64,000 nt of DNA. Origin: an uncultured Mycoplasmatota bacterium (GTDB lineage: Bacteria; Bacillota_I; Bacilli_A; RF39; UBA660). Below are positions 1-64,000 of the stretch, piece after piece. Position 1 is the first letter of the stretch. Each line of letters opens with the position of its first letter. Under the pieces are notes generated by a model. That model saw nothing but the letters and a program-made list of their open reading frames with translations. It was not told where the DNA came from and searched no databases. The stretch lies in assembly GCA_947305065.1 (NCBI GenBank), contig CAMZCT010000002.1:62001-126000 (forward strand), in the 5' to 3' direction. Made by a program: the position numbers and the translations under genes.

Positions 1-258
1 GCTTTCATCATATACTATGGTAAGTAATTTCCCTAGGTAATGAAAACCAATATCGTTATTTTCTTTTCTTTTTACTTTTTTATACATCTTTAATAACGAA
101 TCTTGGTTATTAGTAATTAATCTTTTTATCTCTCTTTCTGAGACAAATCTATTACAGGTGACATAAAGAATATCATTTTTAAAACGAAAATATATATTTT
201 TATTATTCTTTCTTATTATCTCAACTGGAAATGTATAAGAATCAATGCTTATTTCCAT
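1..258 (-). CDS. YgjP-like metallopeptidase domain protein (DUF45), 3' truncated by window edge
   Basis: The 86 N-terminal codons of a gene that runs off the left edge. It starts at the ATG at 258, behind an AGGTGG ribosome site. The visible part is the basic, beta-rich N-terminal half typical of the YgjP/DUF45 family, reaching the conserved FHYLGK segment. The HExxH zinc motif, which comes later in the family, lies outside the window. Family members are predicted cytoplasmic zinc peptidases. The assignment rests on overall pattern only, and the catalytic site is not seen. Confidence 0.6.
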   Translation of the reverse strand, partial: MEISIDSYTFPVEIIRKNNKNIYFRFKNDILYVTCNRFVSEREIKRLITNNQDSLLKMYKKVKRKENNDIGFHYLGKLLTIVYDES

Positions 259-320
259 AAAACCACCTAATATAATAATAACACTTTTACTATATTAAAA
301 AAAGTATTACACAAGTAATA

Positions 321-1541
321 CTATTTAATAATACTTATTGTTTCTGTTTCAGTAACAATAATACTATTTCTGTTTATAGCATCTAACAAAGCATTAAATG
401 AATCTTCGAAAGACTTGGTAATTATATATGGATTTTTACTTTCTTTCAGTGCTATAAATACATCATAATCTTCTACAGGTATAATATAAAAATTATATCT
501 TGTTTGTTGATTGTTAACAGAAATTAAGTTTTTATTTTTAATAGACAGTTTATTATTCCCTATTATTCTTGAAAGTTCTTTATTAACATTTTTAAAATCA
601 TTAGTAATATTTATATAAGACATTATGTTACAGTTAGGAGTTGTTGTATAACTATCATATTCAAAATAGATAAAATTGGATAAAGTAGAATATAATTCAT
701 TCCATAGAGTATATATAGTTTTTACATAAGGAATATATTCTTCTTCTTTCTTTTCTTCTGCAACTACAACTTCTTCTACTGGCGATTCTGAAACAGGTTC
801 TTCTACTGGTAGCTCTGGATTAGGTGCTTCTTCTTCATCTTGGACAACTATTGGCTGATTAGCAAATTCAGAATCTTTAAATACTTCTAGCGCAATTTGT
901 TCTATTTCTTTTATAGCATTTGAAACATCGCTTATTAATATGTATCCTTGTTTCATATCTAATTTCTTCAAAGTAATATAAGAAAGTATATCATTTTCTA
1001 CTTCTTCCCATTCTTTTGGAGTCATTTTTCCATCTATATATGTTAATCTAGAACAAAGATCTTCTTCCATTATAGAATATGCTGTCTTATAATACGGATC
1101 AACAAACGCTCCGATTCGAGTAGATATTTCTCTTTTTATTTCTCTTACATTTTTAGATATATTAACTTTTTGTGGCTTTTTTTCAGGAACTATTTCCTTG
1201 AAAAAATCAAAGTTTTCAATAGTATCGATAGCATATGGCAAAATATTTATATCTTTGTACTTGTAATTCTTTTTACTTATTTCTGATTTTATTACATCAA
1301 ATATTTTTTCATATGCATCAGGAGTCCCACAATTCATATTAGTGTATGTTCCGTCTTTATTATCTCTAATTATAGAGAAAGAGCCTACCTTTTTTTCAGA
1401 AGTGTTATTAGCTTCTGTTAAATCAACATACCAAATAGTATCAATATCTTTGCCATTAATAGTTAATGTTACAAAGTGATTTACACTAGCAGTATGAAAA
1501 TTATTGTTAGGAAACTTGATTAAGATAATTCTACTCTCCAT
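321..1541 (-). CDS. hypothetical protein with Pro/Glu-rich linker
   Basis: About 406 residues. The start at 1541 is preferred over an in-frame codon nine codons upstream because AGAGGTG sits about 7 nt before it. I do not recognise the family. The N-terminal ~230 residues are mixed alpha/beta. They are followed by an acidic Pro/Glu/Val-rich linker (roughly residues 235-275) and a C-terminal ~130-residue globular part. There is no signal peptide or membrane segment, so a cytoplasmic two-domain protein is likely. It ends in TAA at 321-323. No strong neighbour link is seen. Confidence 0.75.
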   Translation of the reverse strand: MESRIILIKFPNNNFHTASVNHFVTLTINGKDIDTIWYVDLTEANNTSEKKVGSFSIIRDNKDGTYTNMNCGTPDAYEKIFDVIKSEISKKNYKYKDINILPYAIDTIENFDFFKEIVPEKKPQKVNISKNVREIKREISTRIGAFVDPYYKTAYSIMEEDLCSRLTYIDGKMTPKEWEEVENDILSYITLKKLDMKQGYILISDVSNAIKEIEQIALEVFKDSEFANQPIVVQDEEEAPNPELPVEEPVSESPVEEVVVAEEKKEEEYIPYVKTIYTLWNELYSTLSNFIYFEYDSYTTTPNCNIMSYINITNDFKNVNKELSRIIGNNKLSIKNKNLISVNNQQTRYNFYIIPVEDYDVFIALKESKNPYIITKSFEDSFNALLDAINRNSIIVTETETISIIK

Positions 1542-1593
1542 AACACACACCTCTATTATGTACAACATTATAACATAAATTAGTCCTTTTAGG

Positions 1594-1626
1594 TAAAAAA
1601 AGAAGTATTAGAAATCTAATACTTCT
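1594..1626 (-). terminator. intrinsic terminator overlapping the ABC exporter stop codon
   Basis: Perfect 12-bp inverted repeat (1601-1612 and 1615-1626) with a 2-nt centre, followed on the minus strand by a U-run (A-run at 1595-1600). The stop codon of the ABC gene at 1608 lies inside the stem. Confidence 0.85.
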
Positions 1627-3341
1627 GGACTGTATAATTTCTTATACATTTTAGAGGTTTTCATAAGTTCTTCATGAGTTCCATAAGCACTTACTTGACC
1701 TTTTTCTATACAATAGATAACGTCTGCATCCATAATAGTGGAAAGACGATGAGCAACTATTATAATTGTGTGATCTTTTACTAAGTCATCTATTGTTTTC
1801 TTTATGTATTCTTGGGATTCATTGTCTAAAGCAGATGTAGCTTCATCAAAAAGAATGATTTTAGTATTCTTTAATAATGTTCTAGCTATAGCTAATCTTT
1901 GTTTTTGACCTCCAGATAAGTTAACTCCACCATCCCCAATTAATGTATCATATTGGTTAGGTAATGACATAATATAGTCATCTATATAAGCTTTTTTACA
2001 TACTTCTCTTACTTCTTCTAAAGTTATATCTTCTTTAACTATTTTAAAATTATCTATAATAGTAGTATTAAATATATAAGGGTTTTGTCTAATAATAGAG
2101 ATATTATCTCTTAGAGAGTCTTCTGTTAATTGTTTAATATTAATATTATTTATTTTAATAGTACCTTTGACACTATCAAAGTATCTTAATAATAAGTTAA
2201 ACAAGGTAGATTTACCCTCACCAGATCGACCTACTATAGCTATTTTTTGATATGGTTTTAGACTCATTGTTAAACCTTTTAAGATTAATTCTTCATCGTT
2301 TCGATACTTAAAGTAAACGTTGTTAAAATCTATTGTACAATTATTATCTTGTAGGTCTTTTGTACCAAATTTCTCATCAGGATAAAGTTCATTATTTAAT
2401 AATTCTGATATTCTTTTTAAGGAAACTGTTACTTTATTAAAGCTTACACCAAATTCTGATAAAGACTCAACCGCCTCATCTATACGCCAGATATATTTTT
2501 CAATAACGATAAATGAAGCTAGAGTGATTATACCCTTAAAAAAGTGATGACCTAATGTACATAGTATAATAAATTGTATACTAAAATAACATAGGTTATT
2601 AAATGCTAAGTAATAGTTTTCTTTTTCTCCAGCTTTTTTTTGCTTATAAAATAAAGAGTCAATTCTTTTGAATACTCGATTATTAATATTATCTTTGATT
2701 CCTAAAGCTTTTATTTCTCTAATACCGGTAATGTTTTGGGTAGCTACTTTAACGTATTCGTCGCCTTCTTTTTTTATTTCTTCGTTAATCTTTTTTAACT
2801 TAGGATAGTATATGTTCGATAGAATGAACATAATAATACACAATACAACTAATTCTATGCCCACAGCTAAGGAGATTGTGAAAGAAATAATAACTATAAT
2901 AATAGCGATAATTAAGCGACAAGTAAGTTTAATTAATCTATGTAATAGGTCTAAGATACGATCAGGGTCTGTATACATCCTATTAATGAATTCTCCTACC
3001 CCTATTTCTTCATAGGCAATAGCCGGTAAATTACTTACTTTGGCATATAAATCTTTATTAACTCTAACCATGAAATTATGTTCTAGTTTATTAAATACTA
3101 AACCCGATGGTATAGTAAGTAATACCCAGCAGAATAGGATTACACCACTCCAACAGGATAGGTATATTAAGAACATTTTTTCATTACCTTTGGTTAATGC
3201 TTCAAAAGCATTAGCCCATATAAAAGCATTTAGTAATGGTTCAAAATATCTTAAGATAGAAGTTGATAAATAGATAAATAACAATAATTTATCATTTTTT
3301 AAGTAGTGAAACAATATTTTAAAATGTTTCAACTTTTTCAT
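1608..3341 (-). CDS. ABC exporter, fused permease/ATPase half-transporter
   Basis: 577 residues, the usual length of a type IV (exporter) ABC half-transporter. The first ~310 residues carry about six hydrophobic segments. The ATPase domain follows, with Walker A GRSGEGKST near residue 370, signature LSGGQ, Walker B IILFDEAT and the H-loop in AHRLST. It probably works as a homodimer in the cell membrane. The substrate is unknown. There is no N-terminal C39 peptidase, so any peptide cargo would not be processed by this protein. The start is backed by AGAAAGG. A 33-codon ORF lies 29 nt upstream, downstream of a strong promoter, and is probably cotranscribed. Confidence 0.93.
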   Translation of the reverse strand: MKKLKHFKILFHYLKNDKLLLFIYLSTSILRYFEPLLNAFIWANAFEALTKGNEKMFLIYLSCWSGVILFCWVLLTIPSGLVFNKLEHNFMVRVNKDLYAKVSNLPAIAYEEIGVGEFINRMYTDPDRILDLLHRLIKLTCRLIIAIIIVIISFTISLAVGIELVVLCIIMFILSNIYYPKLKKINEEIKKEGDEYVKVATQNITGIREIKALGIKDNINNRVFKRIDSLFYKQKKAGEKENYYLAFNNLCYFSIQFIILCTLGHHFFKGIITLASFIVIEKYIWRIDEAVESLSEFGVSFNKVTVSLKRISELLNNELYPDEKFGTKDLQDNNCTIDFNNVYFKYRNDEELILKGLTMSLKPYQKIAIVGRSGEGKSTLFNLLLRYFDSVKGTIKINNINIKQLTEDSLRDNISIIRQNPYIFNTTIIDNFKIVKEDITLEEVREVCKKAYIDDYIMSLPNQYDTLIGDGGVNLSGGQKQRLAIARTLLKNTKIILFDEATSALDNESQEYIKKTIDDLVKDHTIIIVAHRLSTIMDADVIYCIEKGQVSAYGTHEELMKTSKMYKKLYSPEVLDF

Positions 3342-3370
3342 ATTTTTTTCCTTTCTATAAAGGAAATGAA

Positions 3371-3472
3371 TTAGATTAAAGTTTTCTCAGGAATCAATTC
3401 GTGAGAAAAAACAATAATCTTTTTATTCACGTCCTCTAATCTAATTGTTTTAATTTGAATTCTATTGCTCAT
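3371..3472 (-). CDS. 33-residue small protein upstream of the ABC exporter
   Basis: ATG at 3472 behind a good ribosome site (GGAG, ~9 nt upstream), TAA at 3371-3373. The sequence begins MSNRIQIKTIRLEDV and ends ELIPEKTLI. It is soluble-looking, with no cysteines and no Gly-Gly leader. Its promoter (3508-3536) matches consensus very well. It could be a cargo peptide, a regulatory leader peptide, or a small protein of unrelated function. The coding call rests on ribosome site, promoter and position; homologues were not checked. Confidence 0.55.
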   Translation of the reverse strand: MSNRIQIKTIRLEDVNKKIIVFSHELIPEKTLI

Positions 3473-3507
3473 ATTCTCACTCCTCTCTTTCCATAAAATT
3501 CCCATAC

Positions 3508-3536
3508 AATATAACACTAAAAAAAGATAGTGTCAA
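3508..3536 (-). promoter_or_regulatory. sigma-A promoter embedded in a terminator stem
   Basis: On the minus strand, TTGACA (3531-3536), a 17-nt spacer, then TATATT (3508-3513). The -35 box lies inside the left arm of the terminator of the upstream FemX-like gene. It drives the 33-codon ORF and the ABC exporter. Confidence 0.8.
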
Positions 3537-3562
3537 CTTTAAATGGTTGACGCTATCTTTTT
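3520..3562 (-). terminator. terminator of the FemX-like gene (bidirectional)
   Basis: Arms 3526-3537 and 3546-3557 pair over 12 bp with one G-U. There is an A-run to the left and a T-run to the right. The stop codon of the FemX-like gene (3553-3555) is within the stem. Confidence 0.85.
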
Positions 3563-4782
3563 ATTATTCTTTTTAATTTTCTTAAGAAGTTATACAATTT
3601 AGATTTATTATCGATATCTATTATATATGAACCCAGCAATTCTTCTACATAACCACCGAATCCTTTTTTAAATTCATATACTCCATAATCTTTTCCTTGT
3701 GGATTGAAAACATCTTGGATACCATAGAAATTATATCTTTTATAACCATGGTCAGCAGCATATTTTATTATCTCCCATTGTAAACGATATTGACCACAGA
3801 ATTTCATATATTCTTCATAAGATCCACTAAACAAGTAGACAATTTCATCACCATAAAGAATAAACATAGCAGCAGATAAAGGTATAACATTCCCTTTTTC
3901 TTTTTTTAGTTCTTCCGTTTCCTTAATCTTATTTTCATTAGCTTCTAATTGTTTTTTAAACTCTTCTTTTTTCTTACGATTAGAAGCGGAATCAGATAGT
4001 TCATTTAGTTTTCTATTAAATTCTTTATTTTCTTCTTCCATATTAGCGATATATTCATCGCAGTTTAATTCACATATTTTAAAAACTACATCTTTGCCAA
4101 AGGCATCATACATTTCTTCATAGTATTTTAAAGTCTTATCTTGGAACTCTCTTCTATCACAAGTGTCCTCAGTTACTTTTTTAAATTCGTGAAGTTGATC
4201 TTTTTTTAAATCACGAATATTTAGTTTAAATTTAGTTATTGTCTTATTTATGTTGTTTCTAGTACTACTACGAAATTCTTTGAATAATTCATCTGAAGTT
4301 TTACCATTGATATCTAAACAATAACACCATTTAACTTGAGCGTTATTTTCATTAAGATAATAACCCAATTTTTCTAATTCTTTACCAACGTGTCGGTTAT
4401 CTACTTCTCCTGTTTCGTTAGCATCCATATCACGTGAAACATTTACTATATATGGGTCTATTATTAATCTAAGACCGTTTTTTTCTTTTAAAAATTTAAT
4501 TACTTCTTCTGTAAAGAATTTTAATAATTCTGTATCGTTATAATCTAAGATGAAGCCTTTATAACTTTCAAAAGTTTTTTTACCCATGAATACATGTCCT
4601 GTTTCTGCGATAAATGCTGCTGCTATAACTTTGTTCTTTTTATCTTTTACTCCAACAAGATAGTTTTCCTTACCTTCTCCTTGAATACGATTTCGCATCA
4701 TTATGGTCTGAAAGAAATTCTTTTCAGGACGACTATCAACGAATTCTGTAAATTCTTTATCTTCTAACATTGTAAATTTCAT
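3553..4782 (-). CDS. FemX/MurM-type peptidoglycan aminoacyltransferase
   Basis: 409 residues, normal for the FemABX family. These enzymes transfer amino acids from aminoacyl-tRNA to the side chain of lipid II, building the interpeptide bridge. Visible hallmarks: the paired GNAT-like halves, a charged coiled-coil insertion at about residues 245-295 as in FemA/FemX, and the C-terminal block with YRLQWEIIKYA, YNFYGIQ and the FKKGFGG segment. Start at 4782 behind GGTGG. It stands as a single transcription unit with its own terminator. Which amino acid it adds cannot be read from the sequence. Confidence 0.9.
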   Translation of the reverse strand: MKFTMLEDKEFTEFVDSRPEKNFFQTIMMRNRIQGEGKENYLVGVKDKKNKVIAAAFIAETGHVFMGKKTFESYKGFILDYNDTELLKFFTEEVIKFLKEKNGLRLIIDPYIVNVSRDMDANETGEVDNRHVGKELEKLGYYLNENNAQVKWCYCLDINGKTSDELFKEFRSSTRNNINKTITKFKLNIRDLKKDQLHEFKKVTEDTCDRREFQDKTLKYYEEMYDAFGKDVVFKICELNCDEYIANMEEENKEFNRKLNELSDSASNRKKKEEFKKQLEANENKIKETEELKKEKGNVIPLSAAMFILYGDEIVYLFSGSYEEYMKFCGQYRLQWEIIKYAADHGYKRYNFYGIQDVFNPQGKDYGVYEFKKGFGGYVEELLGSYIIDIDNKSKLYNFLRKLKRIIKR

Positions 4783-4812
4783 ATTACCACCAGTCTCATT
4801 ATACTATATTTT

Positions 4813-4842
4813 GAAAAAAAGAAAAAGACTCCTTGGAGTCTT
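4813..4842 (-). terminator. intrinsic terminator overlapping a stop codon
   Basis: AAGACTCC (4825-4832) pairs with GGAGTCTT (4835-4842), with the A-run on the left giving a U-run on the minus strand. The TAA of the next gene (4841-4843) is in the stem. Confidence 0.8.
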
Positions 4843-5965
4843 AACTACTTAATTCAGTATACTTATTTAATAAATCAATATAGGTTTGATTATTTTCAAG
4901 ATGTAAATAAGGATAGGCTTTATTATATTGTTCAATAATTGATTTAATCTGAGAGTATTTTACTTTTTTTTCAGCTACATCTAAGTATTCTATATTGGTA
5001 CTTAAATTATCAATATCACTATTTAATAAACCAATTATTTCTTCTGTAATTCTTTCTACTCGTGTATTTGCAGCTCTATGAAAATAGTTATCTTCAGGGA
5101 TGCTATTGAAAATATTAATGGCATTATTGTAATCTTTAGCACTATAGTAATTTAGAGCATTGAAGTATTCTGAAGAGCTATTTTTCAACGAGTTTATTTT
5201 ATCTTTTAAGTTATTAAAATCACTATCTTTTAAAACGACAGCATCATTAATTCTGATTGAATTTAGAGATGTCATATAGCTATTTAAATCTATCATTTTG
5301 TTGTCATAATCTAAAGAGTCTTTAGAACTAAGTATTATTTCGTCTATCAAAAGATTTATTTGATTTACAGAACTGTCATTAATTTTAGCTAGTTTTCCAG
5401 GATCTGATTCACTATTTACTAGTATTTTTTCTACGTTTGTTTTATCTCTTGTATCATAATAGTTTTTAAGTTCGGTTGTTATTTCTAATTCTTCCTCTTT
5501 ATCTTTATCTGATAAATGTATATCTATAGGACCTAATTCAATTTTTCCTTTACTTTTATCTCTGTTATTATACATAACTAATAATGTAGCCATTACAACA
5601 CACATAAAAGCTAAAAAAACAGCTCTCACATTTTTTATTTTTTGACGTCTTTCTTCTTTTATTCTAGCTACTTCTAATTCTGTTAGGTCATCATCGGATA
5701 ATTCGTTTGTTTTTTCTTGAATTACTTTTTGATCTTTTCTTCTAGGTAGATCTTCTTCCCTAATAACGTCTTCTATATTAGCGTTTTGATAAAGATTGGC
5801 ATTGCGATAATCCTTTTCATAAGATGTGTTATTACTCTCAGAATATTCTGTTTCTTCTTCATATTCATCAAACTCGTCATCTTGAAATGTATCAGAAAAA
5901 TTAGGTTTTTTTAAGTCTGTTTTATCTTGGTTGTTAGATTCATCAGGAAACTCATATCCTTTCAT
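4841..5965 (-). CDS. single-pass membrane protein with acidic cytoplasmic N-terminus
   Basis: About 374 residues from the ATG at 5965 (AAAGGTG 8 nt upstream; an in-frame codon three residues earlier has no separate site). The first ~110 residues are acidic and disordered-looking. One TM helix follows (about residues 112-133), then a helical extracytoplasmic region of ~240 residues resembling short tetratricopeptide-like helix pairs (NALNYYSAKDYNNAINIF). The topology looks like that of a cell-envelope scaffold protein, but I do not recognise a named family. Confidence 0.8.
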   Translation of the reverse strand: MKGYEFPDESNNQDKTDLKKPNFSDTFQDDEFDEYEEETEYSESNNTSYEKDYRNANLYQNANIEDVIREEDLPRRKDQKVIQEKTNELSDDDLTELEVARIKEERRQKIKNVRAVFLAFMCVVMATLLVMYNNRDKSKGKIELGPIDIHLSDKDKEEELEITTELKNYYDTRDKTNVEKILVNSESDPGKLAKINDSSVNQINLLIDEIILSSKDSLDYDNKMIDLNSYMTSLNSIRINDAVVLKDSDFNNLKDKINSLKNSSSEYFNALNYYSAKDYNNAINIFNSIPEDNYFHRAANTRVERITEEIIGLLNSDIDNLSTNIEYLDVAEKKVKYSQIKSIIEQYNKAYPYLHLENNQTYIDLLNKYTELSS

Positions 5966-6047
5966 AAATATCACACCTTTTTATCCTAATCAGTATAGCA
6001 TATTTTTTTAGAAAAATATATATAATGCCACGAAGAATTTATTGCAA

Positions 6048-6075
6048 TAAAAAAACTACTATTCTTCTGTAGTTT
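6048..6075 (-). terminator. terminator of rpmF
   Basis: AAACTAC (6053-6059) and GTAGTTT (6069-6075) form a stem with a 9-nt loop and an A-run at 6048-6055. The rpmF stop (6059-6061) overlaps the stem. Confidence 0.65.
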
Positions 6076-6253
6076 CTTCTTCAACTTTTACTACTTCTTT
6101 ACCTTTGTAGTATCCGCATTTAGTACAAACTCTATGTGGTCTTATTGCTGCTCCACATTGTGGACATACAGATAAAGCTCCAACATCTTTCTTCAAGTGA
6201 GTACGACGCATTCTTTTTTTTGTTTTACTTGTTCTTCTAAAAGGAACTGCCAT
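6059..6253 (-). CDS. rpmF: 50S ribosomal protein L32
   Basis: 64 residues from the ATG at 6253, which has AAGGAGTG at ideal spacing and gives the classic [10 protein letters not shown] start. A zinc ribbon is visible (CPQC and CTKC). It has an acidic tail somewhat longer than usual. It directly follows the yceD/DUF177 gene, the conserved order in Firmicutes, and ends at its own terminator. L32 is part of the large ribosomal subunit near the peptidyl-transferase region. Confidence 0.97.
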
Positions 6254-6313
6254 GATTTCACTCCTTCCCTTCTTTTTCAAGTAGCTCTATCAAAGGAGCT
6301 AGTCTTGGATCTT

Positions 6314-6733
6314 TTAGTCTTCTTCTTTTAATAATTCCCAACCTTCGCCTTTTAAATTATAGTCCTTTTCAGGGTTAACTCTAAGACTAATGGGAACCTC
6401 TAGAACAATATTTTGCCATAAAATGTCAATAATATCAAGTGTTTTCGATTCGTTTTTAACATTTTCTTCTGTATTATCTCCTAGAACTTCATTTATATGA
6501 ATATCTAAAGGATAATCTACTGGTTCTAATGTTAAAGTATCTTCTAAAACCATTATTCCTTTAACATCACAGTCAAATATTATTTCATTTGTAACGCTAT
6601 AGTAGGCACGGCCTTTTACTCTTATATTATCTAATTTTTTTATAGGAGTTTTTTTAATATATGATTCATCAAAGGAAACTGTATCATCTATAATAATTCC
6701 TTTTTCATCTACTTTTGCTAAATCTATAAACAT
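6314..6733 (-). CDS. yceD: YceD/DUF177 family protein
   Basis: 139 residues with the DUF177 pattern: the beta-rich first half, VKGRAYYSVTNEIIFDCDVKG and VPISLRVNP. DUF177 proteins bind or support 23S rRNA accumulation and are nearly always encoded before rpmF, as here (60 nt between the genes). The start has AGGTGATT upstream. The C-terminal cysteine cluster found in some YceD proteins is absent; only one cysteine is present. Confidence 0.88.
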   Translation of the reverse strand: MFIDLAKVDEKGIIIDDTVSFDESYIKKTPIKKLDNIRVKGRAYYSVTNEIIFDCDVKGIMVLEDTLTLEPVDYPLDIHINEVLGDNTEENVKNESKTLDIIDILWQNIVLEVPISLRVNPEKDYNLKGEGWELLKEED

Positions 6734-6787
6734 CTAATCACCTACTAGCTCTATAATTATAACATATTATCTTTTAAATCTAAACAG

Positions 6788-7195
6788 TTAAATAGATGCT
6801 TTATAAGTATCTTCTACAATACTCGAATAAGTTTTATTCCCTATATAAACATTTTCTAGAAGATTTCTATTAATATTTCTAGTTGGTATACCATCATTAA
6901 TAACATCTAGTAGTAAGGAAGTTTGTTCTTTTGTTAAGGTTAATACTCCATTTTCTATACTTTCTTGATATATTTTGATAGCTTCTTGTTTTGTTACTGT
7001 TAGTTTACCTAGTTCATTAACTACCGCATTAACAATTAATGCTGATAACGTTCTATTATCTAGTTTTATTTCTCTAGCTTTTTCCGCTTTGAAGCGATGG
7101 ACTAAGCCATGTACCATAAGAACGCTTTCTGGATTTTCTTTTCTATATATACAATCGCGAAGTATTTTCTCGATTTTTTGTTCATACTGACTCAT
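6788..7195 (-). CDS. hypothetical helical protein
   Basis: 135 residues from the ATG at 7195, behind AGAGGTGG; a GTG three codons earlier overlaps that site and is less likely. It is all-helical and cytoplasmic with no recognisable motif. It lies head-to-head with tmcAL, leaving about 90 nt for both promoters. Function unknown. Confidence 0.75.
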   Translation of the reverse strand: MSQYEQKIEKILRDCIYRKENPESVLMVHGLVHRFKAEKAREIKLDNRTLSALIVNAVVNELGKLTVTKQEAIKIYQESIENGVLTLTKEQTSLLLDVINDGIPTRNINRNLLENVYIGNKTYSSIVEDTYKASI

Positions 7196-7253
7196 AATAC
7201 CCACCTCTGGGCTTGTGATAACATAAAAATTGAATAAAAGATATTATTTTCTG

Positions 7254-7262
7254 TGTTATAAT
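7254..7262 (+). promoter_or_regulatory. extended -10 promoter of tmcAL
   Basis: TGT then TATAAT (7254-7262), a perfect extended -10 element. No good -35 is seen at 16-18 nt. Transcription would begin around 7269, which rules out the ATG at 7261 as the start of tmcAL. Confidence 0.7.
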
Positions 7263-7284
7263 GGCTATAGTAAGGAATGATGAT

Positions 7285-8406
7285 ATGAAAGTAATAGGTA
7301 TTATTGCTGAATATAACCCATTTCATAATGGGCACTTATATCAGATAAATAAGATTAAAGAGAAGTATCCAGATTCCCTTATAATTGCTGTTATTAATGG
7401 TTATTTTATGCAAAGAGGAGAATTATCGGTATTAAGTAAAGAAGATAAAGTAAAAATTGCTTTAGATAACAACATTGATATAGTACTAGAATTGCCATTT
7501 GTTTATGGTACGCAGTCTGGTGATATATTTGGTTATCAAGCAGTCAAAATATTGAATGAGTTAAAAGTAGATATATTATGTTTTGGTAGCGAATCAAATG
7601 ATATTGCATTATTAAATAAAGTGGCTGATATTCAGTTGAATGATAAGGATTATGAAGATAGAGTTAAAGCATATCTAGATGAAGGTATTAACTATCCTAC
7701 GGCTATGGCTAAAGCTCTTAATATAGAAGAAGACATTAATAAACCTAATGATTTACTAGCTATCTCCTATATAAAAGCCATCAAAAAGATTAATAATAAA
7801 ATAAAACCAGTTAGTATTTTAAGAACTAATGATTATCATGATGTTTCTAGTGATGAAACAATAATTAGTGCTCAGAATATTAGGGAAAGAATTGATAAAG
7901 GCGAAAGAATAGATAAATACGTACCTAATGGCGTTGTTGATAGTATTGTAAAGATTAGTAAACAGGACTTATTTGATCTTTTAAAGTTTAAAATATTAAC
8001 TGATAAAGATTTATCATTATATTTAGATGTTGATGAAGGAATAGAATACAGAATAATAAAATTTATAAAGATATCAAATACTTATGATGATTTGATTATT
8101 AATCTTAAGACTAAACGTTATACTTATAATAAGTTAAATAGAATGTTAATGCATATTTTGGTAGGTTTAACTAAAAAAGATAATAGTGAATTAGAATTAG
8201 ATTATATAAAAATACTTGGTTTTAATAATAAGGGACAGGAATATATTAAAAGAATCAGAAAAGATATATCTATAGATACTAGAGTTAATAAAGATTCATT
8301 AGTTTATAAATATGAATTATTAGCTGCTTATGTATATGATAAGATTACCAATAATAATTGTTATCAATATGATTATAAAAATATACCAACAAAAAAAGAT
8401 CTATAA
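7285..8406 (+). CDS. tmcAL: tRNA(Met) cytidine acetate ligase TmcAL (YlbM)
   Basis: 373 residues. The start at 7285 is set by AAGGA 8 nt upstream and by the promoter position. TmcAL uses acetate and ATP to make N4-acetylcytidine at the wobble position of elongator tRNA-Met. Visible hallmarks: the N-terminal nucleotidyltransferase signature GIIAEYNPFHNGH, the GYFMQRGE loop, ELPFVYGTQSG and FGSE. The length is near the family norm (~390-400). It is the only plus-strand gene in this part and ends in its own terminator. Confidence 0.95.
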   Translation: MKVIGIIAEYNPFHNGHLYQINKIKEKYPDSLIIAVINGYFMQRGELSVLSKEDKVKIALDNNIDIVLELPFVYGTQSGDIFGYQAVKILNELKVDILCFGSESNDIALLNKVADIQLNDKDYEDRVKAYLDEGINYPTAMAKALNIEEDINKPNDLLAISYIKAIKKINNKIKPVSILRTNDYHDVSSDETIISAQNIRERIDKGERIDKYVPNGVVDSIVKISKQDLFDLLKFKILTDKDLSLYLDVDEGIEYRIIKFIKISNTYDDLIINLKTKRYTYNKLNRMLMHILVGLTKKDNSELELDYIKILGFNNKGQEYIKRIRKDISIDTRVNKDSLVYKYELLAAYVYDKITNNNCYQYDYKNIPTKKDL

Positions 8407-8420
8407 TTAGATCTTTTTAT
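8391..8420 (+). terminator. bidirectional terminator after tmcAL
   Basis: AAAAGATCT (8394-8402) and AGATCTTTT (8409-8417) around a 6-nt loop, with A-run and T-run on the two sides. It also lies at the end of the minus-strand gene remnant at 8407. Confidence 0.8.
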
Positions 8421-8690
8421 TATTACCATCTTCACGAACGTCTTCATTATGACCATAATAATCCATTTCATCAACTGTGTAATATGGTTCAAATGTATGG
8501 GGGCCTTTCATATCATATGATGTATCTAACGGTTCTTCATAGTTTCTACCTAATACAAATCTTTCAATTAAAGATTGCTCTTCTTTAATTATTTCTTTAT
8601 ATCAGTATATACACAATAGTATTCTGGGTCGCCTTTAAAAATTAGATATTTAGCAATAAAGAATGTAATTACTTCATCTGAAAATCCTTG
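8407..8690 (-). pseudogene. frameshifted, 5'-truncated gene remnant
   Basis: Reading leftwards, 8690 to about 8600 encodes a protein-like frame (QGFSDEVITFFIAKYLIFKG onward) that hits TAA. A neighbouring frame continues it from about 8605 (YKEIIKEEQSLIERFVLG onward) to TAA at 8407-8409. The composition is that of a normal acidic protein. There is no start codon or ribosome site; the frame opens right after the stop of the WG-repeat-like gene. I do not recognise the family. It looks like the C-terminal ~95 residues of a lost gene. Confidence 0.6.
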
Positions 8691-8696
8691 TCAACT

Positions 8697-10226
8697 TTAT
8701 TTTCCTAAATAAATGTTTTTAAATTCGGTATTATAATACTCCCTATTAGTTGTAGTTTTTTCCTTCGAATACTTTTCTAACATAAAGTAATTACTGTGTA
8801 ATTCTATATATGTTTCTTTAGGTACTTCTATTTTTTCATCACTAATAATATTATAAATATAGGAATTATTTTCATCTTTATATTCTAAAAAAACACTATT
8901 AGGTGAATAATTGATAACATTATCAATTAAGATAGTATTATTCTTTACGTCATATAGTTTATGTTGTTTATGATTAGATAGTATTATATAGATTTTCTGA
9001 TTAGTTTTTAAATCTTCAACTATACTTGGATCATAATATACTATGTTTGTATAAGTACAAGGTACAACTTCTGTTTTATTGTACTTAAGACCGTATCTTA
9101 ATTGGTTAAGTGTTAGACAATACTCTTTTTGAATATTAAGATCAGATTCTATTTCTTTATTTGTCAAAGAATGCAAATCTGTTTCGTTAATATCTTCTTT
9201 CTCTCTTGTATTTTCATTATAAACAAATTTATCAATTAGTATTTTATTATCATCTAAATTCTCTACATGTACTTCATTCTTATTACTATCTGTATTATAA
9301 GTTATTAATTCTCTACTATTATTTATATAGGTGATTATATTATCTTTATAATAAGTGTTAGGTCCTATCTCATATATTTTTTCTCTGTTATTATTAATAA
9401 TAGTTTCACCACTACGACAATCAACTATAATATACTGATAGTTATCATTTATTAAACAATAATTGTTTTTTTCTGAATTGGAAATATTAGTAGTTTCAAG
9501 AACAAAATGATTATACTCTTTTGTTTTACTAGTGTAGCCGACATTACCCTCGAAGTCTACTATACCCTGTTCATCATCAGCAACAAAAGGGAAATAGTAG
9601 CCGTTATATGATAAATTATTATCTATTTTTATTTTATCTTTTACTATTTTTTCGTTGTGATATAATTTATCCCCTATTATCCAAGAATTAGTATTAGGAT
9701 AATAGTATATTTTGTTTTTAGCTTTATATAATTTTTCTCCTTTATTATTTACTATATAATAATATAGATTACCTTTATTTCTTTTAGTTATTATATGAAA
9801 TGTATTATAATCAGCAACGTAGTTTACTATTTTATCAACAATTATTTCTCCATTTTTATTAACTAGTTTAAATGGTTTAGAATCAGTATAATCTTTAACA
9901 GGTATTAATTTATTATCTTGATATGATGAGTCATAAAAAATACTATTCATCTTTTCTTCAAAGGATTCTTCCTGATAATTATCTTTAGTATTGGTAGTGA
10001 CTATTTTAGGTTCTTTACTAAAGTAAACTACAACAAAAACTAAAATAAAAATAAAGATAAAAAGGCGAATGAGAGAAAAGGTAAAACCTTTACCATTTTC
10101 TTTCTTTTTTGGTGGTTCAGTTATAGGGATAATTGGTCCTTCAATTAACCTATTACAGTTAGTACATATTCCTACATCAGCAGGATTTTTGGTTCTGCAA
10201 TAGGGACACTTTTTATACTTTGACAT
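8697..10226 (-). CDS. zinc-ribbon membrane protein with WG-repeat-like ectodomain
   Basis: 509 residues. It starts with a zinc ribbon (CPYC near residue 8, CTNC near residue 22), then a Pro/Lys linker, one TM helix (about residues 50-70) and a ~430-residue extracytoplasmic beta-rich region. That region has repeated segments such as LVNKNGEIIVDK, IVNNKGEKLY and GIVDFEGNVGY, resembling WG beta-propeller repeats. The cytoplasmic ribbon plus external propeller suggests a sensor or envelope scaffold; that is inference. The start has GGAGAC upstream. It is probably in an operon with the two genes upstream. Confidence 0.8.
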   Translation of the reverse strand: MSKYKKCPYCRTKNPADVGICTNCNRLIEGPIIPITEPPKKKENGKGFTFSLIRLFIFIFILVFVVVYFSKEPKIVTTNTKDNYQEESFEEKMNSIFYDSSYQDNKLIPVKDYTDSKPFKLVNKNGEIIVDKIVNYVADYNTFHIITKRNKGNLYYYIVNNKGEKLYKAKNKIYYYPNTNSWIIGDKLYHNEKIVKDKIKIDNNLSYNGYYFPFVADDEQGIVDFEGNVGYTSKTKEYNHFVLETTNISNSEKNNYCLINDNYQYIIVDCRSGETIINNNREKIYEIGPNTYYKDNIITYINNSRELITYNTDSNKNEVHVENLDDNKILIDKFVYNENTREKEDINETDLHSLTNKEIESDLNIQKEYCLTLNQLRYGLKYNKTEVVPCTYTNIVYYDPSIVEDLKTNQKIYIILSNHKQHKLYDVKNNTILIDNVINYSPNSVFLEYKDENNSYIYNIISDEKIEVPKETYIELHSNYFMLEKYSKEKTTTNREYYNTEFKNIYLGK

Positions 10227-10263
10227 AATTAGTCTCCATAATTATCACCGTCTATTCGCTTTT

Positions 10264-10518
10264 TTATCTTATTTCTACAATATTAATATGATTTGTTTTC
10301 TTTTTACTTACTTTGTTATCTAAAACAGAAGTAAGTATTATTAGTATTACTACTATAATAAGTAACGCTACAACTAAAATAGGTAGATTACTTTTTTTTA
10401 TTTCAACATCTTTGTTGGCATTAATCATTTTGTCTATTTCGTCTAGTTTCCTTTGGTTTTCTTCCGAATTACCTTCTCCTTGTTTTATTAGATCATTTAG
10501 ACCTTTATTCCCGTTCAT
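10264..10518 (-). CDS. small single-TM protein
   Basis: 84 residues: a polar charged N-terminal half, one strongly hydrophobic helix (about residues 46-66) and a basic tail. The ribosome site is GGGGG. It starts 10 nt after the NlpC/P60 gene stops and is followed by the zinc-ribbon membrane protein, so the three form a likely operon. The basic residues after the helix suggest the N-terminus faces out, but this is uncertain. Function unknown. Confidence 0.7.
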   Translation of the reverse strand: MNGNKGLNDLIKQGEGNSEENQRKLDEIDKMINANKDVEIKKSNLPILVVALLIIVVILIILTSVLDNKVSKKKTNHINIVEIR

Positions 10519-10528
10519 TATCGTCCCC

Positions 10529-11872
10529 CTAAAACCATAAATTGGTTAATTTACCATCTTTTTTATATACTTCATCCATCATTACAACATGTTGGAAGAA
10601 ATTTACAATTCTGGTTTTATGATATTTTCTCATTACTACTCCACCATAGTGATTAAGAGATTCTGCGACATAGAAATGTTCATCATCAATACCAATTAAT
10701 ATAGCAATATGGCCATTTGTACTAAATAAATCTCCAACTTTTATTAAACCAGAATTTATTAAACTGGAACTCATATAACGAAAATCACCAAGATCAGTTA
10801 AATCATTACTACCACCAACAGGTCCTGCTCCTTTATCACCAACATCAAAGCCTCCGTTTAATAAAGCCCAGGAAACAAAGCCAGAGCAGTCTAAACCATT
10901 AGGATAGTAATTATTACGGATAAAATCAGGTGGATCGTCTTGCCAGTTAATCATTTTGCAACCCCACATTTTAGGTCCTTGCATTCTAGCTACGATATCA
11001 GAATATTTTGATTCGTCTAGATATAGTCCTTTGTGGTAGTATCTTCCTTCTCCATCGACATAATGACGTCCTGTTTTATATAAACGTCCATTTTCCCAAT
11101 AATAGGCGATTCGACGAGGAAATTCTAAGGTTAGAAAGCGAGCAGCTTCAACAACTGAAGCTCTTGTTCCATATTCAACTTTTTCCATACGATAATTTAA
11201 TATTTCATCTAGTAACTTAGCTGTTTCACCATTATATTCACCACATGTTAAGTATGGTTTTTGAAGATTGAACATTTCTGGTTTTTCTGTAATAACGTCT
11301 GTAATTATAACTTTAGTATTTTTTAATAGTTTATTGTTTCCATAAATACTTATGTTAAATGTTCCCTCTATATTAGATTTAATAACATTATCTTCAATTA
11401 GGAGATCAGGATCGTCACTTTTAATTTCAATTAAGGGATTATTAACTTTTACAATAGTATTTGTAAGATCTAAAGAGGAATTTAAAGGAATATAGTATAA
11501 GTCCTCTGTATTTACTTCAACAATATAATTATCTATAACAAATTCTGAAGAAATATTGTTATTTTTATCTTTGAAAAATAATCTATATGGGGATAAATCA
11601 TTTTGAAGATAGCACGTTTCATTTTCAACTTTTTGAAAATTGACAGAGTCTTCCCCTTCTAACAAGCCACATTCAGTCGCATTAGAAGTAGGTTTAATAG
11701 CGATGTTTACTTGTCCTTTATCAGGATCATAATCGATAATACTGTATTCTTTTATATCAAATCCAGTGATTGTACGATAATTAGTAAGTTTGTTATCTTT
11801 AGCAATAGTAACCCATATAAAACCCATAATTATAAATATTAAAAATAAAAATATCATTTTTATGTATTTCAT
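10529..11872 (-). CDS. membrane-anchored NlpC/P60 peptidoglycan hydrolase
   Basis: 447 residues. An N-terminal TM anchor (about residues 5-23) is followed by ~180 residues of beta-rich Ig-like sequence and a C-terminal cysteine-peptidase domain. The catalytic Cys is in GLDCSGFVSW (about residue 329) and the His in GHIAILIG (about residue 388), the NlpC/P60 arrangement. A helical lead-in (RMEKVEYGTRASVVEAARFL) is typical of Firmicute members. It should cut stem peptides or crosslinks on the outer face of the membrane. First gene of a three-gene operon with a small TM protein and the zinc-ribbon protein. Confidence 0.88.
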   Translation of the reverse strand: MKYIKMIFLFLIFIIMGFIWVTIAKDNKLTNYRTITGFDIKEYSIIDYDPDKGQVNIAIKPTSNATECGLLEGEDSVNFQKVENETCYLQNDLSPYRLFFKDKNNNISSEFVIDNYIVEVNTEDLYYIPLNSSLDLTNTIVKVNNPLIEIKSDDPDLLIEDNVIKSNIEGTFNISIYGNNKLLKNTKVIITDVITEKPEMFNLQKPYLTCGEYNGETAKLLDEILNYRMEKVEYGTRASVVEAARFLTLEFPRRIAYYWENGRLYKTGRHYVDGEGRYYHKGLYLDESKYSDIVARMQGPKMWGCKMINWQDDPPDFIRNNYYPNGLDCSGFVSWALLNGGFDVGDKGAGPVGGSNDLTDLGDFRYMSSSLINSGLIKVGDLFSTNGHIAILIGIDDEHFYVAESLNHYGGVVMRKYHKTRIVNFFQHVVMMDEVYKKDGKLTNLWF

Positions 11873-11920
11873 ATAATCATCTCTACTATATAAATAATAG
11901 CATAATAATAATTAAAAAGG

Positions 11921-11947
11921 TAGAAAAAAAGTAACATCAGTTACTTT
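11921..11947 (-). terminator. terminator overlapping a TGA stop
   Basis: AAAGTAAC (11928-11935), loop ATCA, GTTACTTT (11940-11947), with an A-run to the left. The stop at 11937-11939 falls in the loop. Confidence 0.75.
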
Positions 11948-12278
11948 GTTTTTGCCCCTCTGCATCACATATTTTAGTAGGGCCCTGCTTAGTACATTTT
12001 ATACTATTAATCTCATAATCTCCCACAGTTAATGGCGGATCAAAATTATATGTTTTGGCCTCGTCAAACTCTTCTGTATCTATTTTATAGCTAGAAATTG
12101 AAAAGGTTTTACGAAACAGACCAAAACTTACGGCACCAGGGTAAGTAAAGAAAGTATAATAAGCAAAGTATAATAAAAAAAGCATTAATATAAAACTTAA
12201 TATTTTTCTTAGAGCTTTCAAAAATATTATTCCAACGATTATAACCAATGATATTGTAAGTATTGTTCTTAGTGTCAT
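11937..12278 (-). CDS. hypothetical membrane protein, two hydrophobic segments
   Basis: 113 residues from the ATG at 12278 (AGGAGTG at good spacing; an in-frame ATG ten codons upstream lacks a site). There are two adjacent hydrophobic stretches (about residues 5-22 and 25-45), then a ~65-residue polar region with two cysteines (IKCTKQGPTKICDAEGQ) that could form a disulfide outside the cell. It stands alone between terminators, divergent from rpmB. Family not recognised. Confidence 0.7.
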   Translation of the reverse strand: MTLRTILTISLVIIVGIIFLKALRKILSFILMLFLLYFAYYTFFTYPGAVSFGLFRKTFSISSYKIDTEEFDEAKTYNFDPPLTVGDYEINSIKCTKQGPTKICDAEGQKQSN

Positions 12279-12313
12279 ATTATCACTCCTACTATGATTA
12301 TAGCACATTTTAT

Positions 12314-12342
12314 TTGACTTTACCTTAAACTTATGGTAAAGT
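12314..12342 (+). promoter_or_regulatory. rpmB promoter with overlapping operator-like dyad
   Basis: TTGACT (12314-12319), 17-nt spacer, TAAAGT (12337-12342). A perfect 8-bp inverted repeat ACTTTACC / GGTAAAGT (12317-12324 and 12335-12342, 10-nt centre) spans the promoter from -35 to -10, a placement typical of a repressor operator. It does not match the Bacillus Zur box as I know it. There is no A- or T-run, so it is not a terminator. Confidence 0.5.
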
Positions 12343-12386
12343 CTTTAAGTAAGCGAAAAAAATTATTTAATGAGGAGGCGGAAAGT

Positions 12387-12593
12387 ATGGCTACAAAAAT
12401 AACTACAAAAAAACCTTTAGTTGGAAACAGAAGAAGTCATGCATTGAATGCAACAAAGCATGCTCAAAGACCTAATAATCAATCATTTACTATCGATGGT
12501 GAGAAAATAATTACTACTGTTAGAGAAGCTAGATCTTTTAGTAAAGAACCTAGAGTAAGAAAATGCGATAAGAAGAATAAAGAAGCTGCATAG
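12387..12593 (+). CDS. rpmB: 50S ribosomal protein L28 (cysteine-poor form)
   Basis: 68 residues from the ATG at 12387, behind GAGGAGG. The L28 core KKPLVGNRRSHALNATK is clear and length is normal. The N-terminal cysteine of zinc-binding L28 (usually MxxxC) is replaced, and only one Cys remains near the C-terminus, so this is a zinc-free form. Zinc-free L28 paralogues are often induced under zinc shortage in Firmicutes, but here it could simply be the only L28. Single-gene unit with its own promoter. Confidence 0.9.
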   Translation: MATKITTKKPLVGNRRSHALNATKHAQRPNNQSFTIDGEKIITTVREARSFSKEPRVRKCDKKNKEAA

Positions 12594-12612
12594 TTTCTTT
12601 TTTTTTGATGAT

Positions 12613-12653
12613 AAAAAAAGGACTAATTACTTAATAGTTATTAATCCTTTTTC
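12613..12653 (-). terminator. terminator of rpoZ
   Basis: AAAAAGGA and TCCTTTTT arms with an inner TAAT/ATTA extension, an A-run on the left, and the TAA of rpoZ (12627-12629) inside. It may also serve rpmB from the other side. Confidence 0.65.
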
Positions 12654-12827
12654 TACTTCTTCTAATGATCTTCCAAGTTCTTTTTTATTTACATATTCAT
12701 CTTGTTTCATTTGAAAATGTTTGTTTTCTAACATTTGTTTACTTCTTCTAGATGCTATATGAACTAGTTTATATTTTGAATCTACTATGTTCAATAATTT
12801 ATCAATAGATGGATATATCACATTCAT
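12627..12827 (-). CDS. rpoZ: DNA-directed RNA polymerase omega subunit
   Basis: 66 residues. The omega signature is obvious: IYPSIDKLLNIVDSKYKLVH, then the basic helix (ASRRSKQML) and a short acidic end. The start is ATG 12827 (or the GTG one codon upstream) behind AAGGG. Omega helps assemble and stabilise RNA polymerase by holding beta-prime. In Bacillus it follows gmk; here it stands as a single unit, facing rpmB. Confidence 0.93.
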   Translation of the reverse strand: MNVIYPSIDKLLNIVDSKYKLVHIASRRSKQMLENKHFQMKQDEYVNKKELGRSLEEVEKGLITIK

Positions 12828-12911
12828 CACGCCCTTACAATAATATAATATCGTCTTTTCTTTTATTTACATAGTGTTTTGTTAAAATTTTGACAATATT
12901 TGACAAAAAAA

Positions 12912-13283
12912 CTACTCTTCTTCAATTAGAGTAGCTTTATAGCCGTCTTCTTCACTGTAAGTAATTTTTACTTTGGTGTTATTCATAGTTGTTTTTTGAT
13001 TACGAGGATCAAGTATATCTCCTTCAGAATTATCAGGGGATAAGTAACCAGCATCTACTAATTCTTTTACTGTTATTACTTTAGACCCTTCTGTCTTTAA
13101 TTCTTCTATACTCATTCCGTATCTTTTAGCGTTAGATTCTATATTACTTACTTTTACTCTATAATACTCATCTGTATCGTCTTTAAATGCTTGAGAAGTA
13201 ACTCCCAATGTTACAGCGGTTATTATTCCGAATATTACCATTACTATAATTAATTCTATTGCTGTATAGCCTTTTCTATTCAT
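12912..13283 (-). CDS. prepilin-like protein with type IV pilin N-terminus
   Basis: 123 residues from ATG 13283, giving the short basic leader MNRKG followed by YTAIELIIVMVIFGIITAV. This is a class III/type IV prepilin N-terminus: cleavage after Gly5 and the conserved Glu at mature position 5. The mature part is a helical spine plus a ~70-residue acidic head. The ribosome site is GGTGAT. Prepilin peptidase and assembly ATPase are not in the window. A second protein with the same N-terminus is at 19926-21947. Confidence 0.82.
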   Translation of the reverse strand: MNRKGYTAIELIIVMVIFGIITAVTLGVTSQAFKDDTDEYYRVKVSNIESNAKRYGMSIEELKTEGSKVITVKELVDAGYLSPDNSEGDILDPRNQKTTMNNTKVKITYSEEDGYKATLIEEE

Positions 13284-13351
13284 GTATATCACCATATAAA
13301 TTATAACATGTTTATTATATTATTAAAACAATTTGTTATTGATTTCTTTAG

Positions 13352-13382
13352 AAAAGAAAAAGTTGTGAAATGTTCACAACTT
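13352..13382 (-). terminator. terminator of the DUF5305 / CalY-like operon
   Basis: AAGTTGTGAA (13360-13369) and TTCACAACTT (13373-13382) with a 3-nt loop and A-rich left flank. The stop of the DUF5305-like gene lies at its right edge. Confidence 0.75.
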
Positions 13383-14505
13383 AGTAATCTAAATCACATT
13401 CTTTTAAAGAATACTTATAAATATCTTTACCATTCTTAATGAAGAAGACACATTTTTGATCTTTTACTATTTCATAGTAATTAATAGGTAACTCTAGAGT
13501 GTTTTGAGCGTCTAATAATTCATTAAAATCATAGCAATCTATTACGTTGGTATCACCAAATCTAGGTAATGATTTAGTATTTACAATAATGCTATCATAA
13601 GCTTTTAAATAGCCATCTCTTAAAGAACAATACTTACTCTTTTTAGGTTTTAATAACATTATTAAAGATATAAATCTAATTGCTAACATTGTGGCAATAA
13701 TTAAACTTGCTAAACCAAAGTATGAGTATAAAGTGTTTATACCAGTTTCTAAAGTTATTTCATTAAATGAACCATTAGTATTCAAGTTTTTATCATTAAC
13801 ACTTATTTCAAAGCTATCCTTTAATAATGGAATAATCATTTCGATACTTGTTTTATGGTGAAGATTAGTATCTGTAAATTTTTCATATGTTCCTTTGTAG
13901 TTAACGTTCATAGTAACAACAAATTTACTTGTAGCATTAGGAGCAAATTGTCTTGCATATTCACTAGCTATTTTATTATATTTTTGATAATCAATATCTA
14001 TTAAATTAGTAATATTTAATTTATTACCATAAATAGTATCTTCTTTAGCAGACATCAATGTATAAGCTTCATCTAGTAATACATTTCCTTCTTCACTATA
14101 TACATAAAGTGTTCCAACTATATCAGATGAATAAGCTAGTAAGGCTTTATCTCCAAAGAAGGAATTATAACGAAAATCAGCAGATATTCTATCTATTAGA
14201 GAAGATATATATTGCCTTCCTTCTTCTATTCTATTTTTTGAATAATATTCGTTATCAACTAAGGAAATATTATAATTTATGGCTCCGTTTTCACTATAAT
14301 TTAATTCAATTTCGTTATAGTCAGCAAAACTCTTATTAATTAGGACATATGATAGAATACATAATAATGTTATGCCAACAAATAAAAGGATTAAACGAGC
14401 ATTATAGGATAAATAAAAATATGGACTACGATCGATATTATTATTTATGTATTTTACCTTACGCATTTTCGTATAATCTATTTTCTTTGTTCCCTTTTTA
14501 TCCAT
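13381..14505 (-). CDS. DUF5305-like membrane protein
   Basis: 374 residues with one TM helix near the N-terminus (about residues 35-56) and one near residue 268-290, enclosing a ~210-residue extracytoplasmic beta-rich domain. A ~85-residue cytoplasmic tail follows. This layout and the ATSKFVVTMNVNYKGTYE region fit DUF5305, a family often found beside SipW-type signal peptidases and CalY/TasA-like proteins. It follows the CalY-like gene by 6 nt, so the two are surely cotranscribed. No SipW gene is in the window. Function unknown; family call moderate. Confidence 0.6.
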   Translation of the reverse strand: MDKKGTKKIDYTKMRKVKYINNNIDRSPYFYLSYNARLILLFVGITLLCILSYVLINKSFADYNEIELNYSENGAINYNISLVDNEYYSKNRIEEGRQYISSLIDRISADFRYNSFFGDKALLAYSSDIVGTLYVYSEEGNVLLDEAYTLMSAKEDTIYGNKLNITNLIDIDYQKYNKIASEYARQFAPNATSKFVVTMNVNYKGTYEKFTDTNLHHKTSIEMIIPLLKDSFEISVNDKNLNTNGSFNEITLETGINTLYSYFGLASLIIATMLAIRFISLIMLLKPKKSKYCSLRDGYLKAYDSIIVNTKSLPRFGDTNVIDCYDFNELLDAQNTLELPINYYEIVKDQKCVFFIKNGKDIYKYSLKECDLDY

Positions 14506-14511
14506 AATTCA

Positions 14512-15051
14512 TTACTCCTTTATTTGGTCAAATTCAATAATTAATGAAAGATTGTCTAAATTTAGATTCATTGGATTACCAAATTCATCTTTAACAGCAT
14601 TTTTGTATTCTAAAGTAAAGGTATTATCAAGAATTTTGGCTTCTCCTTTGATATCATCACCTACTGCGATATTAGATATTCCATATTCTAAATTATCTTG
14701 ATAGTTATCTATACCTTTTAATTCAATGGCTTTAACTTTAGTAGGTATTAATCCTTCATTTAATAGATCAAATTTAAATGATATTTTATTATTAGGAACT
14801 ATACTAGTTATGGCAAAATTAATAGAATTCCCTATTACACTAGGTTCTTCTTTAAATAATATGGTGTTTAAACTAGTATTTAAATCTTTGATATTTTCAA
14901 TTTTTATATTATTTTCATTTTCAACAGCGATAGCTTTTCCAGATACTTCAATAGTAGTATTGTATGATGAGTAACCTATGCCAATACTTAAAATTGCAAC
15001 TAAGAAAGCCATAATTGTTATTATTTTGATTCTATTCTTGGTGTTTTTCAT
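14512..15051 (-). CDS. CalY/TasA-like secreted protein
   Basis: 179 residues from ATG 15051. Basic N-terminus, hydrophobic signal (about residues 9-28) ending GIGYSSY, then a beta-sandwich-like ectodomain with FAITSIVPNNKISFKFDLLNEGLIPTKV, typical of the CalY/TasA (camelysin) group. These are matrix-fibre or surface proteins usually processed by SipW. It is the first gene of an operon with a DUF5305-like protein. Assignment is by fold-like pattern, not a catalytic motif. Confidence 0.55.
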   Translation of the reverse strand: MKNTKNRIKIITIMAFLVAILSIGIGYSSYNTTIEVSGKAIAVENENNIKIENIKDLNTSLNTILFKEEPSVIGNSINFAITSIVPNNKISFKFDLLNEGLIPTKVKAIELKGIDNYQDNLEYGISNIAVGDDIKGEAKILDNTFTLEYKNAVKDEFGNPMNLNLDNLSLIIEFDQIKE

Positions 15052-15103
15052 ATTATCACTACTCTCATACAATTAAGTATACCATATATTTGGTTAAATA
15101 GTA

Positions 15104-15127
15104 TAAAAAAAGAACCTTAATGGTTCT
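15104..15127 (-). terminator. terminator of ffh
   Basis: AGAACC (15111-15116), loop, GGTTCT (15122-15127), A-run 15105-15111. The ffh stop (15126-15128) overlaps the stem. Confidence 0.75.
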
Positions 15128-16433
15128 AAAAAGGCAGTTTCATGTTGCCGTTACTCATCATTTTCATCATCTTTTTCATTTCTTCGAATTGTTTTAATAA
15201 ACGATTTATTTCGGCTACATCTCGGCCACAGCCTTTACTAATTCTTTGTTTTCTTGTGGCTTTTAAGCATTCTGGATGTTTTCTCTCATATGGGGTCATA
15301 GATAATACTATTGCTTCTATATGAGCCATATCTTTTGGATCAATAGAAACATTATTTAAACCCATCTTACGAGCTTGAGGGAGCATTTTAAGAATGTTTT
15401 CTAATGGTCCTAATTTCTTAATTTGTTTTAAATTAGTTAAGAAATCTTCCAAGTCATATTTACCACTCATCATTTTCTTAGCTTGTTTTTCAGCATCATC
15501 TTCAGATATGATGTTTTCTACTTTTTCAGCAATAGATAAAACATCTCCCATATCCAAAATACGTTCTGCCATACGTTCAGGATAGAATGGTGATAAACCA
15601 TCTAATTTTTCAGAATCTCCAACAAATTTTATTGGAACATTGGTTAAGTGTCTTACAGAAAGAGCTACTCCACCTTTAGTATTACCATCTAATTTTGTTA
15701 GTATACAACCTGTTAGATTTAAAGACTCATTAAATCCGGTAATAACATTTATAGCATCTTGACCCATCATAGCATCAATTACTAGGATAGTTTCATCGGG
15801 ATGACATAATTCTTGTGCACCTTTTAATTCGGCCATTAATTCTTCATCAATATGTAGTCGACCAGCAGTATCGATAATAATAAAGTCATTTTTATTTTCT
15901 TTTGCAAATTCTAAGGCATTCTTAATTATCTCATTTACTGGTTTTTTACCTTCAGAATAAACAGGTATATTTAATTGTTTACCAATTGTTTGTAATTGTT
16001 CTATAGCAGCTGGACGATAAATATCACAAGCGACTAATAAAGGACTCTTAGAATTCTTTTTTCTTAAATAATTAGCTAATTTACCAGCAGTTGTAGTTTT
16101 ACCACTACCTTGAAGACCAACTAACATTAAAATACTAGGTTTACCATCGACATATAATGGAGCTGCTTCACCACCTAATAATTCTACTAATTCATCTTTA
16201 ACAATTTTAATAAATAGCTCATCTGGTTTTAAAGATTTACCTACTTCCATACCTAAAGCTTTTTCTTTAACATTAGCAATAAACTCTTTTACAACTTGAT
16301 AGTTAACGTCAGCTTCTAAAAGAGCCATTCTAATTTCACGCATTGCTTCGTTGATATTTTCTTCAGTAATACGTCCCATACCACGTATATTCTTTATGGC
16401 GTTAGAAAGACGATCTCCCATATATTCAAACAT
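15126..16433 (-). CDS. ffh: signal recognition particle protein Ffh (SRP54)
   Basis: 435 residues, normal length. N-domain four-helix bundle, then the GTPase with P-loop GLQGSGKTTTAGK (about residue 107), DIYRPAA, DTAGR and TKLDGNTKGG. The C-terminal M domain binds SRP RNA and signal sequences (ISKGCGRDVAEINRLLKQF, Met-rich end). It guides nascent membrane proteins to FtsY, encoded in the same cluster. The start has AAGGAGTG. The usual ylxM-ffh adjacency is changed here: ylxM sits with ftsY, and a broken kinase-like gene and tmk lie between. Confidence 0.97.
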   Translation of the reverse strand: MFEYMGDRLSNAIKNIRGMGRITEENINEAMREIRMALLEADVNYQVVKEFIANVKEKALGMEVGKSLKPDELFIKIVKDELVELLGGEAAPLYVDGKPSILMLVGLQGSGKTTTAGKLANYLRKKNSKSPLLVACDIYRPAAIEQLQTIGKQLNIPVYSEGKKPVNEIIKNALEFAKENKNDFIIIDTAGRLHIDEELMAELKGAQELCHPDETILVIDAMMGQDAINVITGFNESLNLTGCILTKLDGNTKGGVALSVRHLTNVPIKFVGDSEKLDGLSPFYPERMAERILDMGDVLSIAEKVENIISEDDAEKQAKKMMSGKYDLEDFLTNLKQIKKLGPLENILKMLPQARKMGLNNVSIDPKDMAHIEAIVLSMTPYERKHPECLKATRKQRISKGCGRDVAEINRLLKQFEEMKKMMKMMSNGNMKLPF

Positions 16434-16474
16434 ATTATCACTCCTTAAACATTAAATAGTATATCATAAATAAC

Positions 16475-17126
16475 TTATTTAGAAATACCTTTTAAATATG
16501 GAACTACTTTTCCATTACTATTATCTAAAATTTCACTTATATAATCTGTACTATTAGCTAATAATTCTAAATTGTTTTTTTTTAGTAAATTTTATTACAG
16601 TAAATAATACTTCTCTTAAGAAGAATTCACTATATAATTTAATATTTTCTAAATAGACTTTTCTTTTATCATAATCAACTATTCTGTAAGTACCTGGATC
16701 AATCATATAAAAACCATCATCTAAAGCAAAATTATCTAGTTTAAAATCTTCTAAGGAAACACTTTTTTCACTTAGCATAAAAATATCTTCTTTAACTAAT
16801 TCTAATTCTCCTTTTATTCTAGAAATATGTAGTTGTTTGATTATTTCTCTTTGGTGATTTAAGATAAATTTAGTTGTATAACCAATAAAATTATGATTTT
16901 CATCACAAACAACATCTATAGGCAATAAGATTCGTTTAGTGGGAATTTTACTTAAGTAAGTGACATCTTCTTCACTAAGTCTTTTTATACTACAGTAAGG
17001 TTTATAAATTTTTAATACTTTATCTCCCTAAATATAAGCGATTCCCTCTTCTCCTTCTCCTAAATAGAGATAGTTTAAAACGTCTTTTGTTAGTTCATAT
17101 TCTTTGTCATTTATGTATATTATCAT
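16475..17126 (-). pseudogene. protein-kinase-like gene broken by an in-frame TAG and a homopolymer frameshift
   Basis: Read from ATG 17126, which overlaps the tmk stop as ATGA. The frame gives a kinase-like N-lobe: LGEGEEGIAYI, then TAG, then GDKVLKIYKPY, matching a Gly-rich loop and lysine strand. It continues through DFKLDNFALDDGFYMIDPGTY, a catalytic-loop and metal-loop-like segment, to a 9-A run (near 16575). Removing one A extends the protein by ~30 sensible residues to TAA at 16475. The intact product would be about 216 residues. The longest intact piece (16554-16925) is only an internal fragment. Confidence 0.7.
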
Positions 17127-17797
17127 ATTATTTCCTTTACTATATCTAATATTTCTTCTTGAATATCTAGAATATCTCTTAATTTATTATTTTTATCTAC
17201 ACAATCTATTTTTTTATAATTATGTATTTGGGCTAGTTCAAGGTAAGCGTGTTCAGCGTTTCGTATATGTAATGGACTTTTTTCATAGCCATTAGAACCA
17301 GTTCGCCCTTTCATTAATTCTGCTACTTTTTTATAAGGTACATATAGAAAAATAGTAATATCTGGTTTAGGTAGTTCTAGAAAATTATATTCTAATACTT
17401 CTAATTCGTTATATAGTTTTAATCTTTCATCTTTATCAAAAATCTTTCCACCTTGATGACCCATATTACTTTCAACATAACGATCTAATACAACATCTAT
17501 TCCTTCGTTAAGATATTCTAGTATTCTCTCTCGGTTATATCTTCGATCAGCAGCATAATATAATGCAGCTACTTTAGGATCTACAGCAGCAGCACCTTCT
17601 TTGAAGAAAGATTCCCCCATACCAGTACGTCCTAAATATGGTCCACCTACTATTTTCCCAGTTGGTGAATCATAGTCTGGAAAACTAAGCCTTTCTATTT
17701 TTCGTCCTTGTTTTTTTAAGTTTTGAACTAATAATGACGTTTGTGTTTCTTTACCAGAACAATCTGTTCCTTCTATAACTATTATCTTACCTTTCAT
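17123..17797 (-). CDS. tmk: thymidylate kinase (dTMP kinase)
   Basis: 224 residues. P-loop IEGTDCSGKETQT near the N-terminus, the DRYVESNMGHQGGK segment (DRY motif) near residue 107, and a LID region with R-rich GRTGSNGYEKSP. It phosphorylates dTMP to dTDP for DNA synthesis. This form, with an extended FPDYDSPTGKIV region, resembles the tmk of clostridial and mollicute-related groups. It has its own promoter (17818-17846) and is translationally coupled by ATGA to the broken kinase-like gene. Confidence 0.93.
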   Translation of the reverse strand: MKGKIIVIEGTDCSGKETQTSLLVQNLKKQGRKIERLSFPDYDSPTGKIVGGPYLGRTGMGESFFKEGAAAVDPKVAALYYAADRRYNRERILEYLNEGIDVVLDRYVESNMGHQGGKIFDKDERLKLYNELEVLEYNFLELPKPDITIFLYVPYKKVAELMKGRTGSNGYEKSPLHIRNAEHAYLELAQIHNYKKIDCVDKNNKLRDILDIQEEILDIVKEII

Positions 17798-17817
17798 TTT
17801 ATCCCTACCTCTTGCTC

Positions 17818-17846
17818 ATAATAGCATATTTTTACGGTTATTTAAA
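17818..17846 (-). promoter_or_regulatory. promoter of tmk
   Basis: On the minus strand TTTAAA (17841-17846), 17-nt spacer, TATTAT (17818-17823). It lies just downstream of the ylxM terminator. Confidence 0.6.
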
Positions 17847-17853
17847 GATATCT

Positions 17854-17881
17854 GAAAAAAGATACTAATTATCTAGTACCT
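17854..17881 (-). terminator. terminator of ftsY-ylxM
   Basis: GGTACTA / TAGTATC stem (17861-17867 and 17874-17880, one G-U) with an A-run to the left. The ylxM stop is inside the stem-loop. Confidence 0.7.
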
Positions 17882-18167
17882 TTTTAAGTTTCTTTTTTAA
17901 TTCTTCTATTTTCTCTTCTTTAAGTAACTCTAATAATTGTTGTTTTTTATTATAAATATTTAAAATGCTTTCATAGTTATCTAGTTTTTCAAGGATAGTT
18001 TTAACCATTTTACCAACAGCGCTTTTGGAGATACTATTATTATCAGCTATTTCACTTAAAGTTAAATCTTCTTGATAATAATCTTCAAAAGTTTCTCTTT
18101 CTTTTTCAGTTAAAAGATTAGAATAAATATCGTATAGATTATTATAATAAATATATTTTTCTTCCAT
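17865..18167 (-). CDS. ylxM: YlxM/UPF0122 helix-turn-helix protein
   Basis: 100 residues, family-typical. Sigma-region-4-like helix-turn-helix: LTEKERETFEDYYQEDLTLSEIADNNSISKSAVGKM, then a coiled C-terminus. YlxM is thought to act with the SRP, and in Gram-positives its gene sits beside ftsY or ffh. Its ATG follows the ftsY stop with no gap (TAAATG), so translation is coupled. Confidence 0.93.
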   Translation of the reverse strand: MEEKYIYYNNLYDIYSNLLTEKERETFEDYYQEDLTLSEIADNNSISKSAVGKMVKTILEKLDNYESILNIYNKKQQLLELLKEEKIEELKKKLKKVLDN

Positions 18168-19457
18168 TTACATCATATCCTTAAATAAACCATAAATATA
18201 GTTTTCAATATCAAATGGTTTTAAATCTTCCATTTTTTCTCCTAAGCCAATGAATTTTACTGGTATATTAACTTCTTCTTTAATAGCAAGTACTATACCA
18301 CCTTTGGCAGTGCCATCTAGTTTAGTTAAAACTATACCAGTAATATTGGTTATTTCTTTAAAACTAATAGCTTGACTTATACCATTTTGACCTGTTGTAG
18401 CATCAATTACTAATAATGTTTCATGAGGAGCATTAGGTATATGACGCTCGATTACTTTGTTTATTTTTTCTAATTCTTTCATTAGATTAACTTTGTTTTG
18501 TAAACGGCCTGCTGTATCTATTAATACTAGGTCAATATTTTCTTCTTTAGCTTTTACCAAACCATCATATACTACACCGGCAGGGTCGGTATTCTCTTTA
18601 CCATAAAAACTAGCTCCTGTACGATTAGCCCACTCTTTTAATTGTTCTACAGCTCCTGCTCTAAACGTATCACCTGCTATCATCATAACTGATTTACCTT
18701 CTTCGATATATTTATGAGCAATTTTAGCAATAGTTGTAGTTTTTCCTACACCATTTACCCCAACGAATAATAATACTGTTGGTCCTTCTTCTGCCATATG
18801 AATCTTATCTGTTAAAGATTCTCCTTCAACATAGATTATAAACAATTCATCTACAATTACTTCATTTAAATATTTAGTATCAGTAATCTTTTCTTCTTTA
18901 ACTCTTTTTCTTAATTTGTCGATAAACTTCATAACAGTGTTAACACCAACATCAGCGTTAATTAATATTTCTTCTAATTCATCAAAATATTCATCATCTA
19001 CTTTGGTATATTTAATACCTAATAAGCTTAATTTAGAAACGAATTCTTTACGAGTTTTTTCTAAACCCTTATCATATTTTTCTATTTCTTTAGCTTCTTC
19101 TAATTTCTTTTTTTGCTCTTGTTCTTTTATGAATTCAGCCCATTCTTCGTCTTCTTCCTCTTCCTCTTCGGTGTCGTCCTCAACGAATTCTTCTACAGTT
19201 TCCTCTTCGATGTCTTCCTCTGTTATTTCTTCTTCCTGTTCTTCTTCAGGTTTTTCTTCTACTTCTTCATCTTCATTTGTTTCTTCGTTTTCGACGCTTT
19301 CAGGCTCTTCTACTTCATTATCGCTGATAATTTCATCTAAATCCTCAATTGATTCTTCTATATCTTCTATTTCATTAACTTTATATTCTTCTTTAACTTC
19401 TTCTACTACTTCTTTTTTTCTAGTAATCATTTCTTTTAATTTACTAAATAAACCCAT
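18168..19457 (-). CDS. ftsY: signal recognition particle receptor FtsY
   Basis: 429 residues. The first ~110 residues are a very acidic Glu-rich A domain with a basic start (SKLKEMITRKKEV), the membrane-association region. The NG GTPase follows: GVNGVGKTTTIAKIA, DTFRAGA, DTAGR, TKLDGTAKGG and the C-terminal GLGEKMEDLKPF. It docks Ffh-ribosome complexes on the membrane. It leads the ftsY-ylxM operon. The acidic stretch generates long Ser-rich reading frames on the other strand, which are not genes. Confidence 0.97.
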   Translation of the reverse strand: MGLFSKLKEMITRKKEVVEEVKEEYKVNEIEDIEESIEDLDEIISDNEVEEPESVENEETNEDEEVEEKPEEEQEEEITEEDIEEETVEEFVEDDTEEEEEEDEEWAEFIKEQEQKKKLEEAKEIEKYDKGLEKTRKEFVSKLSLLGIKYTKVDDEYFDELEEILINADVGVNTVMKFIDKLRKRVKEEKITDTKYLNEVIVDELFIIYVEGESLTDKIHMAEEGPTVLLFVGVNGVGKTTTIAKIAHKYIEEGKSVMMIAGDTFRAGAVEQLKEWANRTGASFYGKENTDPAGVVYDGLVKAKEENIDLVLIDTAGRLQNKVNLMKELEKINKVIERHIPNAPHETLLVIDATTGQNGISQAISFKEITNITGIVLTKLDGTAKGGIVLAIKEEVNIPVKFIGLGEKMEDLKPFDIENYIYGLFKDMM

Positions 19458-19510
19458 TAATATCTCTTCTTTCTTCTAGTATATATTACCATAAAATAGT
19501 TATTAGACAA

Positions 19511-19538
19511 AGAAAAAAGTTCTAACGAACTTTTTTTC
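19511..19538. terminator. bidirectional terminator
   Basis: AAAAAAGTTC (19513-19522), loop TAAC, GAACTTTTTT (19527-19536). It separates the surface-protein remnant from ftsY. Confidence 0.75.
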
Positions 19539-19541
19539 TTT

Positions 19542-19925
19542 ATGTACAATAGTGTCCGTAAGTATATTCATTTTTTCGTCTCTTACGGTAAAGCTATTAC
19601 CACTTTGTACTAATAATTTAAATACCTTTTGTTGCCAATTCGTACAACATTTACTACCGCTTGATCCAATATTGTTCCTCCATTAATTGTTGCATTAAAG
19701 CTATTTCCTATTACAATTCCATTTCCTTCAGCAACTTTACCATAGGTGATCCATCAATAATAAGTTTACTACCTACTGTTTGGTAGCATTGAATACAAGG
19801 TGAATCATCTGTACAATTAATGGTTCCATCACCTTCTATTTTAAATGTTGCTCCATTACTAAAGAAAAATTGTCTGTCTCTATTTATGGTATAACCATTG
19901 GTATTAAAGGTAATATTTTTATTAA
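19542..19925 (-). pseudogene. frameshifted tail of the InlB-repeat surface protein
   Basis: Downstream of the TAG at 19926, protein-like sequence continues in other frames: VNKNITFNTNGYTINRD and on to SKLIIDGSP; then, after a shift near 19745, VIGNSFNATINGGTILDQ; then a third frame SGNSFTVRDEKMNILTD. The short Gly-Asn-Thr-rich motifs look like beta-helix adhesin repeats. A one-base change near the CNK end of the upstream gene would join them. No ribosome site or start is seen. This explains the long stretch without an intact gene between ftsY and the surface protein. Confidence 0.6.
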
Positions 19926-21947
19926 CTACTTATTACAAACTGGTGATTTAGTATCTTTTCCTGATGAATAGTAATATCCTGGATCACAACTAGTTGAATA
20001 TGTACAACCAGTTGAATTCCATACTGGATTACAATTAGCATGAGCACCTGGAGTACAGCTTTCACACCAATTAGCTTTAAATGTTAAGTTTCCTGTACTT
20101 CCTTTTACTACTTTAGCTCCTACAACAGGGGTATTACCGTTACTACCTGACCAGCCCATGAAAGTATAATCTGTTTTTGTGGCGTTTTCTAAAGTTATAT
20201 CATTAGTTTCTATTGTATAAGAATTAGGATTACTACTACTATTTTTTCCTCCATCTAAGGTATAACTTATTGTATAATTTTTAGGAATACAAACGCCATA
20301 CATATCTGTATTAGAGGTTGGTGTATAACTTGCTCCACTATTTTTATCTATCGTTGTTTTACTTGGAGATATCGTCCAGCCACAGTTATAACCTGTTTTA
20401 GTTATTGTTGGTAGTGTTACTGCTCCACCAGTCCATTGGGCATAAGCATCTGCGTCTTCATCTGCAGACCACTTACCATCACTGTCAGTAAGTATATCGG
20501 CTCCAGCTTGAAGGGTTGGAGTTGAAGAATTATCCAAAATTATACTTCCGCCTGTAGGATTAGTATACCAACCTTTTAATGAATAATTACTTAATAAATC
20601 GCTAGTACTACTTACAGTAGCACCATTAGATTTTCTACTTTCAGACAATTCAAATCCTCTTACCCTATAAGTTCTTGCCGGAAGTGTTATTGTTCCAGGA
20701 TTAAGTACTGACGAGTCATATTCTACACTTAATGTGGTTGGTGAAGCCTCAGTTGTTGCCCCATTACCTTTTAACTTTATAGTATAGTTATTACCATCCC
20801 ACTGTGCTGTTAAATCATGGTTGTTTTTATCACCAACTATTGTATCGTTGTCGATTATTATATCAGTATCTTTATATGTCCAGCCTTTAAAGGTATATCC
20901 TGTTCTAACCGGTTCACAAAGTTCTTCATTAATACCAGAAATATTTTGACCATAAGGACGTGAGAACACTACTGTTTTAGTTGCTGGACAAACACCTGTA
21001 TTTCCACCGTTTAGTTTGTATGTAACTTCTGGAGTGGCTAGGAATGCATATGGGCCTGCTATTATATTAGATGTTTTGTTTTTCTTATCATCTAACTCTG
21101 TTCCACCCTTAATCCATAAATATTTTACATCACTTACACTTTGTATTTCTAATGTATTACTAGCTTTAGTACTTTCATTATCTTTGAATTCTAAGTTTTG
21201 CCATTCGCTATCAGATGGTTTTTTAGTATTATTTTTAGACCAAGCATATTGAAGTACAAAGCTGTCTTTTAATACAGAATTTTCTGTTGTTATTACTATA
21301 TTAATAATCTTTTTAGAGGAATATGCTAAATCTGCATAAGGAGTTATAGTAATAACTGGTCCTCTTTCTTGTTTTCTATTACTCTTACAAATTCCTTCTT
21401 CTTGAACACTATCTAAAACTCCAGCAGTATTTTTAGCATCAGCTCTTCTATACACGATTACTAATGATGCTTTATTACACATTCCATCGGGATCACTTAG
21501 TAATCCTTTTTCTATTAGTTCTCCTACTGTTATAGTATTATAACAAGCTGGATCCATAACTTTAACAATATTATATATTTCATGTCTGTTCGTGGAATCA
21601 GAATTTCCGTTTATAGAATAGTTTTTAAAATCTTGATATAAATCATTACCAGTTCGGCCTGTGAACTTAGTTTCTCTTAAATACTTGTTTACTTCTTCTA
21701 CTGTTTTTTGACTTATGGTTACATAATCACCATCTGAATTAGTACAGGCTTTAATATATATATTACCTTTATTGGCATAGTATGATACGGAAGCGTCAGC
21801 AATGGTAGTTTCAGCAGCATAAGCAAGTTTTTGTCTTTGTTTTTGTAGCATTGTTACTGTACCTATACCGGCTACAGCACCAAGGATTGCTAAAATTGCA
21901 ACAACCGCAATCGTTTCTACTAATGTAAAACCTTCTTTCTTGTTCAC
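19926..21947 (-). CDS. prepilin-like surface protein with InlB-type repeats
   Basis: About 673 residues from the GTG at 21947, which gives leader VNKKEG followed by FTLVETIAVVAILAILGAVAG. This is a type IV prepilin N-terminus with the mature Glu5. It is far larger than usual pilins. After a ~180-residue pilin-like head come Listeria-Bacteroides (InlB B) repeats, seen as YTFKGWTY..., LTAQW, LKGWYTNPTGG, YTLDGG and YTFMGWSG...FKANW. A Cys-rich end (CESCTPGAHANCNP) follows. It is probably an adhesin anchored by the pilin helix. Its C-terminus appears cut off by a frameshift (see 19542-19925). Confidence 0.8.
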   Translation of the reverse strand: MNKKEGFTLVETIAVVAILAILGAVAGIGTVTMLQKQRQKLAYAAETTIADASVSYYANKGNIYIKACTNSDGDYVTISQKTVEEVNKYLRETKFTGRTGNDLYQDFKNYSINGNSDSTNRHEIYNIVKVMDPACYNTITVGELIEKGLLSDPDGMCNKASLVIVYRRADAKNTAGVLDSVQEEGICKSNRKQERGPVITITPYADLAYSSKKIINIVITTENSVLKDSFVLQYAWSKNNTKKPSDSEWQNLEFKDNESTKASNTLEIQSVSDVKYLWIKGGTELDDKKNKTSNIIAGPYAFLATPEVTYKLNGGNTGVCPATKTVVFSRPYGQNISGINEELCEPVRTGYTFKGWTYKDTDIIIDNDTIVGDKNNHDLTAQWDGNNYTIKLKGNGATTEASPTTLSVEYDSSVLNPGTITLPARTYRVRGFELSESRKSNGATVSSTSDLLSNYSLKGWYTNPTGGSIILDNSSTPTLQAGADILTDSDGKWSADEDADAYAQWTGGAVTLPTITKTGYNCGWTISPSKTTIDKNSGASYTPTSNTDMYGVCIPKNYTISYTLDGGKNSSSNPNSYTIETNDITLENATKTDYTFMGWSGSNGNTPVVGAKVVKGSTGNLTFKANWCESCTPGAHANCNPVWNSTGCTYSTSCDPGYYYSSGKDTKSPVCNK

Positions 21948-22081
21948 ATAAACCACTATCCTTGCTATTTTAATATAGCATTTTTGATATCCATTTACAA
22001 GGGTAACACCTAAAAATTATCCTTCAATTATATACGTTATTTCAAATTATTAAACTAGACTTTTTTTAATCTTAGACAAAG

Positions 22082-22107
22082 AAAAAAGTTGGTAGATTCC
22101 AACTTTT
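22082..22107 (-). terminator. intrinsic terminator
   Basis: AAAAGTTGG (22084-22092), loop TAGATT, CCAACTTTT (22099-22107), preceded by an A-run. It ends the gene at 22141-22923. Confidence 0.8.
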
Positions 22108-22140
22108 ATTATTCTATTTTCTTTTTCAAATTTAATTTTT

Positions 22141-22923
22141 TTAAACCATTCCGGCACAATTGTCAGATTTTATTTCTTTTATAAATTTTATTATAAACTC
22201 TTTATCAGAAGTGATTACTACAGAATTCTCGTTGTCTATTCTTTGGTTTTCGTTTCTACATTCACCAGTATATTCTATTTGATGAAATTCTGTAGCTAAA
22301 ATATCTGGAGTATTCATTATAGATTCTATTGTTTTGATTTTTTTATAATTCTCATCATAATAATCTCTGTAATGAGTTTCTACTTGGTCTTCATCTTTTC
22401 CATAGTCTACAACTATTAATCCGTTATCCATAATTCCTAATTTGTAAATTATAGCATAGGAATTAATTTTGTTATTTTCTACATATAATACTTCTTTTGA
22501 ATCTGATCCTTTTTCATCTTTTATTTCAAAATTAATTGTTTTTTTGTTTTTTAAAGTAAATTTTCCTTTACCATCAACAAAGTCTTTACTCCATAAACCA
22601 TCTTTTCTTACAATATGATAGCTTTTATATTCTTCTTTGGTTTTTTCTTGTTCCTCTTCTTTTTCTTCTGGTTCTTGTTCTTTTTCTTTTTCCTCTTCTT
22701 TTTCTTCTGGTTCTTGTTCTTTTGTTTTTTCTTTTTCTTCTACTTCTTTAGTTTCTTTCTCTTCTTGCTTTTCTTCTGTTTTAGTTTCTTTTGCTGATTT
22801 TAAAACATCTTTTTTAGAAAGTATATAGCCGGTTCCTAAGCCAACAATAAATACTAGTACAATAATAATAAGTAATAAGTAATTATTCTTCTTAATTTCC
22901 ATTTTTTCTTCTTTTTTAAACAT
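22141..22923 (-). CDS. membrane-anchored protein with Glu/Lys-rich stalk
   Basis: 260 residues. One N-terminal TM helix (about residues 14-36), then a ~65-residue Glu/Lys/Pro stalk with near-exact repeats of EPEEKEEE, then a ~155-residue ectodomain (KSYHIVRKDGLWSKDF onward) with two cysteines. The start at 22923 has AAAGGAT upstream. The stalk may span the wall and display the C-terminal domain. Family not recognised. The stalk produces Phe-rich shadow frames on the plus strand. Confidence 0.78.
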   Translation of the reverse strand: MFKKEEKMEIKKNNYLLLIIIVLVFIVGLGTGYILSKKDVLKSAKETKTEEKQEEKETKEVEEKEKTKEQEPEEKEEEKEKEQEPEEKEEEQEKTKEEYKSYHIVRKDGLWSKDFVDGKGKFTLKNKKTINFEIKDEKGSDSKEVLYVENNKINSYAIIYKLGIMDNGLIVVDYGKDEDQVETHYRDYYDENYKKIKTIESIMNTPDILATEFHQIEYTGECRNENQRIDNENSVVITSDKEFIIKFIKEIKSDNCAGMV

Positions 22924-22976
22924 ATCATTTATCCTTTCTATCTTGAACTTATTTTAACATATTTTGTAAAAATAGA

Positions 22977-23006
22977 TTAGACTTTTTTTATCATTTAATG
23001 TATAAT
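22977..23006 (+). promoter_or_regulatory. promoter of rnj
   Basis: TTAGAC (22977-22982), 18-nt spacer, TATAAT (23001-23006). Confidence 0.6.
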
Positions 23007-23058
23007 TATGTGTAGCGAAGAACTATACTTTTTATTTTTTTTGAAAGGAAGATTATTA

Positions 23059-24741
23059 ATGAAAAAAAATGATGGATTTACATCTGTCATTGCTTTGGGT
23101 GGACTTGGTGAAGTTGGAAAGAATATGTATGTGTTCACTCACAAAGACGAAATATTTATAATCGATGCTGGAGTTATGTTTCCTGAAAGTGATTTACTTG
23201 GTATCGATTATGTTATTCAAGATGTAACTTATTTAAAACAAAATGAAGATAAAATTAAAGGCTTGATTATCACACATGGTCATGAAGATCATATTGGTGG
23301 TATTTCATTTCTATTACAAAACGTTAATATACCTGTAATATATGGAGCACAAACGTCTGTTGACTTAATTAAACGTAAGTTAGATGACAGACAAATAGTT
23401 TATAATAATTTAGAAGTAGTAACAGAAGAAACTATTATTAAATCTAAGTATTTTAAAGTTGAGTTTATTACTACTACTCACTCAATCCCTGATAGTTTTT
23501 GTATAGTTCTTCATACACCGAATGGTATTATTGTACAAACTGGAGATTTTAAATTCGATTTAACTCCAATCGGCCCTATGGCAAATTTACAGAAAATGGC
23601 AAAATTCGGTGCAACGGGAGTAAAATTATTAATGAGTGATAGTACTAATGCATTATCTCCTGGATTTTCAAATTCTGAGAGTGTTGTTGATGATGCTTTA
23701 GCTGATATTGTAAATGGTTATAATGGAAGAATTATAATTGCAACTTTTGCTTCTAATATTTTTAGAGTTAAACATATTGTTGAAACTTGTAGAAAAAATA
23801 ATAGAAAAATATTAGTATTTGGTAGAAGTATGGAAAGTACTACGCAAACTGCTATAAATAATGGTTTAATTAAAGACAAAACAATATTTATAGATAATAA
23901 TACTGCTAAAAGTTTAAAGAAAAATGAAATATGTATTTTATGTACTGGTTCACAAGGAGAACCACTAGCAGCTTTGTCTAGAATAGCTCAAGGTACACAT
24001 AAACAAATTTCATTATTACCTGATGACTTGGTAGTATTTAGTTCGAATCCTATACCAGGAAATGCAGCTAGTATAAACAGAGTTATAAACAAGTTATATT
24101 TAAAAGGTGTAAGAGTAGTTACTAATTCTGAGTTTAGTGATATTCATACATCAGGTCATGCAAAGCAAGAAGAGCTAAAACTAATGTTAAGACTTATAAA
24201 GCCCGAGTATTTTATGCCAATGCATGGCGAATATAGAATGTTGAAACAACATGCTGAACTAGCAGAAAGTTGTGGTATACCATTAAGTAAAAGTTTTATT
24301 ATGTCTAATGGTGATTCACTAATTTTAGATAATAATGGTGTACATAGAGGTCCTAGTGTTCAAGCTGGTGATGTATATGTAGATGGTTCTCGTATTGGTG
24401 AAGTTGGATCTATCGTTATAAAAGATAGAAAATTAATGAGTAAAGATGGAATATTGATTACTATTTTAAATATTAATCCTTTAACTAGAAAATTACTTAT
24501 TAAACCAAATGTTACGACAAGAGGTTTTGTTTTAGTAAACGAAAATGAGGAATTAATTAGTAAGATAGAAAAGAAAATATCAGAAATAGTTAATAAAGCA
24601 TTACAAAGTGCTCCTTATAGTTATACTGATTTACGTAACCAAATAATACTAGAATTACATCCTTTTATTAGTAATTTAACTGGTAGACATCCGATTGTAT
24701 TACCTGTTATTATGGAAATAAGAGAAAGTAAAACAGATTAA
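23059..24741 (+). CDS. rnj: ribonuclease J
   Basis: 560 residues from ATG 23059 (AAAGGAAG upstream); normal RNase J length. Metallo-beta-lactamase motif HGHEDHIGG (HxHxDH), the beta-CASP region (GRSMESTTQ), CTGSQGEP, SGHAKQEELK and MPMHGEYRM. RNase J is a 5'-3' exonuclease and endonuclease for mRNA decay and rRNA maturation in Firmicutes. Whether this is J1 or J2 cannot be told, but all metal ligands are present, as in J1. Single-gene unit with its own promoter and a bidirectional terminator. Confidence 0.96.
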   Translation: MKKNDGFTSVIALGGLGEVGKNMYVFTHKDEIFIIDAGVMFPESDLLGIDYVIQDVTYLKQNEDKIKGLIITHGHEDHIGGISFLLQNVNIPVIYGAQTSVDLIKRKLDDRQIVYNNLEVVTEETIIKSKYFKVEFITTTHSIPDSFCIVLHTPNGIIVQTGDFKFDLTPIGPMANLQKMAKFGATGVKLLMSDSTNALSPGFSNSESVVDDALADIVNGYNGRIIIATFASNIFRVKHIVETCRKNNRKILVFGRSMESTTQTAINNGLIKDKTIFIDNNTAKSLKKNEICILCTGSQGEPLAALSRIAQGTHKQISLLPDDLVVFSSNPIPGNAASINRVINKLYLKGVRVVTNSEFSDIHTSGHAKQEELKLMLRLIKPEYFMPMHGEYRMLKQHAELAESCGIPLSKSFIMSNGDSLILDNNGVHRGPSVQAGDVYVDGSRIGEVGSIVIKDRKLMSKDGILITILNINPLTRKLLIKPNVTTRGFVLVNENEELISKIEKKISEIVNKALQSAPYSYTDLRNQIILELHPFISNLTGRHPIVLPVIMEIRESKTD

Positions 24742-24769
24742 AAAAAGCTCCGCAATGCGGAGTTTTTTA
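24741..24769. terminator. bidirectional terminator between convergent genes
   Basis: GC-rich stem GCTCCGC / GCGGAGT (24747-24753, 24757-24763), A-run and T-run either side. It serves rnj (+) and the NlpC/P60-like gene (-). Confidence 0.9.
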
Positions 24770-26128
24770 AGTAGTTAATTCTTTTACGCGTATTGCACCC
24801 CATCCAGCGTAACCGTGAAGAGTAGTCGGCCATTCACCTTTTCCACTAAATGTCCATTTGTGATTTCTATTTCTAGTTAGATAACTTCCTCCATCGTATG
24901 CAGTTATTGTACCAGTTTCTCCATCTATTTCTCCAATAAAAGCAACATGTTTCCATTCCGAACTATTCCAAGTAGCTATATTAGTATGATCTATTGGTGT
25001 ACTATAAAAATGAAGTATATCTCCTACTTTTAAATCACATAGTCTTGTTATTACTTTACCATATTTTTTAAGTTTATCCCATTCCGTACAAGATTGAAAC
25101 TCTGGTGTTCCATCTTCTCTAGTACCATTTCTAAATATTCCTGCTTTCCAATAAACCATATCAACGGTCCAGTTACAGTTTGTTGTCATATTATCCCCTT
25201 GAATTATTTTGTCAAAGTCACTTAAAGGTCCGGACAAACCATGTTCATCATAATGGGTATTTCCAGGATAGAATGAATCGCTAGTACCACCCGGATATTC
25301 AAGTGTTTGTGGTGGGTCTTTTTTTTGAGCCGCTTCCATTTCAGTATAGTAAACACATGATCCGCCCCACTTACAGTATTTTTGCCCATTTCCAGCAGGA
25401 TAATCGCGGCCATTAAAATAATCGAAACCATACATGGTCATATATCCAAAGACGTATTCTGAAGCCATTTGAAGATCTTCTATGGTTTTTCCTTCCCAGT
25501 TTTTTTCAAAATAATTTTGATATATACCTCCTAATTTTTGGGTATATTTTTTAAAACCACCAACAGAGTTTATGTAACTATGAAAGTTATTAGAATTAAA
25601 ATCATTTATATGTTTTTCAATTATTTTAAGATTATCAGAAGAAAATTGAGCTTTAACTGAACCATTTCCTCTATAAGAAAAATCTAGGGGTGGAGAACTC
25701 GATAATCCCATTTCACAGGTATTAACACTACCACTTAATTCATCTTCTTTAAATTTTTGTATTTCTTGTTGTTCTCTTTCATCATAAGCAACAATATATT
25801 TAGTACAAGTACTACTATTTGGTTCTTTTATACAGGCTTCACAAGGTTCAAATTCCGAATTGTCTTGAGTTTGAGCAAATAAGTTAACGGAAACCGTTAC
25901 AACTGTAGGTATATAAAAAACTATTATAGCTGCTGCTATTTTTTTGGCTATACCAATCATTGCTTTAGTCATTGAATCTGCTGTACCTTTAGCTACTACA
26001 GTACCAACAGTTATAGTTGAAGTTACTATTACTATCAATCCTACACTTACTTTTAATATATAAAGAAGCATTCCAACAAATTTCCAAGCTCTAATTGTAT
26101 TTTCGCATATTTCTAAAGCTAATAACAT
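24767..26128 (-). CDS. two-TM membrane protein fused to an NlpC/P60-like cysteine peptidase
   Basis: 453 residues. The N-terminal ~85 residues hold two long hydrophobic helices around a small loop (LLYILKVSVGLIVIVTSTIT and IAAAIIVFYIPTVVTVSVNLF), like VirB2/TrbC-type small membrane subunits. The C-terminal half looks like a papain-fold amidase: Cys in TTNCNWTVDMVY (about residue 318), VGDILHF, and His in WKHVAFIGEI (about residue 394). It should cut peptidoglycan or other peptides outside the membrane. It lies just after the WXG100 cassette but behind that cassette's terminator. No other type IV secretion gene is seen. Confidence 0.75.
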   Translation of the reverse strand: MLLALEICENTIRAWKFVGMLLYILKVSVGLIVIVTSTITVGTVVAKGTADSMTKAMIGIAKKIAAAIIVFYIPTVVTVSVNLFAQTQDNSEFEPCEACIKEPNSSTCTKYIVAYDEREQQEIQKFKEDELSGSVNTCEMGLSSSPPLDFSYRGNGSVKAQFSSDNLKIIEKHINDFNSNNFHSYINSVGGFKKYTQKLGGIYQNYFEKNWEGKTIEDLQMASEYVFGYMTMYGFDYFNGRDYPAGNGQKYCKWGGSCVYYTEMEAAQKKDPPQTLEYPGGTSDSFYPGNTHYDEHGLSGPLSDFDKIIQGDNMTTNCNWTVDMVYWKAGIFRNGTREDGTPEFQSCTEWDKLKKYGKVITRLCDLKVGDILHFYSTPIDHTNIATWNSSEWKHVAFIGEIDGETGTITAYDGGSYLTRNRNHKWTFSGKGEWPTTLHGYAGWGAIRVKELTT

Positions 26129-26170
26129 ATTATCACCTACGTTGTATTCATTTTATCATACGATTTCCAA

Positions 26171-26196
26171 AATAAAAAGATATCTTACGATATCTT
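26171..26196 (-). terminator. terminator of the WXG100 cassette
   Basis: AAGATATC (26177-26184), loop TTAC, GATATCTT (26189-26196), A-run to the left; the last WXG100 stop overlaps. Confidence 0.75.
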
Positions 26197-26503
26197 AACC
26201 TACAACGCCATTTACGTCGTTCTCACTAGATGCATCTGCTTGTTCATATCTTTCTAATGCTGCACTAACGTTTCGAGAGAACTCACTACATGCAGATTGA
26301 AGAGTTACAATGTCATCTTTGATTTTTGATAATACTGGTACTATGTCTGCAGCAGAATCTCCGCCCCAGGCTGCGGCACCATCTTCACCTATTTTTTGTG
26401 AATTTGTCATATAGTTATCAATAGGATCATCTAAATTTCCAGATAAAGTTACTAATGCTTCAGTTGCTTCTCTTAACGAATTATATTTTACTTTTCCATC
26501 CAT
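26195..26503 (-). CDS. WXG100-like protein (type VII secretion substrate)
   Basis: 102 residues, all helical, with the turn motif W46-G-G between two helices; the usual size of WXG100/EsxA proteins. Such proteins form helical hairpins, often heterodimers, exported by the type VII (Ess/Yuk) system. Its start overlaps the stop of the upstream WXG100-like gene (TAATG), pointing to a translationally coupled pair like EsxA/EsxB. A clear C-terminal YxxxD/E export signal is not certain; RYEQADASSEND near the end is a candidate. Confidence 0.8.
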   Translation of the reverse strand: MDGKVKYNSLREATEALVTLSGNLDDPIDNYMTNSQKIGEDGAAAWGGDSAADIVPVLSKIKDDIVTLQSACSEFSRNVSAALERYEQADASSENDVNGVVG

Positions 26504-26814
26504 TAGATTAGGTCGCCTCCTTTAACATCGTCTACATTTTGTTGCTCTGCTTCAGAATAATTGTTAGCAACTTTTTCAAGCGTTGGTCCCAATTCTTCTA
26601 ATTGTTTAATGTCTGCGTCAAGTAATGGTCCTATATTTTCCCATTTTTCTAGGAATGTAGCTGATGCTGCACCTTGCCAACTATCGTTTGAAGTAACTTG
26701 TTCAACAGCATCTACTATTTGATTATATATTGATCTTACAGTTTCACTTACGCCGCCAATATTATTTCCAACTAGTGAAAGTTCATCGCTGTCCACATTT
26801 AATGATGTGCTCAT
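26503..26814 (-). CDS. WXG100-like protein (type VII secretion substrate)
   Basis: 103 residues with central W46-Q-G and a C-terminal NYSEAEQQNVDDV, where Y-S-E-A-E fits the YxxxD/E export signal. It has an excellent ribosome site (GGAGGT) and its own promoter (26848-26875), so the pair 26814-26195 can be made independently of the upstream part of the cassette. Likely partner of the next gene. Confidence 0.85.
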   Translation of the reverse strand: MSTSLNVDSDELSLVGNNIGGVSETVRSIYNQIVDAVEQVTSNDSWQGAASATFLEKWENIGPLLDADIKQLEELGPTLEKVANNYSEAEQQNVDDVKGGDLI

Positions 26815-26847
26815 ATTCTTACCTCCATCTTTCTATATTTTTATTTT

Positions 26848-26875
26848 ATAATAATTATTTCTAATTATCAATCAA
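26848..26875 (-). promoter_or_regulatory. internal promoter for the WXG100 pair
   Basis: TTGATT (26870-26875), 16-nt spacer, TATTAT (26848-26853) on the minus strand, followed by a strong ribosome site. Confidence 0.5.
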
Positions 26876-26896
26876 TGCGTTAAGTAAGATGTCAAA

Positions 26897-27835
26897 TTAA
26901 ACATCAAATCTTTCTAAATTATAGTTATTAATTATTCTATTATATTTATAATAAACACTTTCATGAGGATTAGGAGTATAACCATCTAAGAAACCTTTAT
27001 AATGTAATAAGTTATTATCTCCTTTTAATTCTGGATGATATAAAGATAATACATTAGCATAATCTTCTATACATTCTTCTATACTATCGTAATGTCTCAT
27101 ACTTTCGTTAGTTCCAACTACGTGCGAACCATCCGCACTCCATTGAGTAACATTATTATTACCTGAAGTTCTCTTTTTAGACCATGTAGAATCTTGCATA
27201 TCAGGTGTTATTCTTCCCATATCAGTATTGATACCTAATACATTATTGAAATTTGAAAGTGATGAAGCATGTGTACTCATCCAACCGCTCTCATTAATTA
27301 TTTGAGCAATTATTAGTGATTTTTTCATACCATAAGTATTTGTATTTTTTACTATCTTACCGACTTTTTCTACCCATTCTGCTATTGCAGATGAATCGGA
27401 GTTCCAAGCTTTATCTCCTAAAGCATAGAATTCTTTAGCTTGAGTTTTACCTAAAGTACCAGGTCCTAATTGAAGATTAATAGTTCTATTTCCACCTGTT
27501 TTAATAGCAGGGACTGTTACTTTGGAAAATAAATCTGTAAAAACATAATTAAACTCTTTAGGAGCATCTAAATCTCCTGAAAAACTAGCTAGATTACTTT
27601 CTAAGTTTTTGATATCATCTAAGTAATTTTCAAACCAATTATAAGCATTCTTAGTGCCTGTATCCATTCTTTTTAGGCAAGTAGTTGCTTTATTTATTAA
27701 AGATGATATTTCTGTACCAGAATATTTATTTAACTTGCTTTCGCTAGTACTAACTGTAGAATTAATATTTGTAGAAATACTTGATAGTGTAGTACTCTTA
27801 CCATCTAACGAATCTAAATCAATAGTATATTCCAT
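26897..27835 (-). CDS. WXG-type N-terminus fused to a GH73-like glucosaminidase
   Basis: 312 residues. The N-terminal ~90 residues are Ser/Thr-rich helices typical of type VII substrates. The C-terminal ~160 residues carry the GH73 pattern: AQIINESGW with probable catalytic Glu182, FNNVLGI, and YDSIEECIEDYANVL. It would cut the glycan strand of peptidoglycan, either as a toxin or to open the wall for secretion. There is no Sec signal peptide, consistent with type VII export. It begins 1 nt after the upstream gene ends. Confidence 0.85.
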   Translation of the reverse strand: MEYTIDLDSLDGKSTTLSSISTNINSTVSTSESKLNKYSGTEISSLINKATTCLKRMDTGTKNAYNWFENYLDDIKNLESNLASFSGDLDAPKEFNYVFTDLFSKVTVPAIKTGGNRTINLQLGPGTLGKTQAKEFYALGDKAWNSDSSAIAEWVEKVGKIVKNTNTYGMKKSLIIAQIINESGWMSTHASSLSNFNNVLGINTDMGRITPDMQDSTWSKKRTSGNNNVTQWSADGSHVVGTNESMRHYDSIEECIEDYANVLSLYHPELKGDNNLLHYKGFLDGYTPNPHESVYYKYNRIINNYNLERFDV

Positions 27836-27836
27836 T

Positions 27837-28250
27837 TTATATCATCCCCTTAACTTTTCCTTCATATGTATTCATATTAGTTTCTGCAATAGATAAGTCA
27901 CTCTGTAAAGCAGATATTGTCCCAGCGTTTTCTGGAGTGTTTGGTGTGTTTGCCAAGGAACTCTTAATATTAAGAGCTTGTTGTTCAGCTTCCTTATATG
28001 AGCTAATATAACCAGCAACGGTTATTAAATTGTTTATACTAGTGGTTATATCAGTTAATACTACCCCACTTATTTTACTTAGTCCTTCTTTTAAAGTACT
28101 CTTAGCACCACATTTCCAAATACTATCACTTAAACTATTATTTAAATCATTTATAGATTTTCCGCTTCTAGAAATGTTTTCTAAAATTGCTGCAGCATCA
28201 CTTGATAAAGTGGCTGGATCTATGTTTTTATATAAACCATAATTTGCCAT
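27837..28250 (-). CDS. WXG100-like helical protein
   Basis: 137 residues, helical, with W45-K-C-G at the expected turn and YKEAEQQAL near residue 85, an YxxxE-type signal. It is longer than a standard WXG100 by a C-terminal coiled segment. Its ATG overlaps the stop of the upstream gene (TAATG). It could be the chaperone or partner of the GH73 fusion just downstream, as small helical partners accompany LXG effectors; this is inference from position. Confidence 0.72.
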   Translation of the reverse strand: MANYGLYKNIDPATLSSDAAAILENISRSGKSINDLNNSLSDSIWKCGAKSTLKEGLSKISGVVLTDITTSINNLITVAGYISSYKEAEQQALNIKSSLANTPNTPENAGTISALQSDLSIAETNMNTYEGKVKGMI

Positions 28251-29314
28251 TATACTACCACCGCCTCGTTATCTAAGATAGTTCCTATGTTGGTTATTGA
28301 ATCTACTGGACTACTGCTATCCCATTCTAAATCCCAAGTTTTAGTTTTGGGATTACCATTGTCTAAATAACATTGTCTTTCAACTTCCCACTCTAATATA
28401 TTAATTTGATCATTTCCTAATTCATGTCCCCATTCAGATCCGGCATCTTGTCCTTTAGAGTCTGCTATAATACAAGGAAGAACTGTTCCATCTTTTAATT
28501 TAACATCTATTTTATCTCCAGGTATTCCAAATTTAGGAGTAACAGCTACGAGATATCTTTCTTTGCCATCTACTTTGATAACAGCTATTCCATTTTTGAA
28601 TTTTGAACCTTGTAATTTCCAAATATCAGAAACACTTCTTTGATTAGTTCCGGCTGCCCATACCATTTCTTTTCCAGATTTTATCCAATAATCATAGCCA
28701 GTAACTGTATATGGACCTTGTTTAATAGTAGAAGGTACTTTAATCTCAGTGCCTGGAGTAATTGGTGATTTTGAAAATAATAAACCAGAAGTAACCGTGC
28801 TACTTACTGCACCAGCACCTGTAGAATAACTTGTATTTACGTAATATCCTCCAAAGTTATTACCTCCAGTGTTATTACCTCCAGTATTATTACCTCCTGT
28901 ATTATTTCTTCCTTCATCAATTGATGGTATATCTACTTTTTCTGGTTGTTTTAAACGACCGTCTAAATTAATATCTGGCAATGAGTTTGGATTTATACTA
29001 TCTATATAAGCTTGACCTCCTGCTAAATCGATTAAAGTATTAACATTATTATTGCCAAGTATTTCGTAACCATCTGAACAACTGGCAAGGAATAATACCG
29101 ACATGGCAAGTTGATGTTGAGCATCAGGTAGTTTATTTGATAAATTCTGTAATTTATCACGATAATTACTTGCAGCATCTCCACTCCAATTTGGATCAGA
29201 TATTTTTCCTATTAATCCATCTATATTACCATTAGTTGTCTTCATATTTGCTGATATGCTTTGAAGATTACTACAAGAACTTTTAATATCTTCAAATTTT
29301 ATTGATTGAGCCAT
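28250..29314 (-). CDS. WXG100 domain fused to a barrel-like C-terminal domain
   Basis: 354 residues. The N-terminal ~95 residues are a WXG100-like hairpin with W43-S-G. A linker contains a repeated GGNNT motif (about residues 138-156). The C-terminal ~190 residues are beta-rich with YLVAVTPKFGIPGDKIDV, LPCIIADSKG and SEWGHE. That pattern resembles small barrel domains seen in Firmicute phage and wall hydrolases (3D or double-psi-barrel-like), with possible catalytic Asp/His/Glu. No Sec signal. Probable secreted wall-active or surface effector. Confidence 0.75.
   Translation of the reverse strand: MAQSIKFEDIKSSCSNLQSISANMKTTNGNIDGLIGKISDPNWSGDAASNYRDKLQNLSNKLPDAQHQLAMSVLFLASCSDGYEILGNNNVNTLIDLAGGQAYIDSINPNSLPDINLDGRLKQPEKVDIPSIDEGRNNTGGNNTGGNNTGGNNFGGYYVNTSYSTGAGAVSSTVTSGLLFSKSPITPGTEIKVPSTIKQGPYTVTGYDYWIKSGKEMVWAAGTNQRSVSDIWKLQGSKFKNGIAVIKVDGKERYLVAVTPKFGIPGDKIDVKLKDGTVLPCIIADSKGQDAGSEWGHELGNDQINILEWEVERQCYLDNGNPKTKTWDLEWDSSSPVDSITNIGTILDNEAVVV
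28856..28914. repeat. 15-nt tandem repeat encoding GGNNT
   Basis: Three to four imperfect copies of the unit TTATTACCTCCAGTG (plus-strand reading), in frame with the linker of the WXG100 fusion protein. Such repeats can change copy number by slippage without breaking the frame. Confidence 0.75.
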
Positions 29315-29316
29315 TA

Positions 29317-29613
29317 TTACACCTCGATTTTCGTACTCTGGTATTTGTTATCCATTTTTTCATATTCACTGAATACTTTACCTAGGTATTCAGCATAGGA
29401 ATCAACACAACTATTGTATTCTTCTAATAAGTAAGAATAGTCATCTTTCATCTTAGCTAAATACTTAGTAGCATCAGCACCTTCCCATGAAGTACTTATT
29501 TGATCTAATTCAGTACCTAAGTTCTTTACATAACTGCCAATACTTTCTTTTTCCATTACTAATTCACTAGCTAATCTTGATAAAGCTTCACCAGATACAA
29601 CTATTTTTGTCAT
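29317..29613 (-). CDS. WXG100 family protein, first gene of the cassette
   Basis: 98 residues from ATG 29613 (GGTGGAG upstream). Classic WXG100: two helices with W43-E-G and a C-terminal YAEYLGKVFSEYEK with YxxxE signals. It leads a run of six genes with 0-3 nt gaps or overlaps for the first four. The promoter has an extended -10 (29641-29649). It probably forms the dimer that carries the fused effectors to the type VII machine. Confidence 0.88.
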   Translation of the reverse strand: MTKIVVSGEALSRLASELVMEKESIGSYVKNLGTELDQISTSWEGADATKYLAKMKDDYSYLLEEYNSCVDSYAEYLGKVFSEYEKMDNKYQSTKIEV

Positions 29614-29640
29614 TTTACACTCCACCATTCTTCATAAATT

Positions 29641-29649
29641 ATTATAACA
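29641..29649 (-). promoter_or_regulatory. extended -10 promoter of the WXG100 cassette
   Basis: TGT-TATAAT on the minus strand (29641-29649), between the terminator of the upstream ncRNA and the first WXG100 gene. The -35 is poor. Confidence 0.55.
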
Positions 29650-29682
29650 TAGTGAAAACCTTTAAGAAAAGATATTTTACAC

Positions 29683-29718
29683 AAAAAAAGTATGTTGTTC
29701 TGTCTAACAACATACTTT
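29683..29718 (-). terminator. terminator of ncRNA copy A
   Basis: 12-bp perfect stem AAAGTATGTTGT / ACAACATACTTT on the minus strand, loop TAGACAGA, then a U-run. The loop is complementary to the CTGTC loop upstream in the same RNA. Confidence 0.9.
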
Positions 29719-29994
29719 CTCGTGACTTAAAAAATGTAAACATTTAAATTGGACAGAATTTAAACATCTCTTACCAATTAGTCACATATACGTGCAGCCT
29801 GATAGTAAGGTGAGAAATGAATCTCCGAATGTAATACAAAGCAAAACTTTATACTACATTATAAATAGATGATATAAAAAGAAAATAATAAGTATTAATT
29901 AGAGTCCAAGGACTCATAAATTATTTCGACTAAAAATAATTTATTTGATAATCAATACAAAAATTTACAATTTATATCTGTAATACTATCAAGT
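29684..29994 (-). ncRNA. structured non-coding RNA, copy A (~310 nt)
   Basis: A free-standing RNA gene with consensus promoter (30001-30029) and strong terminator (29687-29718). No open frame fits. Its first bases (29984-29993) pair over 10 bp with 29798-29807, closing the molecule. The core ACGTATATGTGAC (29781-29793) follows, and GTGAC pairs with GTCAC (29722-29726). Inside is a hairpin with loop CTGTCC (29743-29764); near the 5' half is a CUUG-tetraloop hairpin (29902-29915). All these parts recur in copy B at 43003-43341. I cannot match it to tmRNA, RNase P, 6S or SRP RNA. Function unknown. Confidence 0.8.
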
Positions 29995-30000
29995 AAGTTA

Positions 30001-30029
30001 ATTATAATATACTTGTTTTTATAATTCAA
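30001..30029 (-). promoter_or_regulatory. promoter of ncRNA copy A
   Basis: TTGAAT (30024-30029), 17-nt spacer, TATAAT (30001-30006). The predicted start (~29994) coincides with the first base of the closing stem. Confidence 0.85.
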
Positions 30030-30049
30030 TAGTTTTTTTTATTTTTTTA

Positions 30050-30343
30050 TTACTTGTCGTTAAGTGATTTAATTCTTTCTTTTACTAAAAGAATTAAATC
30101 AATTGGAGCATTTATTTTAGGTAAAACTAGTAAGGCATCGTGAAGTTTAGTATTTAGTGAAACATTTTTATTAACATCATTATATTCTTCTTCCACATTA
30201 AAATCGATTGGATTAGAATCTAGAAATGAATCTATATAATCTTTTATTTCTTTAAGGACATATTCTTTTGTCGTATATTCATCCATTTCTTCTATGCCAA
30301 AGTAAGCCCCTATCATATATCTGTAAGTGTCTTTTAATGTCAT
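30050..30343 (-). CDS. hypothetical 97-residue protein
   Basis: Helical, acidic, cytoplasmic. It starts MTLKDTYRYMIGAYFGIEEMD, with GGTGATATT upstream as ribosome site. No family recognised. It sits between the terminator of the tail-anchored protein gene and the ncRNA promoter. The regular amphipathic helices suggest a stable small protein. Confidence 0.65.
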   Translation of the reverse strand: MTLKDTYRYMIGAYFGIEEMDEYTTKEYVLKEIKDYIDSFLDSNPIDFNVEEEYNDVNKNVSLNTKLHDALLVLPKINAPIDLILLVKERIKSLNDK

Positions 30344-30365
30344 AATATCACCTTTTTTAGTATAA

Positions 30366-30391
30366 CAAAAAAAGCTAGGTATTCCTAGCTT
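30366..30391 (-). terminator. intrinsic terminator
   Basis: AAGCTAGG (30372-30379), loop TATT, CCTAGCTT (30384-30391), A-run to the left; overlaps the stop of the tail-anchored protein gene. Confidence 0.85.
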
Positions 30392-32136
30392 AATATCGTT
30401 GTTAATAGAATTATTAAACCTGTTATAGTAATTGCTGTAACAGCAAAGATGATAACATAATTTGACATACCCATATGTAGGAGTTGTTCTTGTTCTTCAT
30501 TTAGTTCTTCATCGTCATATGTTGCTTTAAGTGCTTCTAACTTAGCATACATTTGCAAAGCCAAATCAGATATTTGTTTTTCTGTTAAATCATCTTTTAT
30601 CATAGATTTGTTTCTAGTTATAATAGTTTTAATGTCAGCTTCTGACTTTGTTGTTGAAGGATCACCTAAAACATATCTCCAAGCTAACGCTTCTATTTCC
30701 TTACTTGCTTTATAAAGCTTTCCAACTTTATCTTTTCTGACAGGAGCAACACCACCGATTGATTTCTTGAGAGCATTCATATCTTTTATATTTTTTCTTC
30801 TAGCCTTACCAACTTGAGCCAAGTTGTTTATAACAGCTTTTCTTACTTCAATATCATGTTTTGCTTCAATATTTTCATTTATTCTTCTCTCAATATTCTC
30901 GTCTATATCATCAATTTTTTCAAGTCTATTAGATAATTTATCATAAAGATTATCATAGGCCTTCACATGCCAATTATAAAGACTAAGGCCTACCCTGGAG
31001 ATTAGTCCTAAACGATCTTCCCCCAACGTGGGAATTTTAGCCAATCTAGCTAATAAGTGTTCTTTCTCATTTACGCGGAACTGCAAGATGCTTGCGATTA
31101 TCTTATCTTTCCTTCTGACTATTCTAGCGCCCCTATTAAGCCATCTATTCTTTTTCAATTTATTGAAATCATTTTTTAGTTCATTTATGTTCTCGGTGGT
31201 CGCATCTATTTTTTCTTTAACCTTTTCATGAGTAGGTTTTTCTAGTGTCTTAAATACTTCTTTCTTTGTTTCTTTATTAAGCTTAGTTACAAGTTCTTTG
31301 ACTATGTTATTATTACGGAATTTTTCAAATATTATTCCTTTTTGTTCGCTGTTTAATTTTTCATTGAAAAGTCTTTTGAAAAAATCTGTATGATCAGTAA
31401 TTATTTTCTTTGTTACTTCATCTGGAAGTTTAGTAATGAAATTAGCCAAATTTGCATCGCCCATAACTTTGCTCACGAAATCATTTTTAAAAGCATCATC
31501 GCTAAACAAACTATCTGCATATCCTTTGTTACATCTAACTACTTTTAGAAAAAAGCTGATTTCTCTACTAATGATATTATTTTTTATTTCAGCGTTTAAA
31601 CTATTCGTTTTTAATATTTCGCTGGCAAAAGAAACATCTAAAACATTTTTTTCATCTAAATTGTCAATAAAATCTATTAAGACATTTTTATCAATTTCTG
31701 TAACGATTCTTTCTCTTTTTGACTTATCATTTATATTTTCATAAATTGTTTTGAATAAAGTAGATTGATTTTTTTTCGCACTGTCTGTTGGGTCGAATAC
31801 TTCTTTGAAATTTGCTCCCAAAAAAACTCTACTAGAACGAGCTTCTTTCAAATTATTTAAGATGTCATCCATTTTACTTTGTAAGGAAGCTTCGTGAAAT
31901 ATTTTTCCTAAGTTTTCACAAAAAGTATTAAAATATGACTCTTCGTTTATTGATTTGGATTTGATTACAACATCATAAAATATGTCTTTTGAGGGATTTG
32001 TGTTAAAGGCTACGCCATTTACTATATCGGCGATGTCACCATCGCTAAGCCTTCTTTCCTTTAACATATTAATTCGTTGATCTATTGTTACGTCTGTTAC
32101 CTCTTTAAATAAGTCTTTTATCCCTAGGTCAGCCAT
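30385..32136 (-). CDS. large tail-anchored helical protein
   Basis: 583 residues, almost entirely helical and highly charged, with a single hydrophobic helix at the extreme C-terminus (about residues 561-582), so a cytoplasmic body tethered to the membrane. Long coiled-coil stretches lie around residues 305-345 and 395-440. No signal peptide and no enzyme motif. Its ATG overlaps the stop of the DUF1292-like gene by one base. Family not recognised. Tail anchors are uncommon in bacteria. Confidence 0.78.
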   Translation of the reverse strand: MADLGIKDLFKEVTDVTIDQRINMLKERRLSDGDIADIVNGVAFNTNPSKDIFYDVVIKSKSINEESYFNTFCENLGKIFHEASLQSKMDDILNNLKEARSSRVFLGANFKEVFDPTDSAKKNQSTLFKTIYENINDKSKRERIVTEIDKNVLIDFIDNLDEKNVLDVSFASEILKTNSLNAEIKNNIISREISFFLKVVRCNKGYADSLFSDDAFKNDFVSKVMGDANLANFITKLPDEVTKKIITDHTDFFKRLFNEKLNSEQKGIIFEKFRNNNIVKELVTKLNKETKKEVFKTLEKPTHEKVKEKIDATTENINELKNDFNKLKKNRWLNRGARIVRRKDKIIASILQFRVNEKEHLLARLAKIPTLGEDRLGLISRVGLSLYNWHVKAYDNLYDKLSNRLEKIDDIDENIERRINENIEAKHDIEVRKAVINNLAQVGKARRKNIKDMNALKKSIGGVAPVRKDKVGKLYKASKEIEALAWRYVLGDPSTTKSEADIKTIITRNKSMIKDDLTEKQISDLALQMYAKLEALKATYDDEELNEEQEQLLHMGMSNYVIIFAVTAITITGLIILLTTILS

Positions 32137-32657
32137 TATGACTCACCTACTTCTTCGTTGATTAAATCTCTAATTGCTGAGAATACAAAGTCTCTTTCGT
32201 CTGGATTCTCTATGGACTTAGCGTCTACTTCTTCGCCATTTTCGTTGTAAATAATTTCCTTAACGTAAATACCAAAAGAATCATCTTTTTCTTCAACAGC
32301 GTAGGCAACATAATCTTTGTCTTTTACATTAAATTTACCAATTATATAAGCGTTCTTTTCAACACCATTTTCATCTTTAACTGTAAACTTAGCTTCTTCA
32401 TCGTTCATATTAAGAAATTCCTCCTTTTTTTGACCAAATAGAATAGTCTTAATTATATTTTCAACAACAGTTTTCTCGTTGTCATCCTCAATATCCACAA
32501 CTTGGTCTCCAAGCTTTTTCCCAGCTTTGAGCCCAAAATTACCATCACCATTTGGGACAGCATAAATACAAAACTCTCTTCCTTCTAGTTCAAAAACCTT
32601 AATAACCATGGCTTTATGCTTTTCTCCATCAATGTAGATATCAACTAATTCGTTCAT
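32136..32657 (-). CDS. protein with two DUF1292-like repeats
   Basis: About 173 residues from ATG 32657 (AAGG 8 nt upstream). Two tandem ~75-residue units share the same pattern: VDIYIDGEKHKAMVIKVF...YAVPNGDGNFGL and FTVKDENGVEKNAYIIGKF...YAVEEKDDSFGIY. Each ends in an acidic helix, as in DUF1292 (YrzB-like) proteins. These small Firmicute proteins have no known role. Coupled to the tail-anchored protein gene, so a functional link is likely. Confidence 0.72.
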   Translation of the reverse strand: MNELVDIYIDGEKHKAMVIKVFELEGREFCIYAVPNGDGNFGLKAGKKLGDQVVDIEDDNEKTVVENIIKTILFGQKKEEFLNMNDEEAKFTVKDENGVEKNAYIIGKFNVKDKDYVAYAVEEKDDSFGIYVKEIIYNENGEEVDAKSIENPDERDFVFSAIRDLINEEVGES

Positions 32658-32707
32658 CCTATTCACCTTCTATCATAAAAATTATATCATATTATTATTC
32701 TTTATAA

Positions 32708-32736
32708 AAGAAAAATACTTATTTATTAAGTATTTT
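32708..32736 (-). terminator. intrinsic terminator overlapping the GNAT stop
   Basis: AAATACTTA (32713-32721) and TAAGTATTT (32727-32735), with A-rich left and T-rich right flanks. Confidence 0.7.
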
Positions 32737-32958
32737 TTTAGCGTAAGAGCATGTAGCTGTTATTTCTTTGTTGTTCTTTTTTGCTTCTTCTATTACTTGT
32801 TCTACTAGTTGCTTAGCAATTCCTTGCCCTCTTAGAGATTCGTCAACATAGGTATGAGTAACAATATAAGCATTATTCTTTTCTTCATATTCTATTTCAG
32901 CTATTATCTTATTGTTGTCTTCTAGATATATTTTATTATTATTTTTTTTAAATCTCAT
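32719..32958 (-). CDS. small GNAT-like acetyltransferase (YjdJ type)
   Basis: 79 residues, the length of the short GNAT family (PF14542). The acetyl-CoA loop motif is visible as VDESLRGQGIAKQLVEQVIEEA (R-G-Q-G-I-A). A following TATCSYAKKIL matches the family's C-S/P-Y end. Substrate unknown. It follows the DUF2974-like gene by 9 nt. Confidence 0.88.
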   Translation of the reverse strand: MRFKKNNNKIYLEDNNKIIAEIEYEEKNNAYIVTHTYVDESLRGQGIAKQLVEQVIEEAKKNNKEITATCSYAKKILNK

Positions 32959-32967
32959 TTTTATCCC

Positions 32968-34023
32968 TTATTTCACAAGATTTTTTATAGTGAAAGCGAA
33001 GAAATTTTTAAGTATTCTTTTGGTGTCATCATCATATTTTCTCGTTTTTAGTATGATATTTAAAATGTTTTTTACATGGAATATTTCTGTTAATCTAACA
33101 TAACCTAAATCTCTAAAAGTATTAAATACCTGTCTAAAAATAGCTTTCCTTTCATCAGGAGTATATATTTTTAACCATTCATCTACACTTTTATGCCATT
33201 TTTTGCTAATATCACTCAGTTCGGATTTTTGAAAATCATTTCCTGCAACTATCCAGCTAAATACTGAATGAGCTCTTATATCAACGTAAGTAGCTTTTAC
33301 CACTATATCTTCTACGTTATGATTAAATACCATACCTACTAGTGAATAGTTTGGTATAAAGTGTTTTATTTTATGTTTAATTCTCAAATATTCATTTTTA
33401 GTTAGTTCACTAGCTAATAAACCTGGTCCATCAAACGAATATATTTCTTTTATTTTGTCTTGTTTAAATTTGGAAACATACATAGATGATGTAACTGATA
33501 ATCGCCCTCCTTTAGAGTGACCTACAACTATTATTTTTTTATCAAATATTTTTATGATTCTATTTAAATAGTTGATTGCATCTTTATCAGCTGGAGCTAA
33601 GGAAGTATTAGCAAAAGCGAAATCTTCTTCCCAACTTACTAATTTGTCATCTGTCCCTTCAAAGGATATTATTTTTTCACGTTTTGATAAATGAATTGTT
33701 AATGCTCCAAACTGTTCATTATCTGTTAATTTATATACATAATCTGATACTAGTAAATCTTTATATCTTTTTTTATCAACTATTCTAGTAACGAATTCGA
33801 ATAATTCTTTTTGAACAAAACCTTTTTTTACAAATTCCTTACGGTCAGCAAAAAAGATAAACTTTGTTAAAGCTTCACCTAGAGGAATTTTAATATCTTT
33901 AATAATATCTTCGAAATCTACATATGATAAAACTGAGAATATAGCATAATCTATATTGTTTATTTCTTTACTAGAAAAAGGAATATCACCGTATTCTTCT
34001 ATATAGTTATTAATTAATTTCAT
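32968..34023 (-). CDS. DUF2974-like lipase/hydrolase
   Basis: 351 residues with an alpha/beta hydrolase core: FEGTDDKLVSWEEDF, then the nucleophile elbow GHSKGG (Ser about residue 169) and SFDGPGL. This matches the Mbeg1-like/DUF2974 group of predicted lipases. No signal peptide, so it acts in the cytoplasm or leaves by a non-Sec route. Substrate unknown. Upstream neighbour (34035) ends 11 nt before. Confidence 0.85.
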   Translation of the reverse strand: MKLINNYIEEYGDIPFSSKEINNIDYAIFSVLSYVDFEDIIKDIKIPLGEALTKFIFFADRKEFVKKGFVQKELFEFVTRIVDKKRYKDLLVSDYVYKLTDNEQFGALTIHLSKREKIISFEGTDDKLVSWEEDFAFANTSLAPADKDAINYLNRIIKIFDKKIIVVGHSKGGRLSVTSSMYVSKFKQDKIKEIYSFDGPGLLASELTKNEYLRIKHKIKHFIPNYSLVGMVFNHNVEDIVVKATYVDIRAHSVFSWIVAGNDFQKSELSDISKKWHKSVDEWLKIYTPDERKAIFRQVFNTFRDLGYVRLTEIFHVKNILNIILKTRKYDDDTKRILKNFFAFTIKNLVK

Positions 34024-34034
34024 ATTTCCTCCTG

Positions 34035-34745
34035 CTACATTCTTCTTCCACCACTTCTATTTGAATATGACATGCTATTTAAATAATACAACACTTTTTG
34101 AACGTATGTTGCATTTAGTTCATCTTCATATGATACTTTTTCTACTTGGGTATGCATAAATTTGGCGGTTTCTTCTGGAGATAATAAGTCAAGGAATCTT
34201 CCTTGAAGGTTACTATAAAAACCTGTAATAGGGATTCCTTTTTTATTGATTACGAATTCTACTTCATCAGTTAATCTGGCATTGTTTTGACTTTTAGCAA
34301 TGGTTTTAGCGGTTATTTTATCATCTTCTACACCTGTTCTTATAGCACCTGGTATATTTCTTAAGGTTAATATTGATTGGTTTTCAGCATCATAAATAAG
34401 CACTCTATTATTACCTTGTAATAAGAATTTCTTATTACGATACATATTTCTTATATTACGAAGAATTGTATGGTAATTATCATCATCTCTTCCATAATAT
34501 TCACAACCGAATTCTTTTTCCAAGTTTCCTCTTACAGGATCGTAATTATAAATTGCGAAACTCTTCCTATTATAACAATTAGTTCCTGACCCAACAGCGA
34601 ATCTGTTTTCATCTAGTTGAATTATGAATTGTGGCATATACATTTTTAGAAATGCCACCCCACTTCTATTGGTTAAATAATAGATTTCTCCAACATTGCT
34701 TAAAGCGAATTGTTTGTTATCAAACATTTTAACTATATCCCTCAT
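34035..34745 (-). CDS. hypothetical protein
   Basis: 236 residues; beta-rich with repeated short strands (FALSNVGEIYYL, FAIYNYDPVRGN, VLIYDAENQSIL), perhaps a partial propeller. It ends in a polar Arg/Ser tail (SNRSGGRRM). No signal, no TM. The ATG at 34745 has AGAAGAGG upstream. It is followed closely by the DUF2974-like gene, a probable operon. Family not recognised. Confidence 0.72.
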   Translation of the reverse strand: MRDIVKMFDNKQFALSNVGEIYYLTNRSGVAFLKMYMPQFIIQLDENRFAVGSGTNCYNRKSFAIYNYDPVRGNLEKEFGCEYYGRDDDNYHTILRNIRNMYRNKKFLLQGNNRVLIYDAENQSILTLRNIPGAIRTGVEDDKITAKTIAKSQNNARLTDEVEFVINKKGIPITGFYSNLQGRFLDLLSPEETAKFMHTQVEKVSYEDELNATYVQKVLYYLNSMSYSNRSGGRRM

Positions 34746-34775
34746 ATTAAAACCTCTTCTATTATAGATTATATC

Positions 34776-34807
34776 TAAAAAAACAAATAGTTACAAATTA
34801 TTTGTTT
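34776..34807 (-). terminator. terminator of the DUF4186 gene
   Basis: AAACAAATA (34781-34789) and TATTTGTTT (34799-34807), A-run to the left; overlaps the stop of the DUF4186 gene. Confidence 0.65.
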
Positions 34808-35165
34808 CTATTTTTATCCAAATTATTATAAATTTGACAATATACTCCACTTCTTGATTGGTTAACTCTCTTCCTTTCTCAATATGATGTATTCTTTCTA
34901 AACAAGAGCGACAACAAAAACCATTAGCATGCATAGCTATAAAGGTTGGATGTACCTGACGCATTGGAGTTTGCTTTCCATCGTTTTTAGGACTAGCGGG
35001 AGCTAAACGAGAACGAATAAAATCATAAGTATCTTTTTCTATCTTATCGAGTCCCTTATCTTTTACATATTCTTGCATCTTTTTGTTTAGGTGAAAAGAT
35101 CCTCTAAACTTTGTTTTTGCTAAACTTTCAATTTTTTTAATTATGTTCTCATCCATATTTTTCAT
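34791..35165 (-). CDS. DUF4186 family protein
   Basis: 124 residues with the full family pattern: FRGSFHL, FIRSRLAPASPKNDGKQTPMR, HPTFIAMHANGFCCRSCL and H-I-E-K-G-R. The Cys-Cys-x-x-Cys plus His residues suggest metal binding. Function unknown. The start could also be the ATG at 35156. It is divergent from the next gene, with promoters in the ~75-nt gap. Confidence 0.9.
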   Translation of the reverse strand: MKNMDENIIKKIESLAKTKFRGSFHLNKKMQEYVKDKGLDKIEKDTYDFIRSRLAPASPKNDGKQTPMRQVHPTFIAMHANGFCCRSCLERIHHIEKGRELTNQEVEYIVKFIIIWIKIETNNL

Positions 35166-35193
35166 CTCAATTATATGATAACTATTATATTAA

Positions 35194-35222
35194 TTGAAAA
35201 TCAAGTATAAAAATGCTATATT
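35194..35222 (+). promoter_or_regulatory. promoter of the 35240 gene
   Basis: TTGAAA (35194-35199), 17-nt spacer, TATATT (35217-35222). The transcript leader would be only about 12 nt. Confidence 0.65.
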
Positions 35223-35239
35223 TATAATAGGTGGTTAAT

Positions 35240-36097
35240 ATGGAACGAGTTAATACTTCTGTATTGAATTTAGAAGATTATAATGTATATAAAGATTTAA
35301 GAGATATTATTAATAGTGGTAATAATAATGAAGTCTTACATGATCTTTTTGAGTCCATAAGAGATTCTTTGAAGGATGGTATATACCCTTTTAATTATAT
35401 TCTTGATGCAAAAAATTTCTTAAAAAATAGAACTCTCATAAAAATTGACCATATTAAACAATTAAGAAAAAAACTTATGGAGTTGGACGGTTTAAATAAA
35501 AAAATTTCTGATATTTTAAAAGCAAAGGATAAAGATAATGTTTTTAGAATATTTGATAATATAAATCATAGTATAAAAGATAAAACGGAAGAAGTTACAA
35601 AAGATGATAAAATCTTTGTTACGTATAGTTTATATAGTGGTGATGATTATAAAGCTATAGTCGAAATTGATACAAATAAATTAATAGATGATATTAAAAA
35701 AGTATTTCATAAGTATAGTAAGATAGATATGTTAGAGTTAGATAATAAAAGTGTAACTAAGTATTTTGAAGATACTTTATTTACCGCTCAAGTATTTTGT
35801 AGATTTTCTGAGTACGTACGATATATAGATTTTACGATGTATGACAAAGATATTAGAGCATTGGAATTATATGAAAAATACAAAAAAGTTCTAGTAAAAA
35901 TAAGAAATATAGTAGCTAATAGAATAAAATATATTAATAGTAATAAGAAAAAATGGAAACAACATAATATTTCTTTGGATACAGATAAAGAATTATTGAA
36001 AAAAATGTATGATAGTGAAAAACCATATATGTTTACTAGAGAAGAAGTATTTATAAGTACTTACCCTGATGCTTTTGAAAAGAATAAAAGCATTTAA
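35240..36097 (+). CDS. hypothetical helical protein
   Basis: 285 residues from ATG 35240 (TAGGTGG upstream). Helical and charged, with no signal or TM. Segments of note are FRIFDNINHSIKDKTEEVTKDDKI and a central beta stretch (FVTYSLYSGDDYKAIVEID). No family recognised. One of the few plus-strand genes; it ends at a bidirectional terminator against the next gene. Confidence 0.72.
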   Translation: MERVNTSVLNLEDYNVYKDLRDIINSGNNNEVLHDLFESIRDSLKDGIYPFNYILDAKNFLKNRTLIKIDHIKQLRKKLMELDGLNKKISDILKAKDKDNVFRIFDNINHSIKDKTEEVTKDDKIFVTYSLYSGDDYKAIVEIDTNKLIDDIKKVFHKYSKIDMLELDNKSVTKYFEDTLFTAQVFCRFSEYVRYIDFTMYDKDIRALELYEKYKKVLVKIRNIVANRIKYINSNKKKWKQHNISLDTDKELLKKMYDSEKPYMFTREEVFISTYPDAFEKNKSI

Positions 36098-36127
36098 AAA
36101 GTTCACATTATTTATGTGAACTTTTTT
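36093..36127. terminator. bidirectional terminator between convergent genes
   Basis: AAAAAGTTCACAT and ATGTGAACTTTTT arms with a short AT loop. Confidence 0.9.
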
Positions 36128-36575
36128 TATCTCTTTTAAATGTTACTAGATACAAAGCAACGAAGCAGATAATAAAGACTGTACCAATTATATATTTACC
36201 TGCATAGATAAAGCCTAGAGCAATAAGTGATAGTATAATAAAACCTATTACATCTAACGTATAACTTTCTTTTTTATTCTTATCATAAACCAAGAATGAA
36301 AAAGCATCTTTAGAACTATCAAGTAATTCTGCTAGTTCTTCTAAATCTTTATAATCTTTTAATTTATGTTTTTTATTGCCTGGTAATTCTACTTCCATAT
36401 CAGTGTTAACGCCAAGTACTTCTTTTTTACCAAATACTCTACTAAACAATTCTTCTCTAGTTTTAATTATTGATTCTTTAGTAACGTTTTCATCCTTAAA
36501 ATTATTATAATAATCTATTATTTTATTAATCATTTTTACATATTCTTCAGGTTTCTTTTTTTCTTCTTTTTCCAT
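36108..36575 (-). CDS. small two-TM membrane protein
   Basis: 155 residues: a charged cytoplasmic N-terminal ~105 residues (KEEKKKPEEYVKMINKIIDYY) and two hydrophobic helices near the C-terminus (about residues 109-126 and 128-146), ending in a basic tail. Family not recognised. It follows the CDF transporter's terminator region in the opposite sense of reading order and likely has its own unit. Confidence 0.7.
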   Translation of the reverse strand: MEKEEKKKPEEYVKMINKIIDYYNNFKDENVTKESIIKTREELFSRVFGKKEVLGVNTDMEVELPGNKKHKLKDYKDLEELAELLDSSKDAFSFLVYDKNKKESYTLDVIGFIILSLIALGFIYAGKYIIGTVFIICFVALYLVTFKRDKKSSHK

Positions 36576-36599
36576 CTTATCACCTTCTACTATATTTTA

Positions 36600-37481
36600 T
36601 CATACTTTATTCTTTTTTATTAGAGGATTTACATGAATAACTGTTAAATATATTTCTTCAACTTCTTTATCTATTTCTTTTTCTAAATTATTAGCAATAT
36701 CATGAGAAGCAAAAGTACTAAGATTACCATCAACAAAGATAGAAAAAGATACTTGGTATTGATACCCTACTGGTGTAGCATTAAAATGTGTTACTTTTTC
36801 TATTTCTGTATGTCTTTTAACTATTGATAATACTTGTTTTTTTATTTCTTCTGGACAAGTTTTGTCCATTAGGACATCATAACTATTGATAAATATAGAA
36901 GAAGCATTAAAAATTATACACAAACCTATTAAGATGGCAACAATACTATCTATATATTTAATATTATTCATGGTTAAGATAACTGATAATAATGTTGAAG
37001 CTGTAATGAAACAGTCATTTCGATGATCATTAGCATTAGCTTTAACTAAAATATTATTATGTTTCTTAGCTATTTTATTGGTATAAAGATATAAACCAAA
37101 TTTAGTAATTATAGTAATAATACAGATGATTATTAACCAAATACTATAATTATATGTTTCTGGTTTAATTAAACTTCTAGCAGCCCTGTAAATAACTTTA
37201 TAACCTAATATAAGCATGATAATACTAATTATTAGAGAATAAAAGTATTCAGCTTTACCATGACCTAAATTATGATCATCATCGGCTTTTTTAGAAGCTA
37301 TTTTATTTCCAATAAATGTTAATATTGAGTTTAAAATATCAGAGCCACTATTAATAGCATCAGCAATCATGGCCTGACTATTTGAAATAAAACCGATTAT
37401 TATTTTTATAATAAATAGAAATATGTTACCAATTATTCCTAGGTAGCTAGCCTTTTTGGTATCATTATATCTTTCTTTCAT
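36600..37481 (-). CDS. cation diffusion facilitator (CDF) metal transporter
   Basis: 293 residues from ATG 37481 (AAGGTG upstream). Six TM helices with the CDF metal sites: MIADAINSGSD in TM2, a His-Asn-x-Gly-His-Gly (DDHNLGHGKAEY) loop, and ANDHRNDCFITA in TM5. A C-terminal cytoplasmic domain includes MDKTCPEEI. CDF proteins export Zn, Fe, Mn or Co in exchange for protons. The DD-x-x-D variants here suggest Mn or Zn, but specificity cannot be read safely. Confidence 0.93.
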   Translation of the reverse strand: MKERYNDTKKASYLGIIGNIFLFIIKIIIGFISNSQAMIADAINSGSDILNSILTFIGNKIASKKADDDHNLGHGKAEYFYSLIISIIMLILGYKVIYRAARSLIKPETYNYSIWLIIICIITIITKFGLYLYTNKIAKKHNNILVKANANDHRNDCFITASTLLSVILTMNNIKYIDSIVAILIGLCIIFNASSIFINSYDVLMDKTCPEEIKKQVLSIVKRHTEIEKVTHFNATPVGYQYQVSFSIFVDGNLSTFASHDIANNLEKEIDKEVEEIYLTVIHVNPLIKKNKV

Positions 37482-37507
37482 ATTTAACACCTTGTTTCAT
37501 TTTCATA

Positions 37508-37580
37508 TAAAAAGATATCATAAATAGATATCTTCTTCAATAACTATATAAAAAAAGAACAGATTCATCAATCTATTCTT
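37508..37580 (-). terminator. two tandem terminator-like hairpins after the HD-domain gene
   Basis: First, AGAATAGATT / AATCTGTTCT (37556-37565, 37570-37579, one G-U) with a U-run, overlapping the HD gene stop. Second, GATATC / GATATC arms (37513-37533) with an A-run. Confidence 0.65.
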
Positions 37581-38148
37581 CAACAATATTATTATTTTTA
37601 TCAAAGTGAATGTCTATTACTTTACGAGCTGCTAGATAGTCACACATATGAACAAATTTTTCTTCTGGTGTTTTAGGTATAGGTAGTATAACATCACTAT
37701 AATCACTAGTATTAAAACGACCCATATGACTAGCTATACAAGAAGAAACAAATTCTGCATCTTCTTTGGATATAGATAATTCTTTTAGATGAGATTTTAA
37801 GAATTCTACTGCTAATAAAGGATGATCAAATCTTGTATACTGTTCTTCTTTTTCATAACCTTTTTTTACACTATCATGTAATACTAAAGCCATTATTATT
37901 AAGTCTTTAGTACGACTTGGAAATTTATAGATACCAAACAATTCATAAGCCATACGAACGGCAGCTTTAGTATGTCTTACCAAGCCACCATCACCAATGG
38001 CATAACTTGGATGGTATTTACCTGTACTACTAGCAGGAATTGTAAAAAAATAATCAGGGATAGCATTAATCATAGTTATTAAAGATTCTTTAATATCTTG
38101 ATCTACTATATATTTTAATTCTTCTTTAAAGCATTCTTCTTTATTCAT
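37573..38148 (-). CDS. HD-domain phosphohydrolase
   Basis: 191 residues with an HD signature: GLVRHTKAAVRMAYE, then LVLHDSVKKG (H-D about residue 97), FDHPLLAVEFL, and SSCIASHMGRF. Metal-binding His/Asp set complete. HD enzymes of this size act on nucleotides or cyclic dinucleotides, or RNA; this one is near the YqeK/YfbR size but not clearly either. It starts 8 nt after lepA ends, so it is likely cotranscribed with it. Confidence 0.87.
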   Translation of the reverse strand: MNKEECFKEELKYIVDQDIKESLITMINAIPDYFFTIPASSTGKYHPSYAIGDGGLVRHTKAAVRMAYELFGIYKFPSRTKDLIIMALVLHDSVKKGYEKEEQYTRFDHPLLAVEFLKSHLKELSISKEDAEFVSSCIASHMGRFNTSDYSDVILPIPKTPEEKFVHMCDYLAARKVIDIHFDKNNNIVEE

Positions 38149-38156
38149 CTTCTCAC

Positions 38157-39956
38157 CTACTTGTTTTCGGATTTTAATACTGCTAGAAAAGCTTCTTGAG
38201 GAACTTCAACTTTACCTATTTGTTTCATTCTCTTTTTACCAGCCTTCTGAGCTTCTAATAATTTTTTCTTTCGAGATATGTCTCCGCCATAACACTTTGC
38301 TAAAACGTTCTTACGCATAGCAGCAATATTTTCACGAGCTATTACTTTACTACCTATACTAGCTTGAATAGGAACTTGGAATAATTGTCTTGGAATTATT
38401 TTCCTTAAGTTTTCAACGATAGTTTTTCCTCTATTATAAGCAAAATCTTTATGAACAATAATACTAAGAGCATCGACTATCTCGCCATTTATTAATATAT
38501 CCATTTTTACTAAGTTTGATACTTTATAACCACATAATTCATAATCGAATGAGGCATAGCCTTTAGTCATACTCTTTAATTTATCAAAGAAATCATAAAC
38601 TATTTCTGATAAAGGTATTTCATAATGAATATCTACTCTTGTTTCATCAATATATTCCATATTAATATAATTGCCTCTTTTATCTTGGCATAGTTCCATA
38701 ATTGGACCGATATATTCACTTGGAACGAATATATTAGTTTTTATATAAGGTTCTTTAATTTCTTTTATTTTTACTCTGTCAGGCATTTTAGTTGGTGAAT
38801 CTATTTGGATTATTTCGCCGTTTGTCAATTCAACTTCATAAATAACTGAAGGTGAAGTGGCGATAACATCTAAATCAAATTCTCTTTGTAGACGAGTCAT
38901 TATGATATCCATGTGTAACAAACCTAGAAAACCAGTACGGAAACCAAAACCTAAAGCGTCACTATTTTCTGGTTCAAATGACAAACTAGCATCATTTAGT
39001 TTTAATTTTTCTAAAGCTTCTCGTAAAGCTGGAAATTTATTTGGTTCAACAGGAAATATACCGCTATAAACCATAGGTTTCATAGGTTGATAACCAGGTA
39101 GTTGCTCACTTGCTTCTTTTCTTAAAGTAGTAACAGTATCACCAACTTGAACACTACTAATATCTTTAATACTACCAGCTATCCATCCTACTTCTCCAGA
39201 AATTAATTCTGTTCTAATTTCTTCTTTCGGATGATTTACACCCAATTCAGTAATTTCATAAACATCTTTTGAAGCCATCATTTTTATTTTATCTTTAGAA
39301 GTGATTTTTCCATCAAATACTCTTACTAAAGCAATAACTCCTCGATAAGAGTCAAAATGACTATCAAATATTAACGCTCTAGTTGGAGCATCATTATTAA
39401 CTACAGGAGCAGGTATTCTGTCTATAATAGCTTTTATAAGATCTTCTACACCTTCCCCTGTTTTTCCACTACATAATAATATTTCTTCTTCTTTAAAACC
39501 TAATACTCTTTTTAATTCATCTTTAACTTTAGGTATATCAGCATTAGGTAAATCTATTTTATTTATAACCGGTATTATTACTAAATCATCTTGCATTGCA
39601 AGATATAAATTAGCTAATGTTTGAGCTTCAATACCTTGAGCAGCATCCACAACAAGTAAAGCTCCTTCACAAGCAGCTAAACTTCTAGACACTTCATAAG
39701 AAAAGTCAACATGACCCGGGGTATCTATTAAATGGAGAATATAATCTTCGTTATTATAGTGATATGAAAGTTCTACAGCGTTTAATTTAATAGTAATACC
39801 TCTTTCTCTTTCGAGATCCATACTATCTAGTATTTGATCTTTCATATCATGTTTATCAACACCACCAGTTATTTCTAGAATACGATCTGCTAGTGTACTT
39901 TTACCATGATCAATATGAGCTATAATAGAAAAGTTTCTAATATTTTCTTGTTTCAT
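38157..39956 (-). CDS. lepA: elongation factor 4 (LepA)
   Basis: 599 residues, normal length. GTPase motifs [25 protein letters not shown] and NKIDLP; then domains II, III and V, and the LepA-specific C-terminal domain with [25 protein letters not shown]. LepA acts on ribosomes, back-translocating or helping initiation under stress. First gene of a lepA-HD operon. The conventional hemN or dnaK neighbours are absent. Confidence 0.98.
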
Positions 39957-39997
39957 AGTTCTTCACCTGCAAGGGAATTATATCATATTATGGGCAA

Positions 39998-40025
39998 AAG
40001 AAAAAGATTCTACAATAAAGTAGAA
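39998..40025 (-). terminator. intrinsic terminator
   Basis: TTCTAC (40008-40013), loop, GTAGAA (40020-40025), A-rich left flank. It ends the chimeric ORF at 40030. Confidence 0.6.
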
Positions 40026-40029
40026 AGCA

Positions 40030-40563
40030 TTATATTTTATATATCCTTTTCTTATTAATTATGACAATAGTAACTACTATTATAGATAGTATTCCTATTC
40101 CTAAGCCTATAAATGTACCAGTTTCAGGATTATCTATTGTAGAATAATCTTTTTCTTCTACTGGATCTAAAGAATCTTTTTTACTATCAACATCTATTAT
40201 ATCCTCTGGTTGGTTATTTTCTTGATTCTCTACTAAAACTGGCTCAAATGACATTACTACACCATCATAATTTCCGTTGTTACCAATGTTACCATATGGT
40301 GCATCAAACGAAGCAGCTACGTATAGTTTATTATTTACTGGGTTTATTTTAGATTCATTGAATAAAACGTGACCACCATTATTAATTTTATATTCATATT
40401 TTGCTAATAAGTTTAAATTAAAATCAAAATAATAAATATTGGAACTAGTTGTTGCTACCATTTCTATAACGGCAATTTTATCTTCTATAACATGAGTAGA
40501 ATAAAGAATCGTAGTACCACGTTCTTTTTCTTTTAGTAATAGTTCATTAAAAGTATTTTGCAT
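40030..40563 (-). CDS. chimeric ORF: ABC ATPase scrap joined to an NPETG surface-protein tail
   Basis: 177 residues from an internal ATG. Residues 1-27 (FNELLLKEKERGTTILYSTHVIED) are the end of an ABC ATPase, continuing the pseudogene upstream. From about residue 28 the sequence becomes an extracytoplasmic beta-propeller-like segment (YYFDFNLNLLAKYEYKI), an acidic linker, then DNPETG, a hydrophobic helix and a basic tail, a sortase-type anchor. It has no signal peptide, so the tail cannot be exported as it stands. Probably a deletion or recombination joint rather than a working gene. Confidence 0.55.
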   Translation of the reverse strand: MQNTFNELLLKEKERGTTILYSTHVIEDKIAVIEMVATTSSNIYYFDFNLNLLAKYEYKINNGGHVLFNESKINPVNNKLYVAASFDAPYGNIGNNGNYDGVVMSFEPVLVENQENNQPEDIIDVDSKKDSLDPVEEKDYSTIDNPETGTFIGLGIGILSIIVVTIVIINKKRIYKI

Positions 40564-41052
40564 AACAGAATCTAAACCACTAGTTGGTTCATCTAATATT
40601 AGAAGTTTAGGTTCGTGGATTAAATCAAGAACAATGCCTACTTTTTTTAGATTACCTAAAGATAGATCTTCTATTTTTTTATTCTCATCTATTTTAAAAA
40701 GTTTTACTAATTATTTCTTTTTTTAGCGGTATTCTTTTTATAGAATTGTTCATGATAGTCTAACATTTGTTTAACAGTAAAATCGTTATATAAGTGAATT
40801 TCACTAGGTAGGTAGCCAATAATTGCTTTAGTTTCTAAATCATCTTTAGTAAACTCTTTACCACTTATTAGAATAGTACCACTTGTTTTATTAATGATAT
40901 TCATTACGGAATGAATAGTAGTAGATTTACCAGCGCCATTAGGCCCAATAAAACCAAATATTTCTCCTTCTTCTAAAGAAAAGATACATCTTCTACACCC
41001 CGTATTTTTCCATAGTACTTTTTAAGTTTTTTACCTCTAATATAGTTTTGAT
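40480..41052 (-). pseudogene. decayed ABC transporter ATP-binding protein
   Basis: Read from 41052: RBS GGTGAT is followed by ATC where an ATG is expected. Then LEVKNLKKYYG, a frameshift near 40985, Walker A GFIGPNGAGKSTTIHSV, the Q-loop region (IIGYLPSEIHLYNDF), more shifts in A-runs around 40690-40720, LSLGNLKKVGIVLDL (signature), Walker B LLILDEPTSGLD and STHVIED. It thus has a lost start and at least three frame breaks. The open piece 40707-40904 is only a fragment of it. The partner permease is not seen nearby. Confidence 0.8.
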
Positions 41053-41107
41053 AATATCACCGTATCTCTAATAATATTATACATATTCGTTATAAAAAAA
41101 ACTAGAA

Positions 41108-41132
41108 TAAAAAAGGAGACTACTTAGTCTTC
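41108..41132 (-). terminator. intrinsic terminator overlapping the lipoprotein stop
   Basis: GGAGAC (41115-41120) pairs with GTCTTC (41127-41132), A-run to the left. Confidence 0.6.
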
Positions 41133-41926
41133 ATTTCTTTCGTTATTACCATTTCCTTAGCAACTGGTGTACCAAATCTATTTTCTTGACCCTCTGTTAA
41201 TACTACCTTATCATTATTTTCAAATACATAAATATCGAAACTTTCACCAGCTTCCCTAGAAGGATAATGCATATTTCCAACTATTCTATATCCATCTATG
41301 GTGTTTTCTATAGAAGCGCTCTCGTGTTGATATGCAGGTCTATTAGGGTATCTTCCCCCAAACTTAAACGGCACAAAAACAATATGTTGATTTGGCCAAC
41401 GTTGGTCTTTTGGTAAATAGTAAGTGTATTCACCATCTTGAGTTATAGCTTGGCCAGGCTCCCTATAATCCCACTTACCTGTAAACGGATTTTGAGTACA
41501 GCGTGCTTTTACTTTAACAGTATTTCTCATCGTAAGACAAATATACTCTGGTCCTGTAATTTCAAATCTTTCGCTAGTTTCTATTAATTCAACACCAATA
41601 ACTTCATAGCCTAGATAAACATCCCATGAATAAGTGGTATTCACTAGATTTTCCAAATTATATTCACAACTATTGCCATTATAACCCGTTAATTCTTGAC
41701 ACGGAATCATTTTTTTTATGATGTGCTGGTTTTCTTCTTTAATAACATCTTTTTGTTTGCTATCATATTCTTCATACATTGAAGGATATCTCTGATCTAT
41801 TGTTTGTCCATTTTTATCCTCCTCAACTGCAACTGTTGTAATAGGATTTTTGGCTGGTCTAGTTTGACATCCAGTAAATGTAAGTGTGGCAGCCATAGCA
41901 ATGGCAACAATACTTTTATTTGACAT
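41120..41926 (-). CDS. lipoprotein
   Basis: 268 residues. Signal with lipobox LTFTGC (lipidated Cys about residue 20), then a polar linker and a beta-rich domain with two cysteine pairs (IPCQELTGYNGNSCEY and YICLTMRNTVKVKARC). The domain ends KVVLTEGQENRFGTP. It should be tethered to the outer face of the membrane. Family not recognised. The codon use seems slightly less AT-extreme than neighbours by eye. Confidence 0.8.
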   Translation of the reverse strand: MSNKSIVAIAMAATLTFTGCQTRPAKNPITTVAVEEDKNGQTIDQRYPSMYEEYDSKQKDVIKEENQHIIKKMIPCQELTGYNGNSCEYNLENLVNTTYSWDVYLGYEVIGVELIETSERFEITGPEYICLTMRNTVKVKARCTQNPFTGKWDYREPGQAITQDGEYTYYLPKDQRWPNQHIVFVPFKFGGRYPNRPAYQHESASIENTIDGYRIVGNMHYPSREAGESFDIYVFENNDKVVLTEGQENRFGTPVAKEMVITKEMKTK

Positions 41927-42002
41927 AAATAATTCCCTCTTTTGCTTTAATATAAAACTTGCCTTATTATATGTTTCTCTATAATAAAAGTCAAGAGTAA
42001 TA

Positions 42003-42443
42003 CTAGTTGGATTTTTTCTTTAGAGCTTCTACGATATATTTTTCTCTTTTTAAATCTATTTCTTTAACATTAGAGCTTGGTAACATTTGAAAGTCTTCCT
42101 TGGTATAAGGAGTACTCTTCTTTTTAAAGAATACTACTTCCACAGTTGAATGTTCAGTCCCATCAAAACCATAGCCTTCACTTACCTCTTTAAAGCCTAA
42201 ACTATGATAAAGATTCTTAACTCTTAGATTATGCATTAGGCAATCAAAACCGATTTCTGCAAAACCTGCACCATGCATTTGTTCAATAAAGTTAGTAAGC
42301 ATTCTTGTTCCTATTTTATTACTACGATATTCAATATCTACACTAACATTTATTAATATATTAGTCATCAGGGGTTGTTTGGCGTCTAAGCCCATAAGTT
42401 TGGTAGCGAAGAGTCTTGGGTTGAGAACCATAAAACTTAACAC
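42003..42443 (-). CDS. GNAT acetyltransferase, possibly with an obscured N-terminus
   Basis: 146 residues as called from GTG 42443. The acetyl-CoA loop is visible as SVDIEYRSNKIGTRMLTNFI, and LYHSLGFKEV is the usual GNAT end. The frame stays open upstream to about 42545, inside the lipoprotein gene. That stretch reads like GNAT N-terminal sequence (FNKETGEYEYLYGFGIVISY) but holds no good start. So either the gene initiates internally or the junction with the lipoprotein gene is damaged. Confidence 0.65.
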   Translation of the reverse strand: MLSFMVLNPRLFATKLMGLDAKQPLMTNILINVSVDIEYRSNKIGTRMLTNFIEQMHGAGFAEIGFDCLMHNLRVKNLYHSLGFKEVSEGYGFDGTEHSTVEVVFFKKKSTPYTKEDFQMLPSSNVKEIDLKREKYIVEALKKKSN

Positions 42444-42472
42444 ATAACTCTTTGTATTCTCATATGAAATAA

Positions 42473-42940
42473 CTATGCCGAAACCGTATAAATACTCATA
42501 TTCACCTGTTTCTTTGTTAAATCTTTGGGCATAGCTACATAATCATCATTTGCCATATCGTAATACCTATAAGCATCTCCTGGGTTATAAGATTCATCTG
42601 GATGCTTATTAACCACTGTATATACAGAAATATTAGGGTCATGGATAACATGTGTTTGTCCATTAAGAGGTCTAACCTCTATATATTCAGGTTCTTCGAC
42701 AAAATATGTGAGTGTATGTTCTCCTGGAGCTAATGGTATCATTACCATTTTTTGATCAGCCAAACCATCAAAATAGAAATCGCTTTGTGAAGTTTTTCCT
42801 TCATCTCCTGATTGCTCTGAACCGGTTTCTAAAGTACTGGTAGTTGCACTTTGTGCTTGTGATGCGGCGCATCCTTTGAATATTGTTGTTGTCGTCAAAC
42901 ATAATGATAAAACTAATGAAGTAAATGCTCTTTTTTCCAT
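42473..42940 (-). CDS. lipoprotein downstream of ncRNA copy B
   Basis: 155 residues. Signal with lipobox TIFKGC (Cys about residue 24), Ser/Thr-rich linker, then a beta domain (VMIPLAPGEHTLTYFVEEPEYIEV). The last ~25 residues overlap the upstream-extended GNAT frame and may be an out-of-frame ending caused by recombination. Promoter at 42965-42993; GAAGGGGAAACCGAT leader gives a strong ribosome site. Family not recognised. Confidence 0.72.
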   Translation of the reverse strand: MEKRAFTSLVLSLCLTTTTIFKGCAASQAQSATTSTLETGSEQSGDEGKTSQSDFYFDGLADQKMVMIPLAPGEHTLTYFVEEPEYIEVRPLNGQTHVIHDPNISVYTVVNKHPDESYNPGDAYRYYDMANDDYVAMPKDLTKKQVNMSIYTVSA

Positions 42941-42964
42941 ATCGGTTTCCCCTTCTAGTTAAGT

Positions 42965-42993
42965 GTTATAACACTATAGTATATTTCTTTCAA
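42965..42993 (-). promoter_or_regulatory. promoter of the lipoprotein gene
   Basis: TTGAAA (42988-42993), 17-nt spacer, TATAAC (42965-42970), with TG before the -10. It lies just beyond the ncRNA B terminator. Confidence 0.65.
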
Positions 42994-43002
42994 TTTATTA
43001 CA

Positions 43003-43037
43003 CAAAAAAATATGTTGTTCTGTCCACAACATACTTT
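43003..43037 (-). terminator. terminator of ncRNA copy B
   Basis: Minus strand AAAGTATGTTGT / ACAACATATTTT stem (one G-U), loop GGACAGA, U-run. Confidence 0.9.
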
Positions 43038-43341
43038 TTTTGTGACTCACTGTAAATCATATAATATTGACAGATACTATATAACTTCTTACCTATTTGT
43101 CACATATACGTACTACTTAATAGTTTGACAAGATAAACATTAAAGATAAACTTTAATAAAGAGTTTTATAGGAAAATTGACAACGAATCATCAACCAAGA
43201 AATATCTAAAATACTTCTTATATAAAACTCAAAGTTATAAGATAAATGAAACTTTAAAAATATATCCAAGGATATAAATTACTCTTAAGACAAGTCTTAA
43301 AAGGGAAGAAACACATACCAAATAACAACTTTCTATTAAGT
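43003..43341 (-). ncRNA. structured non-coding RNA, copy B (~340 nt)
   Basis: Second copy of the RNA at 29684-29994. Closing stem: 43333-43342 with 43114-43123, perfect 10 bp, with compensatory changes relative to copy A. Core ACGTATATGTGAC at 43099-43111, GTCAC partner at 43042-43046, hairpin with loop CTGTCA at 43059-43082, and CUUG-tetraloop hairpin at 43262-43275. The core and terminator are strongly conserved between copies, but most other stretches differ, as expected for an RNA held by structure. Own promoter and terminator. Function unknown. Confidence 0.8.
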
Positions 43342-43347
43342 ATCTTT

Positions 43348-43376
43348 AGTATACTATTAATCATATATAGTGTCAA
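43348..43376 (-). promoter_or_regulatory. promoter of ncRNA copy B
   Basis: TTGACA (43371-43376), 17-nt spacer, TATACT (43348-43353). Predicted start ~43341, the first base of the closing stem within one nucleotide. Confidence 0.85.
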
Positions 43377-43418
43377 TAAATATAATTAAACTTTTTTGTA
43401 AATTTGTCAAATGCTGTA

Positions 43419-45161
43419 TTAATCAAGTACAGCTTTGATTCTTCTTACTCCTGCAGAAGAAGCTTCTTCTTTTTTTATGTGGAAATGACCAAGTTCTTTA
43501 GTGTTTTTTACATGTGGTCCTCCACATAATTCTTTAGATACATCCCCAATTGAATAAACTGTAACACGATCAGGATATTTTTCAATAAACATACACTCTG
43601 CTCCTGAATCAATTGCAGCTTGTTTGTCCATTTCTTCTACTGTTACATCAATTCCTTCTTCTATCCATTTATTTACTAAATCTTCAGCTTGTTGTTTTTC
43701 TTCGTCGGATAGTTTGTGATCACAACTAAAGTCGAAACGCATTCTTTCATCAGTGATATTTGAACCTCTTTGATGAACATCTGGTCCAACTACAACTTTT
43801 AATGCTGCGTTAAGTAAATGGGTTGCTGTGTGATATCTAGTTTCTTTTTCAGAATCACCTGCTAATCCACCTTTAAATTTACCTTCTGATGCTGTTCTAC
43901 TCTTTTCCTGATGTTCTTTAAATTTTTGTTTATATCCTTCAACATCAACTTTTATACCTTGTTCTTCAGCTAACTCTAGAGTAAGTTCTAGTGGGAAACC
44001 AAAAGTATCGAATAAATGGAAAGCCGTTTCACCATCTATTTCTTTATTATTCTTGGTTACTTTTTCAAACATTTTTAGACCTTTTTCTAGAGTTTTACTA
44101 AATCTTATTTTTTCGTTTTTCAATTCTTCAATTACTATATTTCTATTATCTTTGATTTCACCATAATAATCGCTATATTTATCCATAATAGCACCTGCTA
44201 TTTCTTCTTCCCAATTAGAGTTAATATCTATTTCTAAAGTTTTAGCATGTCTTATTGCTCTTCTAATAAGCCTTCTTAGTATATAACCTTGATCAGTATT
44301 TTTAGGTTTAATACCTGCTGGATCAGCTAGTATAAAAACAGAAGTTCTTAAGTGATCAGCGATAATACGCATACTACGTTCATTACCTTCATATTTTCTA
44401 TTAGATATTCTTTCTATTATACTTATAATATCTTTCCAAATTGATGATAAGTAGTTATCATTAACTCCTTCTAAGATAGCTGTTGTTCTTTCTACACCCA
44501 TTCCTGTATCAACATTTTTCTTTGGCAATTCAATTACAGAACCATCTGCTTTCTTTTCGAATTCCATAAAAACATCGTTCCAAATTTCAACCCATCTATT
44601 ATCTTCTGGATCAAAACTATCAGGAATAGGATCATTGCTTCGCCAGTAGAACATTTCTGTATCAGATCCACAAGGGCCAGTTTCACCAGCAATCCAGAAA
44701 TTATCTTCAACAGTTTTAGCTATTCTTTCTTTTGGTATTCCTAAACTTAACCATTTATCATATGATACTTTGTCAAACGGAATCAAATCACTACCTGCAT
44801 AGACAGTAACTGCCAATCTTTCTACTGGAATGTTTAAAATAGTTGTTAAGAATTCAAAACTCCAAGAAATTGCTTCTTCTTTGAAGTAGTCTCCTAAACT
44901 CCAGTTACCTAACATTTCAAAGAATGTATGGTGGAAAGAATCACCTACTTCTTCTAAATCGTTAGTTCTAATACATTTTTGATAATCTGTAAGTCTTGTT
45001 CCATATGGATGTGGTTGACCCATTAAATATGGTATTAATGGTTGCATACCAGCTGTATTAAATAGGACGGAAGGGTCATTCTCTGGTACTACTGGAGCAC
45101 TAGGAATTTGTTTGTGACCTCTTTCGACAAAAAAATTAATATATAAGTCTTTTAAATTCAT
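43419..45161 (-). CDS. alaS: alanyl-tRNA synthetase lacking the C-terminal C-Ala domain
   Basis: 580 residues against ~870 for the usual bacterial enzyme. Present: the class II catalytic core (FFMLGNWSLGDYF-like motif 1 region, WNDVFMEF, DTGMGVERTTAI), the tRNA-binding helices, and the editing domain with HTATHLLNAAL and the CGGPH zinc motif. Missing: the coiled C-Ala/DHHA1 region. The gene ends cleanly at TAA with no coding remnant after it, so this is a natural short form rather than a fresh truncation. It is regulated by the upstream T-box. Confidence 0.95.
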   Translation of the reverse strand: MNLKDLYINFFVERGHKQIPSAPVVPENDPSVLFNTAGMQPLIPYLMGQPHPYGTRLTDYQKCIRTNDLEEVGDSFHHTFFEMLGNWSLGDYFKEEAISWSFEFLTTILNIPVERLAVTVYAGSDLIPFDKVSYDKWLSLGIPKERIAKTVEDNFWIAGETGPCGSDTEMFYWRSNDPIPDSFDPEDNRWVEIWNDVFMEFEKKADGSVIELPKKNVDTGMGVERTTAILEGVNDNYLSSIWKDIISIIERISNRKYEGNERSMRIIADHLRTSVFILADPAGIKPKNTDQGYILRRLIRRAIRHAKTLEIDINSNWEEEIAGAIMDKYSDYYGEIKDNRNIVIEELKNEKIRFSKTLEKGLKMFEKVTKNNKEIDGETAFHLFDTFGFPLELTLELAEEQGIKVDVEGYKQKFKEHQEKSRTASEGKFKGGLAGDSEKETRYHTATHLLNAALKVVVGPDVHQRGSNITDERMRFDFSCDHKLSDEEKQQAEDLVNKWIEEGIDVTVEEMDKQAAIDSGAECMFIEKYPDRVTVYSIGDVSKELCGGPHVKNTKELGHFHIKKEEASSAGVRRIKAVLD

Positions 45162-45163
45162 TT

Positions 45164-45670
45164 TTATCTTCCTTTCAATATTTCTTCTATTTGTTCATTT
45201 ATTCTTTCGTTATTCTCAATCAAGTAATCATAATCTTTATAATCTTCCAATTCTTTTTCTGTAAGGTGATTTTGTTCTTCAATAGTAAGTTTACGATTAG
45301 ATTTTTTACTACTTACTTTAATTACTATAATATTATAATCACTATTTTTTAGATAATTAATTTCATTTAATAATCTAACATCACTAATTATGACATTTTT
45401 TATGCCTAGAGATTCGTATACTATGATATCATCTAACATCCTTTTGGTAAGAATGTTTTCATCAACCGCTCGTAGTTTATCGCCAGTAGTTTGTAAGAAT
45501 TTACGTGGTTTGTTATCGTCATTGCCATCCCACTCACCTAATTCTAAAGCAAATAATTTAATATACTTACTTAATCCAGTTATTACTGAATCAGGCAATT
45601 GTTCTTTTAACAGATTTGCCACATAATTTTTACCACTACCAGCTTTTCCTGCTATTAAATAAACATTCAT
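45164..45670 (-). CDS. P-loop deoxynucleoside-monophosphate-kinase-like protein
   Basis: 168 residues from ATG 45670, set by AGGAGG directly after the T-box terminator. P-loop LIAGKAGSGKN, then DVRLLNEINYLK and HLTEKELEDYKDYDYLI. This pattern is that of dNMP kinases (T4 gp1-like) and related dephospho-CoA-kinase-fold enzymes. It ends 2 nt before alaS, so both are controlled by the alanine T-box. Substrate uncertain. Confidence 0.78.
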   Translation of the reverse strand: MNVYLIAGKAGSGKNYVANLLKEQLPDSVITGLSKYIKLFALELGEWDGNDDNKPRKFLQTTGDKLRAVDENILTKRMLDDIIVYESLGIKNVIISDVRLLNEINYLKNSDYNIIVIKVSSKKSNRKLTIEEQNHLTEKELEDYKDYDYLIENNERINEQIEEILKGR

Positions 45671-45680
45671 AGTATACCTC

Positions 45681-45875
45681 CTAAAAAAAACCACATTACT
45701 TGCAAGGAGCAAATAATGCGGTACCATCCTTTTTTTTACTTAATTATAGATAACGGTATTACCGATTAGTCTCTTAAGGTAGCTATTTCGTTAGTAACTG
45801 CTTAGTTTTCACCAACCACTAAGTCTCTAGAAAAGTATCCTAACTACTTTGTCTTCGTCATCAACTAATAAAATG
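45681..45875 (-). promoter_or_regulatory. T-box leader, alanine-responsive
   Basis: Minus strand: stem I region, then a candidate specifier GCT (45781-45783) in AAATAGCTACC, then the T-box GGATGGTACCGC (45718-45729). A terminator follows: CCGCATTA / TAATGTGG (45691-45698 and 45714-45721) with eight U. Uncharged tRNA-Ala would bind and form the antiterminator, allowing expression of the kinase-like gene and alaS. The anticodon match is inferred from the downstream alaS and the GCT. Confidence 0.9.
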
Positions 45876-45904
45876 ATTATAGACCAAATTGTTTTATTTG
45901 TAAA
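45876..45904 (-). promoter_or_regulatory. promoter of the T-box operon
   Basis: TTTACA (45899-45904), 17-nt spacer, TATAAT (45876-45881). Confidence 0.75.
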
Positions 45905-45949
45905 GTTTTTTAAGACTTCTTTAGAAGGCAATTTTTAATTGTTACTTCA

Positions 45950-46135
45950 TGATATTTTACTACTTGGTTCTTCTAATACCGGCTCTTCGTTATAGCTATC
46001 TGTCTCTTCTTCTCCGGCTCCATTTCTACTTGTCGAAGTTCCTCTTCTAAAGAACACTCCCAACTTCTTCTAGACGAAACGTAACCAGCAACTTGGGATT
46101 GGGTTATTACTTTGAAAAGAGACTATACTTAGTCA
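45950..46135 (-). pseudogene. short degenerate coding remnant
   Basis: Minus strand pieces in shifting frames read MTKYSLFS, KVITQSQVAGYVSSRRSWEC and RRGTSTSRNGAGEEETDSYN, ending PVLEEPSSKIS then TGA near 45950. Joining needs two frame changes. It looks like the polar tail of a small protein. No ribosome site. The rest of the gap (46140-46256) contains two AT-rich inverted repeats but no gene. Confidence 0.4.
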
Positions 46136-46256
46136 TTTTAGCTAGGATATGTAAAGAATTTTTATTAATTCTTTGTTATGGAGCGACGGTATTTATTTGG
46201 AACTAACTATATAATTATTTTCCCATTAATCTCATTACCTTATCCTCTCCATAAGG

Positions 46257-47615
46257 CTATCTTTTTAATTCGCTAAACGTCTTTTTTAGAACCAAAGAGT
46301 TATCGACAAGTGGGGTAAAGATGCCCAATTCTCCACTAGCAATCATTCCTAAGAACCCTACCAACCCTTTTTTTCTTGCTTCTTGAATCTGTATCGCTGC
46401 ATCAAAATACCCATTTCTTCCATAGTAATTCACTAGATATTCTGTAGCCTTCGGATCAGAAAGACATTGTAATAAATAATAGATTGCTTTAAGTATTTTT
46501 TTGTCTTCAGTGTTATCATTTTTTATTAATTCTATTACATTTACTCCTAATGGATTTTGAGTAACAAAATCAAGAACTTTGCTCTTTAGATTTGAAATAC
46601 TAATAAAGTCTAGAAATTGTTGTTTACTACTAATAACTTCATTTGAACTATCTAATATAATACGAGCTAGTAAGTCTAACGCTGGACGATTACCCATGAG
46701 TGATATGTTTCCTGTTTTATATTTCGCTTGATCAGCTATTATTCTTAAAATCTCAGATTGTAAATCCACATAAAACGATTCTTCTAACCAATACGAGAAT
46801 TTGATATCGGGATATTTTCTTTCCAAGCCGACTGTTTTTAAGTAGGGAACAACCATTCCTGGTACACCTTGCCATATATCTAAGTCAACTCTGGTAATTC
46901 CTTTCTCCCTTAAATCGTTTTTTAGCAAATACTCTACTGCATCACAGCGAATTATCTCTTTTAATTTTTCTTTTGCTAGCGCTGGGAATTGTGGGCGGAC
47001 AATTCTATTGAATAGTTCTATTACATTTGGATCGTATTCAATAGCATGAATTTCTTTTATTTTTTGGGGATGATCGTATAATAGTCTAAAATGAGAGTAT
47101 CCTATACCTAAACCACCTGTATATACTACTTCTCCGTCTTTTTTTATATCTTTATCTTCAGATGCTATATCTTCAAATCTTGAATCGTGCTCATACTGTT
47201 CTTGTACTTCCGAAGCCATCCATAGTTCTCTAGATTTGGTACATAGGGATTGAAAAACAATATTCTGATCAGTATAGTAAAGATTTAATTGTCTAATTAG
47301 ATTATTATCTCTACTATCTTGATTTATTTTTGAAAGTTGGTTTCTAATTTGTGATTTAAAAAGTCCATAAACTACATTTCCAATATAAACGGGGAATACC
47401 ATCTTTATTGTACTTCTGTAAGGATCTTTTCTTATTGTTGAAGCGGCAAGATATTGTACATTTACCCCTTTAGGAAGTTCCATATTTTTCCCTTTATAGA
47501 ATGCCAAGCCCGTTTTTATAAAATCATCAAAACAAAGTGTCTCATTCTCTGCGTCTAAAGATCTCATAGCCAAATTTTCTATTGTTCCTTTTATACTTGA
47601 ATCTATAGTTATCAT
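46257..47615 (-). CDS. SAM-dependent methyltransferase-like protein
   Basis: 452 residues. A central Rossmann methyltransferase core is visible: VVYTGGLGIGYSHFRLL (SAM loop), IKEIHAIEYDPNVIELF (acidic end of strand 2) and IIRCDAVEYLL, reminiscent of spermidine-synthase-like enzymes. The N-terminal ~170 and C-terminal ~150 residues are helical and unassigned. Cytoplasmic. GGAGAAG ribosome site. Substrate unknown. Confidence 0.72.
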   Translation of the reverse strand: MITIDSSIKGTIENLAMRSLDAENETLCFDDFIKTGLAFYKGKNMELPKGVNVQYLAASTIRKDPYRSTIKMVFPVYIGNVVYGLFKSQIRNQLSKINQDSRDNNLIRQLNLYYTDQNIVFQSLCTKSRELWMASEVQEQYEHDSRFEDIASEDKDIKKDGEVVYTGGLGIGYSHFRLLYDHPQKIKEIHAIEYDPNVIELFNRIVRPQFPALAKEKLKEIIRCDAVEYLLKNDLREKGITRVDLDIWQGVPGMVVPYLKTVGLERKYPDIKFSYWLEESFYVDLQSEILRIIADQAKYKTGNISLMGNRPALDLLARIILDSSNEVISSKQQFLDFISISNLKSKVLDFVTQNPLGVNVIELIKNDNTEDKKILKAIYYLLQCLSDPKATEYLVNYYGRNGYFDAAIQIQEARKKGLVGFLGMIASGELGIFTPLVDNSLVLKKTFSELKR

Positions 47616-47679
47616 AAGTCTTCTCCTCTTTTTTGGGTGTTATATTATCACTATATGAATTATATTTCAAATTTTTCAA

Positions 47680-47703
47680 TAAAAAAGAAGACTATAAGTC
47701 TTC
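47680..47703 (-). terminator. intrinsic terminator overlapping a stop codon
   Basis: GAAGACT (47687-47693), loop ATA, AGTCTTC (47697-47703), A-run 47681-47686. Confidence 0.8.
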
Positions 47704-48144
47704 ATATTTATTATGTTTCATAATGGTACTAAAGAATAGTGATGTTACTAAACTTAAACCAATTATCATTATCAAGAGAATCATAGCATCTCCAGTCTTA
47801 GGGTTTTTAACATCAACATCTGCCATTACTTGATTTATATCTTTATTAGTGTTAACTACTTTTCTATCAGGATTAACTACTTCTAAATTAAGTACATATC
47901 TATCATTATTAATAGTAGTTGTTAATATCGTATTTCCTACTTTAATTGGTACAATATTTCCTTCAACAACACTAGCTACAGATGGATCAGTAATGCTCCA
48001 ACTAGTGTTATTAGCTATACTAAAATATTCATTTATATTAAAGTCGGTGTCACTTAATACTAGTTCTTTGTTTTTTTCAATATTTTCGGCATAAACTAAG
48101 AAGGGAATTAGTAATATTACTAAAAACGTTAAATATTTTTTCAC
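47692..48144 (-). CDS. secreted Ig-like protein with NPKTG sorting-type tail
   Basis: 150 residues. Signal peptide (about residues 1-19, ending VYA), a ~75-residue beta domain like a bacterial Ig-like (Big2) fold (WSITDPSVASVVEGNIVPIKVGNT), then NPKTGD, a hydrophobic helix and a short basic tail. The NPKTG motif with this tail fits sortase anchoring or simple membrane anchoring. No sortase gene is in the window. Confidence 0.82.
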   Translation of the reverse strand: MKKYLTFLVILLIPFLVYAENIEKNKELVLSDTDFNINEYFSIANNTSWSITDPSVASVVEGNIVPIKVGNTILTTTINNDRYVLNLEVVNPDRKVVNTNKDINQVMADVDVKNPKTGDAMILLIMIIGLSLVTSLFFSTIMKHNKYEDL

Positions 48145-48237
48145 TTCTACACCTTCTATTCTATTTTTATTTTATCATAGTATTTATATTTTAAGAAATA
48201 GAAAAAAATAATATTCAGTTATTTTATTATAACTTTT

Positions 48238-50448
48238 TTATATATTATTATTTTCTTCAAGTATTTTATTCATAAGATTTGTCTTACGCATTGTTGAATA
48301 ATCATTGTTTATGGCGGTTAGAAAAGCTTCTTGTTCACCAATTATTACTAAGCTTTTTTTAGCTCTTGAAACACCTGTATAAATAAGTTTATTATATAAC
48401 ATTTTATAATAAGCTTTAGATATAGGCATTATTACATGAGAGAATTCAGAACCCTGACTCTTATGAATGGTAATCGCATAAGCGTGTTTAATATTAATTA
48501 AATCTTCTCTAGTATAGATTACTTTATTACCATCAAAATCAATGGTTAAATAGTCTTTTTTAGTTGGAGTTTGAATAGTCGTAATGCTTTTAATATAACC
48601 AATATCACCATTAAATACGTTATTATCAGGATCATTAACAAGTTGTAAAACTTTATCTTCTTCTCTATATATAATATCCCCATATTTTATTTCTTTTTTT
48701 TCATCTGAAGGAGGATTAAAAACTTTTTGTAATAGAATGTTTAAATTATCTATCCCATTTTCTCCTTTATACATTGGTGCTAAAACTTGAATATCGTCTT
48801 CTGTCAAACCTTTTTCGCTACTCATTACACATATTTTCTTAATCATCTCTTTGATACTTGGTCCAGAAGCGTTTAAGAAGTTATAATCATCCTTTTGTTC
48901 CATGAAGTCTGGATTTAGACTTTTACTTTTAATTTCTTTCGCAAGTATAGGTATATATGAATTTTCACTTTGACGATAGATATGTTCAAGAGGAATATGA
49001 GCAAATAAATTAGTGTTAATAATATCATTTAAAATCATACCCGGCCCTACTGAAGGAAGTTGATTTGTGTCTCCTACTAATATTAATTTTATATTGTGAT
49101 TGATACCTTGCAATAAAGAATGGAATAAATAGGTATCTATCATAGAAGTTTCATCAACTATTACTAATTTATGATAATTCTTATTAAATTCATTAATTTG
49201 AAATTCATCTGTCTCTCTATTCCATTTTAAATAGCGATGAATAGTTGAAGCAGGAAGTCCAGTCGATTCGCTCATCTTCTTAGCAGCTCGTCCAGTTGGA
49301 GCTAATAAAGCTATTTTATTTAAGGCATCTTTAGGATTGATATTATTTAATCTAATATATAGTTGAACAATAGCATTTATAATTGTTGTTTTGCCGGTTC
49401 CTGGACCACCAGTAATGATACTTACTCTGTTTTCTAGTGATTCTCTAATTGCATTCTTTTGTTCTTTATTATATTTAACACCTTTTTCTGCTTCTAAATT
49501 AATTATTAAGTCATCAAAATCATTTATTACTTCTTTATTATACTTATTTATTAATAAAAGATTATTAGCTATCATTTCTTCATAGATATAATACTCTTTT
49601 AAAAAGTACTTATCTACATCTGCAAGAATTATCTCTTCTTCTAAGATTAGTTCGTTTAGATAAGTTGAAAACTCATCTTCTTCAATAAATATTTTGAATT
49701 CATTTCTGATAAAAGCAAATAATTCTTGTTTAGAACAGTAAGTATCTCCGTTTTTCATGCCTAACCTTTTAAAGGATTCTATAAGACAAGCTTTTACTCT
49801 TTCTTTAGCATCAGCAGCTTTCATACAAAGAAATACTTTATCTAATTTGTTGAAATCGATTATATCAATTAGTGAATATATTTTTTCTTCAACTATACTT
49901 AATGTATTCTCTCCGTATTTATTAATGATTGTTAAGCCTTCATTTATTGTAAAACCTAGTTTTTGTAAAGAAATTATTATTTCATCAGTACTTTGATATC
50001 TATTAATTGAGTCATATATTCTAAGAGCTTTTTTCTCAGAAATACCTGGGACTTGTAGTAAAACATTGGCATCTTCTTTAATTAGTTTTATGGCATCATC
50101 ACCTAAGGTATTAACAATGTTTTCAGCAGTTTTTTCTCCACAACCTTTTATTAAAGGACTAGATAGAAAAGAAATAACTGCATCTTTTCCTTTAGGTTCT
50201 TCTTTTTCATATGATGTCACTTGATATTGCTTACCATAACGGGCATTATCAATGTATTTACCATATAATATGTAATAATCTTCCCCATTAACTTCTGGGA
50301 AGTAACCAGTAAAAGTAATTGTTTTGTTAACTAGTTCTTCTAGTTCTTCAGTTGCTTCTTTAACGCGAAAAAGACCAACTTTATATCCGTTGTCACCTTC
50401 ATAAATCATCTGTTTAAATTTACCGCGTATATACTCCACTTTTACCAC
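48238..50448 (-). CDS. recD2: RecD2-type DNA helicase
   Basis: 736 residues, normal for RecD2. The N-terminal region carries helix-hairpin-helix motifs (GCGEKTAENIV, VPGISEKKALRIY). Superfamily 1 motifs follow: GGPGTGKTTIINA, LLAPTGRAAKKM, DETSMID, LVGDTNQLPSVGPG and the late HAYAITIHKSQGSEF. RecD2 is a 5'-3' helicase linked to repair and fork stability. Single gene, no RecB or RecC partner nearby, as usual for RecD2. Confidence 0.95.
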   Translation of the reverse strand: MVKVEYIRGKFKQMIYEGDNGYKVGLFRVKEATEELEELVNKTITFTGYFPEVNGEDYYILYGKYIDNARYGKQYQVTSYEKEEPKGKDAVISFLSSPLIKGCGEKTAENIVNTLGDDAIKLIKEDANVLLQVPGISEKKALRIYDSINRYQSTDEIIISLQKLGFTINEGLTIINKYGENTLSIVEEKIYSLIDIIDFNKLDKVFLCMKAADAKERVKACLIESFKRLGMKNGDTYCSKQELFAFIRNEFKIFIEEDEFSTYLNELILEEEIILADVDKYFLKEYYIYEEMIANNLLLINKYNKEVINDFDDLIINLEAEKGVKYNKEQKNAIRESLENRVSIITGGPGTGKTTIINAIVQLYIRLNNINPKDALNKIALLAPTGRAAKKMSESTGLPASTIHRYLKWNRETDEFQINEFNKNYHKLVIVDETSMIDTYLFHSLLQGINHNIKLILVGDTNQLPSVGPGMILNDIINTNLFAHIPLEHIYRQSENSYIPILAKEIKSKSLNPDFMEQKDDYNFLNASGPSIKEMIKKICVMSSEKGLTEDDIQVLAPMYKGENGIDNLNILLQKVFNPPSDEKKEIKYGDIIYREEDKVLQLVNDPDNNVFNGDIGYIKSITTIQTPTKKDYLTIDFDGNKVIYTREDLINIKHAYAITIHKSQGSEFSHVIMPISKAYYKMLYNKLIYTGVSRAKKSLVIIGEQEAFLTAINNDYSTMRKTNLMNKILEENNNI

Positions 50449-50471
50449 CTCTTATATAATAACATAGAGCA

Positions 50472-50500
50472 AAATAAAAAGCGAATATTTTTTCGCTTTT
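50472..50500 (-). terminator. terminator of the 56-residue gene
   Basis: AAAAGCGAA and TTCGCTTTT arms with a 5-nt loop, next to the stop at 50501. Confidence 0.8.
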
Positions 50501-50671
50501 CTAAGTTATTTTTATATTTAACATCTTATGTCCAAATTGTTGCTTTTTTACATTAAATTCTTTCCCTTTAAAATGAGAATGAAGCATATTAAAGGAATAG
50601 GATCTTAGTAAGCCTATTTTAGTGTTTTCATTTACAAATATTTCATAATCATATGAAAAGGCAAAATCCAT
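50501..50671 (-). CDS. 56-residue small protein
   Basis: ATG 50671 with AGGAG about 9 nt upstream, TAG at 50501-50503, terminator right after. Sequence begins MDFAFSYDYEIFVNENTKIG and has a basic C-terminal half (HFKGKEFNVKKQQFGHKM). No signal or TM. Ribosome site plus terminator make it a credible gene. Family unknown. Confidence 0.6.
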   Translation of the reverse strand: MDFAFSYDYEIFVNENTKIGLLRSYSFNMLHSHFKGKEFNVKKQQFGHKMLNIKIT

Positions 50672-50702
50672 CTCCTCATCTCCTATTATAGAAATTATAC
50701 AA

Positions 50703-50731
50703 ATAAAAAGTGATTATTTCAATCACTTTTT
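50703..50731 (-). terminator. intrinsic terminator
   Basis: AAAAAGTGATT and AATCACTTTTT arms with loop ATTTC; it overlaps the stop at 50719-50721. Confidence 0.8.
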
Positions 50732-50838
50732 CTAATAGTTTCTTTTTCGTTTGTAAATTTATAGATATACTTTTCAATAATTTCAATTATACTTTTACAA
50801 GCTTGTTCATCAGCTGTAACTTCTACGGTACGGTACAT
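50719..50838 (-). pseudogene. 39-codon fragment, probably a gene remnant
   Basis: The frame MYRTVEVTADEQACKSIIEI continues to TGA inside a good terminator, so the 3' end looks like a real gene end. There is no ribosome site before its ATG, and the frame is open only a few codons upstream. It may be the tail of a gene whose front was deleted next to mtaB. Confidence 0.4.
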
Positions 50839-50882
50839 ATAATTAAATCTAATTTAGACAATCCTTAAACAAGTTAATCGAC

Positions 50883-52157
50883 TCATTTAATTAGTTTTCC
50901 AGACACTTCTTCGACAGAAGCAGAAGTTATTAATACATCATAGCATTCATTTTCTTTAAGCTTTTCATCTACTATTACTTTTAAATAGTTTTCAGTATGA
51001 CCAACACTATAATCATCTTTAACTTCTTCTATTAAAACATTTAATTCTTTATTTAAGAATTGTTTATTGTAATTTTGTTGTAATTCTTCATCTATTTTTA
51101 TTAGTTCTCGAGCTCTTTTTTTCTTGATACTATTATCTATTTGATCTTTCATCTTAGCTGCCACTGTTCCCTCTCTTTTCGAATATGGGAATACATGTAT
51201 CTTACTAAATTTGCATTCTTTGCAAAAAACTATACACTCTTTAAAATCATCTTCTGTTTCTGATGGAAATCCAACAATTACATCCGTTGTTAGATTAATA
51301 TCGGGACGTGCATTACGAATTCTCATTACTAAGTTCAAATACTCTTCTTTGGTATATTTTCTATTCATTAATTTTAAAATTCTACTAGAACCAGATTGTA
51401 ATGAGATATGAAGATGCCCACATATTTTAGGGTTATTCTTTAATTCTTTAATAAATTCATCAGTAATACTTGTTATTTCGATACTAGATATTCTTATTCT
51501 TTTTAACCCATCTATCTTAGATATTTCTTTTATCAAATCAACCAAGTTATAATCTGTACCTCTACCATATGATCCTGTATCGATACCTGTTAAGACAATT
51601 TCTTGGTGATTCATATTAACAAGGCTTTTTATTTCTTCAATTGTAGATTCAAAATCTTTACTGCGTACTGAACCTCTTACATAAGGGATTACACAGTAAG
51701 TACAAAAGTTATCACAGCCATCTTGAATTTTAACGAAAGCTCTTGTTTTGTCACTAAATTTAGTAACACTCATATTTTCAAAAGTAGTATCTCTTCCTTC
51801 ATAGAAATCTACTATTTTTTTCTTGTTTTTTTGATAGTTCTTAATCTGATTAACTAATATAGATTTATCTCTATTACCCATTAAAATATCTATATCTAAA
51901 TCTAAATATTTATCTTTATTATGTTCAGCTGAACAACCACATACTACTATCATACTATGGGGATTATTTCTTTTGATACTTCTTATTGATTTTAAGGATT
52001 TATTGTCAGCAACGTTAGTAACACTACAAGTATTAATAATTATAATATCAGGATTATCATCACTATAAATGAATTTTTCTTTTTCCATTTGTTCCTTAAT
52101 ATATTCTGATTCGTAACTATTAACTTTACAACCAAATGTAACTATTTTAAATGTCAT
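50883..52157 (-). CDS. mtaB: tRNA (N6-threonylcarbamoyladenosine-37) methylthiotransferase MtaB
   Basis: 424 residues, normal length. MTTase N-domain with cluster cysteines in FGCKVN, NTCSVT and CGCSA. Radical SAM motif GCDNFCTYCVIPYVRG (CxxxCxxC), then SLQSGS, VGFPSET and a C-terminal TRAM-like part. It thiomethylates t6A37 in tRNAs reading ANN codons. The FGCKVN start separates MtaB from MiaB. It ends in TGA, showing that UGA is a stop in this genome. Confidence 0.95.
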   Translation of the reverse strand: MTFKIVTFGCKVNSYESEYIKEQMEKEKFIYSDDNPDIIIINTCSVTNVADNKSLKSIRSIKRNNPHSMIVVCGCSAEHNKDKYLDLDIDILMGNRDKSILVNQIKNYQKNKKKIVDFYEGRDTTFENMSVTKFSDKTRAFVKIQDGCDNFCTYCVIPYVRGSVRSKDFESTIEEIKSLVNMNHQEIVLTGIDTGSYGRGTDYNLVDLIKEISKIDGLKRIRISSIEITSITDEFIKELKNNPKICGHLHISLQSGSSRILKLMNRKYTKEEYLNLVMRIRNARPDINLTTDVIVGFPSETEDDFKECIVFCKECKFSKIHVFPYSKREGTVAAKMKDQIDNSIKKKRARELIKIDEELQQNYNKQFLNKELNVLIEEVKDDYSVGHTENYLKVIVDEKLKENECYDVLITSASVEEVSGKLIK

Positions 52158-52171
52158 TTTTATTCCTCCTT

Positions 52172-52203
52172 AAAAAAGAAAAAGTATCTAAAAATACTTT
52201 TTT
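52172..52203 (-). terminator. intrinsic terminator
   Basis: AAAGTAT (52181-52187) and ATACTTT (52194-52200), A-run on the left; precedes the stop of the next gene. Confidence 0.65.
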
Positions 52204-52696
52204 ATTTATTTAATAAATACTGTAGTTGTTTTAAACTATCCAAAAATTCTTCTTCATGTTCATATGATACAAGAGATATTTTTGTGTTTAATTCTTTTTT
52301 TATTGGATCTAATTCTATTTTTCCAGTACTGTCTAAATCAATCTTTTTTACTTCGATATCATCTTTTACTTCTGTACTTTCATATCCAATTTTAACATTA
52401 TCTTTATTTTTTAACAATTCATCATAACTGATTATTGCCTTTTCTTCTTGTTCAGCTTCAAAATCAGTTAATTTACTATTGCTCTTAGGAGCATTTTCTA
52501 ATATTTTAGATAATTTTTGTAATTCAAGCATTTCTTTATTAGTATTATCTTTTTTGCTTTTTAATTCTTTTGTTAATTGTCTATTCTCAGAATAAACTAA
52601 ATAAACCATTACTAACGAAATAACTATCAAGGATACCACAACTATCAATAGTAATAAATCATGATTAGTTATATCACTTAATGTACTCGTCAACAT
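52202..52696 (-). CDS. single-TM protein with cytoplasmic coiled coil
   Basis: 164 residues. One TM helix (about residues 13-34), then a coiled coil (ENRQLTKELKSKKDN to LSKILENAP) and an acidic region ending HEEEFLDSLKQLQYLLNK. The arrangement resembles small divisome or envelope proteins, but no family is recognised. It stands alone between terminators. Confidence 0.72.
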   Translation of the reverse strand: MLTSTLSDITNHDLLLLIVVVSLIVISLVMVYLVYSENRQLTKELKSKKDNTNKEMLELQKLSKILENAPKSNSKLTDFEAEQEEKAIISYDELLKNKDNVKIGYESTEVKDDIEVKKIDLDSTGKIELDPIKKELNTKISLVSYEHEEEFLDSLKQLQYLLNK

Positions 52697-52755
52697 ATTA
52701 CCACCCTATTATTATTTTATCATAATTTTTTTTATAATAATCTGTTATTTTACAG

Positions 52756-54060
52756 TTATTTAACTAGGATATAAGGATTTTCCTTAGTTCCTTCACCTTT
52801 TGCTACAGCACTACTACTTATATTTATTACTGGACGAATATGAATGTTTTCATTAATAATATTACTTGCTAATGAACCATTACCTGTTAAGGCAAACATT
52901 CTAACAACACTTTCGTTTTCTATAGAATGAGATCCAGTTGTCCAAGTATTATTAGTTATACTACTATTATATAAGTAAAATTTAGTATTTTCTCCATCTC
53001 TACTACCACCAGCAAAAATTATTTCTTCTGGAGATATTAAACCAACTTTACTTAGATAAGATGTAGAAAAACATCTATATGTAATAGCATTTATATTCAT
53101 TCTTTCATGAGTAGTAGGATATCTAACACCATTTCTAATGGTATCAAAACCACTATCACTACAGAATGAACTTGCTACTAATAAATCTTCATACTCAGCA
53201 ATGTTTTCTTTCATCCAATTATTAAGATTATTAATAATAGAACTTTTTTCTAATAGCACTAGATTACTTTTATTTTCATCTTCATTGATATTAAATGGGA
53301 CTTCATTTATATCATTTTCATCTAAAATAGCTCTAACTGTTCCGTCACCATTTATTCTTATAATACGATACATTTTATTGTTAATTTTGACATAATTGTT
53401 TTTTACGTCTCCTCTAAAATAATATGTAATACCATAATCATCGTAGCTTTTGTTTAAGCCTTCATCTTCTAATGCCACTTCACCTATTGTTGTTTTAGGA
53501 CTAATATTGAAAACATTATCATTTAATACTAAGTCAGCAAGAGTATTTTTGTTAATTGACTCATTTTCTACTGTTATTTTACCCTTAATACTTGTTCTGT
53601 TTTTTTTGTTTTCTAAAACTAAAGTATAACGAGCAGTAACATTAGGTTCAATTAATAAAACTGATTGAAGTAAATTCTCTCCATTTACTAATTTTATATT
53701 GTTTACTTCCTCTTTCTTAGAATTTAATAGTTTTACTTTGATATTATTTTTTATAACTTCAGTATCTTTTAAGTAAATAGTATAATAAATTCTACTAGAA
53801 CTAGTATTAGTTACCGAAAAACTATATTCATATTTTTTATTAGTAGGATAATCTAAATCTATTTTATTACCATCTAAATAGTTAATAGCTAAATCACCTA
53901 TGTTAAAGACGATAGCGTCTACTTGCTTACCTTTTGGTTTATGACTATTCAAGCGACTATAAGTTAGCCCAGATAGCATAAAAACTAAGAATACTAATGT
54001 AATGATAACAAGAACTAAGTTATAAGCATTAATTTTCTTCTTTTTCTTTTTATTTTGCAT
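52756..54060 (-). CDS. membrane-anchored surface protein with DUF6273-like domain
   Basis: 434 residues. Basic N-terminus, signal anchor (about residues 12-32), an Ig-like domain (KKYEYSFSVTNTSSSRIYYTIYL), then a C-terminal ~230-residue module with YYFRGDVKNNYVKINNKMYRIIRINGDGTVRAI, GGSRDG, HIRPVINISS and GTKENPYILV. That module is the DUF6273-like pattern common in gut Firmicute surface proteins. Two cysteines in it. Role unknown; probably displayed outside. Confidence 0.78.
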   Translation of the reverse strand: MQNKKKKKKINAYNLVLVIITLVFLVFMLSGLTYSRLNSHKPKGKQVDAIVFNIGDLAINYLDGNKIDLDYPTNKKYEYSFSVTNTSSSRIYYTIYLKDTEVIKNNIKVKLLNSKKEEVNNIKLVNGENLLQSVLLIEPNVTARYTLVLENKKNRTSIKGKITVENESINKNTLADLVLNDNVFNISPKTTIGEVALEDEGLNKSYDDYGITYYFRGDVKNNYVKINNKMYRIIRINGDGTVRAILDENDINEVPFNINEDENKSNLVLLEKSSIINNLNNWMKENIAEYEDLLVASSFCSDSGFDTIRNGVRYPTTHERMNINAITYRCFSTSYLSKVGLISPEEIIFAGGSRDGENTKFYLYNSSITNNTWTTGSHSIENESVVRMFALTGNGSLASNIINENIHIRPVINISSSAVAKGEGTKENPYILVK

Positions 54061-54125
54061 AAAAACCCCCTACGCATGCAGTTATTATACACTTTTTTTA
54101 CAAAATTACAAGTTTTAAGCTGGAT

Positions 54126-54152
54126 TAAAAAAAGAGATATTAAGATATCTCT
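54126..54152 (-). terminator. intrinsic terminator overlapping a stop codon
   Basis: AGAGATAT (54133-54140), loop TAAG, ATATCTCT (54145-54152), A-run to the left. Confidence 0.8.
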
Positions 54153-55285
54153 ATTATTGTATTGCTATTTGGATACGTATTTGCTGGATCGATCATGTTA
54201 AGATACTTCTCTGTATGATTACGAACATCATTAACTATTTTTACTTTACCAGCTAATACTTTGACATTACAACAATTATCTTTTCCTGTTCTATTTAAAG
54301 ATTCTATTATTAAACGAGAATTTTCAATACTATCTAGTAATGTTTTATCGTTATAGCAAAAATGTTTATATTCTTTACCGTTGTATTTTATTATCAATTG
54401 GTATTTTTTGGCGTTTTTGACATTACAACGTGGTAAATAATCCTCATAATGAATAAATTTTTTAGGCAGTTTAAAATTCTCTATTTCTTTATTTAAGTAT
54501 TTTAATAAACCTTCTTCACCATAGATAATTATGGATGTGTCCTTAGTTAAGTATTTAGAAATTATCTTTTCTGATGCAAAACCAGTTTCATATCCTTCTA
54601 CTATTTCTTCACTAATAACTATTTCTAAATTAATTCTAGAAGATTTTTCTGCCATACTTTTTAGTTCTTCTAAGAAAATAATATCAGAATATTTTTTTAC
54701 ACTATATATAATATTTAAAGTAACTTTTAATCCTGTACTAAGTATTCTTTTAGCAAAAGAATAGACAGCGTTAATACCATAATTAGAGCATATTGCTATT
54801 ATATTATTACAATCTCTAATACTATTATAATAAGTATTTCCAAACAAACCTTTTATTGTTACTTCGCTACGTTCTTTAATGTTTCTTAAATAGACTGATA
54901 CTAATCCAGATTCTTTCTTTAAAACACTTATTTTATATTCCGATTCTTCTTTATTACTACTTTCTATTACATAGTATGGTCTTGAATAGTAATTACCAGC
55001 AATATATACCGATAAAACTATATATTCCCCAGGGCGATGTACTGGTATATTGCGACTATTTTTTGGTGATAAAGTTAGAATTGTGTTTTCTTCTAACTCT
55101 TCTTTATTCTTAACATAGAATACTTCATTATTAAGGCTTAATTGTTTATTAAGTTTATCTAAAGAATCTTGGGAAGATACTAAAGAATTATCACCATCAT
55201 CAATGTAATCTAAACGATGATTAAGTAAGTTTTTAAAATCTTTGTCATCTAATTTAAATAATTTAAGACTTTTTTCGTAGTTCAT
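54140..55285 (-). CDS. ferredoxin-reductase-like flavoprotein with degenerate 2Fe-2S domain
   Basis: 381 residues. An FNR-like FAD domain (HRPGEYIVLSVYIAGNYYSRPYYV, the R-x-Y-S-like FAD motif), an NAD-binding-like domain (NNIIAICSNYGINAVYSFAK, where the GGxG motif is altered), and a C-terminal ferredoxin-like domain. There the usual CRxGxCGxC ligands are replaced: NRTGKDNCCNVKVLAGKV keeps only about one cysteine at a ligand position. So the cluster is probably lost. It starts 4 nt after the phytoene-desaturase-like gene ends; they should work together. Confidence 0.72.
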   Translation of the reverse strand: MNYEKSLKLFKLDDKDFKNLLNHRLDYIDDGDNSLVSSQDSLDKLNKQLSLNNEVFYVKNKEELEENTILTLSPKNSRNIPVHRPGEYIVLSVYIAGNYYSRPYYVIESSNKEESEYKISVLKKESGLVSVYLRNIKERSEVTIKGLFGNTYYNSIRDCNNIIAICSNYGINAVYSFAKRILSTGLKVTLNIIYSVKKYSDIIFLEELKSMAEKSSRINLEIVISEEIVEGYETGFASEKIISKYLTKDTSIIIYGEEGLLKYLNKEIENFKLPKKFIHYEDYLPRCNVKNAKKYQLIIKYNGKEYKHFCYNDKTLLDSIENSRLIIESLNRTGKDNCCNVKVLAGKVKIVNDVRNHTEKYLNMIDPANTYPNSNTIIEIS

Positions 55286-55289
55286 ATTA

Positions 55290-56789
55290 TCACCTCTTTA
55301 CTACCCTTTCGGCAATAAAACTACTAGTTAAGAGCATATTATTAAAGGTTCCACCCATAATGCCATACTGACTACAGAAATGTAAGCCTTTTATAAATTC
55401 TTCTTCTTCATAATTAATATATCTCATTATAGTATTATCAAGAGTTTTTAATTTATAGCCAAAATAACTTGCATCTTTATATTTACGAAGATAATCAATT
55501 GGAGTAACTACTTGGATTTCTTCAATATAATCTCTTATTCTTATTCCTGTTTTTTCTTCAAAAGCAGTTATTAAGTTATTAGTTATATCATCAACACAAT
55601 CACTATAATTATCATAAGAAGTATAGTTTTCAAATATTTCATTATAAAAATAGGTCTCAAAAGTCATAAATGTTGTTCCCTTAGGAGAAATATTAGAATC
55701 GTAAAGGTTATTAACTGTTACAACGCTGTTATTGTTATTAATAGTGGACATTTTATTATATTCTACATCACTGTCTAAAGTATTATAAATAAGATATTTT
55801 GAACAGTCTAAACCTAATTCTTTTGGAGTTCTATTTAATCCTAGATAAATAGTAAATGGAGAACCATCAGAAACTCTTTTATTGCATAGTTGAAGAGCTT
55901 CGCGAGGTACTTCGTCAATTTCTATTAAACCATTATAAACTTTAGAAGGATTTATATTGGTAATAAAATTAGAAGTATAGTAGATTTCTTTATTTAAAAG
56001 TACTCCTGTTACTTCATGTTCTAAAGTAATTATTTTATTTATCTCAACATCGTTTATGTAATTACCACCCAATTTTAAATATTCTTGAAATATTTTATAG
56101 GCGAAGGTTTCAAAACCTTCACTTGGTATTTTGATATTATTGGATACTAAGTTATACATAAATGAAGCATATTCGATAAAGGATAGTTCTGTTTCTGAAG
56201 TAGCAAAATAAATCCAACAAGAATTTATTATTTCTTGAGCAGAAATAGGCATATCTAAGTAATCTAATATTTCACTTACTGATCTATTGATTACTTTTAC
56301 AAAGTTAGGGAATTTTTCTTTTACTTCCTTATTATCAATGTCATATTGAATAATATGCTTTATCGCTTGCTGACATTCTTCGGCTATATTGAAGAATTCT
56401 TGAACACTGGTTTTACTACCAGGAACATATTCTTCAACTTTTTCAATAAAATTATCTATGCCAACAGGTAATAAGTATTCTTTTTTTAAGCTATTATCTT
56501 TACTTATAGCAATTATGTGGTGAAGATTATTATCAGATAAATAAGTAGTTTCTATATTTAATTCTTTTAGGGTTTTATTAATTAAGTCCGCATTATCTTC
56601 ATCATCAAAAGTAAAAGTATTATATATATTAGAAAAGGTGAAACGACGTTTTAGATATGTATCTGTAAAATTACCAACTCTTCTATTTGGATTAGCTAGA
56701 AGAACTCGTTTTTCCTTTTTTAGGATAAATAAAGCTGTAATAAGACTGTTAATATCATTACCATATACTATAGCATCATAACTATCCAT
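55290..56789 (-). CDS. FAD-dependent oxidoreductase, phytoene-desaturase-like
   Basis: 499 residues, the size of the CrtI/RetSat/NDP-type amine-oxidase-like family. N-terminal dinucleotide fold YDAIVYGNDINSLITALFIL, where the GxGxxG is degenerate. A central helical domain, a GGxxI-like PSEGFETFAYKI segment, and a C-terminal FAD-binding end with FCSQYGIMGGTFNNMLLTSSF (normally G-x-x-x-G-G-x-x-x-A). Likely acts on a lipid or isoprenoid substrate; inference. Paired with a reductase-like partner just downstream. Confidence 0.72.
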   Translation of the reverse strand: MDSYDAIVYGNDINSLITALFILKKEKRVLLANPNRRVGNFTDTYLKRRFTFSNIYNTFTFDDEDNADLINKTLKELNIETTYLSDNNLHHIIAISKDNSLKKEYLLPVGIDNFIEKVEEYVPGSKTSVQEFFNIAEECQQAIKHIIQYDIDNKEVKEKFPNFVKVINRSVSEILDYLDMPISAQEIINSCWIYFATSETELSFIEYASFMYNLVSNNIKIPSEGFETFAYKIFQEYLKLGGNYINDVEINKIITLEHEVTGVLLNKEIYYTSNFITNINPSKVYNGLIEIDEVPREALQLCNKRVSDGSPFTIYLGLNRTPKELGLDCSKYLIYNTLDSDVEYNKMSTINNNNSVVTVNNLYDSNISPKGTTFMTFETYFYNEIFENYTSYDNYSDCVDDITNNLITAFEEKTGIRIRDYIEEIQVVTPIDYLRKYKDASYFGYKLKTLDNTIMRYINYEEEEFIKGLHFCSQYGIMGGTFNNMLLTSSFIAERVVKR

Positions 56790-56846
56790 AATATCCCTCT
56801 ATTCTATCAAGATTATAACATATTTTTTTAGACATTTATATACGTT

Positions 56847-56880
56847 AAAAAATAATCTAATTATTAATTAGATTATTTTA
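56847..56880 (-). terminator. intrinsic terminator of the ABC-2 permease gene
   Basis: AAAATAATCTAAT and ATTAGATTATTTT arms with a short loop; all A/T plus two G-C pairs; overlaps the stop. Confidence 0.65.
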
Positions 56881-58423
56881 TATTTGTATTAAGAATTCTT
56901 TTATAATTTATTAATAAGTAAAATAAGGATAATAAGATAAAAAAGACATTAATTGCCGAGAAGGCTAATAAAATAAAGTTGTAATCATCAGCAGGATTTA
57001 TTAGGAAGATAATACCTATAACTAATAAACTTGCCAATAATGGAACATATGTTATTAAACGATTCTTAATGATATTATTAGAATCTTTCTCTTTAAAAGC
57101 AATAAATCTAAAATCTAGTATTAGCCCTAATAAACTTATAAATATTGTTAGTAATAATGGATTTATTATCAAGAATAAATATGTAAATTTACTAACTTTA
57201 TAGAATAATAATGTTATTAGGAAATTAACTATTATTATTGGTAAACTAGTTATAATATTAACTAGGAATTTAGCTAGTAATATTTTAGAAAACTTAATAG
57301 GTAAACTCTTAAAGTAAACAATATTACTCTTTTCTAGTGATAAAGAGTTAATAGTTGTACAAGAAGAGGCAGCAGCAAATGATAAGAAAAACATTAAATA
57401 TATACCAAAATCATGCAATTTACTATTTTCTATTGGATCTGTAATTAAAGTAATTATTAAATACGATACCATTAAACTGATAGAAAAATATATACTACTA
57501 TGAAAATAGGTTTTGTTATTAAATAATGTTAATAATTCTTTGTGAATGATACTTCCAACTTTATTCTTTTTCTTAGCCACTTTTACTTCTTTATTTTTAC
57601 TAAGTTTAACACCTCTTACTCTGGATAAAAGATAGGTATAATTAACAGATAGATGTTTAATAAAGAAACTAAAGATAATAACAGGCAAAAAGATTAGTAA
57701 TAAGGTTGTTATAATATTGTTCTTTAATATAGATGTTTTAAATAAATATATAAAAGGATTTATAAATGTCAATCTTGTTACTACACTATTAATATTTGTA
57801 GTATCTACTTTATTAAATAAGAAGTAGATAGCAGATATTATTAATAATATTATTAATATTCTGGCAATATTATATTTTTTCTTTTTTATTCCTTGATTGC
57901 AATAGGAATCTACAAAAGCATATATAGTACCTAGCATCATGGGAATAAGAGGTATTGTAAGCCCTGTTAATAAATATATTAAACTACTCGTTTCAGATAT
58001 ACTTACACTACTTTTTAAAGCATAATAAGGAGGAAACATTATAATTATTATATATATTAAATTCTTTATGTATGTCGTAAATAATTTACTAATTATTATT
58101 TCTGTCGATGATAAAGGTAAAGAAAATAAGAAATCATCTTCAACTTTATAAATAAGTACAGACTTAATATTAGCAATATTACTTACTAAAACTATTAGAC
58201 ATGCTACTATAAAAGCAAGTACTAGGACAGTTTGTTTTAGTGGAAGAAGGAAATTAACTGTGATCCAATAAACTAAGTAACTGATAATTAGTCCAATTAT
58301 GGCAAAAAATACCAGTTTTGTCTCAGCTGAATCGTGTAATTTGTTTTCTCTAGCAATTCTTATTTTGTCACTATTGGTTGTAGAGGTAATATTTAACATC
58401 ATTAATCCAAATAAATGTATCAT
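56873..58423 (-). CDS. ABC-2 type exporter permease
   Basis: 516 residues with about twelve hydrophobic segments and a motif DDFLFSLPLSSTEIIISKL near residue 90, seen in large ABC-2 permeases of the YthQ kind. Its ATG overlaps the stop of the ATPase gene (GTATGATAC), so the two are coupled. Substrate unknown. Confidence 0.85.
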   Translation of the reverse strand: MIHLFGLMMLNITSTTNSDKIRIARENKLHDSAETKLVFFAIIGLIISYLVYWITVNFLLPLKQTVLVLAFIVACLIVLVSNIANIKSVLIYKVEDDFLFSLPLSSTEIIISKLFTTYIKNLIYIIIIMFPPYYALKSSVSISETSSLIYLLTGLTIPLIPMMLGTIYAFVDSYCNQGIKKKKYNIARILIILLIISAIYFLFNKVDTTNINSVVTRLTFINPFIYLFKTSILKNNIITTLLLIFLPVIIFSFFIKHLSVNYTYLLSRVRGVKLSKNKEVKVAKKKNKVGSIIHKELLTLFNNKTYFHSSIYFSISLMVSYLIITLITDPIENSKLHDFGIYLMFFLSFAAASSCTTINSLSLEKSNIVYFKSLPIKFSKILLAKFLVNIITSLPIIIVNFLITLLFYKVSKFTYLFLIINPLLLTIFISLLGLILDFRFIAFKEKDSNNIIKNRLITYVPLLASLLVIGIIFLINPADDYNFILLAFSAINVFFILLSLFYLLINYKRILNTNIK

Positions 58424-59124
58424 ACTAACTCCATAAATGTCTCTTCTAGTGTTTTATCAGATATTACTTCTTCCATACTACCAGTTTTAACTATTTTACC
58501 TTTTATTATTATTGCGACTTTATTACATAATTTTTCTGCCACTTCTAAGACGTGAGTGGAAAAGAAAATTATTTTACCCTCATCGGCTTTCTTTTTAAGT
58601 TCTTCTTTTAATACGAAGGCTGCTTCAGGATCTAAAGAAGCAAATGGTTCATCAAGAATATACACTTTAGGATTATGAATGAATGAAGCAATCAAAACAA
58701 GTTTTTGTCTCATGCCGTGTGAATAACTAGATATTAAATCATTTAATTCTTCTACTAGCATAAATCTTTCTGAATAATATTTAATAGCATTGTTTCGTTC
58801 TTCATAAGGTAAATCATACATATCAGAAATAAAGTTTAAATATTCAATACCTGTAATATTATCATAAACAGCTGGTTCATCAGGTATGTATGCTAAATAT
58901 CCTTTATATTTTAAAGGATTCTTTTTAATACTAGTACCATCGATTAAAATATCTCCCATAGTAATATGATTTATCCCTACTATAGATTTTATAGTTGTTG
59001 ACTTACCAGCACCATTACTGCCTACAAAACCAAATATATCTCCCTCTTTTACTTCGAATGAGATATTATCCACAGCTTTTTTACCTTTAATATACTCTAA
59101 GGTATAGTCTTTGATTTCTAACAT
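58420..59124 (-). CDS. ABC transporter ATP-binding protein
   Basis: 234 residues. Walker A VGSNGAGKSTT, Q-loop IPDEPAVYDN, signature SYSHGMRQKL, Walker B VYILDEPFASLDP, H-loop STHVLE. It energises the ABC-2 permease encoded immediately after. GGAGGTTATT upstream of the start. It begins 12 nt after the 59137 gene ends, so a longer operon is likely. Confidence 0.93.
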   Translation of the reverse strand: MLEIKDYTLEYIKGKKAVDNISFEVKEGDIFGFVGSNGAGKSTTIKSIVGINHITMGDILIDGTSIKKNPLKYKGYLAYIPDEPAVYDNITGIEYLNFISDMYDLPYEERNNAIKYYSERFMLVEELNDLISSYSHGMRQKLVLIASFIHNPKVYILDEPFASLDPEAAFVLKEELKKKADEGKIIFFSTHVLEVAEKLCNKVAIIIKGKIVKTGSMEEVISDKTLEETFMELV

Positions 59125-59136
59125 AATAACCTCCAG

Positions 59137-60141
59137 TTATTTAAAGTCATCCAATAATTTAGATAAACTTAGATTATCGTCATCTTCTATTACTTCGAAA
59201 GCAAGTTTCCCCTTTTCTTTTATTGGTATTTTATATATACATCCATCACGTGAAACTACTTTTATTCTTTCATCTTCTACACCAAAGGCATAGTAGAATT
59301 CCCCTTTTCTTACGTCCTCTAACAAGTTTTTACCATCACTTTTACGTTTTACTTTATAGAACTTTCTAATTTTATTATCTTTAATACATTGTAAGGTTGC
59401 ATAAATGTGTTCATCTAGATATGGTTTATTACAAGTACACCACATGTTATAAAAATCGTTTGCTACTTTGTCGATAATTACGCAAATTATTTTTTCATCC
59501 TCAACGATTGCTAAGTAACGATTCCCAATTTTTTCTAAAAAAGTGACACGATCTTCTATACGTCTTCCTTTAATAATTATTTTTTTATCAAACAAGTCAT
59601 CAATGTTATCTTTAGCAAAATTCAGTTTTATCGGTCTAGATGAGTTATAGTAATTAACGTTGTTATCGAAGATGGCAAACATTTCTGATAAATAGTTTTC
59701 CATTGCTCTTGGAAGATATGAAAAAACTAATGCTAAAGGGTCGATTAATTGGGCCCATTTAAGGGGAAGGAACCTATCATAAACATATTCTTTAGGATTA
59801 TCTTTAGATATGTTAATAGTAAATGTTACTCGATCTCCCAGAATTTTTTCATCTATAAAAGCTCCTGGTTTTATATTGATTTTATGTAAAAGTTCTACTA
59901 AACGATTGGCAAAAAAAGATTGAACTAATTGCATATTTGTGTAGAGTTCTAAATGTTTAATATCAACAAATTCTAAGTCATACCAAATTATTTTATAAGC
60001 TTTTATTCTCTCTACATAATCAAATCTAATATACATATCTTTGTTGTTATATGATTCTAACATGATGGTTAAATAGTTAATGTGACTTTTTTTCTTTAAA
60101 AAGGTGGAGATTTTTTTGATTTTTTGTTCTTTTGTTAACAT
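59137..60141 (-). CDS. hypothetical protein
   Basis: 334 residues, mixed alpha/beta, no signal or TM. N-terminal basic helix (KEQKIKKISTFLKKK), the middle has strand-rich sections (YVYDRFLPLKWAQLIDPLALVFSYLPRAM), and the C-terminal 130 residues have short beta repeats with three cysteines (MWCTCNKPY). Family not recognised. Ribosome site GGGGGAATAT. Cotranscribed with the ABC genes. Confidence 0.72.
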   Translation of the reverse strand: MLTKEQKIKKISTFLKKKSHINYLTIMLESYNNKDMYIRFDYVERIKAYKIIWYDLEFVDIKHLELYTNMQLVQSFFANRLVELLHKINIKPGAFIDEKILGDRVTFTINISKDNPKEYVYDRFLPLKWAQLIDPLALVFSYLPRAMENYLSEMFAIFDNNVNYYNSSRPIKLNFAKDNIDDLFDKKIIIKGRRIEDRVTFLEKIGNRYLAIVEDEKIICVIIDKVANDFYNMWCTCNKPYLDEHIYATLQCIKDNKIRKFYKVKRKSDGKNLLEDVRKGEFYYAFGVEDERIKVVSRDGCIYKIPIKEKGKLAFEVIEDDDNLSLSKLLDDFK

Positions 60142-60154
60142 GATATTCCCCCTA

Positions 60155-60949
60155 TTACTGTTTATTTATCTCTTCTTCTACTTTTTTTAGTCTGTCTTCT
60201 AGTTTGTTCTTTTTGTCTAATAGTTTAACCTTTTTCTTTTCATTTACAAACCTTTTATGAGTTTTTTCGCTATCGTTTTTAACTCTCGCTTTTAAACTAT
60301 TAAGCAAGTTATCTGATGCTTCAAAGTTAAAGGAAATAACAAGTCTTCTGTATAGACCACCCATTGCGATAAGTTTTTCTTTAACTCTTCTAGTGATTTC
60401 TTCTGTACTGTCTTTGTGAATAGATTTAGCAATTTTCTTAAAGCTAGTTATTATCTTTAATGATATACTTACATCTGTAATAAATATTACTGCTAAAACA
60501 ATGGCTAATATAATAATTATCTTAGTAGGTATTGCCATTAATACAGGCTTTAAAAGAGGATGTGATACGTACATAACAACTAAGGCACCTACGCCAAATC
60601 CCATCATGTTTTCAAGACATACACGGCCGTTTATATTGAACTTTTTATCAGAATAGTCCCACCATCTTGCTTTGAATAGTTTTTCCATTACCCAAGAGGT
60701 TAAATATTCTAGTACGGAACAGATTGTTATAGCTAATATAAACAGTACTAATGGTTCGTTCATGTATTTTTCCAATAATGTAATAAATAGGACACAACCC
60801 AAACCATAAATTGGGCAATAAGGACCAATTAAGAAACCTCTATTCATTAATTTCTTTGTACAATAGTAAACATATAAACTCTCTATTATCCAGCCAATGA
60901 ATGAATAAAATATGAAAATTATGAACAACATACTAAGAGATTTGTTCAT
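60155..60949 (-). CDS. ABC_trans_CmpB-type membrane protein (PF06541)
   Basis: 264 residues. About five TM helices with the family pattern IGWIIESLYVYYCTKKLMNRGFLIGPYCPIYGLG, LEYLTSWVMEKLFKARWWDYSDKKFNINGRVCLEN and GFGVGALVV, then a long charged C-terminal coiled coil (about residues 165-264). The family is annotated as putative ABC-transporter type IV, but its function is not proven. It overlaps the DUF1294 gene by ATGA. Confidence 0.88.
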   Translation of the reverse strand: MNKSLSMLFIIFIFYSFIGWIIESLYVYYCTKKLMNRGFLIGPYCPIYGLGCVLFITLLEKYMNEPLVLFILAITICSVLEYLTSWVMEKLFKARWWDYSDKKFNINGRVCLENMMGFGVGALVVMYVSHPLLKPVLMAIPTKIIIILAIVLAVIFITDVSISLKIITSFKKIAKSIHKDSTEEITRRVKEKLIAMGGLYRRLVISFNFEASDNLLNSLKARVKNDSEKTHKRFVNEKKKVKLLDKKNKLEDRLKKVEEEINKQ

Positions 60950-61212
60950 GTGATCACTCCTTTTTTAAGCAATACGTATATCCATAATAAAAAACTTAAT
61001 ATAACGTATATATAAAATTTTATCTTTTTTGTTTTATGATGAAATATAAACATTCCTATTAAGGATCCTAATGGTGCCCCTAATAATATTAGGGCTATTA
61101 ATGAGAATTCACTTATTCTATTCATTTTATGAATTGCTAACCATTTATCTACTCCAAATAGAAGTAGAGAAAAAACATTAATAAGAACCAAATATATAAT
61201 AAATTTATTCAT
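60946..61212 (-). CDS. DUF1294 small membrane protein
   Basis: 88 residues, two to three TM helices with the DUF1294 hallmark GVDKWLAIHKMNRISEFSLIALILLGAPLGSLIGMFIFHHKTKKIKF. The role is unknown. First gene of a likely operon leading into the CmpB-type protein and possibly on to the ABC genes. Confidence 0.93.
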   Translation of the reverse strand: MNKFIIYLVLINVFSLLLFGVDKWLAIHKMNRISEFSLIALILLGAPLGSLIGMFIFHHKTKKIKFYIYVILSFLLWIYVLLKKGVIT

Positions 61213-61252
61213 ACAACATCATTATTATTATACTCTTAAAATATAATAAAAG

Positions 61253-61283
61253 AAAGACTATCATTATTTTTTAATAGTCCTTC
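61253..61283 (-). terminator. probable terminator
   Basis: GGACTAT / ATAGTC stem on the minus strand followed by a pyrimidine-rich T-run; moderate quality; overlaps the stop at 61264. Confidence 0.45.
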
Positions 61284-62526
61284 TCTTTGCACTTCTCTTC
61301 TGAGTTTTAAAATATAAAACTAACATAGATATTAAAGATACAATAGTTATCATAACTAATAAACTTACTTTTAGTATTGTAGCTTTGTAATCTTTTTTCT
61401 TTATTATTATTTCTTTTTTAGGAATTTCTTTAACTACTTCCTTAACTTCTTTTTTCTTACCTACTACTCCATATTGGCTCAAGTGTGGTGTTTTGAAAAC
61501 AATGTATTCACCTTCAATTACGCCGTTTATATATTCACTTACTTCACCATTATCAGTAATATAGACAATTTGATAACTTTCATATTCATCTGTATTAATA
61601 CTGTCTAGTTTTATTTTAATAGTATAATCATTGTTTTTTAATTTAACCGTCTTTTTACCCTTTTTTATAGTAATATCATATAAATTAAGAATGTCCCCTT
61701 CTTTTATTTGTTCATTATATTTTTCTTTTTTTGAACTTAAATCACTTACTTTTAATTTATATTTTTTTTCTAATTTCTTAGAACTTATTAGTGTTACCTT
61801 TTCTGTCTCCAATGTTGTTGAATTGTTTTCTGCTTTTGGAACTTCTGGTTTAGGTTCCTCTTTAGGAACTTCTTTTGGTCTTAAAACACCATAACCATCT
61901 TCGACAGTTGCATTTAACTCTGTGGTTATGTAAGTTCCAATCCAAGATGGAGTAATACTTATTGGTAACATATTAACGAAATCTGGAGCAGGTACTAATG
62001 TATAATCCTCTTCGTTAAATTCCTCTGGAATTGTATTTACTGTTTTTAGTACACTATAATTATTGGCAAAAGATGTTAAAGTTCCTTCGTATACTTTCTT
62101 GTCTTGATTTACAATTATTTTTGAGTCATAGACATATCTATATACTTTCTCACCATTTTCAGTCTTTTTTACATAAGAATCTTCTCTAAATTTGATATTT
62201 CCATCACCAGTTATAGTAATATTACTATCAAGGCTCAAAAGATTAATGGTATTATCACCAGTAATATCAATTGTAAGAGAATTACCATAATTAGATACAT
62301 AGTAAATATTAGCATTATGTAAATGAATGATATTATCTTCAGCATTGTAATAGATATTATCTTCAATTGTACCATAGCTACTATTCTTACAAATATAAGT
62401 TTCTTCATCTAAACTAGACTGTAGTTTTAGGGATGCTAAAACATCACAGTCATTAATAGTTAAAGCATTTACTTTAAATACTAATAGACTGATTGCTAGC
62501 AAAAATGCTATTCTTTTTCTATTCAT
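61264..62526 (-). CDS. secreted protein with C-terminal membrane anchor
   Basis: 420 residues from ATG 62526 (GAAGG upstream; an in-frame codon 22 residues earlier is less supported). Signal peptide ending VNA; a first domain of short beta repeats (IYYNAEDNIIHLHNANIYYVSNYGN, a beta-helix-like run); a Pro/Glu/Lys linker; then an Ig-like part (YQIVYITDNGEVSEYINGVIEGEYIVFKTPHLSQYGVVG); then a C-terminal TM and basic tail. Surface-displayed; family not recognised. Confidence 0.78.
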   Translation of the reverse strand: MNRKRIAFLLAISLLVFKVNALTINDCDVLASLKLQSSLDEETYICKNSSYGTIEDNIYYNAEDNIIHLHNANIYYVSNYGNSLTIDITGDNTINLLSLDSNITITGDGNIKFREDSYVKKTENGEKVYRYVYDSKIIVNQDKKVYEGTLTSFANNYSVLKTVNTIPEEFNEEDYTLVPAPDFVNMLPISITPSWIGTYITTELNATVEDGYGVLRPKEVPKEEPKPEVPKAENNSTTLETEKVTLISSKKLEKKYKLKVSDLSSKKEKYNEQIKEGDILNLYDITIKKGKKTVKLKNNDYTIKIKLDSINTDEYESYQIVYITDNGEVSEYINGVIEGEYIVFKTPHLSQYGVVGKKKEVKEVVKEIPKKEIIIKKKDYKATILKVSLLVMITIVSLISMLVLYFKTQKRSAKRRTIKK

Positions 62527-62632
62527 AAAAATTCTACCTTCTACTCTCTTTTTTAAAGGGGAGTGTCTTAATATTACCACCAAAGAGGGCAAAAAAAAAG
62601 AAATCTATTGCTGATATAACTTATCTATATAA

Positions 62633-62902
62633 CTATAAATTATTGCTATAAGCCATATCTAATAGCTCTTCATCTTCCATTATTTCCGTATAAAAATGTT
62701 GAACTTTGGACTTATATTTAGCTATTTCCAAGAGATTTTCTTCGTTTGTTTCAAAACTATCAAGTAAAGATCTTATTTTTTCAATTTTATTACCAAATTC
62801 CTCTACTTCAGTAATTTTTACAACCCCTGTTAAATACTTATTCAATATTTCAAAATGAGCTTTTTCTAATAGAAAAAAGTAGTTTCTTATATCATCAATC
62901 AT
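62633..62902 (-). CDS. hypothetical 89-residue helical protein
   Basis: All-helical, acidic. Starts MIDDIRNYFFLLEKAHFEIL. Its ATG overlaps the stop of the upstream DUF3592-like gene (ATGA), so they are coupled. No motif recognised. Confidence 0.72.
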   Translation of the reverse strand: MIDDIRNYFFLLEKAHFEILNKYLTGVVKITEVEEFGNKIEKIRSLLDSFETNEENLLEIAKYKSKVQHFYTEIMEDEELLDMAYSNNL

Positions 62903-63528
62903 TTTAATATTCCAATTAAAACTAGAGAAGCTAAGACAAGAACGGATACTCCACTAAGATAGTTTTTTATTACTGTCTTTTTTAAGGGTTTAAAATAAAC
63001 ATCTAGATGGTCATTTGGATTGATGTTAATCGTCATTTCATCTCCTATATTAGGTATATTCTTAGAAAAACCAACTGGATAATTTAGTTCGAATCTTTCT
63101 CCGTCTACTTTATAATTTAAAACTGGGTAGTAAAAATCTACTTCTAAATTCGGGTTCTTAATCAAATCTACAATTTCTGCTTTTACTTCTAGTTTATGAG
63201 TGTATATATTGTATTTTAAAGTCAGATAATACTTTATCATAGTGAATATCATAATTAGTATTAAAGAGACCATAAAAAAGAAAATTATTGTTTTATCTAA
63301 CGGAAATTTATTAAAACGATATAATAGAATGGATATTCCTAAACTAAGACCAATAGGGAACACCATTGGAGCATAATTATTTTTATTAATAAATAAAAGA
63401 ATACCAATTACTACTAAAAAAACCGCTGTTATTGATAGCATTAAAAAATATTTATCTTTTAATGCTACAACACTAATTAGTAGAATTGCTACTAATATAT
63501 ATATTATATTATCTATTGTTTTTTTCAT
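62899..63528 (-). CDS. DUF3592-like membrane protein
   Basis: 209 residues. Four N-terminal hydrophobic helices, then a beta segment with FYYPVLNYKVDGERFELNYPVGFSK and ITININPNDHLDVYF, the DUF3592-type pattern, and a final TM helix. Ribosome site GAGGTAG lies within the last codons of yidD. Function unknown. Confidence 0.72.
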   Translation of the reverse strand: MKKTIDNIIYILVAILLISVVALKDKYFLMLSITAVFLVVIGILLFINKNNYAPMVFPIGLSLGISILLYRFNKFPLDKTIIFFFMVSLILIMIFTMIKYYLTLKYNIYTHKLEVKAEIVDLIKNPNLEVDFYYPVLNYKVDGERFELNYPVGFSKNIPNIGDEMTININPNDHLDVYFKPLKKTVIKNYLSGVSVLVLASLVLIGILK

Positions 63529-63531
63529 ATT

Positions 63532-63747
63532 CTACCTCTTTTCTGGAACCGGATCATATCCATAAGTACCAAACGGATTACACTTTAATATTCTTTTAAC
63601 ACTAAGATATGTTCCTTTAATACATCCATATCTTTCAATAGCAATTATAGCATAGTTAGAGCAACTTGGTTCGTGTCGACAATAATTATGAAAATCGCCA
63701 GGTATTAATTGATATAATTTTATTAATTTTATTAATATATATTTCAT
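63532..63747 (-). CDS. yidD: membrane protein insertion efficiency factor YidD
   Basis: 71 residues with the YidD pattern: [48 protein letters not shown] and [10 protein letters not shown]. All three conserved cysteines are present. YidD assists YidC-dependent insertion of membrane proteins at the inner leaflet. Not beside rnpA/yidC here; it leads a three-gene unit with the DUF3592-like and 89-residue proteins. An AT-only hairpin with U-run (63777-63800) lies just upstream. Confidence 0.93.
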
Positions 63748-63870
63748 TTAATCACCAATTTTATCTTAGCACTAAAAAAAATAAAACTCAATGTTTTATT
63801 TCCCTTCTCAATCTCTGGTCAAATAATAACCTATTAATAGTTATATTGAACTCTATAAATACTGGATATT

Positions 63871-63909
63871 TAAAAAAAATATAGAAAGAATTGCTTTCTT
63901 TCTATATTT
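63871..63909 (-). terminator. intrinsic terminator
   Basis: 14-bp perfect arms (63877-63890 and 63896-63909), 5-nt loop, A-run on the left. It overlaps the stop of the partial gene at the window end. Confidence 0.85.
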
Positions 63910-64000
63910 TATTATATTTTCTAATGTTTACTATTCTACCAATTGTTATGAAGACAATTGCTAATAAACCTATCAACAACATATAAATAGTTTTATCATC
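63902..64000 (-). CDS. C-terminal end of a membrane-anchored protein (5' part outside window)
   Basis: 32 codons: DDKTIYMLLIGLLAIVFIT, then a basic tail ending RKYNKI and TAG. One hydrophobic helix and basic tail, like a sortase-type or simple C-terminal anchor. The rest lies beyond the right edge, so no function can be given. Confidence 0.6.
   Translation of the reverse strand, partial: DDKTIYMLLIGLLAIVFITIGRIVNIRKYNKI

Follow-up and report, generated by a model that had tools for sequence, protein, structure and literature searches.

The window analysed here, a stretch of 64,000 nt from an AT-rich genome of 1.67 Mb, very probably carries two paralogues of a stand-alone, pseudoknotted and probably trans-acting RNA, in which the loop of the terminator hairpin (P6) docks onto the loop of an inner hairpin (P5). 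Both copies, A and B, belong to a family of stand-alone RNAs in bacteria that has apparently not been described before, and the comparative evidence supports the helices, the kissing pair (K) between the two loops and the stand-alone gene structure. We also lean, if only slightly, towards a fuller reading, an undescribed family of homodimeric RNAs whose terminator would kiss the inner loop and whose dimer palindrome would be free in sequence and kept self-complementary.

Re-examination of the sequence placed the kissing-loop elements where the first-pass annotation had put them; they lie on the minus strand, as do all parts of both copies and the promoters given here. Copy A is a predicted RNA of ∼310 nt (29683..29995, its 5' end placed from the -10 box), preceded by the promoter-like match TTGAAT-17-TATAAT (30001..30029). 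Its P1 helix, which encloses the 5' domain, pairs CTTGATAGTA (29984..29993) with TACTATCAGG (29798..29807), and P2, which shows covariation in the family, pairs CTCACCTTA (29806..29814) with GGTAAGAG (29768..29775). The P3 palindrome CACGTATATGTG (29783..29794) is self-complementary with G.U pairs and overlaps by 3 nt with P4, formed by GTGAC (29781..29785) and GTCAC (29722..29726). The inner hairpin P5, TTTAAATT-CTGTCC-AATTTAAA (29743..29764), presents the K1 loop CTGTCC at 29751-29756, and the terminator hairpin P6 with its U tract (29683..29715) has the loop TAGACAGA (29699-29706; UAGACAGA as RNA), which contains the K2 strand AGACAG (29700-29705).

Copy B, with both of its loops inside 42998-43124, is a predicted RNA of ∼340 nt (43003..43342) behind the promoter TTGACA-17-TATACT (43348..43376). 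Its P1 strands are TACTTAATAG (43333..43342, 5' strand) and CTATTAAGTA (43114..43123, 3' strand), its P3 palindrome is TACGTATATGTG with G.U pairs (43101..43112), and P4 consists of GTGAC (43099..43103, 5' strand) and GTCAC (43042-43046, 3' strand). P5 (43059..43082) carries the K1 loop CTGTCA (43068-43073), and P6 (43003..43037) the loop GGACAGA (43019-43025) with the K2 strand GGACAG (43020-43025). The two copies match at 77% over 133 nt by blastn. The complementarity CUGUC/GACAG (5 bp) is kept in each of them while their P5 stems differ, as had been observed before. A single 5-nt loop-loop match is weak evidence when taken alone.

Conservation extends from the promoter -10 box to the terminator in four close relatives within the genus. 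A first covariance model, restricted to the last 135 nt and based on copies A and B together with four relatives, identified five copies in the genome of the window (A, B, two in tandem at another site of this contig and a fifth on a different one) and matched 11 of the 15 genomes of the genus at E-values up to 1. With 57 members as input, a second model gave matches in 41 of 386 genomes, from about 20 of 150 genera, all sampled from one family of uncultured, small and AT-rich Firmicutes; this prevalence is a lower bound owing to the strict filters of the family-wide searches. Among 376 genomes sampled across the class, every match to the second model fell within this same family. The genomes are all draft or metagenome-derived, and the model E-values are rough. 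One row of alignment A5 (L080:1468-1539) was spurious; it is counted in the tool statistics and excluded from our own counts, which rest on the remaining 71 members. The RNA is present in one to five copies per genome where it occurs, and the length from P1 to the end ranges from 226 to 452 nt (median 323). A plain DNA search outside the genus gave only short matches that we judged to be chance, a scan of the genome contigs gave a single relative only, and the exact core pattern had no match in viral contigs. Two matches to a looser pattern in viral contigs were discarded, both lying within a coding frame and being unmatched by the model.

Rfam 15 gave no relevant match for the window or for 20 loci (one tRNA only), and the gathering threshold was not reached for any of its families, including OLE, ROOL, GOLLD, raiA and HEARO. 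Relaxed Rfam searches with copy A, L053 and L062 produced chance-level matches only, and the RNA is not described in the literature that we searched, with incomplete coverage. 6S RNA (RF00013) was rejected as an identity: it gave no match, and separate 6S-like loci are present in 14 of the 15 genomes of the genus, 7 of them above the cut-off. The 6S-like RNA of the window's own genome (G000:C7:18275-18469) scores 35.8 bits, below the family cut-off, and clear 6S matches were seen in seven other genomes of the genus.

The gene structure is that expected of a stand-alone non-coding RNA, with a predicted promoter and terminator of its own and a covarying conserved structure. A sigma-70-like promoter match to a loose pattern lies just upstream of P1 in 70 of the 71 members, and nearly all end in a terminator-like hairpin and U tract, the hairpin being clear in all but a few. 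Among close relatives, copy A is always located downstream of the same small gene and copy B downstream of alaS; the gene that follows either copy changes despite this upstream synteny. From locus to locus the downstream genes bear no relation to one another, and nine members (L027, L053, L054, L058, L059, L063, L073, L080 and L082) face a convergent next gene. Moreover, the downstream gene has a -10 box of its own in the window and in close relatives. After copy A, such a box lies at 29641..29646 in the context TGTTATAAT, ahead of a WXG100-like gene (29317-29628), and similar TATGATAAAAT boxes are present in relatives. A coding function of the 5' domain was rejected, as the copies have no clearly shared ORF there.

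The first-pass annotation had suggested that the loop-loop contact could make termination or 3'-end stability depend on folding or ligand. Of this reading the contact stands, on the paired changes described below, and ligand-dependent termination in a 5' leader does not. The own promoter, the varied or convergent neighbours, the downstream -10 boxes and the want of a clearly shared ORF together argue against a leader, as does a terminator-like end nearly everywhere; the members are not found on the same strand upstream of a functionally coherent set of genes, as expected of a riboswitch or attenuator. A cis-acting leader whose loop contact controls termination before secretion or lipoprotein genes would agree with the position of both window copies, which end ∼55-65 nt upstream of an ORF on the same strand. 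Against the neighbourhoods, -10 boxes and terminators just described we regard it as very improbable, and an unsystematic look did not notice any antiterminator pairing. Beside copy A, the region 24767-29628 encodes WXG100-like small proteins and larger secreted-looking proteins and is reminiscent of a type VII secretion operon. Close relatives have no WXG100-like genes in the interval from the RNA to the final gene of this cluster.

The consensus of K is CUGUCA in the P5 loop and UGACAG in the terminator loop. K is retained in 66 of the 71 members, 62 of them recognized by script and four (L032, L033, L098 and L100) after correction by eye of hairpin-finder errors, the partner being present in their terminator loops. 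The fully automatic finder overlooked ∼20 loops, so a pattern-anchored version was added. The 62 members with a loop match of at least 5 nt by script compare with a mean of 45 and a maximum of 52 in 2000 permutations. Most members have an unchanged core CUGUC/GACAG, as would be expected if each loop were conserved on its own, as a protein site or to pair with some other RNA, and the two matched only by coincidence. However, paired changes come from about seven genera: CUAUCA/UGAUAG (L065, L090), AUGUCGA/UCGACAU (L071), UAGUC/GACUA (L099), CUGAC/GUCAG (L089), CUGACA/UGUCAG (L074, L097 and L100-L103), UUGUCA/UGACAA (L096) and UGUCAG/CUGACA (L093). Because these changes alter different pairs, parsimony without a genome tree counts at least five separate events. 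The check proposed in the first-pass annotation, loop covariation in further homologues, thus comes out in favour of the contact: both loops change together in several genera.

In alignment A5, 94.3% of the K cells are paired, against 24-44% in slid controls; double changes occur in 13 cells, at four of the six pairs, and one-sided changes in none. Twenty rows lack the sixth pair. None of 500 shuffles, which retain relatedness, reached the covariation score of K, and neither K nor P1, P2 and P3 were part of the models behind the alignment. A change of one loop only, which the first-pass annotation had named as a refuting result, is absent in nearly all members. One exception is L073, which retains 4 bp of K; the four others form a single subtype (D2), the second RNA of a tandem pair in four genomes. 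Their terminator loop is without GACAG, and UGACA is found instead in the linker that follows P5 on its 3' side (P5-P4 linker), in exactly these four of the 71 members. The K partner of D2 thus looks as if it had been relocated to the linker, which we count as one evolutionary event. With double changes at several positions, no one-sided change and a partner that appears to have moved, separate conservation of the loops is extremely unlikely, and a loop-loop contact is strongly supported by the paired changes in other genera. One tandem pair of this type (L039) lies outside the window at G000:C2:48581-48713 and 49003-49135, its second RNA showing the D2 partner swap; three further genomes of the genus show such a pair as well.

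The comparative data would be alike for K within one molecule or between molecules. Intermolecular kissing loops occur in the ROOL and GOLLD cages (PMC12286853), and the P3 palindrome points to oligomers here, so that a real K pair joining two RNA molecules deserves consideration. We nevertheless find it fairly unlikely, since in D2 only ∼20 nt of the same strand separate the partner from the P5 loop, which suits intramolecular pairing. The contact with the terminator is most likely architectural.

The strands of the remaining helices follow the order P1a, P2a, P1b, P3, P4a, P2b, P5, P4b, P6, and P1/P2 and P2/P4 are therefore pseudoknots; the predicted fold is a pseudoknot chain plus the kissing pair. 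Covariation is seen in P1, P2, P4, P5 and P6. Taken together, P2, P4, P5, P6 and K are 90.3% paired, against 70.6% in shuffled and 32-45% in slid controls, where the P4-P6 counts lean on the covariance model and the shuffles keep relatedness. At the eighth position of P1, the pair is C-G in 49 members, G-C in 12, U-A in 7 and A-U in 2, and whole strands vary together, as in CAGUUAAUAG/CUAUUAACUG and UGUCUAAUAG/CUAUUAGAUA.

Just 3' of P1b, the family has a self-complementary stretch of 10-14 nt, P3, with variants that include ATGTACGTACAT, ATGTAATTACAT, ATACCGGTAT, ATTCCGGAAT, GTATGCGCATAC and ATAGTATACTAT. A palindrome of at least 10 nt is present in 42 of the 71 members with Watson-Crick pairs only (shuffle mean 0.85, maximum 5) and in 65 when G.U is allowed (shuffle mean 11.7, maximum 21), with ten different central tetramers. 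When the best hairpin with a 4-nt loop was chosen blind to the loop, 45 of 70 loops were self-complementary, compared with 8% of background hairpins. The predicted energy of isolated P3 is ∼0 for the hairpin and -10 to -19 kcal/mol for the duplex. Neighbouring bases at the centre are unable to pair with each other in a single chain, so that the covariation there argues for intermolecular pairing. Palindromes of 10-14 bp in DNA are typical operators, and P3 could thus be bound as DNA by a repressor dimer instead of forming an RNA contact. We consider this unlikely, given that P3 lies ∼200 nt downstream of the promoter and that its sequence differs among genera, and among the paralogues of a single genome, with palindromy retained. 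Pairing between RNAs agrees with a precedent, as loops switching between palindromes were taken as evidence of intermolecular contacts in OLE and GOLLD (PMC12286853), and P3 shows the same behaviour as these homo-oligomeric ornate RNAs. The P3 palindrome therefore suggests pairing of two molecules into a homodimer. This case rests on the family and is less certain for copies A and B, because their P3 contains G.U pairs and overlaps P4.

The family is of a known kind, the structured stand-alone bacterial RNA, in an unusual arrangement. A self-complementary segment also characterizes the retroviral dimer initiation hairpin, which can seed kissing or extended duplexes; that RNA is unrelated, whereas the palindrome described here varies widely and is directly followed by a pseudoknot strand. 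Pseudoknots and kissing loops also occur in OLE, ROOL and GOLLD, which are likewise large, structured and stand-alone RNAs of bacteria; palindrome-switching loops are shared with OLE and GOLLD (PMC12286853). In contrast to these three, the present family is without an Rfam match, is shorter (226-452 nt), has another helix order and makes the terminator hairpin itself part of the tertiary fold, and its oligomer is a predicted one. The raiA motif RNA is also a stand-alone structured RNA of Firmicutes and comparable in length (205 nt; PMC12286853). Cryo-EM showed raiA to be a monomer (PMC12286853), whereas the new family has a self-complementary segment and no Rfam match. Riboswitches with kissing loops or terminator-embedded aptamers, such as the thiS motif (PMC6478431), resemble it in their loop-loop or terminator-based tertiary contacts. 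Unlike them, it has no fixed class of downstream gene and often a convergent neighbour, and the downstream gene has its own promoter.

In the mechanism that we propose, transcription would start at the sigma-70 promoter a few bases before P1, and P1 would join the 5' end to the 3' third of the molecule, enclosing a variable 5' domain. The 3' third would fold as the pseudoknot chain, and the intrinsic terminator P6, formed last, would dock its loop onto that of P5, becoming a tertiary part of the fold with the 3' end tucked in and probably protected. Two such molecules may then be joined through P3 into a homodimer. The RNA may act as an architectural or protein-binding RNA, as is thought for other ornate bacterial RNAs, rather than as a cis switch; a scaffold or protein-binding role is our best guess, with low confidence. 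If correct, this would add a class of structured RNA with strong comparative support, in which a terminator hairpin serves beyond its stop signal as part of a tertiary fold. RNA self-association, which the structures of OLE, ROOL and GOLLD have recently raised as a question, would also gain a sequence signature of unusual clarity.

Elsewhere in the window, between the two copies, short ORFs at 40030-40904 resemble remnants of an ABC transporter ATPase, one of them fused to another reading, which suggests a decayed gene.
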